Below, piece after piece: positions 1-64,000 of a stretch of DNA of 64,000 nucleotides. A program made the position numbers and the translations under genes. Each line of letters opens with the position of its first letter. Positions within the stretch are counted from its first letter, which is position 1. The stretch lies in NCBI GenBank assembly GCA_030386875.1, contig CM059567.1, positions 53,676,020 to 53,740,019 of the forward strand, in the 5' to 3' direction. The notes beneath the pieces were generated by a model, which did not search any database, was not told the origin of the DNA, and saw only the letters and a program-made list of their open reading frames with translations. This DNA is from Morinoia aosen. Lineage: Eukaryota; Arthropoda; Malacostraca; Amphipoda; Talitridae.

Positions 1-130
1 TACGATGAAAATTCAATGTAGCTGAAGTTTTTTGGATAACAAGCGATGTAATGTTTTCCACGAATACGATAGAAAAATTTTGTACAGCTGAAGTTTTTTA
101 GCTAACAATTTATGTTAGGTTTATATTAAT
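1..130. repeat. Two-copy ~65 bp tandem duplication
   Basis: Two diverged copies share the blocks TACGATRRAAAA (starting near 1 and 64) and AGCTGAAGTTTTTT (near 20 and 86). The left end may continue outside the window. Confidence 0.5.
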
Positions 131-473
131 ACACAAAAAATGCAATCAGTATGAAGGGCCGCTGCATCTCTCACTCGAATGCGGGAAATATCCCAGATGA
201 TTGTCTCCCAAAGAAGTTTTATTCTGCAATAAATTTCAATAAATTACTTTAAATCTTGTCTTGCGCAGCTAAATAGCAAATCTTTCACCGCACATTGGAG
301 ACATGTGACCACATTTCTTGAGCCCTTTGTCGACTGGAAGTGTGAGGCCGCTGCGCCAGTAACATCGGCCCCCACCGCAGTCCCTGCAGCAGTTGGTGCC
401 AAGGAGCTGTAATGGAGGAGCTTTCCATTAAAGCTCCTTGGTTGGTGCGGACGTGTGTAGCTTATTTGTCTTG

Positions 474-815
474 TGTGTACATGATAGTCATGTGGTGTGT
501 ACATGATAGTCATGTGGTGTGTACATGATAGTCATGTGGTGTGTACATGAGATTCATTTGGTTTTTATGTACATGGTATTCATGTGGTGTGTACAGGTAG
601 TCATGTTGTGTGTACAGGATAGTCATGTGGTGTGTACAGGATAGTCATGTGGTGTGTACATGATAGTCATGTGGTGTGTACATTATATTCATGTGGTATG
701 TACATGAGGTTCATTTGGTGTGTATGTACATGATATTCATATGGTGTTTACAGGATAATCATATGGTGTTTACAGGATAATCATGTTGTGTGTGCATGAG
801 ATTCATATGAGGTGT
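474..815. repeat. 22 bp minisatellite, about 15 imperfect units
   Basis: The unit has the core GTACATGATAGTCATGTGGT. The first copies are identical; later ones drift (ATATTCATG, AGATTCAT) and contain indels. The core contains CATGAtagTCATG, a short inverted repeat. From 816 to 1832 I see no gene or repeat. Confidence 0.85.
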
Positions 816-1832
816 GCGTAATGACTGCTTTTCTCTCATTATAAATACACTCATATCTTTAGGCCAACTCTTGTCAAAATTAAATTGTCACGTAAATGTC
901 TTCATGATTCACTGCCTTCAAAGGAGTTCCTAAGCGTAGTAAAAACAAAATCCCAGGTTGTTAATACTTCTGAGCGTTTAGAAATTAACAATTATTTCAG
1001 AGATCGTTGTCAACACCCAAACCTCTAATGACAAAATGAACATCCTCAAGATTATGGAAAAACAGAAATGTCACCGAAGAAGCTTCTTTTATGTAGTGAG
1101 CTGAACGTTAAATTCTTCCACGTTGCATACAAAAGGAACTTGAATGTTCCGGCTTTCATGGCTGGGCTTGAAAGAGGCATTAACGTATGCGGGGGGCGCA
1201 TTGCCCCACGCACAATGCCTCGTAAAGCTGCGCTGGAAAATCCTCCTTTGAAAAGCTCATGACGGCGAACAGAAAGAAATTTGTGTGCAGAATCGTGTCT
1301 TGAAATTCCAGCGCGGCTGCCATCCAATTTCCTCTTTGAAATGGAGAGGCCTTAACGAACACGATCCTGGAACGAGGGTGGCCCAAATTTATTTCCATTT
1401 TTAAATGAGTGTCATTCCGTCCCTCGTTTCACTTAACAAACACGCGGTCGTGCCGCGCTCGGTTGTTCTCTCCTGGCTGAAATTGCTGTTCTTTTATCAC
1501 CTCGTCTTAAGTGGGCGAATGTGCTTTTGAACTTTTGAGGATTTCAACGGTGCTTGTTTTGTGCGTAGAATGATGGAAAGTTTAGTTGAAAAAAATCCAT
1601 GCAATTCATGTGTGTGTCCCTTTACTTCTCTGTATTTGGATCCCTCTCCCTTATCGAGTCCAGGGTCGTAGTTCTCTCCGAGCTCATAAAAATCATGAGC
1701 TCTTTTAACGTTGCTGAGTTACAGGGACCATAAAATCACAGTTCGTCTTCTGAACTTTACCAGTCGGTCAAAAACCAGAGCTCTTCAATGAAGTCCAGAG
1801 AGTTCGACTGACCTGTGCCCTCCTTGAAGATA

Positions 1833-3351
1833 TTCTCGAGTGGGACTCGGGAGACATTCACGAGTGGGGCTCTGGGAGACATTCACGAGTGGGGCTCTGG
1901 GAGACGTTCACGAGTGGGACTCTGGGAGACGTTCACGAGTGGGGCTCTGGGAGACGTTCACGAGTGGGGCTCTGGGAGACGTTCACGAGTGGGGCTCTGG
2001 GAGACGTTCACTAGTGGGGCTCTGGGAGACGTTCACGAGTGGGGCTCTGGGAGACGTTCGCGAGTGAAACTCTGGGAGACGTTCACGAGTGGGACTCTGG
2101 GAGACGTTCACGAGTGGGACTCTGGGAGACGTTCACGAGTGGGACTCTGGGAGACGTTTACGAGTGGGACTGGAAGACGTTCACGAGTGGGACTCTGGGA
2201 GACGTTCACGAGTGGGACTCTGGGAGACGTTCACGTGTGGGGCTCTGGGAGACGTTCACGTGTGGGGCTCTGGGAGACGTTCACGTGTGGGGCTCTGGGA
2301 GACGTTCACGTGTGGGGCTCTGGGAGACGTTCACGTGTGGGGCTCTGGGAGACGTTCACGTGTGGGGCTCTGGGAGAAGTTCACGTGTGGGGCTCTGGGA
2401 GACATTCACGAGTGGGGCTCTGGGAGACATTCACGAGTGGGGCTCTGGGAGACGTTCACGTGTGGGGCTCTGGGAGACGTTCACGTGTGGGGCTCTGGGA
2501 GACGTTCACGAGTGGGGCTCTGGGAGAAGTTCACGTGTGGGGCTCTGGGAGACATTCACGAGTGGGGCTCTGGGAGACATTCACGAGTGGGGCTCTGGGA
2601 GACATTCACGAGTGGGGCTCTGGGAGACATTCACGAGTGGGGCTCTGGGAGACATTCACGAGTGGGGCTCTGGGAGACATTCACGAGTGGGGCTCTGGGA
2701 GACATTCACGAGTGGGGCTCTGGGAGACGTTCACGTGTGGGGCTCTGGGAGACGTTCACGTGTGGGGCTCTGGGAGACGTTCACGTGTGGGGCTCTGGGA
2801 GAAGTTCACGTGTGGGGCTCTGGGAGACATTCACGAGTGGGGCTCTGGGAGACATTCACGAGTGGGGCTCTGGGAGACATTCACGTGTGGGGCTCTGGGA
2901 GACGTTCACGTGTGGGGCTCTGGGAGAAGTTCACGTGTGGGGCTCTGGGAGACGTTCACGTGTGGGGCTCTGGGAGACGTTCACGTGTGGGGCTCTGGGA
3001 GACGTTCACGTGTGGGGCTCTGGGAGACGTTCACGTGTGGGGCTCTGGGAGAAGTTCACGTGTGGGGCTCTGGGAGACGTTCACGTGTGGGGCTCTGGGA
3101 GACGTTCACGTGTGGGGCTCTGGGAGACGTTCACGTGTGGGGCTCTGGGAGACGTTCACGTGTGGGGCTCTGGGAGAAGTTCACGTGTGGGGCTCTGGGA
3201 GACGTTCACGTGTGGGGCTCTGGGAGACGTTCACGTGTGGGGCTCTGGGAGAAGTTCACGTGTGGGGCTCTGGGAGACATTCACGAGTGGGGCTCTGGGA
3301 GACATTCACGAGTGGGGCTCTGGGAGACATTCACGTGTGGGGCTCTGGGAA
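1833..3351. repeat. 25 bp minisatellite, about 61 units, many with CACGTG
   Basis: The unit is 25 bp with core CTCTGGGAGACGTTCACG. Because 25 is not a multiple of 3 and the unit lacks stops, all three + frames stay open for 450-540 codons; these ORFs are artefacts. Units vary at three sites: GACGT/GACAT/GAAGT, ACGAGTGG/ACGTGTGG, and GGGGC/GGGAC. ACGTGTGG units contain the palindromic E-box CACGTG and fill roughly half of the array, in alternating blocks. One unit near 2165 is shortened. The edges, with GGGAC and GACGTTCACGAG, differ from the centre. Confidence 0.95.
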
Positions 3352-5791
3352 AAAATGGACGCACTTTCCTCGTTCAATCCTGCCATGCACTGTACCTGCT
3401 CGTGCGTGAAGCCGCTGCAAGATATGAAGTGTAGGTAGGTATTGGCCCACAAAATCTTCGTGTTGTCAACGTTCTGACTAAAATTTTGATTCACGGTGCA
3501 CGAAAGAGAATGTATTTTAGGTCTGAGAAATGGGAAAAAGCTGGGATCCATGTTGTGTACAAGTGCAAATAGGGTGCGAGAATTTTTGGGAGACAAATAA
3601 CATTATTTAAGGAAAACCACCTTGCTGTTTCGTCTTGTTGCTAAATGTTTTCTCGGCTGCAGCGAGTCGACTAATTGACACATCTCGCAAAATGGATGAG
3701 CTTTCCTTTATCTCCATCACCTGGAATACTAATCAGTTCGGGCATCTCAGCGCCACAAAGATGGTCTTGGAACGCCGAGGAAAAGAACTGCAATTATTTA
3801 TCGTGAAAGAACCACTTCTATGTAGTTCTGAAATAACCAGTACTCGTTAGTCTTTGAGGAGGATTTTGGAGCTCGTCTGTTCAAATAAATAGTACTTGAA
3901 TAAGGACTTTATGTTTAGGTATTTTTCTGCCTAACTAATGAAATGCAGAAAAGTAAAACGATTTCCACTCGTACTTGAATTTGCAGGAGCTTTTTAACCT
4001 TTGTTCCTGCCAGATGCGCTGTGTATGTTGGGCGAACAAAATCGCTTCTGAACGTTCGCCAGACAATCACACAGTTAAGCTGTTACTTGTCAAATTATGT
4101 ATCATAAGAAATATGTTATTGTAGTTCTCGCTGCAGTAAGTAATCATTTTTGTTCTTGAAAGAGAAATCTATGTACTATATTTTCACAGCATGTTTTTAG
4201 TTTTTGTGGTCTTGAAGGTAAAGGGTCATTGTAATTTTTTATTGCAGTTCAGTCAATGTGCTGAATGATAGAAATTGCCTCTACTTTCATTTTTCTGACC
4301 AATAATACTAGTCCTTGGGCAATAATAATGAGCACCGAGTCCCAATAATAGAACTATGATGAACAATCGATGGAGCAGCATAATGTGCTGACCTTCAATT
4401 GATTATTTATTTGTTTAGTATGGTAGTATATTGAGTGCATGCGCATTGACCGAAACAATTGTCTATTTGTGTACGCTGTTCCCAGTGAAACGAAATTTAA
4501 CCTTCGAGTTCAGGAAAGTGCTTATGCACTTTAATCTGTGTGGGAAATGTCTTGCTCGTGTGTTGCTGGGATTGAACTGAAATAAAAATGCCCAGAACAC
4601 AGTTTAAATATTGAAAATATGCCGACAAATAACTCTTAATTGAACGTTAGAAATTACTGTAATTCTTCTTGTGGGGAGAACAATATTTAATTGTACCAAT
4701 CAATCTCGGATGACATCGACTACTGTAATCTGAGCATTGCAATGCGCCTCTAACAAGGAGACTTTGCGTCAAAACATACGAAATAGCGATGGAGCTGATG
4801 AAAATTTTTCAAGGTGTTCAAGTTTTTCCGTATCAGGTTCTATTAAATCAAGCTCGACATTATACATTGGCTAAGTTTGTACTCATTGTACATGTCGCGG
4901 ATAATTAGGCCTTAGAATTAGCACGCAAGACTTAGAGAATAGACCAATGCTCGCCTATAGATTATCTTCGGTTTGTCTTCGTACGGAGGCATTTAACGTG
5001 GTTCCTAAACGTTAATTCTTTAAATAATTGAAGAGTTCCAGCGTTTCAAAGAAGAAGATTGTTAAACGAAAGAAAAATGCACATTTGTACATTTCCGCAC
5101 ATCTTTCAACCAAAATATGAAACTTACTTCAGAGGTAGATATTTCATTCAAAATGGAAACGAGTTAAAAACTTTTGGCTTTTGGCATTTTGTCGGGTGAA
5201 GCATGGAAAATAATTTTTCCCTGATTTTAGTTTTGATAGACGTTGTTTACGAGTCGGCTTGTTTTAAATTCTGTCCTTCTGTGTGTTGGACCTACGTATG
5301 ATCTGACATAATATCGCTATATTACTCGACTTAGTAACAAACATCATCGGAAGTATTTCTTTCTGATAAGTGGGGTCTGCAGGTGCAGTATTTACTATTA
5401 CTCAGTCCATTACGAGAACTTGTTAAGGCCGTGATTCTTCGAAGCTTTTCGGAGGGGTAGCTCTATCCCAAAGTAATTTAAGAGATTCATATCCCGTCTA
5501 AAGAACATGCCGAAATAGATGGGGTGCTGCTGTATTTATCATAATCATTAAATGCCATATTTATTATAATAAATATAGCTTAATAAATAGCTATTTATTA
5601 AAGTAAATGGTGGAGCTACCAAAAGCTACTGCGAACATGGGAGCAAAAATGCATCGCAAGGAAAGGACCAGACAATATTACTAAAAAGCTGCTCCATAGA
5701 GCCGTGGCAGCAGCAGGCCAGGGGAGCTGTGGGGAAGGCCGAGCAGAAAGAATCTTCACGTTTACCTGGTGCATAGGAGGCCTCTTCACAT
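3352..5791. other. Non-coding stretch, no recognised feature
   Basis: AT-rich, single-copy-looking DNA. All ORFs are short with no family resemblance. I saw no convincing exon and no SINE or MITE copy. Confidence 0.5.
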
Positions 5792-6309
5792 GTGTGTGTT
5801 GGCAAGTTTGTGTGTGTTGGCAGGTTTGTGTGTGTTGGCAGGTTTGTGTGTGTGTTGCAGGTTTGTGTGTGTTGGCAGGTTTGTGTGTGTGTTGGCAGGT
5901 TTGTGTGTGTGTGTGTTGGCAGGTTTGTGTGTGTTGGCAGGTTTGTGTGTGTGTTGGCAGGTTTGTGTGTGTTGGCAGGTTTGTGTGTGTTGGCAGGTTT
6001 GTGTGTGTGTGTTGGCAGGTTTGTGTGTGTTGGCAGGTTTGTGTGCGTTGGCAGGTTTGTGTGCGTTGGCAGGTTTGTGTGTGTTGGCAGGTTTGTGTGT
6101 GTTGGCAGGTTTGTGTGTGTTGGCAGGTTTGTGTGTGTTGGCAGGTTTGTGTGTGTTGGCAGGTTTGTGTGTGTTGGCAGGTTTGTGTGTGTTGGCAGGT
6201 TTGTGTGTGTTGGCAGGTTTGTGTGTGTTGGCAGGATTGTGTGTGTTTGCAGGTTTGTGTGTTGGCAGATTTGTGTGTGTTGGCAGGTTTGTGTGTGTTG
6301 GCAGGTTTA
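5792..6309. repeat. 18 bp (GT-rich) minisatellite, about 29 units
   Basis: The unit is GTTTGTGTGTGTTGGCAG. Length differences are mostly 2 bp steps in the internal (GT)n run, so microsatellite slippage is nested in an 18 bp array. The left third is irregular; the centre (about 6060-6230) is nearly uniform. ORFs on both strands here (CWQV repeats on +, THKPAN repeats on -) are low-complexity artefacts. Confidence 0.93.
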
Positions 6310-8327
6310 CACGGGGATGTGTCTGGCTTACATGCCCTCCTACTTGCATATTCATGCACTGGTTCCACTCTACAGCAGGCTCATGTTTTTTTTCGTTTGT
6401 CTCAGTCGCTTACAAGTGTTTTGAAAGCTCGTTCTTGTCAAAATCAACCCTGGGAATTAGAGAATTTTATCATTAGCTTTTATTTTTGGTGAAACTCTTG
6501 ACAGGTTAGTGGACTTGAAGTTTCTGAAAGATGAAATAGGAATGGGTAATGGAAAGCACATGAGATTTCTGTTTTTTGACTTATACCTCGCTTAAAAATG
6601 CAACTAATTTAATTTTCTCTTCTTGGTATGGAATTAAATTTGCCTTGGTACGATTCTATTGGCCCTTACATGTTAAGCATAGTTTAAGACCAGCGTTAAG
6701 GCCAGAAAGTTGGCCTGCAAACAAATGTACGAGACTCGCGTAATGACGATGGTGGTGACTGGCAGTCTTGTAACAGTGCATTTGAGTTCCGAACAATTAT
6801 TGAATTGAATTTTATTATGAGTTCTCTTGGAAAGAGGTTTGAACTTTCAAGAGGGTGAAGAGGTCACAGGTAAATCAGCATTCGAGACGCGCTGCGAGCA
6901 GGATTATATTTTTCGGACATGGTCCATTGCTTCTATACTCTATCTTAGATTTACCAGCTTCGTCGATCAGTGGAAGGGATCGCTTTGTATCTCACATCTA
7001 TTAGGTGCGGGAAAAATGCATTACCGTCAACGTTGAACGTTTTTATAAATAATATCCTGATCATTAAGGGTCTAGTATCTTTTCATTTCCGTTGGCTGCT
7101 TCAATTTGGTACCTCTAGCACACGCGTTTTGTTTTATCCTGTGCATTGCCCAGTCATTCCTCAACGTTACTCTTTATTATATACTGATATAATTTTATAT
7201 ACTAATATACCGGTCCTGGAATCTTCAAATCTTATATGTAATAGCTTGTTTTCTGTGAATGAACACCATCATGCTTTGGGCAGAAAGTCTTTCATGGATT
7301 TGTTGAAGCTTGCAGCCATCGAAACGTTTTTTTTTTATTTCAATACTGTTTATTTATATCGGTAAACTGGAAAGTACCCAGTTTAGTGTTCTTATGAGAG
7401 ACCACCGAGATATTTAAACAAATTTACTGCTTGCTTGTTTTCCTAGTGCTATTATGGGTCATCTACAGATAAAGTTCTTAAATAACTTAGCAGTTTATTT
7501 ATTGACATTTTTAGCATGCAATATGACCAGTTACTAGGTATGCTCTTTTAGTTTTCTTTATTAAATACATTTTTTACTTAACTGTACAGTGCAGGTGAGG
7601 ATTGGTAGTTCGAGTTGCATACCAAATTAGTTTTTTATCTCCATTATCTCTTCGGTGTAGAACACGCTTCGTAGATCTTGTGTTTGGAGTGATTATGTAA
7701 TACGGCGGCCATTTTATCAGAAATCTGTAAATGTATGAATTAGATGGGGAATTTATTATGACCAGTCATATGCTTGAATTTAAGGTCACAGCAAATTTTA
7801 TTTCACCTCATGATAGTTCTTGATCACATTAATATTCATAAGGGTCCGAGAATCCACAAAAGTCGAGCATTGCGGTAAACAGCTCTACTACCCCCTGATG
7901 AAGCTCTCATAACTTTCTATTAGCTCTTCATATCACTATTTTATGTGTACACTAACATTTTAGTCCAGAAATACTCACTTTACTTCCATTAAATAACATT
8001 TAATGCGGAAACATTCACTTTCTTTATTATTACCTTTAGCAAACTGTCAGCCGGCAATTCAAAAAAATACTTCTGTGTATTCAAGTCTCTTCATATTTGT
8101 ACCTTCTAAAACTTGTGCTTTTCGTTGAGATTGCAATCTGGTGCCGTGTAGCGGCGTGCGTCGCTGCGTGTCGCCCGTAAATCTCAGTATATATTTTATC
8201 CCTGCATCGTATACAAAAACTTTGACCATTGTATGCTTATGGAGGGCATATAGTCTTGTAAATCTACACCTGCTTTCTTAGCTCAGGTTTTGCATCTTGA
8301 TAACTCTCCAGACGAGACCACATTCAA
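6310..8327. other. Non-coding stretch, no recognised feature
   Basis: T-rich DNA with only short chance ORFs (for example around 6827-7365) and no recognised protein similarity or repeat family. Confidence 0.5.
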
Positions 8328-8496
8328 GTTTTTGTACTCATTTCTATTTGTTTTGTACTCATTTCTATTTGTTTTTTAATCATTTCTATTTGTTTTGTAA
8401 TCATTTCTATTTGTTTTGTAATCATTTCTATTTGTTTTGTACTCATTTCTATTTGTTTTGTACTCATTTCTATTTGTTTTGTACTCATTTCTATTT
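8328..8496. repeat. 21 bp tandem repeat, about 8 units
   Basis: The unit is approximately CTCATTTCTATTTGTTTTGT plus A, with CTCA/ATCA variants. 21 bp keeps frame, giving short FYLFCTH-type ORFs that I regard as artefacts. From 8497 to 9448 I see nothing further. Confidence 0.85.
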
Positions 8497-9448
8497 TTTT
8501 GAAGTTGTGCATTTATTTTGGCGTACATTAGTAGAGTCTTAATTACTTCGTATTTATTCGAAAGTTATGTAGATTACTTGACTTGACATCTTGCTTATAA
8601 AAATGGGTAGATAATTTGTAGGAATTTTTCATGATTTCATGTTGCTTCTCTCGAGGGAATCTCCAATCTGTCTGTCAATTTTGATGTTCTGCGTTCTGAT
8701 TGAACTGGAAATCGTTGTGTCCGGCATCAAACGTACGTTGGTTGGTTGTATGCAAATTCAAGCCAACGTTTAGGCTCCTGCATGATATTGAGTAACTAGA
8801 GTAAGATCAAAGTCTTGATATAAAATTTAAATGGTATTAATGAAGTTATAAACATTTAGATCTTGTGCTCTCCCTTCCTATTTGGTCAAGTTAGATTCTT
8901 TGATTCCAATGAAGTTCTTTTGGTATCAGCTGCATGTTTTCTACGCATTTTGTTCAGAATCCAGGACAATCCTGCGGTAAGAATCAACACTCGCAAGGTT
9001 CACATGCCATGATGGTTTTGAAAGCCGCGAGTGAGGTTTGAGACCTCACAGTAGACCTTTTCTGATATCTTAAATTCTGATTTTACTCCCACCCTGTCTT
9101 TAGTTGAGGCTCTATTGGCGCTGTAATGTTCTAATGACCAGCGTTTACTGCTTGCAATTGGAGAGCCAATTATATGGTGTTGAATTTAAGTCGTTTTTAC
9201 ATGGCTTGACCGTACCTTAGAGGCCTTGATGAAATTATATAGGTGTGACTACAGTCGCTTCTAGGACTTGGAATGCGATCGAAAACGGACTATAATGGTA
9301 TTCAGTGCAATATTCACTCCGGGATGTAATCTTCACACTTCTAAGTTGTACTTCCAGGACTCCGAGGCATCAATCTCTTAGGGAAAATTCATAAGATTTG
9401 TTTTATATCTTTATACATGGGTATTGTGTAATGATTTTACCTTCAACG

Positions 9449-9776
9449 CCCCTCGGAGGAATGAAACTTTTGTATCTATCAGAATTTGGACTCCGAGGCA
9501 GAAGATTTGAGGTCCCTTATTTGAAGGTTTCGTAGACCTCTTTATGTTGAAATAGAGAAGGTTATTTGTTTAGTAACGGACAGTAGCGGGCATCATTTAT
9601 GGGCTCACTGCTGGTCACTCTTCAGAACCTATTATGTTTCATCGTTTATCTCGTTTCATGTGCTTCGCAATTTCTGCAAAGGTTCCCCGTTCCCTTAATT
9701 CCGTACTAAATATAGCCTTCCTCTCTTGGGAACACTTTTATTGTGGTTAGGGAGCTTGAACTACTAATCTAATCTA
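9449..9776 (+). mobile_element. SINE-like family, copy A (diverged)
   Basis: Starts with the family 5' signature (CCCCTCGGAGGAATGAAAC) and ends in the family tail ACTACTAATCTAATCT. The middle is diverged, retaining only GGCTCACTGCTGGTC and the conserved CCGTACTAAAT segment. It is one of the older copies, and the AATAAA of the consensus is lost (AATAGA). Confidence 0.75.
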
Positions 9777-10071
9777 CAAGTTTGAATAACTCGTTTATCG
9801 TTCCTAGATCACGATGTGTCGTGTTGAGTATGCCGCCTTTGTGTTGTCCAAACATTTTGTAGACGAGCAGCTTGCTGTCAGCCTCGCTCTGACGCGATGT
9901 GTGGGGTTGTGACGCAATCTCTTCATACTGCTGCTGTGAGCCCTGCTTTCTTGTTGCAACTGGTTTTTCAGACTTTCTAATGGTGGTTGTTAACAATACT
10001 TAGATTTCGTTCGAGCCATCTTACTTGGCTGTTTTATGCCTGAATTTCGCTTCCAAACCTTCCAGAATAAA

Positions 10072-10409
10072 CCCCTCAGGGGGATATAACTGTTGTATCT
10101 ATGGAAATTAGCTCTCCCAGGAGGGAAACATGTGAGGGTCCGAGCTGAGAGCTAGGTAAGCTTTATTTTTTGTTGAAATAAAATGTTATTTGTTTCGTTG
10201 GAGACCTCCTTTTTTCGGTTCACAGCTGTCCTGTTTTTCAGCACCTTCTACTTTCTTCTCCAACTTTTATGTTTTCAAAAACTTCTTTCTCAATTTACTG
10301 TATCTACTGCTGTATCTACTGTTTACTGCAGAGACTCCTCGTTCCCTTATCTCCATCCTAAATGGTGCGTTCCTCCTTCATCTCTTAGGAACGCTTTTTT
10401 TTTAGCCGT
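10072..10409 (+). mobile_element. SINE-like family, copy B
   Basis: Near-consensus 5' part: CCCCTCAGGGGGATATAAC, GAATT-like block, GGGTCCGAGCTGAGAG, GTTGAAATAAAATG, CGGTTCACAGCTGTCC. The usual tail is missing after GGAACGCTTTT. It contains AATAAA at 10177-10182 followed by a T/GT-rich run. An inserted duplication CTGTATCTACTG is seen near 10310-10325. Confidence 0.9.
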
Positions 10410-11252
10410 ACTGAGAGTACGGCAGCACCTCCATCACGCTGCGCTCGGTGTGGTCTGGTTCACACTCCAGTTGTTATGCCCAGTTTACTCTAGCTTAGGT
10501 ATACGGGGAAACGCATAGAACTTTAGATTTTTACGTCTAATTCCTGAGCTGCATAAATGTATTCTTTTTTCGCTGATTTATCATTCTTCGTGTCGTAAGC
10601 TTATCGTACACTGCGTTGCTGTTCTAAGTATCTTTCTATTCCTTTTACTTTAGCTTTGCAAGTATTGTAGGTTTCTGTGATGCGCGTCGGAAGTTTTCTG
10701 TGATGGAACTAAAAATCTCTTAACCGTTTCAAATGCATTGAGTAATTCACATTTTATAATAGTAAAATCACGAAGGCATTCCCTCTATCGCATGCTGAGG
10801 AGAACTTGGATTGCTATTAAGTAATTATAATACCAATATTTTAAGTAAGGGGATAGGAATAAATTTTAGCGTATTTTTTTTATTCCCCACCTACCTGAAA
10901 CCTATTCGGAATATCAGAGCTAACGCAAGCGAAGGTAAAAAGCCTTTTAATCAAGAACTGCTCTCTCTCTCTCTCTTGTGTGTTCCTTTCTGAGGCTAAC
11001 AAAAATTGAGAAGTTGACTGGGAGCAACTTTCTCGAAGACGATGACGCCACTGACATTTTGTCCGCACTCGGCTGCAGTGCGGGCCGCGGCAGCGTCCGA
11101 CGGCTCCCGTGCGCAGAGAAGTTCGTTCATTGCTTGGCCTTCGTCGGTCGTTCTATAAATATTCTTTTTATGAGTGGCTCCCTCTGAAGAAATGCCCGCA
11201 TGCAGCCTTCACCTTGTTGAGACGAGCCGAGCTCCCTTGCATTCATGCATTG
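10410..11252. other. Non-coding stretch with a GC-rich patch
   Basis: About 11000-11150 is GC-richer than its surroundings and is followed by TATAAATA at about 11154. A 69-codon ORF (10978-11187) spans it but matches no family I know. This could be a small core promoter or chance. Confidence 0.25.
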
Positions 11253-11267
11253 CTTTGCTTTCTGCCA

Positions 11268-11629
11268 TTCCCCTCAGGGGGATACAACTATTGTATCTAT
11301 GGGAATTAGCGCTCCCAGGGGAAAAATGTGAGGGGCCCGAGCTGAGAGTTAGGTAGGCCTTCTTTTTGTTGAAATAAAATGTTTTTTGTTTTGTTAAGGA
11401 CCACCTTTTTTCGGTTCACTTCTGTCCTGTTTTTCAGCACCTCTGTTTTTCTTCTTCAACTTTTATCTTATTTCATGAACTTCTTTCCCATCTTACTGTT
11501 TCTATGCCCTTTCTGCATAGATTCCTCATTTTCTTATCTCCATGCTAAATGGTGCCTTCCTCCTTCCTCTCTTTGATACGCTCTTTTTTTGCACCGGTTA
11601 GGGAGGCTTAAACTAACTTATAATCTTAT
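11268..11629 (+). mobile_element. SINE-like family, copy C, with perfect 15 bp TSD
   Basis: A complete copy from TTCCCCTCAGGGGGATACAA to the tail AACTTATAATCTTAT. The direct repeat CTTTGCTTTCTGCCA flanks it exactly (11253-11267 and 11630-11644). A 15 bp duplication with a short AT-rich 3' tail is the mark of LINE-type target-primed insertion, so this is a retroposed SINE or short LINE 3' end. AATAAA is at 11373-11378, followed by a long T/GT run. Confidence 0.95.
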
Positions 11630-11644
11630 CTTTGCTTTCTGCCA

Positions 11645-14600
11645 GCTCCGGGTTAGACTGCGAGCTGGAGCGATGCTCGCGATCAAATTCTCCTGTTTTA
11701 TTGCAGTTTGAGGGGAAAGTCGGCGATATGGAAATTGTAACCTTCATAATTCTACAGGTTCTTTGAAAATTTTTGACTTGCAGTTGAAATTGTGGATATT
11801 CAAAATCCATGATGATGAGTGGATGAACTGTATGAGTATATGATGCATGTTTTTGACACAACTAGTTGAAGTTTTATGGTATGAGTTCTTGCATTGTTTT
11901 GAAATACGCTTTGTTTTCAATGTTCATGGTCAAATTATTGGCTGAACTTTTAGTATTAATTGAATTGAGATTCAATCGATGATCCCCAAAAATAGTTGTA
12001 AAATAATTAATTTTGGAAAAGAACTGAGAAGTGTAAGAAGCGATTGTTAGTGGCTGGGGTTCATCAGCTGCGTATGTAACTCTCACATTGATCAATAAAT
12101 CTTTCTTTAACTTGGAAGCGTTGCGGTTGTCAGAGCACATGGCGAATGACATCTAATTTGCTGCACGGACTAGTGTTTCGGAACGATGAATGTTTCGAGA
12201 GTGCGTTGAACGTGTCATTAAGTCATTTAGTTTGTTTCATAATGATATACGAACTCGGTAAGTTTTTGAGGTTCACACAAAGTGGCTGTCGAAGTGCGTT
12301 TGCAAGGAGGCGTCTGCGCCGTTGGACTGATGGAAGTGGTTGTCGCAATGCACTTCCTGCCGGCCTCCAAATAATTGGGAACTGCTAAGCTGCAGCCTGA
12401 CAGAGGCGTGTTTTACTCATCCATGAACCTGAATTTAGCCTCACTGCGTCGTGTTCAAACGTCAGCGGTTCAGAGTCTCGCTTGATTTCAAGTCATCAAA
12501 TCTGTTGACTGGACAGGATTTGCAATGCCTTCGGCTTTCAAAAAAATAATATGCTAGTCTCGTTAAGTTAGCGGTACGACAGCATGCACTTGATTTCCTT
12601 TGTGTTGCTGGCTGTTGATGGGACTGGTAATAATGCGGTAGTCAGCAGAACATTAATGTCTGCTGCAAATGGTGAGCTCTCACGCGATTGCAAGCCTCTG
12701 TTGCACTTTGCGCAATAAGTTCTCGCTCTAAGTAGCTCTTTAATTCTGGTGACGCTTTCAAGTAGCAGTTCGTCGTCCACACAGGTATTTCGTTGTTGCC
12801 AACTTACGCCAAGATTTTGCTGTTTACGGTAAATGAATCTGGTGACTCTCTCAAGTAGCTGTTCGTTGCCAACACAAGTATTTCGTTGTTGCCAACTTAC
12901 TGTACGTCAAGATTTCGCTGTTACGTTAGACGAAGTTGAGCACCCCGCGTTTGCCGACAGCGCGCACAAGTCAGCCACGGTGTGCCGTGTGTCGCAAGCA
13001 GAATGGATTATGGTAGGGCAGGCCCTGCATATCTCGCCAAGAATGCGGCCCGATCATATATGGGCGTCCTCCCCAGACGCTGGATCTCTCCTCCCTCATC
13101 CGGTCTCTTCCTCTGGGCTCCTTTCTGAAAGCCTGCGCGCTCGACCTTAGCCAAGATGGGTGCTCAAATGAATGTCTTCATTAGCGCAGTTTTGCCGTTT
13201 GAAATATTCTGTAATAAATCTCGAGGTGACTTACGCAGGTTCGCGGATGTGGGAGTGGTAGAGAGCGGTGCGTTGAGTTCCGCTTTGGGCAACGGAGGAG
13301 CGATTCTTGTTCAGCTGTCGCGATGCGTGTTCGTTGCTCTGTTCTGTGATTGCGCTTATCTCTACTTGTGTTACGGTTAGAGTTGGAATTTGTGACATGC
13401 GCTTGTTGGGTAATTGCTGTCGAGAAATTCTCGACTGACATTTTCTAAGATGAACTGTCTTTTGCGGTGCAGATAATGGACTGCTTGTTAATTTTGAAAT
13501 TTATTTTAAGCTAAAAATGTCATGGTTGGCAACTTCGTGTCATCAAATACTTTCTCAATTTTTTCATAACCTCAGGTAATGTGAAAACTTATGGCCTGAA
13601 GTAGTGATTTTAGAATGGGTAATTCACAGCTAAGAATTTTACAGGGATTAAGCGATTGAAGTGGCATACAGGAAACGCGCGATCTTCATGGTTTTCAGAT
13701 TACTTCAAAACAGTGATACAGAGACTTGGTAGAAGTTTGATGTAGATACAAACTACTTACTGAAACCAATTCAATTAAAACTTTAGCTTCATCCCGTTCA
13801 GTTTACAATGTGTTCTACATTCTGTGTGTCCAACATTATTTGTCCTAACTTTCTGAGTGTCCTACATTTTGAGTGTCCTTACATAAGAGTTCTAACACTT
13901 TTTTTTAACATTCCCAGCATTCTGAGAGTCGTACATTCTATGTCCTAACATAAAATGCTGTGTCTTACATTCCGAGCTCCCTGTTGTTCTGATTCTCGGT
14001 GACGCCTCGAAACTTCTCAACTTTTTGCAGTCGTTGCAGTGAGATGAGCGCCAGCGCACGCTGCGCTGGCCTCCGTGGTTAATGTCGAGATGTTCATTTT
14101 CCGCAACGTCACTGCAGTGGCCTCTTGCGAACGATGCCTTCCTCTAACTTCCCGATTAGCGTTCTGAATCGGACGCTTTGACTAAAGAACTTTTCTGGAA
14201 TGCAGGATCTATTGCTGAGCTGTGCGTGTACAGAAATACCCTCTGAGTTATGACGATGTAGCATGCGAAGTATTTTTCGTTCATTTCAGATACGTGGCTT
14301 ATTTTGTTCAATGGCTCGACGGGTTGTGAAATTGATACTCACTGGAAAGACATGCATGCATGGCTTCTTCCGTCTCTGCTCGGTATAAGAGCGTCTTCCG
14401 TACAGCAAATGACCAGATCACGACTGAGCAAAGACGCATTTTCTTGAAGCAGTGCTTGCACATCGTCATTTCCCTCACGACTGACGAAATTATAGCTTAA
14501 AACAGCACAAAACCCCCGGTTGTACCAACACGAGGCTTTGGTGCGTTAACAGTAACTTTTAAATAATATCCTTGATATCTTTTATAGCATTAGAGGAGGC

Positions 14601-15589
14601 GTAGCGGAACGCAGATGCTTTGTTCTCTTGAAATGTGAATTGATCATTTGATAATTATGCATTGTACACGTAATCATCGCAGAGCTGGTCCTAAGAAATT
14701 TCGATGCCTAATAAAAGATTTTCAAGCGTCTATTAGTTCTGGTAATTGGGTCCATATTTGCTTATAAGTTTTGAATTTTAAAAGCTTGAAATATTTTTTT
14801 GACCTGAGTCAGCTATACTGATGCTTTTATTAAATTTGAGTCTATGACGCTGATGTCGATTATTTCTTTAGATAATATTATTTAGAGGAAATCGCGAGAA
14901 ATTTAAATATCAGCAAACGATTCATGTTGATTAGCGGCATTTTTTGCATCGATAATTGAATAATAATTTAGCAGGAACTTTCAGTTTTGAGCAAAATGAC
15001 GGGGATAAGGAAATGTCGATGATTTTTTTTTGCCGGCTAATCTTGTCATCACGATGGACCGTGTGTCAGAATGTCGATATAGTAGGTCAATAACCGGCAA
15101 TACCGAAATCGATAACCTCGAGGTGAGCAGTGTTAGGTAGGTGTATTTTATCTTTCTGTTGAAGGTAACTATCTAACATTTTGCCCATGTTTTAGTTTTC
15201 ACTTGCTCTCCAATATGGTTACGTGTTTTGGTTCATATGTCATGAACCGTTTACAGAATTCATTCTTCCTGGGGCTACTGCCGACGCGAGTAAATGAACG
15301 CCATACACTGTACAAAGTACAATAATAATTAATTATTTTTTATTGTGATCCCCTCCGTAGGTAGTCCAAGATTAACCCAGCATGTGGACGAATCGTTTCG
15401 CTGAGGTAGCGGGCACTGAATTAAGTCACTTTCGCTTTTAAAGTGTGGCTGGCCTACACCTCACAACCAACGCTAGGCACGTCCCACAGTCCAACTCGTC
15501 CATACCACTTTTTTGACTATGCCCGGCATCCTTAGAGCTCATTCGCCTCTTGGCGTTGGCGCTACTTCTCGTATCCGAAGATGGACGAT
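11645..15589. other. Long non-coding stretch with minor duplications
   Basis: No gene is recognised. A two-copy ~94 bp tandem duplication lies at about 12743-12925 (shared block TATTTCGTTGTTGCCAACTT). A degenerate array of ~20 bp motifs (TGTCCTACATTCTGAG-like) lies at about 13808-13982. The ORFs of 60-105 codons have no recognisable similarity. Confidence 0.5.
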
Positions 15590-17449
15590 GCTTCCTAGCC
15601 ATCACTGTTGCTTCCTAGCCCTCTGTTGTTTCCTAGCCATCCCTGTTGCTTCCTAGCCATCCCTGTTGCTTCCTAGCCATCCCTGTTGCTTCCTAGCCCT
15701 CTGTTGTTTCCTAGCCATCCCTGTTGCTTCCTAGCCATCCCTGTTGCTTCCTAGCCATCCCTGTTGCTTCCTAGCCATCCCTGTTGCTTCCTAGCCATCC
15801 CTGTTGCTTCCTAGCCATCCCTGTTGCTTCCTAGCCATCCCTGTTGCTTCCTAGCCATCCCTGTTACTTCCTAGCCACCCCTGTTGCTTCCTAGCCACCC
15901 CTGTTGCTTCCTAGCCACCCCTGTTGCTTCCTAGCCACCCCTGTTGCTTCCTAGCCACCCCTGTTGCTTCCTAGCCACCCCTGTTGCTTCCTAGCCACCC
16001 CTGTTGCTTCCTAGCCATCCCTGTTGCTTTCTAGCCATCCCTGTTGCTTTCTAGCCATCCCTGTTGCTTCCTGGCCATCCCTGTTGCTTCCTGGCCATCC
16101 CTGTTGCTTCCTGGCCATCCCTGTTGCTTCCTGGCCATCCCTGTTGCTTCCTGGCCATCCCTGTTGCTTCCTGGCCATCACTGTTGCTTCCTGGCCATCA
16201 CTGTTGCTTTCAGGCCATCCCTGTTGCTTTCAGGCCATCCCTGTTGCTTCCTGGCCATCCCTGTTGCTTCCTGGCCATCCCTGTTGCCTCCTGGCCATCC
16301 CTGTTGCCTCCTGGCCATCCCTGTTGCCTCCTGGCCATCACTGTTGCTTCCTGGCCATCCCTGTTGCTTCCTGGCCATCCCTGTTGCTTCCTGGCCATCC
16401 CTGTTGCTTCCTGGCCATCCCTGTTGCTTCCTGGCCATCCCTGTTGCTTCCTAGCCATCACTGTTGCTTCCTGGCCATCACTGTTGCTTCCAGGCTATCC
16501 CTGTTGCTTCAAGGCCATCCCTGTTGCTTCCAGGCCATCCCTGTTGCTTCCAGGCCATCCCTGTTGCTTTCAGGCCATCCCTGTTGCTTCCTGGCCATCC
16601 CCGTTGCTTCCTGGCCATCCCTGTTGCTTCCTGGCCATCCCTGTTGCTTCCTGGCCATCCCTGTTGCTTCCTGGCCATCACTGTTGCTTCCAGGCCATCC
16701 CTGTTGCTTCCTGGCCATCACTGTTGCTTCCCGGCCATCACTGTTGCTTCCCGGCCATCACTGTTGCTTCCTGGCCATCACTGTTGCTTCCTGGCCATCA
16801 CTGTTGCTTCCTGGCCATCACTGTTGCTTCCAGGCCATCACTGTTGCTTCCTGGCCATCCTTGTTGCTTCCTGGCCATCCTTGTTGCTTCCAGGCCATCC
16901 CTGTTGCTTCCTGGCCATCCCTGTTGCTTCCTGGCCATCCCTGTTGCTTCCTGGCCATCACTGTTGCTTCCTGGCCATCCCTGTTGCTTCCTGGCCATCC
17001 CTGTTGCTTCCTGGCCATCCCTGTTGCTTCCTGGCCATCACTGTTGCTTCCAGGCCATCCCTGTTGCTTTCTGGCCATCCCTGTTGCTTCCTGGCCATCC
17101 CTGTTGCTTCCTGGCCATCCCTGTGGCTTCCTGGCCATCCCTGTTGCTTCTTGGCCATCCCTGTTGCTTCCTGGCCATCACTGTTGCTTCCAGGCCATCC
17201 CTGTTGCTTCCTGGCCATCCCTGTTGCTTCCTGGCCATCCCTGTTGCTTCCTGGCCATCCCTGTTGCTTCCTGGCCATCCCTGTTGCTTCCTGGCCATCC
17301 CTGTTGCTTCCTGGCCATCCCTGTTGCTTGCTGGCCATCCCTGTTGCTTCCTGGCCATCCCTGTTGCTTCCTGGCCATCCCTGTTGCTTCCTGGCCATCC
17401 CTGTTGCTTCCTAGCCATCACTGTTGCTTCCTAGCCATCACTGCTGCTC
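15590..17449. repeat. 20 bp minisatellite, about 93 units, zoned
   Basis: The unit is TTGCTTCCTAGCCATCCCTG or its TGGCC variant. The left edge (15590 to about 16066) and the last two units carry CTAGCC; nearly all the centre carries CTGGCC. Local blocks of identical variants are visible: CACCC units at about 15877-16010, CCTCC units at about 16285-16335, and scattered ATCACTG units. Loss of TAG opens a + frame of 480 codons that is not a gene. The minus-strand ARKQQGWPGSN repeats are equally artefactual. Confidence 0.97.
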
Positions 17450-18074
17450 CGCTAGAGAAGCGATAGCTAACAGCTGCAAAGAGCATTTGGGGGTACCGCG
17501 CCGCACCTCACTTTGGGTACTTCATTCGAATTCTTTCGCTGAATAATAAATTAATTATTTTTGTTTAATTATAGATTGTGTGCTCATGTTTAGCAACCAA
17601 AAGTTTCATCAGTTTACCGTACGATGGTATTGGATTGTTTTCTGTGAGTTCACTGATCAAAATGGCTTATTGCGATGAATGAATGTTTCATTCTTCATTA
17701 CCAATGAAGGAAATGAATGTCATCTCCGCTCGTGTTAACATTAGAGGCACCCTATACCACAGAGTCACCCTGCCTGGGTGTTTCACAGGCTACCTAATGT
17801 CCTGTGCATCATATGTAGAGCCGCTACTGGGGGACGAACATCTTGAAGCCTCCTGAACACGCTCTTGCTACTAAATATTACCTTCAGTCGCTAGTATTTT
17901 ACTCAATACTTGTTCCTCCACAAGAATTAGGTCGCTTCAGATCCATGGCCATGTTAAGATGATACGTTAACATAGGGTTAAAGGGTTACAAGGGTTTATC
18001 GAGGTGTCGTCGAACTGGCGTTTTCTTACTTTCCTTTAGCCAATGCTGGATCGTTTTTACAGCAATGACTTTAA
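17450..18074. other. Non-coding stretch, no recognised feature
   Basis: No gene, SINE or tandem repeat seen. Confidence 0.5.
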
Positions 18075-18255
18075 CACGTTGTTCGCGATATGTTAAACTG
18101 GAGTTCAATATTCAACTCCAATTCAAATCCTAAAGCTGTTAGCCATTTTGTAAATACCAAGCATTAACTGAGTCCATTGAAAACGATTAAGTTTAAAAGA
18201 TTGTTGAAACTTTTCAAACGACCCATCGATTGGTCGTATAGCAGCAACGTGTTGA
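18075..18255 (+). mobile_element. MITE family, copy 1 (diverged 3' end)
   Basis: Begins CACGTTGTTCGCGATATGTT and carries the family blocks TTCAATATTCAACTCCAATT and GGTCGTATAGCAGC. The right TIR is not clear. It has the same orientation as the copies at 37614 and 41530. Confidence 0.65.
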
Positions 18256-18512
18256 TGTGAGCAGGTGGTTTTCCTCGAAGCCTGGATCTGATATCAATTT
18301 GCGTTTTAGGGTCTCGTCAGTGTAATCAGTAGTCATCTTAGAACCCATGACTCTCAACTTTCTTGGTGGTACGGCGCGGGAAAAAGAGTGGTATCTACCT
18401 TTTCAGGTTGTGGATAGTGATCCTTGTCTCCTTCAGGGCTGTGGCTTCACGTATTGTTCGCATTCCTTGCAGTAACACAACTAGGGTTCTGGTCTTTTTT
18501 TTTTGAGTGAAG

Positions 18513-18877
18513 TTCATCAGGGGAAACTATTGTACCATGAGGAATTAGTGCTCCCTGGAGGAAGATACGAGTTTCCGGGCGAATGTTAGGTAGGCTTTCC
18601 TTTTGTTAAAAGAGCAATGGTTTTTAGTTTCGCTGCGGACCATTTTTTTTAGTGTACTGCTCTACACTTTTTTCACGCACATATATTACTTTCATCAACT
18701 TTTATGTTGCTTCATAAACTTGTTTCAATCTTTGCAATGTCTTATCATTGAGTGTAGGGACGAACGTTGGGCTTAGAGTTCCCTTTCTCCTAATTCTATA
18801 CCACCGATGTTTTCCCTCATCCTCTCTTGGGTGCACCATTGTTATGATCAGGAAGACTGAAACTAACTTACAATCAA
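18513..18877 (+). mobile_element. SINE-like family, copy D (old)
   Basis: Diverged full-length copy: TCATCAGGGGAAACTATTGT at the 5' end, GTTAGGTAGGCTTTCC, CAACTTTTATGTTGCTTCAT, and a tail ACTAACTTACAATCAAACTA. The internal AATAAA is lost. Confidence 0.75.
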
Positions 18878-18956
18878 ACTATAATAAACTAACAATAATT
18901 TTAATTGATCTAATACAACATAATGATCGAGCTCGATTTCCGCGCGAGGACGCGAG

Positions 18957-19820
18957 TGGTCTACTCTACGTCATCGACTGCCTACGTCATCAAATTCTGC
19001 GCAAGTACGCGAATTGTCTACTCAACATCATCGACCGCCTACGTCAATTAATTTCCAATTTCTTATCATTAGCCCGACTTGGTAATTGTGTGCCTAAAAA
19101 CAGCAGTTTTGAAACGTTACTTGTGCAATAAAACAGAATTTGTAGACATGCCGTGGCCAGAGATCGTGATGTTTGAATATGTTTGAATTCGCGAACCGTT
19201 TCGGTATGACAGCCGTTGAGGATGTGTGATTCGTAGCTGCCTGTTGTTATGAACAGAGTAGCAGAGCTGAGAAAATTCTATAAATATAATTCAATATTTG
19301 TTAACACATCTAATGAGTGGTTTGCGTGTGTTCAGGAAATTATCTACCATTACTGCAACTGACCGACAGAACAGGGGCGTCTTTTGATGGATCTTAAACA
19401 AAACTGCTTGAGGCGACTGAACCCACCCATCTACCCTTTTAATATAAGGCTTTAAAATAACCAATTGGTTCGAGCTGTGATTTTTGCGTTTGCTGGTATT
19501 GCAGATCAGTGAAAGTTACCGTATTTGAGAGCTTTGAATTGGACCTAAGAGCAGCATCCAAGAAGGCCATCCACTTGTTAGGTTTGCACCTCATCGATTT
19601 ACATCAAGACCGTGGCTTCTTGCCGCAAAATTTGCTGGTACGCTCGTTTTTCTATCGAATTAAGTTGATGAAAAAATCCACGAGGTCTGTGGAAAGTTGT
19701 TCTGATTGTTTTTTACGTGACTTTTTGGTCGTTGTTCTATCGAATAAGTTCATAAAAAATTCAAGAGGTCTGTGGAAAGCTGTTCTGATTGTATTTTTAT
19801 GTTTTTTTGTGCGTTTAGGG
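18957..19820. repeat. Two small two-copy tandem duplications
   Basis: At 18957-19050 a 57 bp unit is present twice (shared blocks TCTACTC and CGCCTACGTCA). At about 19648-19820 an 85 bp unit is present twice (TTCTATCGAAT and AGGTCTGTGGAAAG). The 57 bp one keeps frame inside a 127-codon + ORF (18748-19131), but that ORF begins in SINE copy D and is probably chance. The remaining DNA up to 20444 holds nothing recognised. Confidence 0.6.
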
Positions 19821-20444
19821 ATCATAAGTGGGGAACAGAGGCCTCCTTGCAAACACACTTCAGTACTTCGAAGGTTGCTTTATATGAGCCTCAAAAATAT
19901 ACCGAGCTCATATATCATTACGTAACCAACTTAATAAAGACACGTTAAATGCACTTTCGAAACATTCACCCTTCCTAAACACTACTTCGCTGTTGCACTA
20001 GAGACATATCGCAACTGTCCAGCATCGTGAGCATGACTTGATACGAATAGCTTAATATGAAAGTTTTTCGATATCTTTCAGGGTTTACTTAGTATTCTTC
20101 ACAATTTTACAACGTAAGGGCGATGAGTTAAGGACTCGCTTGTTATAAACATGCGAGCACGAATGTCAACTACAACCGAGATCGACTTCGGAGATATACT
20201 ACAGTGTTCGAAACGTTCACTCTTACGATGGTTCCTATAGTCACCGAACGACCTACTCTAGCGTCACGTAAGAGTATTATTTGGTATAAAGTATCGTTTT
20301 GTATCGTCTGTAAATGTTTTTTTTAGTGCATCGTGAGGCACGAAAGTAATTTTTCACTTCATGGATGCATTATATCAGTGGTGTTACTCCGTGGTTGGGT
20401 TTAAATTGCAGTCAAGCTTTGGCTTTCTTATTATTCGGCTTCAA

Positions 20445-20662
20445 CACTGACTGCGACATGAGATGCCGGTGGTACATGTCCGGAGAGAATTTTCATTGAG
20501 TTGCTGACTGACCAGTTGTCGCAAACTAAATTTTCCTAAGTACATAATCAAAATTAAATGAAGGCACGATCCAGTTAATGTATGCTATTTCCAACATTGC
20601 TAACTACAATTGACTCTAAATTGAGTTGAATATTTAACTTTCATTTTACCTGGTCCTAAAAG
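20445..20662 (-). mobile_element. MITE family, copy 2
   Basis: Reverse-orientation copy, 218 bp. It carries CACTGACTGCGACA at its left end, the conserved TGCTGACTGACCAGTTGTC and ATGAAGGCACGATCCAGTTA blocks, and ends near CCTGGTCCTAAAAG. Length matches the other intact copies, but the TIRs are degraded. Confidence 0.7.
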
Positions 20663-20831
20663 GATCCAGATTTCGCGTGTGCTAGTACTACAATAATAAA
20701 AATTGATGTGTCGGAAGTTGTTCGGAACTTGAATGGATGAGCGACAACGTAAGCGAAGTAACCAATCAAGCTTCGAACCTCGAGTGCAATTAGCTTTTGA
20801 GATGTCGAGTCATGGACTGCTTAGGCCACGC

Positions 20832-21057
20832 TCTGTCAGAGGGAAACAACTCATCTTATCTATGGAAATCAGCGCTGATTGGGGGAAAATGTGAGGTCCC
20901 GAGCTGCGAGTCAGCTAGGCTTTCTTTTTGTTGAAATAATTTTTTTTGTTTTGGTTAGAATTATTTTTTTTTGGTTCCCTGCTGTCCAAGTTTTCAGCAC
21001 CAACTACGTACCTTCTACCAAACTACGTACTTTCTACTTCAATTTTCATCTTGTTTC
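20832..21057 (+). mobile_element. SINE-like family, copy E, 5' part (split by an insertion)
   Basis: Family 5' half from TGTCAGAGGGAAACAAC through GAGGTCCCGAGCTGCGAG to TTCATCTTGTTTC. It stops abruptly where the LTR-like element begins; the rest resumes at 22908. It contains a local duplication of CAACTACGTACCTTCTAC near 21000-21025. Confidence 0.85.
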
Positions 21058-22907
21058 TGTTGCGATATGAGAAAAGGGTGTGGTTTCAGGACCCCCTTCC
21101 CAGACGCTTGAGGGAATTTCAACCCCCGCACAATTTTAGAGTATTATACTTTCATGCTTGCGTACACCTGCATACCAGACATGGAGAATAAAAGAATTTG
21201 AAAGATTAACATGGATTTATTTTAAGATGAACACGTGGATTTTGGCACATGGAATTATATTATCGCAACACTCATATTCGCACCAGAGCCCTCAGGCAAG
21301 ATGCTAATGATATGCGAAACACTCTCATTCGGCTCAATGAGATAGCTACACCTTAGCTGCATCGGCAAACGGGGACAAAGGAAATACATGACATCAAACC
21401 TTGCTCACCACCCGGTATTCAAAATGAGAACATTTCGCATTACGCACAACTTGAGTCAAAATAAAATACATGAATACCTCGCGTTTGGGTCGAATTAAGA
21501 CAAGACACAATTCATTAAACAGCACGCCAAATTTTGAATTTGCACCGTTCAGTGTGCTGCTTCATATTAAACTGGCACCACGACCATCCTTTAGAGTTCT
21601 TACTGCCATACAGCACTCGCATTTTGTGAATGCTGCGTTGCTATCAATTCACTGTTGGTTCCTTTGGTCTTACTGAAACTGAATACTCCTCGATCGTTGA
21701 CCGGTTGTGACACGTAATCACTGTATCCCGGGTACTCATGTTAGCGACGAGTACCAGGCGGCTGACCGCTTCACGACTCGGATACTGCCCGGCTGCAGCC
21801 ACTGCCCTCGGATGTGAAGAGCACACGGTCGTGGTGCTATAACGCAACCCAAGTCTCCGCGATGTCTCAGCTGCCGCGCAGGCCAGCTTCCCAACCCGCC
21901 TGTGCAAATAATAAGCGGGATTGAGTAATCTATTCCCCGAGACACGAACGTCATAAAATCCCGCCTAATGACATACGGAACAAATTTAAATGAAACCCAT
22001 GTAGCTTTTCCCGACACAATGAATTTACTTTCTCCCATTCAATATGAATGCCCTTCTGCGAAATAATAACCCCCTTGAAATTTTACACAAATATTACAGT
22101 TAAACTCTAAGCACACCCTGTTTGAGAACACTCTACCAATGCAAACCCTCCAATAAGCACACGAATATTCTGATTCCCAATTTTATGCCAGCTCAAAAAA
22201 CAAATCCCCTTTGAGAAATGATCATTTTACCCTCATACTAAAAGCCCAATGTAAAGCATCCTGTTTGAGAGAATCAATGTAAACAAAAATGAAAACAAAA
22301 CTAATTAGCATTCTGCAAATCACTGCGTCCAAAAGTTAGACGTACTACGCTTCGATGACTCCACATGAATTAATTATCAAACAAATTTAACCACGTATTC
22401 TCACCTCTCCTCTCCTCTCAGGCAGCCTACATCCTTCACAGCACCAAGTAAAATAGACCGGTTCTACGTTCATCCTAAGCCTTTATACCTCACCCTCACA
22501 AAGGACGCATATCGTGGGTTGTGCGGGATGCCCGCGAAAATCCTCGCCCTCTAATTGGTTCGTTCTTAAGCGTCGCTTTCCTTATGCTACGTGTCCCTCT
22601 CTCCAATTTTAAATTACTCCGCTCTTTACTCTCAAATACCAAGATTCCTTAGTCCCCTGCTCGTAGCTAATAATCTTTTTAACCCACTATTTTTCTGTGC
22701 TATTTTGTTTATTTACAATAACTCCCGTATATGTGATGTATTTCGGACTAGCTCTTGATACAGCCTCTACCCCCTACGTGTTCCTTCCTTCTCGTTACAC
22801 CCCTTATACCCCTCACGATCCGCGCACGGCTGCTTATGGAGCCGGTTGCTTGCCTCTGTAGCGTCGGTTTCCATATATATATGCCTAATATAATCTATAT
22901 CACGACA
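21058..22907. mobile_element. 1.85 kb LTR-like element (probable solo LTR) inserted in SINE copy E
   Basis: The element begins TGTTGCGATAT and ends ATATCACGACA, imperfect inverted termini (9 of 11) of the TG...CA type. It is flanked by the 4 bp duplication TTTC (21054-21057 and 22908-22911), and the SINE sequence reads continuously if it is removed. A third, inverted copy of the terminal motif (TATCGCAACA) lies at 21261-21270. No gag or pol coding is visible. The + strand is rich in A and C, opposite to the T-rich surroundings. A solo LTR of a Gypsy-like or BEL-like element is the best reading; a non-autonomous element with unusual termini is the alternative. Minus ORFs at 21644-22038 match nothing known to me. 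Confidence 0.8.
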
Positions 22908-23084
22908 TTTCATAAACTTACTTCATAACTTACTATTTCTGAGCGCATTGGATCTTGTGTGGAAACACCCATTTCGCATAGGTTCCGCGTTCCCTAAACT
23001 CCATACTAAATGGTTCCTTCATTCTTCCTCTCTTCGGAACACCTTTGTCGTGGTGAGGGAGCCTTAAACTAACATAATCTAACA
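22908..23084 (+). mobile_element. SINE-like family, copy E, 3' part
   Basis: Resumes with TTTCATAAACTTACTTC, exactly continuing the SINE consensus after the LTR-like insertion. It ends with GCCTTAAACTAACATAATCT, the family tail. The 48 bp array begins about 20 bp later. Confidence 0.88.
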
Positions 23085-23105
23085 TGCTAGTGTTGCGACT
23101 CGACT

Positions 23106-23806
23106 GACACCACGTGGTTCTCTGCAGCCTGCAGCGCGGTGAACCACTCCCCTAACACCACGTGGCTCTCTGCAGCCTGCAGCGCGGCGAACCACTCGCC
23201 TAACACCACGTGGTTCTCTGCAGCCTGCAGCGCGGTGAACCACTCGCCTAACACCACGTGGCTCTCTGCAGCCTGCAGCGCGGTGAACCACTCGCCTAAC
23301 ACCACGTGGCTCTCTGCAGCCTGCAGCGCGGTGAACCACTCGCCTAACACCACGTGGCTCTCTGCAGCCTGCAGCGCGGCGAACCACTCGCCTAACACCA
23401 CGTGGCTCTCTGCAGCCTGCAGCGCGGCGAACCACTCGCCTAACACCACGTGGCTCTCTGCAGCCTGCAGCGCGGTGAACCACTCGCCTAACACCACGTG
23501 GCTCTCTGCAGCCTGCAGCGCGGCGAACCACTCGCCTAACACCACGTGGCTCTCTGCAGCCTGCAGCGCGGTGAACCACTTGCCTAACACCACGTGGCTC
23601 TCTGCAGCCTGCAGCGCGGCGAACCACTCGCCTAACACCACGTGGCTCTCTGCAGCCTACAGCGCGGTGAACCACTCGCCTAACACCACGTGCAGCCTGC
23701 AGCGCGGCGAACCACTCGCCTAACACCACGTGGTTCTCTGAAGCCTGCAGCGCGGCGAACCACTCGCCTAACACCACGTGGTTCTCTGAAGCCTGCAGCG
23801 CGGCGA
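23106..23806. repeat. 48 bp minisatellite, about 14.6 units, each with CACGTG
   Basis: The unit contains GCCTGCAGCGCGGTGAACCA followed by ACACCACGTGGYTCTCTG. Units differ mainly at GCGGTGAA/GCGGCGAA and CTCTGCAG/CTCTGAAG. One unit near 23690 has a deletion that fuses CACGTG to CAGCCTGCAG. The unit is GC-rich and 48 is a multiple of 3, so the frames stay open; these are not genes. Every unit has the E-box palindrome CACGTG and a PstI-type CTGCAG. Confidence 0.95.
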
Positions 23807-24673
23807 ATGATGCATGATCTTTACTCCCTCGTATGCGCTCAGGCAATCATTAGGCCATGAAAAAACTTGTAACAGCTGCGCGGCCGTCATGTTTCATTAA
23901 AGAGCTTCTTCCGCTCTAAATGTTTTACTGCTGAATCGTTGCCAAAAATAGTAGGGGACAAGGTTCAGGGTGCTACAATTGGAATGTTTTGTAGTACAAA
24001 TCAGGAATCGGCGCTATTCACTCATGCGAAGATTTCGGGAACGAGTATGCTATATGACTTCTGTGGCTTGGAAATTGTGTATAAAGGAATCTCAAAAGTA
24101 CGATTACTAATTTATGAAGGCATCTGTTAATTTTGTCGCATGAATCAGTTGTGGGTTTAGATGTTAAGCCTGGTTGCCCCTTTTTCCTTCCGTTTCGCGT
24201 GGGGAAGATTAGACTGATTCCCAAGCCTGTGGCTTGTGTCGTCGCTTTTGTTTAACTTGCGGCCTCATTTCATTCATGACTTTTCGAGATACTTTCTTTG
24301 TTCTTTTTGCTAGATAAAAGGGCTGTACGAAACAAAACTGAAGTTTTGCTATCGTATAGCGTCACATTAACTTTCATTGAATATTTACTGTTTCGCAGCT
24401 CTGGTCCCCTAGATTGAACGCAGATGTTTTGTGATGCTAATACTATTGGCAATAAAGATAATTGATTGATTGCTGAATTACGAATCTATTAGTCTTGTGA
24501 TACTAACATACAGGGCAACGTTTTCAACCCTACACATCATTCTCCCCAACGATTTGCAAAGCATCTTTCTTGTGGAGCCATTCTATCAGCTTCAAAGTCA
24601 GCATGATGCATGTTGGTATTTAACAGCAAATCGCCAAACAAGAAGCCACTCCGCTACCGTACGACACGAGTAG
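23807..24673. other. Non-coding stretch, no recognised feature
   Basis: Short ORFs only; nothing recognised. Confidence 0.45.
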
Positions 24674-25445
24674 AAGGCTCGCAGCCGCCTCTTGGAACAC
24701 CCGCAGCTCGTGGCGAAAGTGGACCACGAGCTTGGCGCGAGGGTGCGGACGCGGTGGCGCAAGACGCGCAACCTTGGCAAGCACGAGCCTTCCGACCACC
24801 CGAGTGAGCTGCGTGTGTGTGTGCACGAGTTCCGCCATCCCCCTTGTGTGTCTTGTACTTTGACGCCATCAAGCGGTCTCCTAATGTGCTCGGCAAGTCT
24901 TCAATCTTTCCGCCATGATCATCGTGGATTGTGTGAAAGAATGAGGTTTTGCCGTAATTGGCTGGAATAAAGCGGGCTTCCAGGCTTGTGGGAAAGTGAT
25001 AATTTTGATTAAAGTAAGCATCCACCGCGTAAATGTCGTAGCCCTGAAACAACGTACTCTAAGTCCGAGTTACGTGCTTGCGTTGCGAAAACAGCGAACA
25101 TCCTGGAGATGGTCAAAACGAACTGCGCTCAAAGTCATCCTGGGAATGGAGGGCTGCAAGTCAACTGTAACTTTGGAGGCCATGACGAAAGTCTGGAACG
25201 TCCCAGTGACGTCGGTGGCTATTTTGTTCGAGGTTTTAATGACGCATGTCAACGAGGACGCTGTCATAGCCAATAACCTTCTTTTTCCAGGAGAAATTAC
25301 ATATTTTCTCCGCAAGTCTCGCAACAACGCTCATAGATTCTTTACACATCGTGTCCACAGGCGTGTTGAAACGCAAGATCAGTCGGGCGCTACTATTTTT
25401 GAACGCTCATTGTGCTCTGATTTTCTGTATCTTACTCAGCGATAG
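24674..25445. other. ORF-rich, GC-richer island, coding status unresolved
   Basis: This is the most gene-like single-copy stretch outside Duox. On +, codons from 24674 (after a TAG that could be an acceptor) to about 24802 read KARSRLLEHPQLVAKVDHEL and onward with mostly G or C third positions, ending before GTGAGC, a good donor. The acceptor lacks a pyrimidine tract. A 149-codon + ORF (24996-25445) follows. On -, two ORFs in different frames (25327-25070 and 25052-24654) also read like protein, for example IYAVDAYFNQNYHFPTSLEA. I recognise no family. It could be one exon, a decayed intronless gene, or a virus- or transposon-derived fragment. Confidence 0.3.
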
Positions 25446-26325
25446 ACTTATTTAGAGGGTGCATCAAATTTGACCTCAGTACCAGCTTTCTGGATGGCCT
25501 AATTTGTGGGACGGAGCTGCTGTTGAGGCGTTCATGTATTTCTCTGTTTGAATGGTCGCAACTAGCCCAATTATATCTAACACGTTTTTAATTACTCAGT
25601 AGTTCCCAAACTTATTTTTTTCTAAAAACACACGTGCATGTATTCCGTGAGCTCGTCTCGGTGAGGTTCAGTTTCCGGTGTCGTTTAGGTCACCGTGACT
25701 TTAGGAGTTAAAAAACTTTTTTAAGGTTAAGGTGGCGGTTGCTGTTCATCGTGGAATCTGCATACTCGTAATATGTTATTAGACTGGTGTGCATTTTGTT
25801 GTTGGCGATAGGAGCTGGTTTTCGTGTTTACAGTCTTATTCCTTTCCCGGCTACCGTGCTCGTTCGCAAGTGCAGGGAAGGTTCTGCATACAGTTTAATC
25901 ATTTTTTGTCACGTCAAAAATTCAGCGCAAAGCTTTTAAGGAATGCTGGAAGTGTCGTGAAAAATGTAAAACGTAGCTTAGAAGGTTTGCTAGCTGTACA
26001 ATAGCTGAGTTTCGAATTGACAAGCAATTGTTCGTATTCTTGCTCCGCGCAAATCAATTTTTTTTTCATGTGAAGTTCTTAATTTTGATCGCCTGATGAA
26101 GTGTGAAGTGTCGTGAGCAATGTGAACACTCTATTTTGGAAGCAATTTCTAACCATTAAATTGTCATTAATCGATTCAGCCTTATTCTTTTGAGTCTTGA
26201 AAAGAAGGAAGCGTGGTGAAGGCTGTAGCAGTCGATCAGTTCCACTCATAAACTTCAAAAGAATTGCAGTTTCCCAACACATTGACTGCTGCGTGACTCA
26301 CCAGTCTTCACTGAGGGCGTTTTTG
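25446..26325. other. Non-coding stretch, no recognised feature
   Basis: No exon or repeat recognised. Confidence 0.45.
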
Positions 26326-26447
26326 CAACGCGACTGACCCACTGGTAGCCACTAACTCAATTTTCATTATTATTTGCAAGTGAAGGACGATCCACTCATT
26401 GTTGGTCATTTGCAGTATTGGATACTAAAATCGACTTAAAGCACTCT
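26326..26447 (-). mobile_element. MITE family, copy 3 (fragment)
   Basis: Partial reverse copy recognised by GCAACGCGACTGACCCACTG, CTCAATTTTCAT and GAAGGACGATCCACTCA. Its second half is missing. Confidence 0.55.
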
Positions 26448-27642
26448 TTAGACGATTACGAAAAATATCTTAACATGTAAACGAGGGACACGATTATTTG
26501 ACTTATTTTCTTGCAAATCTTTCGAACGTAAAAGTGCCATCTTAGGGCCAGAACGATAAAATATAAACAAAAACCCCTTGAGACAAATGACATGAATTCT
26601 GGAGATGGAAATAACCTCATAGGAAGTGAATATACGGAACCTATCTTGATTGGCTAGTGTATTATGCATGGTCTAGAGTAATTTCACCGATCTTTGCTCA
26701 GCGTTCAAGTTCAGCTTGTATGAAGGCAGTGAACAATGATTCTACAATGCAGAGGTCTTGGTCATTTTGGGCGATGTAGATAGTGGTAAAATTGGAAAAT
26801 GCAAATAAGTGGTTTAAATTTTGACATTCCCTAATTTGAGATTGAGAATGGGAAGCACACGGAGTTCCCAGTTCCTGAATGTGAGAAGCTATAATGCTAC
26901 TGCGAAGAATAAATTACTTGAGAGCAGTGCTTCCAACACTTGAATGCTGGCAGTAATCACACACATGAGAATACCCTTTGCAGCTATTGAGGTCCAGCCT
27001 AAAACGATGTTTCCCATTAAAAAAAAAATGAATTTCGAACGTATTTCTGTTGTAAGCCTGTACAACGAGCGACGAAAAGAAATTATGGACCAGCGTTAAA
27101 AATTCATTCTACACTCCGCTGTTCAAGTGGACCATAAATGGACCCTTAACGAACTTTTTTCTTAGGTGCTGACAGGATCATAGGGACGGGGCGAAAATAT
27201 ATCTTCAAAAATGTTTTAACAATATCATGTATATTACGTTTTAGTCTCTCATTTACGGGAAAGAAATTTCGAAGAAAATAATTTATTTGGGGAATATTTT
27301 GAATTCACTTAATGAACGGCATGGTTTATGCAGTAATGGAGTAACCCACGATTTCTTTTATCCACCGTAAATGAAGCCAAGATAGTTCGTTTCAAGATTT
27401 TTGAAGGTTGGCTTGTTGTAAAGTGACGTTATCAGTTCAGGATGTGTTTTTTTTACCAGTACATAAAGAAAGACATTTCAGTTACCCTGGTTACTTCTCA
27501 TAGTAAAATTAATAGTCAAATGAACAGTTTTAATATACTGAAAAAATGACCAACTTGGTCGCGCGAGTGAAGTAGTGAAACAAACTTTCCATCGTAGTAT
27601 CTACGTTGAAATTATCGTATAAATTAACTTTTTATGTCTCCC
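26448..27642. other. Non-coding stretch, no recognised feature
   Basis: AT-rich with no coding signal. Confidence 0.45.
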
Positions 27643-27868
27643 TAAGAGGATATTGTTTAAATGAATAATTTAAGAGGATATTGTAATATAATTTACGAGG
27701 ATTTTGTTTGAATGAATATTCTAAGAGGATATTGTAATATAATTTACGAGGATATTGTTTGAATGAATAATTTAAGAGGATATTGTAATATAATTTAAGA
27801 GGATATTGTTTAAATGAATAATTTAGAGGATATTGTAATATAATTTACGAGGATATTGTTTGAATGAA
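27643..27868. repeat. 51 bp composite (28+23) tandem repeat, about 4.5 units
   Basis: Each unit is a dimer of GAGGATATTGTTTAAATGAA and GAGGATATTGTAATATAATT, diverged half-units sharing GAGGATATTGT. The dimer is then amplified. Confidence 0.85.
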
Positions 27869-28089
27869 ATTCAAAAACTGCATTCAGGGACGAGAGGCTA
27901 GAATTCATGAATTTATATTTTGCCAATTTGTTAGTAAATTTTACCATTTGACAAGAGAAAGTAGTTCAGCGCAAATTTTATTAAGCTTGAACTGTTACTT
28001 GCTGTAGTTGATATTAAATATATTACTGAAAGTTAAGAGGAATTGTTCAGATGATGCTGTTTATAAGTTAGATTTTGTTACTGCACCCT

Positions 28090-28207
28090 TGTGCTTAGAT
28101 TTCTTGTCAAATCAATTCCGTACTTAATTATACCTTCCTCAACCCTGTCAAAGGAACACCTTTATCGTGGCTATAGGAATGCGTAAACTAACTTTTAATC
28201 TAATGTG
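28090..28207 (+). mobile_element. SINE-like family, 3' fragment N
   Basis: Contains only the 3' part: CCGTACTTAATTATACCTTC, GGAACACCTTTATCGTGGCT, and the tail ACTAACTTTTAATCTAA. 5' truncation is typical of target-primed insertion. Confidence 0.7.
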
Positions 28208-28978
28208 ATATATAGTTCCTGCTTATTTTACTTCATTTACCGTACTGAAAGCGGGCGTGCGTTTTTAAATTCCTTTTAAGCCCATGCCGTTTTGCAGGTG
28301 GAACAAATTATTCTGCTACAATAACCCTGAAGTCTTCACCACTGCTACCTTTTGTCTGGCATAGCTATAGCATTAAATGAGTATGTGCATTATAGTTGAT
28401 GGGTGTCGCTTTTTTCCCCATCATCAGCTCCCTTTTGCGTTTGAGCCCATTGACGTCAGGGCGCCCTGTAGTAAAGCATAATTTACTTCGCCGACCATAG
28501 TAATAACAATTGTTCGTTTTGAAGATTGTAACATGAGTGGGTCATCATCGAAAAGTTCATGTTTGTATATTACCCTTGGTTGATTTTTTATTAAAGATCC
28601 TGTGTCATTCGAGACGTTCCTGGAGTGATAGAGCGCACGTTAAAATTGAGTACCCATCATTGTCCAGGTTCAGCCGGCCGCTCTCTGCGCGATACTGAGC
28701 AGGAATTTCGATCCCTGTTCTCTAACTGATAGTAACGACGAGCTCTCACATCAGTTAATTTTAACCCTAAGCCTATCATTGCACCTGGCCGCTAAGCAGT
28801 TATATGCTTTTAAATTTAAATACAGAAATTCAAATCGACAATTGAGACGATTTTCTTGCGCCGGCCTTTTGATAATTCAGGGTTATGGCTCTTGAATAGA
28901 TCGGCTTGCTATCTGATACACACTCGATTTGTCGCTGTGGCGGAGTTGGCAATCTCCGGTGCTCGGTTATAGAGCAGC
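28208..28978. other. Non-coding stretch, no recognised feature
   Basis: No gene recognised. Confidence 0.45.
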
Positions 28979-28992
28979 TCATCCAGGCTGTT

Positions 28993-29343
28993 CCCCTCAG
29001 GGGGATACAACCATTGTATCTATGGGAATTGGCTCTCCCAGGGGGACAATGTGAGGGCCAGACCAGAGAGTTAGGCAGGCCTTCTTTTTGTTAAAATAAA
29101 ATGCTTTGGTTATGTTAAGAACCTTCTTTTTTCGGTTCACTGCTGTCCTGTTTTTTCAGCACCTACTACTTTCTTCGTCAACTTTTATCTTAATTCATCA
29201 ACGTCTTTCTTAACTTGCTGTTTCTATGCCCCTTCTACTTAGATTCCTTATTCTCTTGTCTCCGTACTAAATGGTTTCTTCCTCTTTTCGATACGCTCTT
29301 TTTTATAGCGATTAGGGAGGCTTGAACTAACTCATAATCATAA
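28993..29343 (+). mobile_element. SINE-like family, copy F, with perfect 14 bp TSD
   Basis: Complete 351 bp copy starting exactly at CCCCTCAGGGGGATACAACC and ending CTAACTCATAATCATAA. The direct repeat TCATCCAGGCTGTT flanks it (28979-28992 and 29344-29357). AATAAA is at 29095-29100. With copy G, it fixes the true family start. Confidence 0.96.
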
Positions 29344-29747
29344 TCATCCAGGCTGTTTGCTGCAGTTTTGCAATAACTGCACCCTTGATACACAACGTCT
29401 TGAATGATGTGTTTGTGACATGGAACTGAGGATGCCTGTTTTGAAATTTTTATCCTATTTCATTTCGTTCTCAAGAAAAACCCTGGTTCCAGTCTGGTCT
29501 CGTTCCAGGGTGTTTTTTTTTTACCACATAAAGAGTTGCTCCTTCGGCCATTTTTGCAAACGTAGAATAAATCGATTTTGCATAGGAAGAATTATTCAAA
29601 AGTTTTTAGGGAAGACTATTTTACATTATTAGCTTGCGCTTGATTCCTTTTCTATGAGTTAAGAAGCTGAAAATCACGCGTGCGTTACGTGTAGTAATTA
29701 TTAAGCAATCAAGAATATTTATCTTTAATTTTATTCTTTAAGGTCGT

Positions 29748-30027
29748 CCCCTCAAGGGGATACAACTATTGTCCCTATGGGAATTAGCGCTCCTATAGGG
29801 GACTATGCGAAGGCCCGAGCTAAAGTTAGGTAGGCTTTCTTTTTTGTTAAAATAACATAGGTTTTTGTTTTGCTACGGACCCACTTTTTTTTCGGTTCAC
29901 TGCTGTCCTGTTTTTTCAACACCTACTACTTTCTTCTTCAACTTTGATCTTGTTTCATGAACTTATTTCTCATCTCACTGTTTCTATGCCCTTTTTTGCA
30001 TAGATTCCACCAACTAATAATCTAATC
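29748..30027 (+). mobile_element. SINE-like family, copy G, with perfect 14 bp TSD and internal deletion
   Basis: Starts CCCCTCAAGGGGATACAACT and ends CTAATAATCTAATC. It is flanked by TTCTTTAAGGTCGT (29734-29747 and 30028-30041). About 70 bp are missing between TAGATTCCAC and the tail compared with copy F. The hexamer position reads AATAAC. Confidence 0.96.
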
Positions 30028-30041
30028 TTCTTTAAGGTCGT

Positions 30042-32249
30042 TGAGAATGAAGTGGCATAATTTTTCAAGTGAATAACTTGAAGGTCCAAATTATTTTCCT
30101 AAAATAAGTTTTCTCCTGCGCGTTTGATTTGAAGTTATTTCATTAGAGTGGTTCTAATCTGTCTCTTGATATGTGAAAGTTTTACTTCTCTGCGAGTGTA
30201 AATGATAAATGTTGAATCTTCGCTTCTCTCACACAGCTGTGCTGTGTAAGCGACATTGCTCTCGCTTTAATTGTTTTCAACTAAAATTTCAATCTCACAA
30301 GCTTATTAGCAAGCACTTTTCATTAAATTCTGACGCAGTTACGTAACGAGGTAGTCTATGATTTTGTTGGAGATTTCGGCTCTCATTTTAGAATTGAACT
30401 ACGAAGAGGCTCCAGCGGCCGCTTAATTGCGGACGTTAATCTCACGATCCATCAAGTCTGGAAACGAGTTGTGGTTTGGTGGCCTGTTTCTCAAGCATCT
30501 CGTTATAATTACTTTCGTATCGCACAACTCTAATGAGAAAAAACGAAGTCTACGCTCCGCTAACGCATAAAAACGACACTTTTTCGCCGCTCGTTACTAA
30601 AAGGAACAAATCGATCGTGTGACTTGTGCTGGATCGTTAAGAAGCGTCTCATCATTTTTATTTAAAGTATTTTCTCAGGCATTCGTTACGGAGGCACGCT
30701 GGGCATGTCGCTTCGTTTAGCATTCGCGAGTTTTTTGAAGCAACAATTTTCTAACGAGTTTGAAATATGCTTAGGTATCATACATTGTATTTTTTACGGC
30801 ACAGAACTTCGATTTCTGCTGTTGAACTTCAAAATTACGTCTTTATCAGACATCGTTTTGGAGATGTATGCTATTTACCTATAAATGCTTAATTTCGATG
30901 TTTGCTGCATGATCCTTAAATTAATTCGATGTTTGCTGCCTGGTCATTGAATATATTCGAAGTTACTAGAAAAGCGTCGCAGCTCCTCAGCTGCAGCGGC
31001 TCAGTTCAAGACACACACGTGAACGCACTTACCTAACGACGTCACGATTTTCGGTACACGAGAATGAGTTTTCAAAGCTATTTATTTTTACGATCGAAAG
31101 TGCGTTTTTTAATCTGCGTTCATTGAAGTTATGGTTTTATATATATGGACTGTCTGGTTTTTTGAGCGCGGTCTCGTAATTAGACATGACGTGATGTTAT
31201 GATGTCATTAGTGGGAGATCGTATGGAGGCTTCTTGGTCACGAGCTGAGCGGTAAAGTGCTTGTCTTCATACCAACACATGTTAACTGTGCATGTACGCA
31301 GTGCGGTGTGCATTTTATACAAGAGTATGAAATAAGGGTATAACATGTATGCAGTTCGTGTTGCGGTTGTGTTAAGGGTATCGCTACGGTAAGGGTCATT
31401 TTTTAAGGGTATTAAATATTTCTGTAAGCGTCCAAAATATTCCAGTATGAGTATAAAATATTTATGAATGCGTATAAAAAATTTCTGTAACGGTTTAAAA
31501 TATTTCTGTATGGGTATAAAATTAACTGCGTGCGAGTTTGAAATTTACTTTACGGCAATGGGTTGAAAGACGTTCAGGTTTGAGCTACTCTAATATGGTA
31601 CAGAAAGCTCTACTTACGGTGTCAGATCACACAGTTTATGGTGTCCAGTAATTTAGAAGAAAATTTATGGCTCAAAAGTGGATTTCTTTCGTTACCGGTT
31701 AGCTTTAGTGAGCGGTTTTCAATGGAAAAAGAAAAGTCTCCTATTTCAGTATTGCCAAATCTACAGTGATGTGTGATTCGCCAATCATAATCTAGCTTAC
31801 CTATAAGATGTTTAGAAAAATGCCTTTCAGCTGTGAACGTGTCTTGACTAGAAGCACGAGAAAAGATTGTGTTTGTAGGCAATGTTCTAATTGCTTACAC
31901 TTTCAACTTGAACATGTTACCTTGTTCAGTGAATCCAGTTTTTATCGCCCTCCTATGATCATTTAGTGCCGTTAAGGAGTTACTCGTTTGTGACAAAATA
32001 CGCACAAAAACATTCTCGAGCGAAATTTTTTGTCAAGGAGAGTTTTTGAGTGTTATCCACGTCGTAAAAGTTATTTCTGACCACATTCAACGGTTACGGT
32101 TTCTTGACCTTGAAACTTGCGTCACCGACTGTTCTCGGGTGTTTTTTTCTGCAGTAAAATGTTGATATTCACTCGGGAGCTTGAAATGTCAGAATTCATC
32201 TGTAGGATGGGACCGCTGAGGCGGTTCAGATGGGTTTGCTGGAGAATGG
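30042..32249. other. Non-coding stretch with a degenerate ~28 bp repeat
   Basis: At about 31405-31530 there are degenerate copies of GTATAAAATATTTCTGTA. No exon is recognised. Confidence 0.5.
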
Positions 32250-32735
32250 CGCCACCTTGGAGTGGAACATAGCAACAAAATTGAATAGAGTAGCGTATTC
32301 TCGGATTGCCATTCATGGCAACACAAATCAACAGAGTGGTGCATTTTTGAATTGCCACTCATGGCAACAAAATTGAACAGAGTGGCGCATTCATGGATTG
32401 TCTCTCATGGCAACATAATTGAACAGAGTGGCGCATTCTCGGATTGCCACTCATGGCATCAAAACTGAACAAAGTGGCGCATTCTCGGATTGCCACTCAT
32501 GGGAACAAAATTGAATAGAGTGGCGCATTCTTGGGTTGCCACTCATGGCAACAAAAATAAACAGAGTGACTCATTCTTGGATTGCCACTCATGGCAACAA
32601 GATTGAACAGAGTGGCACATACTTGGATTGCCACTCATGTCAATAAAATTGAACAGAGTAGCGCATTCTTAGATTGCCACTCATGGCAACAAAACTGAAC
32701 AGAGTGGCGCATTCTCAGATTATCACCCATGTCGC
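32250..32735. repeat. 46 bp tandem repeat, about 10.5 units
   Basis: The unit contains TGGCAACAAAATTGAACAGA and GTGGCGCATTCTCGGATTGC followed by CACTCA. TGCCACTCATGGCA forms a short inverted repeat in most units. It ends about 0.9 kb upstream of the first Duox exon. Confidence 0.93.
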
Positions 32736-33653
32736 CAGTCATCAGATAGTATTCATGCACAAACACCACTGTGAGGAATAGAGAAAAAGTCATAGCAGAA
32801 CGAGTTAGATGTACATAAGAAATGCTGGTGCATGTTTTTCAACCAATAATGGCCGGTAACGACCATTACAATAACTACCAACAAGAACCAAAAAGCGAGA
32901 AAAAAAACTTCAAGAAAAAGTATCTTCTTCGCTGGCACATCAATCATCGTACAGAGGCACCAGTACATTCGTTGTTGCATGAGAGTTTGGCTGCGTAGCT
33001 TCACGATTTGGTGTTCCTTTAGGATCGTTTGAAAATTTTTGAACCGTTACTTCATTTCTTCCATTCTATGTTGACGTTGCGATGATGTATTACTGAGAGC
33101 TTAGTAAATATTTGAAGAAGGATGGATTTTTGATTTTAAACGCTGAATGAATCATTCTTATTTATCGTATTTTCTTTTCATGTTACGCACTACAATAATT
33201 GTGTAGAATGGTGAAATGACTTTTTTTAATATTTAGGGTAAAGACGCTTGCGAGAAGGATAATACGGGGCAGTTGTGCCAGTAATGAATTTTGCGCATGT
33301 TTTGAGCTTCCGAGTATTCGTATTAAGTTTTACTTTAATGCCAGCTCTCAATTTTGAATTTTCGTGATTGCTCTATCAGCTGTCTAAAAAATTTTAACTG
33401 CTTTCAACTCCTGATAATTTATAAATCCAGTTTCGTTTATTTAATTCACGCAATCGAAAGAATAGTTTTTTAGTGTGAAGAAATTCTGTTAAGCACGCTT
33501 GTATGAAAGGCAATGCCCGTTTCTAAACTACGACTTGATGAAAATCACTCGACATTTCCTCACGCGACTCGCTTTACTCACGACACACCTCAAACTCCAT
33601 ATAATTAGTCAACAGCAAACTCTAATTTCCTCCTCTCCTTTTCGCTCTTCCAG

Positions 33654-33841
33654 GCCAGGTGGTCTCCTCGGAAATCCTGCAAGCCTCCGAGGCAGGCTGC
33701 CCTATCGAGCTGCACAAGATCCCCATCGAGCAGTGCGACGAGATGTTCGACAAGGAGTGCAAGGGCGGCCGCTACATCCCTTTCAAGCGGGCCGGCTACG
33801 ATCGCAGCACCGGCCAGAGCCCCAACAACCCTCGGGAGCAG
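33654..33841 (+). CDS. Duox: Dual oxidase, internal exon (peroxidase-homology domain, part 1)
   Basis: The exon encodes part of the extracellular peroxidase-homology domain of Duox, an NADPH oxidase of the plasma membrane that releases H2O2. The acceptor is a long pyrimidine tract ending TCTTCCAG at 33653. The exon starts with GC, completing a split Gly codon (phase 1), then reads QVVSSEILQASEAGCPIELH, the stretch around CDEMFDKECKGG, then RYIPFKRAGYDRSTGQSPNN and PREQ. This is the arthropod Duox pattern with its conserved Cys residues. The donor is CAG|GTTTGG, a weak site, ending in phase 0. GC-rich third positions contrast with the AT-rich flanks. The 3' end of the exon is copied twice more into the intron. 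The exon encoding the preceding ...FFG segment was not found. Confidence 0.97.
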
Positions 33842-33982
33842 GTTTGGCATTATAGTCCAGTTGTCTTTATGATTTTTAAAGCCTCAACAACACTCGGGAG
33901 CAGGTACAGCATTTAAGTACAATTTTCCTTGTTTTTCCTAAAACCCCAACGACCCTCGGGTGCAGGTACAGCATTATAGTCA
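33822..33982 (+). repeat. 62 bp x 2.6 tandem duplication of the exon end and its splice donor
   Basis: The last ~20 bp of the exon (CAACAACCCTCGGGAGCAG) plus ~42 bp of intron occur three times with an exact 62 bp period. The three AG|GT junctions are at 33842, 33904 and 33966. The first donor reads GTTTGG; the second and third read GTACAG. Use of donor 2 would add 62 nt (frameshift). Use of donor 3 would include an in-frame TAA at about 33914. Only donor 1 joins correctly to the next exon. Confidence 0.95.
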
Positions 33983-33990
33983 TCGTGGCA

Positions 33991-34147
33991 TGATCAAACC
34001 AAATTCGAATATTTCACGAATAATTTACTGTTAACTGTTGTGAGATTTACTTATTCGTAACCGAGTGTCTTCATTCGCGCAAGCTTTTATAGAGCCCAAG
34101 CTCATGAATTCGTGCAGTACGTCAGTGAGGCGAGAGGAAGTTTTAAT
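33991..34147. repeat. Dispersed repeat pair, copy 1
   Basis: About 150 bp similar to 36136-36283. Shared blocks include AATATTTCACGAATAATTTA, AGCTCATGAATTCGTGC and GTGAGGCGAGAGGAAGTTTT. It starts a few bases after the donor triplication. Both copies are in the same orientation 2.1 kb apart; the origin (segmental or mobile) is unclear. Confidence 0.85.
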
Positions 34148-36135
34148 AGCAACTTCAATCACGGTTTGTGTCATAGGATTAGTTGGCTGAATGTTCAGGA
34201 GGAAAGGAGGTTTTTTTATACTAATGCTTAGTGTGAATGCAGATGACCCAGTGACGTTTTCAAATCTATTTATTGCTCGGCTTTCTCTCCCCACGTGTTA
34301 AGGGGAAATATCCTATCGTTCTTGCATATTATTTTAGCAACAATTGATTCATACACAGAAAATTCTTCAGTTTGCAAAATAAGGGATTTTAAGATTCATT
34401 TTCTGAGTATTTAACGTTATTTTTTTTCAAAAAAATCCCTAAGTAAATATCGTACTTTTTATTAATTTTTACTAGTGATATCTTTATGTACATTACATTT
34501 TAATGCATTGCTGTATTTTACCACCGACGGGATTTATGATTCAATACGAGTAAAATAGTTATTTTATGCGAAATTTTCTAGCTATTTTAACGAGTTTAAA
34601 TTAGCGTATGTTCTACTTGTGACATTTCATTTCTATAATAAGTATGCTTATGCGCATCGGCTATGTAACTGTAATTTTCGTGAGCCTGTATATTCTACAA
34701 ATATTTTGTCTAGTGTTTCACTCTACGATCTCGTAACGTAAGCCTATGAAGCAAAAGATATTGTGTTTATTGATTCAATTTACATTGTTACAGTGATGTC
34801 TGTCAAAAATTGCGAGCTGTAGGCGAAAAATAGCCGTTTACTTTTCTATTAGCTTATACTTTACATAATTTGCACAAGCTTGTTAAATTTTGGTTCTTAT
34901 TTTAGGATTTGAACGTGAAATAAGATCCTTAATAAAATCTTTCGTTTGCCTGTACATTAATTACCCGAACAAACTTAGTCAAGTTCAGGTAAGTTTCCAC
35001 AAACGGATTATTTTTTCAGTCTTCCTAATGAAATGTTTCGACTTGAATTTTGACACCCGTTTGCTAATTACAGTACACTCATACATAGAGGCACGACTAG
35101 ACGAAAATTTAAGTTGCAGTTCTTTGGCGCAAAATTGGTAGTTGGATGAACATTTTTAAAAGTTTGTGCAATTATCTAGCTATTTCTTCAACGTTTCGTT
35201 CTTTAACAAAATTGCCCGCGTAGTCTTCTTAATGGCTGGATTTTAACGACGCTTGGAGCCCAGTTCCTGGAATTTTCCTCTGATGAAACGGTAATTGCAA
35301 GTTCAGGGCAGCGTTCAAACGGCGGGACGCTGCGGCAAACGGCGCTGCTGCTGCTCCGAACGACGCAGCTACTCTCTACGGCCGCTGTTGCCAATTACAG
35401 CCTCTTTAATAACGCAAATTGAGCCAATTGGGTGTGGTGCATTCTTCAGGACTGCCAGCTTTGTCGTTTTTCTGGCTAAACTTTTCACTTTAAGGCTGTT
35501 TTAATTCAAACTTATATTTTAAAGAACACTCAGCGTTTGGCCATCTGATATTTCGGCCAGAACTATCTAGGGATTCTATTTCAGACCACTCCTCAAGACT
35601 TATTCGAAGTTGAGAGGAATTTATATGCGTTTGTAAATGATGGGTAGTCAAGCAGGTTGATTTACAAATAACTGATGAAACACTTGGTTTTAATTTAGGG
35701 AAGAAATGTAGCAGGATTTGGTGACCAGTTCTAGTGTCTGAGAACTATCATTTCTCTACACAAAAGTGAACGAAGGAACACGTTTGACTGCCTCTTATTA
35801 GCGAAAATGACTGAGCTATTTTCTTCCTGCAGTGTTAGCTCATTGATTTATAACAGGGTATGGGCGGAGGAAATCCTCGCTTCAAATTCTTGCGGTGTGA
35901 TGCTTCTTGAAAAAATGTTTTTTCTTAACATAACGGACGGCCGCTTCTGCACTGATTAGAGTATTTAAACGCTGTTTTCCGATTAGGTTGCTTAATTCTT
36001 TTTGATGCTTAGAAGTTCGTATTCTAGCTTACAAATTTATTCTTTCTCCATTATTTTCCTTCTCTTTCCTTCAGTAAAAATGAAACCTCAGCAGCTATTT
36101 TTATCTTCTTCCAAAATGACGTCGAAAATTTGGAA
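34148..36135. other. Duox intron sequence, no recognised feature
   Basis: AT-rich intronic DNA. 35290-35400 is GC-richer (GCTGCTGCTGCTCCG region) without a convincing ORF. Confidence 0.5.
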
Positions 36136-36283
36136 TGATCAAACAAAATTCGAATATTTCACGAATAATTTACTGTCAACCATCCTAATAGTTTCTTGTC
36201 TTCATTCACATTCGTGCGAGCTTTTAGAGCTCAAGCTCATGAATTCGTGCTGTACGTCGGTGAGGCGAGAGGAAGTTTTTATG
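36136..36283. repeat. Dispersed repeat pair, copy 2
   Basis: Second copy of the ~150 bp unit at 33991-34147, with about 15 percent visible differences and a small insertion in the middle. From 36284 to 37613 nothing else is recognised except the 43 bp repeat at 37222. Confidence 0.85.
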
Positions 36284-37221
36284 GCTACATCGCGGAGCGA
36301 CCGTCCACGCTGGTGCTCGGTTAGCCAACCCTACCCACTGAGCTCGGTACTATCTCCGCCAATGTTGTTCCAATGAACTGGCATACGAGGGATTTATTTC
36401 GAATCGAATAATAGCTCAAAATAACGGCTTTTCTCAATTGTGAAGGTCTTGCGAAATAGGATTTCCTACATTCGCATGACTTCATGTCTTCCAAAGCTTG
36501 AGTTCTATTTTAATTGACGTTGTTGGTACAGAAAGGCAGCTTTAGCTTTGCAACTGTGTAGCAAAGTACGTCATAGGTCGTTGGCGTTAAGACTAGTGGA
36601 AATAAGTTCTTCTTTGAAGTAATTACAAATGTTGGTGTGTTATATTTTGTGTACTTTATTGTTTCACAAAATGGCTCTCAACGTCAAATTAAAATGTTTA
36701 ACAAAGGTTCAGTGAGATGTTCAGTAATCCAAATGTATTCGCATTCAAACTCAATTGGTGAAGTTTGTCTGTGCTACCTGTCTCCAAACCTCTTTGTTCA
36801 CATCATTTTTAAAACTCGGGTAATATATTTACAATATTTTTTTATAATTTAAAACAGTTCATATATTTGTCATGCACTATTTCCTTCAGTTTGTCTTTTA
36901 TTGATAAATGTTTAACCGAATGAAAGCGTTCAGATTTCGTTTTAGCATAACCACCTTTTTCCCACCATCACAATCCTGGCCGGACGTTTCAAATACATTC
37001 TTTCCAGCAACTGAGCCGCCGTTCTGCCATTCATAGGCAGCTCGTCTTTCGCATCCAATAACCAGCTGAGTGTAGCGTCTGAATGGAGTTACCGAGCGTC
37101 ATCAATCTTCTTGAATTGGCGTTGCTTATGTTTCGAATTTATGCACATAATGAACTTATCTGTTCAAACTACTGTAATCCTATATCAATATTCTTTTTCC
37201 TGAGTTGAGTATCTATTTTTT

Positions 37222-37264
37222 TGCTTTCTCGAGACGTGCCCGTAGTTTTTCTCTCCGTGGTGCG
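37222..37264. repeat. 43 bp repeat, copy 1
   Basis: TGCTTTCTCGAGACGTGCCC continuing through TTTTTCTCTCCGTGGTGCG; it differs at one base from 40831-40873. Confidence 0.9.
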
Positions 37265-37613
37265 CGTGGGTGAGGAATGTTCTCTAGTAGTATTAATGAG
37301 TATATTTTTTTTAGTATTGGAAACGTGGGTGAGCAATGTTCTCTTGTAACATTAGAATATTTCTTCTCAAGTCATTAGTTTCGAACGTAAATTTCGTTGT
37401 TGTGAAAAAAGATTTTATTGATCGTTGATTTGTGTTCTTCTGGTCTGAATGTTTTCCGAAAGCAATTTCCTCCGGTGTTTTTGCGATACATTCTTGAAAT
37501 TTCGTTAATAAAACGTCACAAATGCTTGTCAGATTAATTTGTATTCATTGAGACGTTCTCATCGTACGAGAGTCGAGCTAAAATTTCGAAGGGTTTTGTC
37601 GTGTACGCTTTAA

Positions 37614-37829
37614 CACTTTGATTGCGATAAGTTAAACTGAAGCTTAATATTTAACTCAAATTTGAAGTCAATTGTAGTTAGTAATTTTGAAAAGAGTAAG
37701 CGTTAACTGAATCGTGCCTTCATTTAGCTTTGATTAATTATGAAAATTGAGTTTGTGACCACTGGTCGGTCAGCAGCATTATGAAAATTCCCTCCGAGTA
37801 CACCAGCGGCTTACGTCGCGGTAAAAGTG
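37614..37829 (+). mobile_element. MITE family, copy 4
   Basis: 216 bp, starting CACTTTGATTGCGATAAG and ending CGTCGCGGTAAAAGTG, imperfect TIRs. Internal blocks are TGAAGTCAATTGTAGTTAG and CCACTGGTCGGTCAGCAGC. It has no coding capacity. Confidence 0.85.
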
Positions 37830-39011
37830 GTAATTTCGAATTAGAGTATTTCTATGCATCGTTTTTCTAAGCTTATTTGAACTCCCACAAAACAGGCTGC
37901 TCTAGAAAAAGGAACAAGTTTCGTGGGGCTCCTTTTTCTTGAATCGGTTACGTTGTTATCTCGCTGTGCATTTTCTCAGATGCTAATCACGTAGTCGCCT
38001 CGTCACCGAACCCCCCGTAATTGCTTCGCCCTCGAGCTGACAAGCGAATTTTCTTTACCGCAGTGTTTTAAAATAACCCTGTTTTTCATTACATCCTTTA
38101 TGATAATTGTTAGATTGTGGCGATGGTTGTGAAAATTTCTCCTGCGCCTGGATGCAGTTGTCTCATTACTATGTTATTACGCTAAATTCAATAATCAAGT
38201 TCAAAATTGGGAAGTTTTTCACTCAATAATATACTCGCTTTACTTTTATCTGCATTGCTGCCCGTTCAATTTATAGCTCAATTTATTACTGCTTAATGAG
38301 GTACCGGTGTTTGTTTTATACAAAGTTAAGTGCCTCTAACGTAAGAAAAATACCTTCAACATTTACAGCACGGTGATTATTTATCAATCGTTCAGGCAAT
38401 TTAACTCAAAGTTGTACAATGCTTTCGAGTAGAACTGAGTTTATCAGTCTCAAGACATCTGGTGAACACTGGATGTTTGGCAGGAGTTGAAATTAATAAA
38501 GTTCTGCTGCAAGGCGCCTACGGCGGTGAGGTCATTAGCCATGTGCTCGGCCTTAGATTGGCCCCATGCAATTAGTGCTGTGCTCCGAAAGCTTATTGGG
38601 TTTTTCTTCCATGTAGTTTTGTGTAGGAGTTGCGTTAACTCGACTGGGATGCCAGGGGCTGACTGCAATCTGATTAAAATTTACCGGAACGAATTGTTTG
38701 TTTCTATGACCTTGGGGCTTGTGAGAGTGTTCTCAGTGTTTTTTTCTGATTTGCTTTTAGAATTTCATGATTTAATCATGATTTCTTAAGCTATAATATT
38801 CGTATGCTGTGACAGATTTCCCTGCTACGTCAAGTGCTGCAGTTTTCTCTGCCCCAACTTATGTTTTACTCAGGCTTTACGGAGGTATTCATATTTGTCG
38901 CCTATTAAAATTCTCTCGCAATTTAACCGCAATTTAGAGTCGGCTTCCAGAAAATGATACACATTTCAAATCGCGTCAGCTGCTGCCTTGGTGGCGAACG
39001 ATTGCAAATGT
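37830..39011. other. Duox intron sequence, no recognised feature
   Basis: No exon-like ORF; the 100-codon ORF at 38487-38789 resembles nothing known to me. Confidence 0.45.
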
Positions 39012-40783
39012 TCTCTAAAACATTCACACTAAAGCTTACACTGAAACATTCACACTAAAGCTCACACTAAAACATTCACACTAAAGCTCACACTAAAACA
39101 TTCACACTAAAGCTCACACTGAAACATTCACACTAAAGCTCACACTGAAACATTCACACTAAAGCTCACACTAAAACATTCACACTAAAGCTCACACTAA
39201 AACATTCACACTAAAGCTCACACTAAAACATTCACACTAAAGCTCACACTAAAACATTCACACTAAAGCTCACACTGAAACATTCACACTAAAGCTCACA
39301 CTGAAACATTCACACTAAAGCTCACACTGAAACATTCACACTAAAGCTCACACTAAAACATTCACACTAAAGCTCACACTAAAACATTCACACTAAAGCT
39401 CACACTGAAACATTCACACTAAAGCTCACACTGAAACATTCACACTAAAGCTCACACTGAAACATTCACACTAAAGCTCACACTAAAACATTCACACTAA
39501 AGCTCACACTGAAACATTCACACTAAAGCTCACACTAAAACATTCACACTAAAGCTCACACTGAAACATTCACACTAAAGCTCACACTGAAACATTCACA
39601 CTAAAGCTCACACTGAAACATTCACACTGCAGCTCACACTGAAACATTCACACTGCAGCTCACACTAAAACATTCACACTAAAGCTCACACTGAAACATT
39701 CACACTAAAGCTCACACTGAAACATTCACACTAAAGCTCACACTGAAACATTCACACTAAAGCTCACACTAAAACATTCACGCTAAAGCTCACACTAAAA
39801 CATTCACACTAAAGCTCACACTAAAACATTCACACTAAAGCTCACACTAAAACATTCACACTAAAGCTCACACTAAAACATTCACACTAAAGCTCACACT
39901 AAAACATTCACACTAAAGCTCACACTGAAACATTCACACTAAAGCTCACACTAAAACATTCACACTAAAGCTCACACTAAAACATTCACACTAAAGCTCA
40001 CACTGAAACATTCACACTAAAGCTCACACTAAAACATTCACACTAAAGCTCACACTAAAACATTCACACTAAAGCTCACACTGAAACATTCACACTAAAG
40101 CTCACACTAAAACATTCACACTAAAGCTCACACTGAAACATTCACACTAAAGCTCACACTAAAACATTCACACTGAAGCTCACACTGAAACATTCACACT
40201 AAAGCTCACACTGAAACATTCACACTAAAGCTCACACTAAGACATTCACACTAAAGCTCACACTGAAACATTCACACTAAAGCTCACACTGAAACATTCA
40301 CACTAAAGCTCACACTAAAACATTCACACTAAAGCTCACACTAAAACATTCACACTAAAGCTCACACTAAAACATTCACACTAAAGCTCACACTGAAACA
40401 TTCACACTAAAGCTCACACTAAAACATTCACACTAAAGCTCACACTAAAACATTCACACTAAAGCTCACACCGAAACATTCACACTAAAGCTCACACTGA
40501 AACATTCACACTAAAGCTCACACTAAAACATTCACACTAAAGCTCACACTAAAACATTCACACTAAAGCTCACACTAAAACATTCACACTAAAGCTCACA
40601 CTAAAACATTCACACTAAAGCTCACACTAAAACATTCACACTAAAGCTCACACTAAAACATTCACACTAAAGCTCACACTGAAACATTCACACTAAAGCT
40701 CACACTGAAACATTCACACTAAAGCTCACACTTAAACATTCACACTAAAGCTCACACTAAAACATTCACACTAAAGCTCACAC
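39012..40783. repeat. 26 bp minisatellite, about 68 units
   Basis: The unit is ACATTCACACTAAAGCTCAC followed by ACTRAA. It is remarkably uniform: nearly all variation is one A/G position (ACTAAAAC or ACTGAAAC), with rare CTGCAG-type and CTGAAG units near 39630-39660 and 40170. Each unit is itself a diverged dimer of TCACACT half-units. The array lies wholly inside the Duox intron. Confidence 0.97.
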
Positions 40784-40830
40784 GTACGCTCGACGATATT
40801 TACACTCTATTTACGAGCATGTAATTCGTG

Positions 40831-40873
40831 TGCTTTCTCGAGACGTGCCCGTGGTTTTTCTCTCCGTGGTGCG
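40831..40873. repeat. 43 bp repeat, copy 2
   Basis: One-mismatch copy of 37222-37264, located 48 bp past the end of the 26 bp array. Confidence 0.9.
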
Positions 40874-41110
40874 TGGTGTTCCGTGGTTCCCCTTCGCTCC
40901 GTCTCTTTGCTAAGAAAGCAGCTCGCGACCACACGCATATAGGAAGGCTTTGACAACCAAAAATTCCCTCCTAGCATTATTTTCTCGCTTTCCCATGAGA
41001 AGAAGAGACAATACTTGGTGTTGCTGTCACTCGTTTTTTAGCTGATTTCTAACTTTTGAAATTGGATAATGCTTGCTTTGATTAATAATAAAGCGTTATT
41101 GGTTCCAATT

Positions 41111-41457
41111 ACCTCTCGAAGGGGGATACAAGTATCGTATCTTTAAGAATTGGTAATCTGCGAGTTAAGATGCTAGGTCCCTAGCTGAAAATTACTTTTT
41201 GGGATACTGGTCTTGACAGAGTTTTTTCTGTAACTGACCATCTTTTCTTTAGTTCACCTCTATTTTGTTTCTCAGCACCTAAACTACTTTCTTTTTAAAC
41301 TTTTACCTTATTGCATAAACTTATTTCTTAACTTACTCTTTTTATGCTCGTGGGATCTCGCGTGGGAACAAACCTTGCGCTCACCTTCCAAACTCCATAC
41401 TAACAAGAGATTTCCTCCCTCCTCCCTTTGCAACACATTTGTTGTGTTTTGGCCTCG
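41111..41457 (+). mobile_element. SINE-like family, copy H (old)
   Basis: Diverged copy with ACCTCTCGAAGGGGGATACA at the 5' end, CACCTCTATTTTGTTTCTCAG, and CTCCATACTAAC. The tail is lost after TTTGTTGTGTTTTGG. Confidence 0.75.
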
Positions 41458-41529
41458 GAATGTCAACGTTCGTTTCAGACAGTTAGAGCTTTCTCTTCTG
41501 CCTTAATCGAACATGATGGTTTGGCTTTA

Positions 41530-41743
41530 CACTTTGACCGCAGTGTTAGTTCTAAGTTCAATATTCAACTCAAATTTCAAGTCAATTGTAGTTGGCAATT
41601 TTGAAAATAGCAAACACTAACTGGACTATGTCTTAATTTAGCTTTAATTAAGTATTATGATTAAATTTTTGACCGCTGGTCGGTTAGCAGCTTTATGAAA
41701 ATCCCCTCCGTGACCACTGGAGGTGCACGTTGCGGTTAAAGTG
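41530..41743 (+). mobile_element. MITE family, copy 5, with clean TIRs and TTTA target duplication
   Basis: 214 bp. The left end CACTTTGACCGCA and the right end TGCGGTTAAAGTG match as a 13 bp inverted repeat with one mismatch. TTTA flanks both sides (41526-41529, 41744-41747). The internal region matches the other MITE copies. This copy defines the family boundaries. The autonomous partner is unknown. Confidence 0.9.
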
Positions 41744-41980
41744 TTTAAGTCGTATACGTAGAGTCTCATGAGATGACTCATGACAACGGCGTCGTGAAGC
41801 TAATTCATCTATTTCGTTGCCAATGAGGCGACAGCCCAGTCAAACTTTTTCGCCGGCTCATGCGTCTTTTTCGCCGCCTAAGCGATTTAATTACTTGGGC
41901 GGTGAAAAACATGCATGCAGGCGGCGAAAAAGTCAGACTGGGAGGATGTGTGCTAGCCGAAATGGTCATGTTAACTGTAT

Positions 41981-42330
41981 CCTTCAGGGGAGGCAACTTT
42001 TGTAGCTATGGAAATTAGCGCTCTAAAATGAAAGATGTGAGGTCCCAAGCTGAAGGTTGGGTGAGCTCTCCTTTTGATGAAATACATATTTTTTGTTTTG
42101 GGTAATTTTTTTCAGCTCACAACTGTCATTATTTGCAGCAATTGCTGCTTTTTTCAACATCTATTTTGTTTCATAAATTTCTTCCAATCTTCCTTCTTCA
42201 GTCTTACTGTAGGGGATTAACTTCGGGCATTGATTCCCCGTTCCAGTACTATATGGTGTCCTCTTCGTTCCTCTCTTGGGAAAATCTCTGCTGTGTTTAG
42301 AGGGGCTTAAACCAACTCATATCCTAATCA
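41981..42330 (+). mobile_element. SINE-like family, copy I
   Basis: CCTTCAGGGGAGGCAACTTT, GAGGTCCCAAGCTGAAGG, GATGAAATACATATTTTTTG, then the tail ACCAACTCATATCCTAATCA. The poly(A)-type hexamer is changed to AATACA. Confidence 0.82.
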
Positions 42331-44326
42331 ACTCTGCGATTACTGTTGGTAATTTAGAGCCGTTCAGAGCTTCGTGCACTGTTGCTTGTGAAGCCCTGAC
42401 GTGCTCAAACGCTCCAAATCGATGACTGTGATCGGCTTTTTTGTGACTCGAGCTATTTGTAAATCCAAAGTTCTCATAATGTTCGCGGAAGTGCCCACGT
42501 ACCACATGCTTAATGAAAAACCTTGATGAACTTAACACAACTACACATCTAAAGTTTTTTAACTTTGATAAAGTGTGATTTTTTGTCTTCATATAGCACT
42601 CCCTTCTGAAAGATGGTAGGAAGGCCTTGTGATAGGTACTATTTGGCCGACCGCCATTACCATCAGATTCTAGAAAGCCTACAATTATCGTTCGAGGATC
42701 AGAATGACATCTTTTGTTTGAGGAGTTAATTAAGCTCCACAATGCTCAGCCATCTGCTGAACCACAGCATGCGTAGCAATACTTTATATATAAATGAGAT
42801 TTTGTCTTCATAATGAGCTGTACATTGAATTGAGAAGAAACATCTTTATCGAGGTAACTTTGAATCCTCCGAGTTATCAGACAAAACGTTTTTCCAGCTT
42901 ACGTCGTAAGGGCGGCCTTGTTGTACTCAAATCTGTTGTTTTCAAATGCATAATTTCACTTGCATCAGTTATGAGTGTCTAGTATTGCATCGGTGCATAT
43001 TACAAGGCCTGTGGCGCGTGGCTTTAGGTATCTTTATTGCCATCTGGTGCTCACATCTGGCCAGGTACATATGGGCCATCGAATGATCTTGCTGAGCATC
43101 GCTCAAGCTCACTTTCTCCTTGCCTTCTCACTTTATCTATAAGACGCCAATGTTATGGAGTAAAAAGTCCGTTACTTCGATATTTATATTGCTATCCAGA
43201 AGCATTAAATTTTCAAGCTTACCATCTTCGAACTGTGGGGCTGGTCGTAAATTTTTTCCACGGAGCTGCAGTTTGTGAGGTTCCTGCAGCGGCCAAACTC
43301 TTTCTCTGCAGCGCCTTATCTAATAAACGTATTGGACAGAGAAGCGCGGAAACTTGGCTGAGCTTCAGAGCAGCGCGACGATATTTCATCGAGTCCGATA
43401 TCATCTTAACGCGCTACAATTTTAGGCGAGGCGTTTAGGGCGATTAATGTGTTCTGCTTGTTACCGCGTGATTTTATGTTGACTTTTATTTTACAAATTT
43501 GCGTAGGCTTTTTCAGCGCTTTTACCGGAACAAGATTTCAGCTATCACGGTCCAGATTTTTAAAGTTTGCTCAACCGATGTTTCAGTGACCGTAAGTCAG
43601 AGGTTGTCCGAGCCAATGAAACTGTATTCTGAGCTTGTATTTGGTTTTTAATGATCATTTTTTACCGCAATCATAAACAGGACGATGTTTACAGACTGGG
43701 AGGAGCTTTTTCTCTTTCTATTGAATACCGTTCAATGAATTTATCATTGTCAAACTAACGCTTTGAATCGCTCTCCCATATTACGTCTAGTATGAGTAAA
43801 GTAAGTTCGTCGAAGTTCCACTACTGTTTGCTTTCAACAATCGAGCGAGTTGAGCAACATGTGATGTTCACACGGTTCCATGACCAAAGTAAAGCAAATA
43901 GATCTGTTTTAATTTGATTTATGAGCGCGTTTGCAGATCAGGTGGCAGCCTGTGGTGTGAGGCGTTGCGAACGCTGATAGTGATAATAGTAAAGATCGAT
44001 TTCAAGCACTTTCTGAGGACGTTGTACATGTGCCTTAAGCTCGTGGAATTTACTTTTAACGACCAAAATGCCTGCCAAGTATGACGGTCTATTTACTAGA
44101 AATAAAAAAGTTTCTTATGTAGCTGGCTGTTTGTTCACTTGTCTGTTGGGTTTTATTTCCAGTTTTTTTCAACAGCGTCGTGGACGGTCAAGTTTTTCTT
44201 GACTATTTCCCCGTTTCTGCGGTAACATGTCTCCCAGCCACTAATTGGCTACACGATTTTCAATTTGGAATCAATCGAGGCTTCTTTTTCGTGCCTAATG
44301 ACAGCATTTTCTGGTTTGTTTTCCAG
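42331..44326. other. Duox intron sequence before the second exon
   Basis: A 141-codon minus ORF (42317-42742) and a 133-codon plus ORF (43037-43438) are present, without recognisable similarity. A branch-point-like CCTAATGAC lies at about 44295, shortly before the acceptor TTTTCCAG at 44319-44326. Confidence 0.45.
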
Positions 44327-44534
44327 TTGAACTACGTGACGTCTTGGATCGACGGCTCCTTTGTGTACAGCACCAGCGAGGCTCGCCTCAACATGCTCAG
44401 GTCCTTCAAAAATGGCACCTTCCTCACCGATGAAAATGATCCTCAAATGCCCCCTCGCAATACCAGACGAATTCCTATGGAGAATAATCCTTCCCCTCAC
44501 GTTCTCAAAATCCTCCCGCCTGAGAGAATGCTGC
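44327..44534 (+). CDS. Duox: Dual oxidase, internal exon (peroxidase-homology domain, part 2)
   Basis: Starts in phase 0 after TTTTCCAG and reads LNYVTSWIDGSFVYSTSEAR, then LNMLRSFKNGTFLTDENDP, a basic stretch with NTRRIPMENNPSPH, and ends LKILPPERML plus one base. The block TSWIDGSFVYSTSEA is diagnostic for Duox-type peroxidase domains; ordinary heme peroxidases have a related Y-G-S motif. NGT is a possible N-glycosylation site. The donor is C|GTGAGT, a strong site with no duplications after it, so the exon ends in phase 1. The intron before it spans 33842-44326 (10,485 bp). The upstream intron has no stop for 20 or so codons in this frame, which looks fortuitous. Confidence 0.97.
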
Positions 44535-44605
44535 GTGAGTACCTTACGTGATGTTGAATGATGTTGAGTGAATTCATATTGTGAAGGCCTCCATGTGTCT
44601 CTTCT

Positions 44606-44835
44606 CCTTTTGTTTCCTATGATCTTTCTCCGTGTTCTTCTTATTTTTTCGTCCCTGATTTTTCCTTAATATTCCTCTTCTCCTTTTGTTTCCTACAATC
44701 TTTCTTTCATGTTCTTCTTATTATTTTTGTACCACCGGATTTTTCCTCCATGTTCCTCTTCTTCTTTTGTTTCCCATGATATTTCCTCCATGCACCTCTT
44801 CTTATTTTTTTTCCCATGATCCTTCCCGATTTCTT
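44606..44835. repeat. ~78 bp pyrimidine-rich tandem repeat, 3 degenerate units
   Basis: Each unit begins TTCTYCTTTTGTTTCC and contains TTCTTCTTATT and TTTTTCC. It lies 70 bp after the second Duox exon. Minus-strand Lys/Glu-rich ORFs here are shadows of the pyrimidine bias. Confidence 0.75.
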
Positions 44836-46314
44836 CCATTTTAATTCTGTAAACTTTGACAACCCTGTAATAAGCCTGTTGCATAGCAATTCAGGAAGAT
44901 TTACTACTCAAGATCGACGCCCATTTGCATATTCATTTGCGATGCGCCTGGCGTTGCTTTGATGGCCGATTCCCCTCCCTCTGATGGGAATTACCTGCTT
45001 GCTGCGGCTAATTTTATGGATCCCTTACATTATATCTATGACCAAACAGAGAAAGAACGAAGACTTCGGGCCTCTTCTTTGGGAGTTTTATGGAACTTTC
45101 ACAGTCGTTAGAGACCGCAAAACAGAGCGCGCCGCGTCGAGGCAGGGAGTGGCACAAGTCGGTGCGTGCGTCAGCGCAAGTCAGTGAGGCAATGGGGATT
45201 TAGAACCACGGTATTCAGAACTCAAGGCGCTCCGCCCTCGATCTGTGAGAGACATGGACGCTGGCACACCAACTGCGCAGGTGTGACCGGCTTGTGTGCT
45301 CGAATGTAGCGGTTCAGGCGCCGTGAATTTGTTGGCGCTCTCTTTAGTCTTTAATTTACTCACTGGCCTTTTTGCATTCGTACATGCTGGTGACTTCTAT
45401 TTTTTATGAAACGTGCATTGATGTGGTACGCGAGTTAGTGGTTGAATATTCGCATTAGAATAATCATGGATCATTTCTTCGGATTTTTTTTGTTCTTCAA
45501 GTTAAAAATGTCTTTTAGTTCAGGGGCGTTTTCAGTCTTTTATTATTGCAATGAGATAACTGTTTACTTGAAAGCTTTGTGAGCGCTTTGTGCGTCGCGG
45601 ATCCTTCACGAAGTTACATGCACGAATCATGCACGTGAGGGTTGAAGATTACTCAACATGACTGATAGCTCACCAAAGACTCATCGATCACTTGCTTTAG
45701 AGCTATAAATATTCTTAGAATTCAGTTACGGCAGCTGATTTGAGACCAAGGACTCTAAAGCGCTTGCTTTTTATTAATCTGCCATAATGGGTCAATCGCC
45801 CCCATAAACCTCGAGAATTCTCGAGATTTATGTGAATCGTACATTTATTTTTTTTACCGCTAGTGTGCTATTTTTTGGTACCAGCCAGGTTTGCGACATG
45901 GCATCGAAGCCAGTAACAGGAACATCACTTTTTTTCAATAACAATATGCTTGAATATTGAGGTAATCTCTGATAAATTAGAGTGAAAAGAAATTGTGGTC
46001 GCGTTGTAGTCTTGTTATCTTATCATATTTTTCTTTCGAAGTTGAATCGTTTGGAAATGAGATCAGATATTGAAAATTTGTTCTCCTTTATTCGCTGCGG
46101 TTTTAAATGTCATTCCAACTGAGCCTCTATGATATGGAATTTGATTCCATCGCACATAACCAAAATAAAATCGCTGTTTCAATTATTTCAAGTGTGTAAG
46201 AGTTATTTCAGCGAAATGATCTGCTATGTAGATGATCTCTTTCTTTTTATGTGTGTGTCTGTGTGCATAGTTAATAGGTACGCATGAAAATCTCACTTGA
46301 ATTTTTTCGCGAGC
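44836..46314. other. Duox intron sequence, no recognised feature
   Basis: A GC-richer patch at about 45110-45200 (GCGCGCCGCGTCGAGGCAGG) has no supported gene. Confidence 0.45.
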
Positions 46315-46428
46315 TTCCTTCAGGAGGATACAACCATTGAATCTAATGGAATTAGCGCTTTTAAAGGGAATATACAACGTCCCGGACTAATGTTTAGGAA
46401 GGCCTTCCTTTTGTTGAAAAATTATTAA
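46315..46428 (+). mobile_element. SINE-like family, copy J (5' part only)
   Basis: TTCCTTCAGGAGGATACAAC, GAATTAGCGCTTTTAAAGGG, ACGTCCCGGACTAATGTTTAG, then homology stops after TTGTTGAAAAATTATT. It lies 74 bp upstream of the third Duox exon. Confidence 0.8.
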
Positions 46429-46502
46429 TGCGTTCAAAATTATTTCCTTATTTCATTGATGGATGCATGATTCTATAAACTTCTACTTTTGTGCCATCTC
46501 AG

Positions 46503-46669
46503 TGATGGGGGACGAAAGAACGAACCAAAACCCCGCTCACCTGGCGTTCGGCATCTTGTTCTTCCGCTGGCACAACACGCTGGCGCAGCGCATCCAGGCG
46601 CGGCACCCTGACTGGAGGGACGAAGATGTCTTCCAGAGAGCCAGGCGGCACGTCATAGCGCACCTGCAG
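46503..46669 (+). CDS. Duox: Dual oxidase, internal exon (peroxidase-homology domain, part 3)
   Basis: The acceptor is CATCTCAG. TG completes a Leu codon with the C of the previous exon, giving ERML|L MGDERTNQNPAHLAFGIL, then FFRWHNTLAQRIQARHPDW, a DEDVFQRARR block, and HVIAHLQ. RTN aligns with Arg239-Thr-Asn of myeloperoxidase, so the catalytic Arg is kept. The heme-linking Glu242 and Met243 positions are Gln and Asn, as in arthropod Duox. FFRWHN and the W(R)DEDVFQRAR block are family hallmarks. The donor CAG|GTGAGA is in phase 0. The next expected segment (after ...HLQ, a YLP motif) was not found in the window. The exon tail is repeated downstream. Confidence 0.98.
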
Positions 46670-46972
46670 GTGAGAACCTGCCTTTACTAACGCGTCATAG
46701 CACTCCTTCATATCAAAAACTGCCTTGACTCAAATGTCATAGCGCACCTGCAGGTGAGAATCTGCCTTTACTAACGCGTCATAGCACTCCTTCATATCAA
46801 AAACTGCCTTGACTCAAATGTCATAGCACACCTGTAGGTAAGGAATGCCTTTACTTACGCGTCATAGCGCACCTGCAGATAAGGAACTGCCTTCACCAAT
46901 GCGTCATAGCACTCCTACATATCAGAAACTGTCATTACTCATATGTCATGGCTCACCTGCAGTCACCTGAGG
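46640..46972 (+). repeat. 84 bp (2 x 42) tandem duplication of the exon end and its splice donor
   Basis: GTCATAGCGCACCTGCAG|GTGAGA of the exon end recurs. Donor copies are at 46670 (GTGAGA), 46754 (GTGAGA) and 46838 (GTAAGG). A fourth at 46879 is mutated to ATAAGG, and a late GTAAGG is at 46972. The period is 84 bp, itself two diverged ~42 bp halves (CTGCCTTTACTAACGCGTCA and CTGCCTTGACTCAAATGTCA). Using donor 2 adds 84 nt in frame but meets TAA at codon 7 of the extension. Confidence 0.95.
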
Positions 46973-49263
46973 TAAGGTTTCAAAAATGAGTAATTCGTAT
47001 CAAAATGAGTAATTCAGAACTGTTTTAGCGTTATGATGCAGCAGAAGGCTAAATAAAAATATTGTATTAATTTTGGTGACTCGTTTCCTCTTTGGCTGAA
47101 ACTCGCATGAGAGCTGAAGTAGCTAAATGGATTAGCGGCCACACTATCAGACATGTTTAACTCCTTGTATCAATCAAAGTTTTTATGTACGATGGGCGAA
47201 CAGAAAGACTGACGTATCGACGCGTATTATATATCATTTGAATTACTTTTATGGGATGATTATTGCACTCAAAAGCAATTTGACGCCCTCGCAATCGCGA
47301 ATCCGTTATCTCAATTACGATTGATAGCAACTCCGTAATCACCATTAAGATTAGAAGCTCTAATGGCAGACGCTCTTCAGCAGCTCATGTTTTCACTGAG
47401 GTAGCTCATAGATGCCCTGCCAGCCGAATGTTGGGTGGCCTCCGGTGTCTCGTGTCTTCGAACTACATTAGGTACTGCTAATGACACAGAGACTCAATGA
47501 AGCTCCAAAGCAGAACTGTGGTCTAGATAATATAAAGAGTAAAATAAAGATTGAAGCAATTAGTCTCTCCTCGCGATATTCACAAATACCTCTTGACGAT
47601 GAAGTTGAAAATTGCTAAGGTGTATGTTTGTCGTTTTATAAGTCTGATAAGCATTTCTAGTTTTGGCAAAATACAAATGACTATTCAAACCCATTATTCA
47701 AGCTGTTTTTATGTAGTCTTTTATTGATCACGCGCCTCACTTCGTGTTCTGCCATCTGCATGCTCTCAGCTTGAACAGAAATATAATAAATTGAAACGTT
47801 TGAAATATATTTTAACAGAATTAAAAATCATGTTTTTGAAAATATTGAACAACAAATCTTCTTTATAAACCGCCTGTGCGTCACAGTGCAATAAGAACAA
47901 TTTCATTTTATTGGGGTTATAGTGTGCTTTTTGCTCATCTTTGAAACAGGTCTCGTCTCAAAGTCCAAAGAATGCGATCTCTTGACTTTGTTTGAAATTC
48001 TATTTATGTATATCTGCTACATTGACTATATTTCGACTGCACATTTTCACACATGTCATCTTCCTTGTGAGTTATCGAGTTATCATGATTCTGGTGTGAG
48101 GGAAGATAACCTAAACATGTATTTGAAAATTTTTAAACATATTTTATGCAGTTGATAGAGGTGATTTCATCCAAATGATTCGTGAACATTTTATTACTGA
48201 AGGACTTCTGCCTTTGTTATACTAACTCTGAGGAGACTTCAACCATGCTCAGAACAAAGCTCATCTCAAGACAACAGTCGATTAGTGGTGAAGCTGTACC
48301 TCATTCCCAGCAGATGAGGCATAAATAATATTCTAATGTGTTTTTATATCATCTAAGCCGCACTGAAGAACATAACCGTGGGCTCCTCATGATTTTATGA
48401 TCTGCAATCACTTTTTATTTTTTTTCGCTCGCGGCTATCCGCCTTAGGTGGATATTGAAACGTTCAGGACGCTGTTCAGTGACCCCGCGCTGAGTGCACT
48501 GTTATTGTGCGTCTTCCTGAGCCCGAGTGCACTTCAGCTAACTGGCTGCAGTGCTTGGAAATATTTAAACAATTTTAAACAATTTATTTACCATAAGTGA
48601 TACAGCAATAGATTGTATCTTAAGTCTGGTACAATGGAGATCGCACCAAATTACCGCGAGTTGAGCCGAACAACTAATTTCCGGTGGACGATTGTCCGCA
48701 AATTCTTATTCTTCGACTGTCCAAAGTGCATATATTTTGCGATTCGGTCGCAGACCCCATGCGTAGGGAGAGTAGAAAAAAACTCATATCCGTGCTTTAA
48801 TGTTGATTTTATCTACACCCTTCAACATTATTATTATTTACGAAGAGTTTTGCGAGTACGGTGAAGGTTACTGGGGTTCACTTTTTGAGTAAGATCTATT
48901 TGATATTAATAACATGTGCAAGCAGCTAACATTAGTCACTCTTGCCTTGCTTGCAAGTGTTGCTTTCAATATAATGATTCAAATGTTTTTACGGCAAACT
49001 GAAAATGAGAATTTAAACTCCAATTTAAATTTCATTCACTTCTCAATTTCATTGTCCCAGCCTGCTTTTATCTGCCAAAATTTCGCTTAACTTTGATACG
49101 CTATCGAACATTTCTGAGGAAACGCTGAATTTCCACAGTATATATTTCCGCTGTGATTGCAGCGTTGAAATCGCTACCAAGAATGATCTCAATGACAGGC
49201 GTTTGAATGAACTATCATTTCTTTAAATTATTTGATGGTAGCTGTGCTTGAAATGAATTATCT
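46973..49263. other. Non-coding stretch (probably Duox intron)
   Basis: No exon is firmly recognised. A weak candidate after CGCCTTAG at about 48449 reads VDIETFRTLFSDPALSALLL but runs to a stop without a clear donor. Confidence 0.4.
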
Positions 49264-50618
49264 CGTTCACCTTGTTTCCGCTCACCTTGTTTCCGCTCAC
49301 CTTGTTTCTGCTCACCTTATTTCCGCTCACCTTGTTTCCGCTCACTTTGTTTCCGCTCACCTTGTTTCCGCTCACCTTGTTTCCGCTCACCTTGTTTCCG
49401 CTCACCTTGTTTCCGCTCGCCTTGTTTCCGCTCGCCTTGTTTCCGCTCACCTTGTTTCCGCTCGCCTTGTTTTCGCTCACCTTGTTTCCGCTCACCTTGT
49501 TTCCGCTCACCTTGTTTCCGCTCACCTTGTTTCCGCTCACCTTGTTTCCGCTCACCTTGTTTCCGCTCACCTTGTTTCCGCTCACCTTGTTTCCGCTCAC
49601 CTTGTTTCCGTTCACCTTGTTTCCGCTCGCCTTGTTTCCGCTCGCCTTGTTTTCGCTCACCTTGTTTCCGCTCACCTTGTTTCCGCTCACCTTGTTTCCG
49701 CTCACCTTGTTTCCGCTCACCTTGTTTCCGCTCACCTTGTTTCCGCTCGCCTTGTTTCCGCTCGCCTTGTTTCCGCTCACCTTGTTTCCGCTCACCTTGT
49801 TTTCGCTCGCCTTGTTTCCGCTCACCTTGTTTCCGCTCACCTTGTTTCCGCTCACCTTGTTTCCGCTCACCTTATTTCCGCTCACCACCTTGTTTCCACT
49901 CACCACCTTGTTTCCGCTCACCACCTTGTTTCCGCTCACCACCTTGTTTCCGCTCACCACCTTGTTTCCGCTTACCACCTTGTTTCCGCTTACCACCTTG
50001 TTTCCGCTCACCACCTTGTTTCCGCTCACCACCTTGTTTCCGCTCACCACCTTGTTTCCGCTCACCACCTTGTTTCCGCTCACCACCTTGTTTCCGCTCA
50101 CCACCTTGTTTCCGCTCACCACCTTGTTTCCGCTCACCACCTTGTTTCCGCTCACCACCTTGTTTCCGCTCACCAATTTGTTTCCGCTCACCACCTTGTT
50201 TCCGCTCACCACCTTGTTTCCGCTCACCACCTTGTTTCCGCTCACCACCTTGTTTCCGCTCACCACCTTGTTTCCGCTCACCACCTTGTTTCCGCTCACC
50301 ACCTTGTTTCCGCTCACCACCTTGTTTCCGCTCACCACCTTGTTTCCGCTCACCACCTTGTTTCCGCTCACCACCTTGTTTCCGCTCACCACCTTGTTTC
50401 CGCTCACCACCTTGTTTCCGCTCACCACCTTGTTTCCGCTCACCACCTTGTTTCCGCTCACCACCTTGTTTCCGCTCACCACCTTGTTTCCGCTCACCAC
50501 CTTGTTTCCGCTCACCACCTTGTTTCCGCTCACCACCTTGTTTCCGCTCACCACCTTGTTTCCGCTCACCACCTTGTTTGCGCTCACCACCTTGTTTGCG
50601 CTCACCACCTTGTTTCCG
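49264..50618. repeat. Two-phase 15 bp then 18 bp minisatellite, about 41 + 41 units
   Basis: 49264 to about 49880 is a pure 15 bp array (CTCACCTTGTTTCCG). From there to 50618 the unit becomes 18 bp (CTCACCACCTTGTTTCCG), that is, the same unit with CACC duplicated to CACCACC. The switch happens once and is clean. Variants in the 15 bp zone (CTCGCC, TTTTCG) form repeating blocks (49400-49480, 49620-49660, 49740-49810), showing multi-unit duplication. All frames are open on both strands because units are multiples of 3 and stop-free; the 460-480 codon ORFs are artefacts. Confidence 0.97.
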
Positions 50619-51092
50619 CCCACATGGTGTCGTGACCGTCGGCAAATTTTGAGACGGACTCACGCACATCCTCCAAGCAATACGACTGCGTCTCAGTTGT
50701 ATTCTTCTACCTCACTATCGATGTAGCATCGACAATTCCGCAATTTTTATATGAGAAAGATGAATAATACCAACATCCTTGAAATAATACCTTACAGCCA
50801 TTCTGTTGTACCGATTGTAATTAAGGGTCCTGTTGATGCCTTTATTGGCAACGAAAACATTGCTGCTTTGTTCTCAGATTCATTGCACCGGGCTTTATGT
50901 CTCGACCACCCGTGATATTGTAAAATTATATAGTTCGCTTATTGTTTGATGTCCATGTACGTATGGTCCGCTTCTGTCTTAGTTCTGAGTGTGTTGTTGT
51001 TGCTCCGACACCAAACGTAACCGCAGTGGAGTGGCCGAATTGTGTGGGCTTCTATTATTATTGCCCGCCCAGTTCAAGTCACCTTACCTCAA
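50619..51092. other. Non-coding stretch, no recognised feature
   Basis: Single-copy AT-rich DNA. Confidence 0.45.
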
Positions 51093-51437
51093 CTTTGATT
51101 CCCAGGGACAAAAAGTGAGGTTCCCAACTAGAGTTTAGTAGGTCTTGCTGTTGATGAAATGGAAGGAATTTTTTGTTTCGTGATTTACCTTGTTTTATTC
51201 GGTTCACTGCTATTCGGTTTTTCAGCACTTCTTTCTCCTTCAAGTTTTATCTAGTTTCATAAATTGACTTCCTAACTTATGGTTCCCATGCGCATGGGTT
51301 GTCTTGTGAGAACACCCCTTGTGCATAAACTAAGCGTTCCCTAAACTCCGTACTAAAGGGTGCCTTCATGTTTTCTCTCTCTGAAACACCTTTGTTGTAG
51401 TTAGGGAGGCTTATGCTAATTTATAATCCAATCCTAC
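51093..51437 (+). mobile_element. SINE-like family, copy K (5' truncated)
   Basis: Begins within the element at TTCCCAGGGACAAAAAGTGAG. It keeps GGTTCACTGCTATTCGG, CTCCGTACTAAAGGGTGCCT and the tail GCTAATTTATAATCCAATCC. Confidence 0.82.
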
Positions 51438-51624
51438 GTTAACTTAGAACTTCACGATCACTCCCTCGAACCTCCATTTCACGAAGTTTCAATATGGTTG
51501 CATCCGACCAAATTAAGTATGTAGACTCTTTCATTTCTAGCGAAGTTTGTAACTTCATCGTTTCTATGATTATGAAGCTTTCCGTTGAGGTTTTGGTTTC
51601 GGATGTGATGGGATGTGATCCGAA

Positions 51625-51845
51625 CCTTTAGTCAGGATCGCCTGTCTTTGCATCTCTCAAAATATGATTATATTACGTCTTTGTCACCCTATGCATGTTG
51701 TTGGAAGGCAGTCTTATTTGCTTCGATCCTTCTCCCTTCTGAACCTTCAGTCGGGATAGCTTGTCTTTGCATCTCTCAAAATATGATTGCTTTACGTCTC
51801 CGTCACTCAATGCATGTTGATGGAAGGTGCCCTTGTTTGCTTGGA
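51625..51845. repeat. Two-copy 119 bp tandem duplication
   Basis: GTCTTTGCATCTCTCAAAAT occurs at 51644 and 51763, with flanking similarity (CCTTTAGTCAGGATCG and CCTTCAGTCGGGATAG; CAATGCATGTTGATGGAAGG). Confidence 0.9.
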
Positions 51846-53114
51846 AATTTCCACCTACTTGGGTTGTGAGTGCAGTTTTATTGAACAAAGCCTGACTGGT
51901 TTTCTTTTCAAAATTTATTTTTTAGCTCGCGACGCTTTCTAAATCTGCTGCTCGGATTGCGTCGAGCGCACTGTCTGCTAATGTCTTGTCATATGTCGTT
52001 CGGTTTTCTCGGATTATGTCGAGTTTCCTGCTTTCTTTGATCCTTTGATCTATGGAGTTGCTGTTTGCTTTATCTCCCGTTGTTGTTGTTGTTTGAGTAT
52101 CGACTTTCTGTGATGTTGGTAATTCTACTCGATTTTCTGCCACGCAAATGCTTTCCATTAATTTATAATTCTTTTCAAACTTTTCTTTTTTAGGTTCACA
52201 ATTTTTGTGGGTGTTAATTTTGTTCTGGGTTTGATGTACATTGGATTATTTATTTATTTTCAAGGTGAAGATTTTCTAGCACGTTCTTTAAATGCTGCGC
52301 TTAAGTTTCTCTGGATCAATTTTGTAACTCTTAACCGCTGCGTTTCATTCTCGGAGAGAAAGAAAGAAGCGCGGTGTTTTTCTCTTCTTCTTCATCACCT
52401 TTGTCTCTCTTATGGATATGCTAAAGCTACCTTCTTCTCGTGTTGTAATGGGCTGTGCCAACTGAGACGCTCGAACTTTGCACTCACATGAAGCCTGTTG
52501 ATTGCTTTTGGATAAAGCCTACAGCGAGCGTCTGCGTGAAGATCGTTTCAGAGGACGGAAACTGTGGTTCTGTGTGGGGTATAAAATAACAATAATGAGA
52601 AATTAAAGAGCCAATCTTTTTTTAACGTGCACATAACTGCTCCATTCTGCTCGCAGGTTTCCATTATGAGTGAGACCCTCATTTCCATCTCTGTGGTGGT
52701 CTGTCAACACCGACTGTGGAACAGTCGAGTCACTTTGACGTCTTTGCTGTTCCATACAGGACGTCACTTGAGGGGCAAGGTCTTTCGCTGTTCACTTCTC
52801 TTTGCTCGGTTCACCTTCTCCTTGTTTACTTCGACAGGCTGATCTTTTATTAATGGCTTGTTTAACCTTCGCTCTTGTAGACACAAGACAACGATCTCGA
52901 GCCGCTCGGGTTCTTGCCCATGGTGACTTTCAGTTATTGTTACTTTGCGATGTCCATTTTGCTCTGAGTTGCTGTCGCTCTGCGCTGTTTGGTTCATGTC
53001 TTGCGTCATGGGATCGTTCTCTGTTGTACAACGCCGAAGTGACTTATTGTGGGTTTTCTTATGTCTCAAACAATGTTGTAGGGTTTTTTTAATTGATGTG
53101 CCTTGCTCTGTCTA
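51846..53114. other. Non-coding stretch, no recognised feature
   Basis: ORFs up to about 100 codons on both strands, with no recognised family. Confidence 0.4.
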
Positions 53115-53260
53115 GCAGAGAGTGTGGGAACGCACTTAATGATTAGGTCTTACGTTGTTTTTTTTTATTTCACACTAAATGGTGCTTTTTCCCTTCCTTT
53201 CTTGAGAACACCTTAGATGTGATTAGGGAAATCATATCTATGCTAACATCTAAAAATCAT
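53115..53260 (+). mobile_element. SINE-like family, 3' fragment O
   Basis: GTGTGGGAACGCACTTAATG, CACTAAATGGTGCTTTTTCC, TGAGAACACCTTAGATGTG and a tail with ATATCTATGCTAACATCTAA (duplicated once). Confidence 0.65.
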
Positions 53261-53971
53261 ATCTACGCTAACATCTAGTAGTTAATTTGTGAATACTTCT
53301 AACTCTAATGGTCTGTCAAATTGCATCTCTAGCATCTCTATTTACTTGCATCTCTATTCAAGGTAATATTCGTGAGAATAACAAAAACTTAAGGTTTTCT
53401 CTGCGAAAACCAAACGGTCATGTTTACTAGAGGGTAGCAATTTTACTTATCATTATTTGGAAATCGAATTTTGAGGAAGTAACAATGAGCATGTCGTTAT
53501 TTGGTTTCATGTCTTGAAAATCATCTCCCATGGATGACTGATCAGGTCCACTTTATTTGACTGATATCAAATTTCATTGTGAAATAAAGTACAGAAGATA
53601 ATGGCCAGTGATAATCGACTCGAGTCTGCTTTGAGTGTGATGAATTAGTAAGATAAGTCAAAATAGCCTTTAATTTCCGCATCTATCATCATTCATGTTA
53701 CCATAATTGCTATTTATTTGTTCATGATACCTTACTGAGCCAAACAGGCGTAAGTGACCATACCGTCAAGGTGAGAAGCGTCATGGTCTCTACCAGGTGA
53801 AAGGTTTTTCCCTTCGCTGTCTTGTTCGGAAAAACGCTGGGTTTGTTTGTTAGCATATATTGAGATCAGTTTCTCGCATATTTCACAGCTACGCTCAGAA
53901 ACTAATCTCCTAGCGTTGATATTTCTTTGACCTTTGCTTCTGGCTCTACTCGGATAGATTTTTAGACCGAA

Positions 53972-54110
53972 ATCGTTCTTATAGAGGAGAGTGTAGGTCC
54001 GAGCTGAACTTTGTCGCTCGATTTTTTAGATTTATACGCGTTTTGGTTTTCTTACACTTCTTTTTTTCGGTTCATTACCAATAGTTTTTTCAACACGTAC
54101 TCCCTTCTTG
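53972..54110 (+). mobile_element. SINE-like family, copy L1, 5' part
   Basis: GTAGGTCCGAGCTGAACTTT through TTTTTCGGTTCATTACCAATA to ACTCCCTTCTTG, where a second SINE start (copy L2) interrupts it. Confidence 0.7.
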
Positions 54111-54440
54111 CAGGGCAAACTATTTTGTCTTTGTAAATTAGTGCTCCCAGGGGAAAATGTGAGGTTCTGGGCTGGAGATAGGTAGGCCTTCTTTATGGTG
54201 AAATAAAATGTTTTGGTTTTGTTACGAACCATCTTTTTTCGGTTCATTGCGTTCTGTTTTTTCAGCACCTACTACTGTTTTCTTCGACTTTTATCTTTGT
54301 TTCATAGACTTCTTCTTGAACTTACTGTCTCCATAGATCTTGTGCATGGATTTTGCATTCCCTTCAATCCATTCTAAACGGTACATTCTTCCTTTCTCGC
54401 TTTGGAACGCCTTTGTGGCGGTTAGGTACTGACATCTAAT
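54111..54440 (+). mobile_element. SINE-like family, copy L2
   Basis: CAGGGCAAACTATTTTGTCT, GCTCCCAGGGGAAAATGTGAG, AATAAA at 54202-54207, CGGTTCATTGCGTTCTG, and the tail GACATCTAATCAAATTAG. It abuts copy L1 and probably inserted into it or beside it. Confidence 0.85.
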
Positions 54441-54483
54441 CAAATTAGCACGTTTTTCTTTGTTCTTCAATTGCCATCCATAT

Positions 54484-54632
54484 GCGTTGGGAATTCTGTG
54501 GGAGAAGACACTTTAGCGTAGGTTCCCCGTTCTCTTAATTCCTAACTCAATGGTGCTTTTCTTTTTTCATTCTTTGGTTTACTTTTTATGAGGTACGAGA
54601 GGCTTAAACTAACTTATAACCCTAATATTATC
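54484..54632 (+). mobile_element. SINE-like family, 3' part (likely remainder of L1)
   Basis: GCGTAGGTTCCCCGTTCTCT, TAACTCAATGGTGCTTTTC, and the tail AACTTATAACCCTAATATT. Its position suggests that L1 was split by L2, although no clean target duplication is visible. Confidence 0.7.
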
Positions 54633-55721
54633 TATAAGCTGCTGTACATGGAATTGTTTCTTTCGAAAAATTGCTGTTAGCGGTATTGCTCTTCTCGCTA
54701 GGATAGTGTGACCGATATTGTCCCATTTAAAGGGATGTTTATGACTGACTCAAATTATCTTTTTCGACGAGATTCTTTGACTGAAATTGTCCGCCTGAAA
54801 AGTACTGATCTTCGATAAAATTTATGCTTTTCGAATTAATGCATTAGCATAAATAGCGCTTGAGCACATCTTAGGAACCTGACACTAATATCCTTTTGGA
54901 GTCTAGTTTAGATTTATGAACTTTCATTTCAGAAAGCGAAGGCACTCTGACAGTGACTTGATTACGTTTATTCAAAAAACATCAACTACGTGTAGTATAA
55001 GGCACTGTTCTTAGTTGTTAGCATCCATTGGTACGTCATGCTTTGCTGTGATTTTTGGTTCCTTTTTCTCTTCCGAGGAAGTCCGACGTAGATTGCACCA
55101 TCCTTTTCCTAGTGTCTGGGGCTTTATTGCCTGGTCACTTGATACGTAAAATATCCTTCTCATATCCCCGAGACATTCATTGTCGAAAAACGCTATCAGG
55201 TGATGTGGGCGTGTAACTAAACTTATTTATAAATCTGTTAACGAACCCCTTTCCCCTGAAAACAGAGATAACGCAAATTGTATGCCTCACCAGTGAGTCT
55301 TGGCTATAACAACTTTTGAGTCTTATTGTTCTCAGTACTTCAACGGCCCGGAATTTGCAAGACCAAAATATCTACGAGCGTTAAAAAGGATAGGGGAAAA
55401 TATACGATTCCTTTCCTGATAACCAGGGTGAGAGTCGATGGAGCAATGAATTCGAATGACGAGGCAAGTCATCTCACCTTTCGAGCCGCGTGGTGGGTCG
55501 TTAAGGTCGGCAAAACTGTCTTCTTGAGACCTGTTCGAGTGCTTATGGGGCCGCTGTGGAAGCTCTCGTATTTTGTCGCGAGTTCTGGTGTCAGAAGTAG
55601 CAGCTTCTTGGTCACGGAGGCGCGGTACCAACCGTTTTTTTATTTTGTTTCCTTTCCTTTGCGTTCGGTTTAGCCTTGTTCCCACGTCATGGGCTGATGA
55701 GATGCAAGTTTTCTCTTATAA
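54633..55721. other. Non-coding stretch, no recognised feature
   Basis: Complementary ORFs of about 115 codons (55326-55685) lie on both strands with no recognised similarity. Confidence 0.4.
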
Positions 55722-55939
55722 CACGTGTCCTGCAAAGGGACCTACAGGTGGTCACTGAAGGGATTTTCTTAATGCTGCTGACCGACCAGTAGTCACAAAC
55801 TCAATTTTCATAAATACTTGCAGCTAAATGAAGGCACGATCCACTTAATATTTGCAATGTTTAAAATTACCTACTACAATTGACTGTAAATTTGAATTGA
55901 ATATAGAACTTCAGTTTAACCCATCGCAGTTAACGAGTG
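55722..55939 (-). mobile_element. MITE family, copy 6
   Basis: 218 bp reverse copy: CACGTGTCCTGCAAAGGG at the left, GCTGACCGACCAGTAGTCAC, AATGAAGGCACGATCCACTT, and ATCGCAGTTAACGAGTG at the right. The length agrees with copies 2, 4 and 5. Confidence 0.8.
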
Positions 55940-56504
55940 AAGGCCTCCTTCAAGTTTTCGAAGATGAATGCGTTTTCCCCATGATATTGGGGCCCCGGCC
56001 ATGTCTGCATAGGTCTGAGCAAATTGTAGTCAACCTAGTCTTGTGTGTTGGACGTGTAGTGTTTGTCCTCTATTTGATTGTCGCTTTGAATATAATCAGA
56101 AGAGTGATTTTGTACGGGCATAATTTGCTCGCTTCAACATTATTTGTTATATCAATGAAAAATTTTATGTATATCATTTTGATAATATGTAATAATTATC
56201 AATATGTTATGATTTATCAACATTCTAACTTCTATTTTCTTTCTCATTAAACTTATTTCTTAACATTTTGATAAATTTTTTAGCTCCCAACGTTAATTTT
56301 TGGCGCAATTTTTGAAATGGATCATTCTAATTTACCCCCTATTTTTAGCACAGTTGTTACGGTACCGCAATCGACACCACGCGACAACGTAACACTCGAA
56401 AATACCTCTTACGATACGACTCGACGCCAGCAACTCCGTTACAATCAAGGTCGCATTTGGTGGCTACGTTGCAGACTGCGTAATTGTGGCTTGGGTTTTG
56501 GCTT

Positions 56505-56757
56505 AGGGTCCCTTAAATCAATTGGTTTTGCATCATTAGCGTAATGTAATTTCAATGACCGACATTCACGACGACTGTCGTTAATTAGGGTTTCTTGAAA
56601 TTCATTGGTTTTGCATCGTTAGCGTAATGTAATTTCAATGACAGACATTCACGACGACTGTCGTTAACTGGAGTTTCTTGAAATTAATTGGTTTTGCATC
56701 ATTAGCGTGATGTCATTGCAATGACAGACATTCACGACGACTGTCGTTTAGACTGTT
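56505..56757. repeat. 83 bp tandem repeat, 3 units
   Basis: Blocks TTGGTTTTGCATCATTAGCG and GACATTCACGACGACTGTCG recur at an exact 83 bp period. CGACGACTGTCG is nearly palindromic. Confidence 0.93.
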
Positions 56758-57010
56758 TCCAGAAAATAACTTGCCTTCGAAGGCCTTTGTTTTGTCAGCG
56801 CTTTTGCAAGTTGATCCGCCCAGAGTACACCAGAACAAAGGCCGGGTGAGTTACTCAACACATTGTACTAACATTTTTTAGTGCGTATCTCTTTATAAAA
56901 AGGTCTGAGTTACTACTGTAAGCCGTTGAGGTTAAACGCACGCATCGTGATCGTTTTCTGAAACACGAGAAGCGTTACTGCGCTCTCAAGCGGGACTGTG
57001 GCCTTCTAGC

Positions 57011-57535
57011 CTTCATGGCAACCGCTGGGTCATGAAATTCTCAAGGCTAATATTTCTGTCTTCATGGCAACCGCTGGGTCATGAAATTCTCAAGGCTAAT
57101 ATTTCTGTCTTCGTGGCAACCGCTGGGTCATGAAATTCTCAAGGCTAATATTTCTGGCTTCATGGCAACCGCTGGGTCATGAAATTTCAAGGCCAATATT
57201 TCTGTCTTTATGGCAACCGCTGGGTCATGAAATTCTCAAGGCTAATATTTCTGTCTTCATGGCAACCGCTGGGTCATGAAATTCTTAAGGCCAATATTTC
57301 TGTCTTCATGGCAACCGCTGGGTCATGAAATTCTTAAGGCCAATATTTCTGTCTTTATGGCAACCGCTGGGTCATGAAATTCTCAAGGCTAATATTTCTG
57401 TCTTCATGGCAACCGCTGGGTCATGAAATTCTCAAGGCCAATATTTCTGTCTTTATGGCAACCGCTGGGTCATGAAATTCTCAAGGCTAATATTTCTGGC
57501 TTCATGACAACTGCTCAGTCATGAAATCCTCAAGA
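57011..57535. repeat. 49 bp tandem repeat, about 10.7 units
   Basis: The unit contains CTTCATGGCAACCGCTGGGT, CATGAAATTCTCAAGGCTAA and TATTTCTGT. Variants (CTCAAGGCTA/CTTAAGGCCA, CTTCATGG/CTTTATGG) alternate. The last unit is the most diverged. Confidence 0.95.
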
Positions 57536-58984
57536 TTAAAATTTCTGAGCCATTTCTCGAGTTAACGAAGTTGAAGGACAGTTATTTTCTGGAACCAGAC
57601 ACACCACTAATCTTTAAATATATCTTTTTTGCTTGCTTCAAAATTCTTATGAAATAATGTCGGGGAAGCTCGTAGGATCAATATTCAAAAGTTTCAAGCT
57701 TTTTATTGTTAGGGGAAATTGGCAAGATTGTTCTTGTCAATATTGTTGCAGGAAACAAAGGTGATGTTTTCCAGTTATGTTGACATTTTTCTGAAGTTAA
57801 TTTTAGCAGGAGACGTAAGTCCTTATAGATGTTCCTAAAGTCTGAAACGGGATAAGTTTCAATGCAACGTATGCATCAGTTCATAAATTCAATATACATT
57901 CGAGGTTGAGAATGCGCTTAGTATCAGCCACATACAGCTCATTAACAACTACAGGCGAGCTTCTTCTGTATTGGAAATGGAATAGACATTTCAAATTCGC
58001 CGTGCTCCTAAAGTTTATTCGCAGCAAAAACTGGCAACCAAGGAGAAGCGTCATTCAGTTTCACTTAGAAGCATTTCTATCAGCCTGGCTTGAACATTCT
58101 GCGGACGAAAAATATCTCTGGCAAATACTAATCAGGGATCTGCGCGTTTGTGTTCGCGCTTAGGCTTGAACTGGTCACTCGAAACTATCATACCTGCAGG
58201 TTACCGACCTTTCTGCAATCAATCATTAACAGGTCCGTTTATTCGTGCTCAGACGTGGACGTACATCTGATCATCTCCTCCATACGTAGAAGTAAGCTGA
58301 TGATGAATGCCTCTTGCTCATTCTCATTGGCTCAGTGAATCTTTAGCCGAGTGGTGCTTCAGTTTATTTCAAGTCATTCATAACTACACTTACGATCTCT
58401 CGAGTTGTGTAGCTAGTATGTTGATGTTGCTGTGCGAGTGTTTTTTTCGAGGTGCGCTTCGTGAAGTGATTTTGGAGTCTACTGATTACTCCTGCAATAC
58501 CATCACGGTGAGTGGTTATAATATTAGTTGAAAGTTAGAGCCAATAATGGGATTAAATAGAACAGAGCCTCTGAATAACGACAGAAAAAAGATATGCCTG
58601 AAATGAGACAGATACGAATAGAAAATGAGGATTAAACCTAACGTCTCAGATACATTTATTCCTCAGTTTGTGAGCAACTAGTTATTCTTTATTATATCAT
58701 CTTGTATTGTATTTTCATCTTATATTGGTTGACGAATACCTCTTCGCGTAGTGAATTGAAACGTCATTTTGCCCTTTTCGGAATACATATTGCATTAGGA
58801 TAAATCTGCAATGTAAAGTTGCGCTCCCAGAGACGCTTTGTCGTTGTGAACGAATACGTTGTCAAATTGCTTCTTGGAATAAATCTATTATAGGTTGTAG
58901 CTAACTCCCGAATAGTTGTTCCGCTCATTAATGCAAAATGAAAGCAAAGTTCCAGCTCCACTGATACCGCGTTACCCACCCTAT
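57536..58984. other. Non-coding stretch, no recognised feature
   Basis: No recognised exon. ORFs of 60-85 codons only. Confidence 0.4.
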
Positions 58985-59585
58985 CTGATTTTAGGCAAAG
59001 CTATGGGTCCAATATTAGCCTTGTTCGCTGTTCTGTTATATTCGGGACGAACTTGTATCCGGAATAATGCTGCTCTTATTACTCATCTGATCACATTTGA
59101 GACGAGGTTATAGCCCTAATAATAGCAGTATTGTCACCAATCCTCTCACATTTGGGACGAGGTTAAAACCCAAATAATAAAGCCTTGTCCTCCCATACTC
59201 AGGAGTTTATAGGTTCAATAATAACAGCTTTGTACCCCATCCCATCACATTTGGGGCAAGGTTGTACCTCCAATAACAGCTTTGTCACCTATCCCATCAC
59301 ATTTGCGACGAGATTGTACCTCCAATAACAGCTTTGTCACCTATCCCATCACATTTGGGACGAGGTTGTACCTCCAATTACAGCCTTGTCATCTATCCCA
59401 TCACATTTGGGACGAGGTTGTACCTCCAATAACAGCCTTGTAACCTATCCTATCACATTCGCCACGAGGTTTTACCTCCAATAATAACAGCCTTGTCACC
59501 TATCCTACCAAATTCGGCGCGAGGTTGTACCTCCAATAACAGCCTTGTCACCTATCCCATCACATTTGGGACGAGGTTAGAGCCT
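58985..59585. repeat. 52 bp tandem repeat, about 11 units with a divergence gradient
   Basis: The unit contains CACATTTGGGACGAGGTTGT, ACCTCCAATAACAGCCTTGT and CACCTATCCCAT. Units left of about 59230 are strongly diverged and longer; those from 59240 onward are near-identical, so amplification is more recent on the right. Confidence 0.92.
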
Positions 59586-60800
59586 CACATTGCACCTCCA
59601 GTTGCTCATTGTCATGAGTTGGTGAAGCAAGGCAGCCGTCAAGCATTGTTGGCTTGCAAGGCCACTCGTCGATTGTTTTTGGCCATGTAATGTTTCACTT
59701 ATGGAAGCATATGAATATCTTTCTTCGAGGTGCAACAAAGGCTATTCTGTTCCAATTGACAAAAACTTAGACGGCGTGGTGCTTTTCGTCGCCTCTGGTT
59801 TCACTTTTTTTGTACAGATGAATCATGTACGATTTCGAGAACTTTATCTTTGTTCTTGCGTCTATTTACTCTCAGCGCTTGTTGGAGAGAGAAATTTTTC
59901 TCCAATAGAGATGATTCTTTGCAAGCGAATCAAAATTGCAAGTGATACGAAAACTTGGCTATTCTATACTCGACTGTATTGTTGATTATACTTCCTGTTA
60001 TTTATTTCTCTGGCTTGGGGAAAAAATGACGTGATTCACTGCCTCAGTTAAGAAAGTACTAGACGTTTGAGCATTATCTTACCGTGCTTACAATTCGAAT
60101 TTGAGATTTTTTATCTGATCAAGTTAAAATGGTATCATATGAGTGTGTTCATTCATTCTCCATGAAACTCTACATCATAAATTATTTCGCAGAATGAGGC
60201 TTACATTCCGCATAAAACGATAACTTGGTAGTTTTGCTGCGTAGCAAGAAGAATGGGCATGCGTCATGGCATGGTTATTCGCATTACGAACAATAAAACT
60301 TTTGAGTGAATCAATCTCATAATTGCAATATTAATGCAAAATTTTTCATCACATCCGAGTGTAAAGTGCTGCTTGAACACCTGGTAGCTTCCCAGCACCT
60401 CTGCTCTCCCTGCTAAGCAGGTGAACGCATTTCTGCGTTGAAATATATTTCAACCCAGAAATGTTGTTTATACAGTATTTGTGAGCTCGATTTTTATGGT
60501 GAAGGTGAATTTTTCCCGTTTGAGGCGTGTCTGGCGGCTCTAAATAATTACCATTCGTAGTTACCAAAATAATTAAATAATTACCAACAGCCCTGCATGG
60601 GACGGTCCTGAGCAAATCTGCTTCATGTACTCACGTTGTGGTGAGTACTACTACTAACACTATTATTGCTAAATTTCCTAATTCTCGTGCCGGTGTTTCA
60701 GTAAGAGATATAAATTCTGTATCATATCATTATATTCTGTAGAATGTTAATTTTTCTGTATTCTGTAGAACCGATTCTATAGAATTTCTCTAAAGATTAT
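59586..60800. other. Non-coding stretch, no recognised feature
   Basis: A short block ATTCTGTAGAA recurs near 60733-60785. Confidence 0.4.
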
Positions 60801-62051
60801 AGCATCGTAACTATTCAGTCCTACTCTCCATGTTCATACTCTCCATGTCCCTACTCTCCAGGTCCCTACTCTCCATGTTCCTACTCTCCATGTCCCTACT
60901 CTCCATGTTCCTACTCTCCATGTCCCTTCTCTCCATGTCCCTACTCTCCATGTTCCTACTCTCCATGTCCCTACTCTCCATGTCCCTTCTCTCCATGTCC
61001 CTACTCTCCAGGTCCCTACTCTCCATGTCCCTACTCTCCAGGTCCCTACTCTCCATGTTCTTACTCTCCATGTTCCTACTCTCCAGGTCCCTACTCTCCA
61101 GGTCCCTACTCTCCATGTTCCTACTCTCCATGTTCCTACTCTCCATGTCCCTACTCTCCATGTCCCTTCTCTCCATGTCCCTTCTCTCCATGTCCCTTCT
61201 CTCCATGTCCCTTCTCTCCATGTCCCTTCTCTCCATGTCCCTACTCTCCATGTTCCTACTCTCCATGTTCCTACTCTCCATGTTCCTACTCTCCATGTCC
61301 CTACTCTCCATGTCCCTACTCTCCATGTCCCTACTTTCTATGTTCCTACTTTCTATGTTCCTACTCTCCATGTTCCTACTCTCCATGTTCCTACTCTCCA
61401 TGTTCCTACTCTCCATGTCCCTTCTCTCCATGTCCCTACTCTCCAGGTCCCTACTTTCTATGTTCCTACTTTCTATGTTCCTACTCTCCATGTCCCTACT
61501 CTCCATGTCCCTACTCTCCATGTCCCTACTCTCCATGTCCCTACTCTCCATGTCCCTACTCTCCATGTCCCTACTCTCCATGTCCCTACTCTCCATGTCC
61601 CTACTCTCCATGTCCCTACTCTCCATGTCCCTACTCTCCATGTCCCTACTCTCCATGTTCCTACTCTCCATGTCCCTACTCTCCATGTCCCTACTCTCCA
61701 TGTCCCTACTCTCCATGTCCCTACTCTCCATGTCCCTACTCTCCATGTCCCTACTCTCCATGTCCCTACTCTCCATGTCCCTACTTTCCATGTCCCTACT
61801 CTCCATGTCCATACTCTCCATGTCCATACTCTTAATGTCCCTACTCTCTATGCATGTCCATACTCTCCATGTCCCTACTCTCCATGCATGTCCCTACTCT
61901 CCATGTCCATACTCTTAATGTCCCTACTCTCTATGCATGTCCTTACTCTCCATGTCCCTACTCTCCATGCATGTCCCTACTCTCCATGTTCCTACTCTCC
62001 ATGCATGGCCCTACTCTCCACTGGAGAGCAGAGCACCGTAACTATCCAGTC
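60801..62051. repeat. 15 bp minisatellite (about 80 units) bracketed by 20 bp direct repeats
   Basis: The array (60821-62021) has unit CTACTCTCCATGTCC with CCATGTTC, CCAGGTCC, CCTTCTC and TTTCTATG variants. Left flank AGCATCGTAACTATTCAGTC (60801-60820) and right flank AGCACCGTAACTATCCAGTC (62032-62051) match at 18 of 20. The right end has an 83 bp higher-order unit containing ATGCATG and CTTAATG, and closes with CTCTCCACTGGAGAG, a perfect 6 bp stem. The centre (about 61490-61790) is nearly homogeneous. The 339-362 codon ORFs (MESRD and LLSMS repeats) are artefacts. Confidence 0.95.
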
Positions 62052-63612
62052 ATATACCCAACATTGTGCAAGTTATTTTATTTTATTTTTCAGCTATTTT
62101 TCCGACCGTTTAAGCTCGACCAATTACTAAGAACAGTTAACTTTCAATTTATTTCCATTTTTAAAACAACAATTGTGTTATACACCCATTCAGTTAGGGT
62201 AATATCCTCGTATACTGGGAAAGGAGCTAAATTAATACCTGGATTCTTAGCCATTAACAATATTACTGAATGAAACGCGTCCTCGACAAGAAATGCTATT
62301 CTTAAGTTAGAATGAAGGTAAAACAGGTTCTTGGCTACGTTCTGCTGTTCTGTATTGCGTTGTGGGACAGCAGCGCTGGCATTTCTCCCACTGATCAATC
62401 CGCCGCCACCCACATCACTTAAGGTTGCGTTCTGGAGATGATCAGCGAAATATTTTAAGTCTGCATCGAAAACAGCTTTCAAGTTGAGCGAGTAAAATAT
62501 GCGAGTAAAATTCAAAACGTTTTGATTATTATACGTATTATAATCGTAAGATCGTACGGTGACTGTTGTACGTTACGACGCATAAAAAAATGCTCTAATC
62601 CAGGCCCTGAAGTCCTTGAGCTGTCTTCAAATGAAACACCGATGCCACACCGAGGTGCGTTGCTCCGGAAGGAAGAAAATCTGCTCGTGCTAAGGCAGAT
62701 GACCTGATTCGTTTACGAGCATGACGAGCAGTAAGAACGTTTGTTAATTTGGAAGATGTTCTGCCCTTGAGATGTGTTCCATGGCCCTCACTTTCCATTG
62801 AGCTACACTGAACCTTTGCTCCTCTTCAATTACAGACGCAAACTCATTGTATTCGACTTGAAAAAGGAAATGAAAACAGCGCCATCCGAACGCAATGAAA
62901 ATAAACGGGGAACTTCGAGCCATTGAGTCTCCTTCGGTCTCGCATTATCTTCATTTTAGGTGATTTTTTCTCCGTGAAAGTAAGTGCCAACCTCGTAACG
63001 TCTTTTGATTGGTTACCGTGGTGAAATCCTACTTGAACCTGAGGCTAACTTTCAAAGTAATAAGTTATGTATGTATATAATGTATGTAATGCATGTATGT
63101 ACCATGTGACGAACTTCGAATTCGGTATGTAATGTGCGAGTGTTAACAGTTTCTCTTATTTTTCGCTGGTGATACTTTAAATTCCTTGAGCGGAAGTTTC
63201 TGCTCAACTATCCCCAATATTTAATTAGATAGCATGCATTTTCAAGTATTTCGCCGCCATGTCTGGAAAAATAAACTCGACACAGGCCCTCTTTTCGTGA
63301 CGGTGAGTTGGATTTCTCAAGTGTTGGTTCAGTAAGCAACGCTGCTCGGATATTTTTAAAGCCTGCACTTGTCCTCGAGGGAGGCACTGTACAGCTACAT
63401 TTCTCCTTGCTTCTTTACTTCGTATAACTCCTATATCCATGCTATTTTTGGGACATGGTCATTTTTGAAGATAACTGAGTAGAGTAAAAAGTTTGATAAG
63501 CACTGTGGTTGGGTTCACTTTTATCGAGGTTTTATTTCATTAAATGCTAAGGTTTTTTATTAACACGTTTGTCAAATAATTGACATGAAGCTAGGCCCAA
63601 GAGTGACAGTAA
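62052..63612. other. Non-coding stretch, no recognised feature
   Basis: A 123-codon minus ORF (62144-62515) reads protein-like but matches no family I know. A short ATGTATGTA-rich run lies at about 63065-63100. Confidence 0.4.
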
Positions 63613-63957
63613 ATCTCCTCAGTGGAATGCAACTATTGCATCTACGGGAATTTGTGCTTCCCGGTGGAATATGTGCGCTCCCGAGCTTAAACTTAGGTAG
63701 GCATTCCTTATATTGAAATAAATAGGTTTTGTGTTTTGTTACGGACAATCTTTGTTTTTTTTTTGTTCTCTGCTGTGCTTTTTTAACACCTACTACTTTC
63801 TTCTTCATGAAATTCTTTCTCAACTTACTGTTTCATGTTCCTTATGCATAGATTCTGCACTTCCTTATCTCCATCCTAAATAGTGCCTTCCTATTTCATG
63901 TCTTTGAAACGCCTATATTGCGGTTTGGAAGGCTTGAACTAATATCTAATCTAATCT
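63613..63957 (+). mobile_element. SINE-like family, copy M
   Basis: AATCTCCTCAGTGGAATGCA-type 5' end, GCTCCCGAGCTTAAACTTAGG, AATAAA at 63717-63722 with a T/GT-rich run after it, CTCCATCCTAAATAGTGCC, and the tail TAATATCTAATCTAATCT. Confidence 0.85.
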
Positions 63958-64000
63958 TTCAGATTACTTCTGTTACGTTCGTATTTTTCATCAATATTAG

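Follow-up and report, generated by a model that had tools for sequence, protein, structure and literature searches.

The window, by which we mean the whole 64-kb stretch of DNA analysed, contains three visible exons (A, B and C) of a predicted dual oxidase (Duox) gene. Exon C, whose translated product is MGDERTNQNPAHLAFGILFFRWHNTLAQRIQARHPDWRDEDVFQRARRHVIAHLQ, matches the Pfam model PF03098 with 62 bits (C12:53722521-53722691), and in the PDB it is closest to two dual oxidase 1 chains, 7d3e (E 4.6e-13) and 6wxr (E 4.3e-10); judged by this peroxidase-homology exon, the host gene reads as a dual oxidase. The exon phases are compatible, with A closing in phase 0 and the first codon of C taking one base from B. 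Past the window, at C12:53765576, there is a further peroxidase exon, and another exon of the same Duox gene (L063) is without an array. Minisatellites span the donors of exons A and C. The features are as follows; donor weights, for 46670 to 46972 and for exon A, are scores from a weight matrix.

33654-33841, + strand: Duox exon A, 2 + 186 nt, ending ...SPNNPREQ (translation and frame)
33820-33980, + strand: minisatellite across the exon A donor, 2.6 copies of 62 bp
44327-44534, + strand: Duox exon B, ending ...PPERML + 1 nt, with donor GTGAGT at 44535
44588-44826, + strand: unrelated minisatellite (TRF), starting about 54 bp past the exon B donor
46503-46669, + strand: exon C, Duox heme-peroxidase exon, 2 + 165 nt, ending ...HVIAHLQ
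46651-46962, + strand: donor-spanning minisatellite at exon C (TRF and anchors), 8 units of 42 bp
46670-46675, + strand: first donor, GTGAGA after CTGCAG, weight 6.8
46754-46759, + strand: copied donor, GTGAGA after CTGCAG, weight 6.8
46838-46843, + strand: copied donor, GTAAGG after CTGTAG, weight 5.7
46879-46884, + strand: dead donor copy, ATAAGG after CTGCAG
46972-46977, + strand: late donor of the last unit, GTAAGG, weight 6.5

The exon C array begins 18-19 bases inside the 3' end of the exon, and its unit includes those bases together with the 5' splice site. TRF scored it at 375 for a period of 84 bp and at 260 for a period of 42 bp (threshold 40), and placed its end at 46962. Eight GTCATRG anchors, at 46652, 46694, 46736, 46778, 46820, 46861, 46903 and 46945, follow one another at spacings of 42, 42, 42, 42, 41, 42 and 42 bases. 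A preliminary description of this DNA, which had located and spelt all five donor sites correctly, had called the array an 84-bp tandem duplication. The 84-bp period is real, with a dimer stretch at 46652-46893, but the basic unit is 42 bp long and the longer period is a dimer of two types, donor-bearing (A) and donor-less (B). The units run A B A B A A B A, the donor of the sixth being dead, and the donor-less type carries CTTCAT ATCAAA at the place of the donor. Units 1 and 3 are 98% identical and units 2 and 4 are 100% identical, while units 1 and 2 share 71%. GT is absent at the homologous place in five of the seven later units, namely the three donor-less ones, the one with ATAAGG and the last, in which the donor is displaced by 9 bp and is preceded by 9 bp, TCACCTGAG, that echo the TCACCTGCAG of the unit. 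The first copy in the array is the real exon end with its donor, and all further copies are intronic.

Because alternate units resemble each other so much more closely than neighbours do, the array probably has a two-stage history. An early 42-bp duplication across the exon C boundary would have been followed by divergence into donor-bearing and donor-less types, as one copy lost its donor, and later by duplication of the 84-bp pair. Slippage or unequal exchange may have made the array, and in situ tandem duplication is its most likely origin.

The copied donors bear directly on how the gene could be spliced. Use of the donor at 46754 would add 28 codons, which read VRTCLY and then an in-frame TAA as the seventh, exactly the early stop that had been predicted from the letters. 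At exon A, extension to either copied donor (33904 or 33966, both GTACAG) would shift the frame. Since the copies would thus yield a stop at exon C and a frame shift at exon A, splicing presumably takes place at the outermost donor, which is 46670 at exon C. The same reasoning is less safe at exon A, where the first donor (GTTTGG at 33842) is a weak one, with a weight of 0.3 against 0.9 for the copies. Duplication in situ may be tolerated because the outermost site stays available for splicing, and the extra donors would then be mostly ballast, as well as a source from which cryptic exon ends may form. Alternatively, they could be functional, their alternative use serving to tune Duox splicing, with the in-frame stop giving a decay-targeted or truncated form. 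The similar weights of the donors at 46670, 46754 and 46972 would suit such a role, whereas the loss of GT from most later units looks like decay, and on these sequence features we regard regulated use as very unlikely.

The exon A unit comprises 22 exon bases and the donor within its 62 bp, so that at both exons A and C exon and intron bases of one boundary lie within the unit, the arrangement termed a mirage in lancelets. The two duplications had been described as independent, and this proved correct, in that the 62-bp unit of exon A and the 42/84-bp unit of exon C show no likeness beyond chance (their local alignment score was reached by 353 of 500 shuffles). Exon B has no repeat spanning its donor, and no copy was found of the acceptors of exons A, B and C; within these three exons, Duox duplicates donors only. 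Two of the three visible exons therefore do carry donor-spanning arrays, as first reported. The accompanying argument that this would be unexpected by chance is weak, since at the rate of 9/96 per donor in the exon sample described below, two or more of three corresponds to p = 0.025 for a comparison chosen afterwards.

A second copy of the Duox locus lies 1.56 Mb upstream on the same chromosome and strand, and a pair of matches at C12:52151096 and 52165993 corresponds to that at 53709659 and 53722519. Identity between the two copies is 98.8% across the 3.6 kb surrounding exon C, and over the exon and its array 795 of 800 bases are equal, with 5 differences and no gap. Around exon A they are 98% identical over 401 bp and of equal length. 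Array length is accordingly the same at both exons in the two copies, be they haplotypes or duplicates. The distance from exon A to exon C is unequal (12,860 vs 14,897, about 2 kb), so something else varies within that stretch. A search of the genome (1.99 Gb, 29 contigs) with the 293-bp intronic array, using a method that passes over simple repeats and very frequent words, returned two matches, one in the window and the other at C12:52166163. As the array is kept in the second copy and matches only there, it is real and home-grown. An introner or other mobile element was rejected, the array being found in that search at two copies of one locus only and not at many unrelated loci.

Other peroxidase matches also form same-chromosome pairs (C6 at 44.9 and 47.26 Mb, C6 at 63.44 and 63.59 Mb, and C20 at 64.9 and 65.36 Mb). 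Such pairs lie on the same strand, 0.1-2.4 Mb apart, with equal or near-equal scores, identity figures being available for the Duox pair only, and they are either recent segmental duplicates or retained haplotypes. Retained haplotypes would lend some colour to an assembly artefact, or a collapsed or expanded repeat, as the source of the array. Against this, the exon C array is equally long in both Duox copies, without a gap and with only those few differences, which makes an artefact barely credible.

To place the Duox arrays in their genomic setting, we used a sample of 127 exons found with Pfam models. These were 24 peroxidase exons (of 93 listed matches, and with L063 of the Duox gene among them), 53 myosin heads (of 79), 32 kinases (of 135) and 18 kinesins (of 126). 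From the first 60 peroxidase and kinase loci, 29 entered the sample (23 peroxidase exons and 6 kinase exons). Omitted were the near-identical second copies L010, L012, L019, L025 and L030, together with L004 and L005, and 24 of the 30 kinase loci, the kinase choice being made by how much of the domain the match spanned and by the length of the open frame. The next 80 loci yielded 80 exons, with L064 and L069 unused and L070 counted as three. A junction was scored as spanned when the 24 bases around it found at least 19 matches at a shift of 15-330 bp; a site close enough to the match edge to be scored was present for 96 donors and 108 acceptors. At L022 and L023 the scored site lies past the first donor, and by eye the first donors are copied as well. 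For comparison we took 986 intron points 500-1260 bp away, which come from 29 loci and are not independent. Array edges were counted separately, from merged TRF arrays (period at least 10, score at least 50) in 40-bp bins around exon ends. The distant bins of this second test lay at 360-1360 bp, nearly all of them from the 29 long loci, and its p-values are exploratory, as the bins were set after the arrays had been seen and Pfam match ends only approximate exon ends.

Spanning duplications were found at 9/96 donors, 5/108 acceptors, none of the 127 exon midpoints and 114/986 distant intron points, the last with any duplication in 16 of the 29 loci. Boundaries of both types, 5' and 3', are thus hit in the sampled genome. 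Donors showed no excess over the distant intron points (p = 0.62) and no significant difference from acceptors (Fisher p = 0.27), and acceptors lay below the distant points (p = 0.03). The preliminary description had named genome-wide parity between donors and random intronic points as the result that would refute it, and parity is what the 127-exon sample gave. We read this parity in the light of deep introns having fewer arrays, some of which are very long.

Array edges gave a different picture. Between -40 and +40 of the exon 3' end, 17 arrays start, against 4.5 expected from the pooled distant rate (p = 5e-6) or 3.3 from the own-side rate (p = 9e-8). Around the exon 5' start, 12 arrays end, against 4.5 pooled (p = 0.002) or 5.6 own-side, by which the excess is modest (p = 0.012). 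The distant bins held 10 starts in 764 and 17 ends in 771, and the window itself, with 26 arrays in 64 kb, gives an expectation of 4.1. When only arrays scoring at least 90 were counted, 14 donor-side and 10 acceptor-side edges remained, against 2.8 pooled, or 2.0 and 3.6 own-side. The first 109 exons contributed 16 edges on the donor side and 10 on the acceptor side; for these exons, the two edge bins held 16 starts and the five bins 120-320 bp downstream held 6 (p = 2e-5). A later check on the 18 kinesin exons added 1 edge at donors and 2 at acceptors, with about 0.6 expected on either side, counts that alone are too few to confirm the excess. The use of own-side distant rates widens the contrast between donors and acceptors, and the edge counts themselves, 17 and 12, do not differ significantly (p = 0.46). 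Taken together, these counts indicate a boundary effect on both sides of exons, stronger at donors though not significantly so.

These results bear on two further explanations. According to the first, minisatellites are so abundant in this genome that nothing can be read into two spanned donors. Tandem arrays do cover 20.4% of the window, and the distant points, level with donors and above acceptors, are what such a background would give. Per base pair, however, array edges are about 2- to 5-fold denser at exon edges than in the flanks, depending on the side and the distant rate used, and we therefore consider background as the whole explanation rather doubtful. The second holds that 5' splice sites themselves start tandem growth, through R-loops or co-transcriptional repair. 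The larger excess of starts on the donor side speaks for such seeding, as does the base composition described below. The crowding of acceptor edges and the parity of spanned donors with distant intron points speak against it, as does the skew of the Duox arrays themselves, and donor-specific seeding appears unlikely. The originally suggested shared mechanism at exon-intron boundaries is supported in so far as array edges crowd exon edges across the 127 exons; a restriction to donors is not, since acceptors are copied too.

Donor-edge arrays have a mean G-over-C skew of +0.33 (n = 17), compared with -0.01 for other arrays (n = 58, p = 0.004). Likewise, the skew 10-60 bp past the exon is +0.33 where there is an array (17 exons) and +0.05 where there is none (110 exons, p = 0.003). 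Acceptor-edge arrays have a mean skew of -0.21 (n = 12), and the stretch before acceptors does not differ in skew with or without arrays (p = 0.2). An R-loop cause would be expected to predict the same sign on both sides. Moreover, despite the mean G skew at donor edges, the two Duox arrays are both skewed towards C (-0.14 and -0.24), so that the R-loop-linked repair invoked for this gene is unsupported. We take the skew to be mainly the composition of the local intron end, copied along with the unit, without this explaining away the difference at donors.

The spanned donors outside Duox belong to myosins (L090, 42 bp x 10.3, and L123, 37 bp x 3.9), peroxidases (L023, 61 bp x 5.7, and L022, 37 bp x 5.6), kinases (L103, L104, L106 and L120) and a kinesin (L148); the spanned acceptors are those of L008, L089, L096, L124 and L136. 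In L090 (C11:27529510-27530392), the myosin exon end YFYLNQ, followed by GTTAGT, recurs in 42-bp units reading YFYLNQVSGLITSM, in an open frame of 563 residues. In L023 (C23:8349131) and L022 (C14:36867857), conserved tails (ITYGEWLPTVLG; part of HEYLPLVVG) have been copied into the intron with the donor. L148 (C11:22590242-22590893) has repeats at both edges: a 31-bp array ends 21 bp inside the start of the match, and the exon tail and donor are copied at a 133-bp shift. Unit length is divisible by three at five of the nine donors (L090, L106, L123, L103 and L022), too few to conclude that there is a bias. Long arrays also occur in the window, where five of the 26 separate arrays exceed 1.1 kb (1833-3350, 15589-17448, 39015-40783, 49268-50623 and 60820-62003). 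Elsewhere, the genome has 115 matches to the cuticle family Chitin_bind_4, a marker of arthropods, by which it reads as an arthropod genome. Nine of these matches lie in one 1077-residue open frame (C13:65235382-65238279) that reads as a many-domain cuticle protein.

We conclude that the exon C array is very probably a mirage-type minisatellite, which arose by local tandem duplication of a unit straddling the exon-intron boundary, is tolerated, and belongs to a class raised at exon edges. Array birth or survival would be raised at both exon edges in this genome, and mutation bias, longer survival or selection are candidate causes. Survival could be longer beside exons because deletions that remove an array would often hit the exon. 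A broader and distinctly tentative extension is that throughout the genome tandem repeats arise, or are kept, chiefly at exon edges. Introns would then lengthen outward from their splice sites and spare donors and acceptors would keep arising, and some units could become coding insertions, for example the 42-bp unit of L090 with its long open frame. With arthropod mirages in several families and crowded exon edges, the origin of splice-site duplication becomes countable in one genome, where it can also be tested whether such duplication feeds new exon ends and new introns.

Boundary-spanning tandem repeats at 5' and 3' ends, named 'mirages', are described for amphioxus globins (BMC Evol Biol 2010; PMC3087553), with Adh3 mirages cited there as an earlier report, and repeats of 60 and 108 bp over splice sites are described for PGBD5 (PMC3902484). 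The genes named are Adh3, the globins BflGb6 and BflGb9, PGBD5 and TnC (PMC3087553, PMC3902484). RT-PCR suggests normal splicing, haplotypes differ in copy number, and intron gain from mirages has been proposed (PMC3087553). Like the arrays reported here, amphioxus mirages are minisatellite-like duplications spanning exon-intron boundaries of both types; their units are 10-160 bp long and many, not all, copies retain the AG/GT signals. They differ in coming from lancelets, whereas the present cases come from an arthropod, in four unrelated gene families, and are accompanied by a count of the intron background. Human internal tandem repeats in segmental duplications (PMC2812944) likewise involve minisatellite expansion that alters gene structure, but the part of that account used here does not describe exon ends and splice sites copied into an intron. 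The Rogers model of AG/GT proto-splice-site duplication (cited in PMC3087553) also rests on a tandem copy of a segment with splice signals; it is a model of intron gain, while here the boundary of an existing intron is copied and no new intron is shown. In Daphnia pulex, introns are reported to be much poorer than other regions in repeats whose units exceed 8 bp (PMC3152781), so abundant intronic minisatellites are not general among arthropods; the word 'splice' is absent from the main text of that study. Among the titles and abstract openings listed for the open literature, with subscription journals mostly outside, we recognised no arthropod report of boundary-spanning repeats. The structure itself has thus already been described in lancelets, from which all the mirage reports found come, and it is the occurrence in an arthropod that the present analysis adds.
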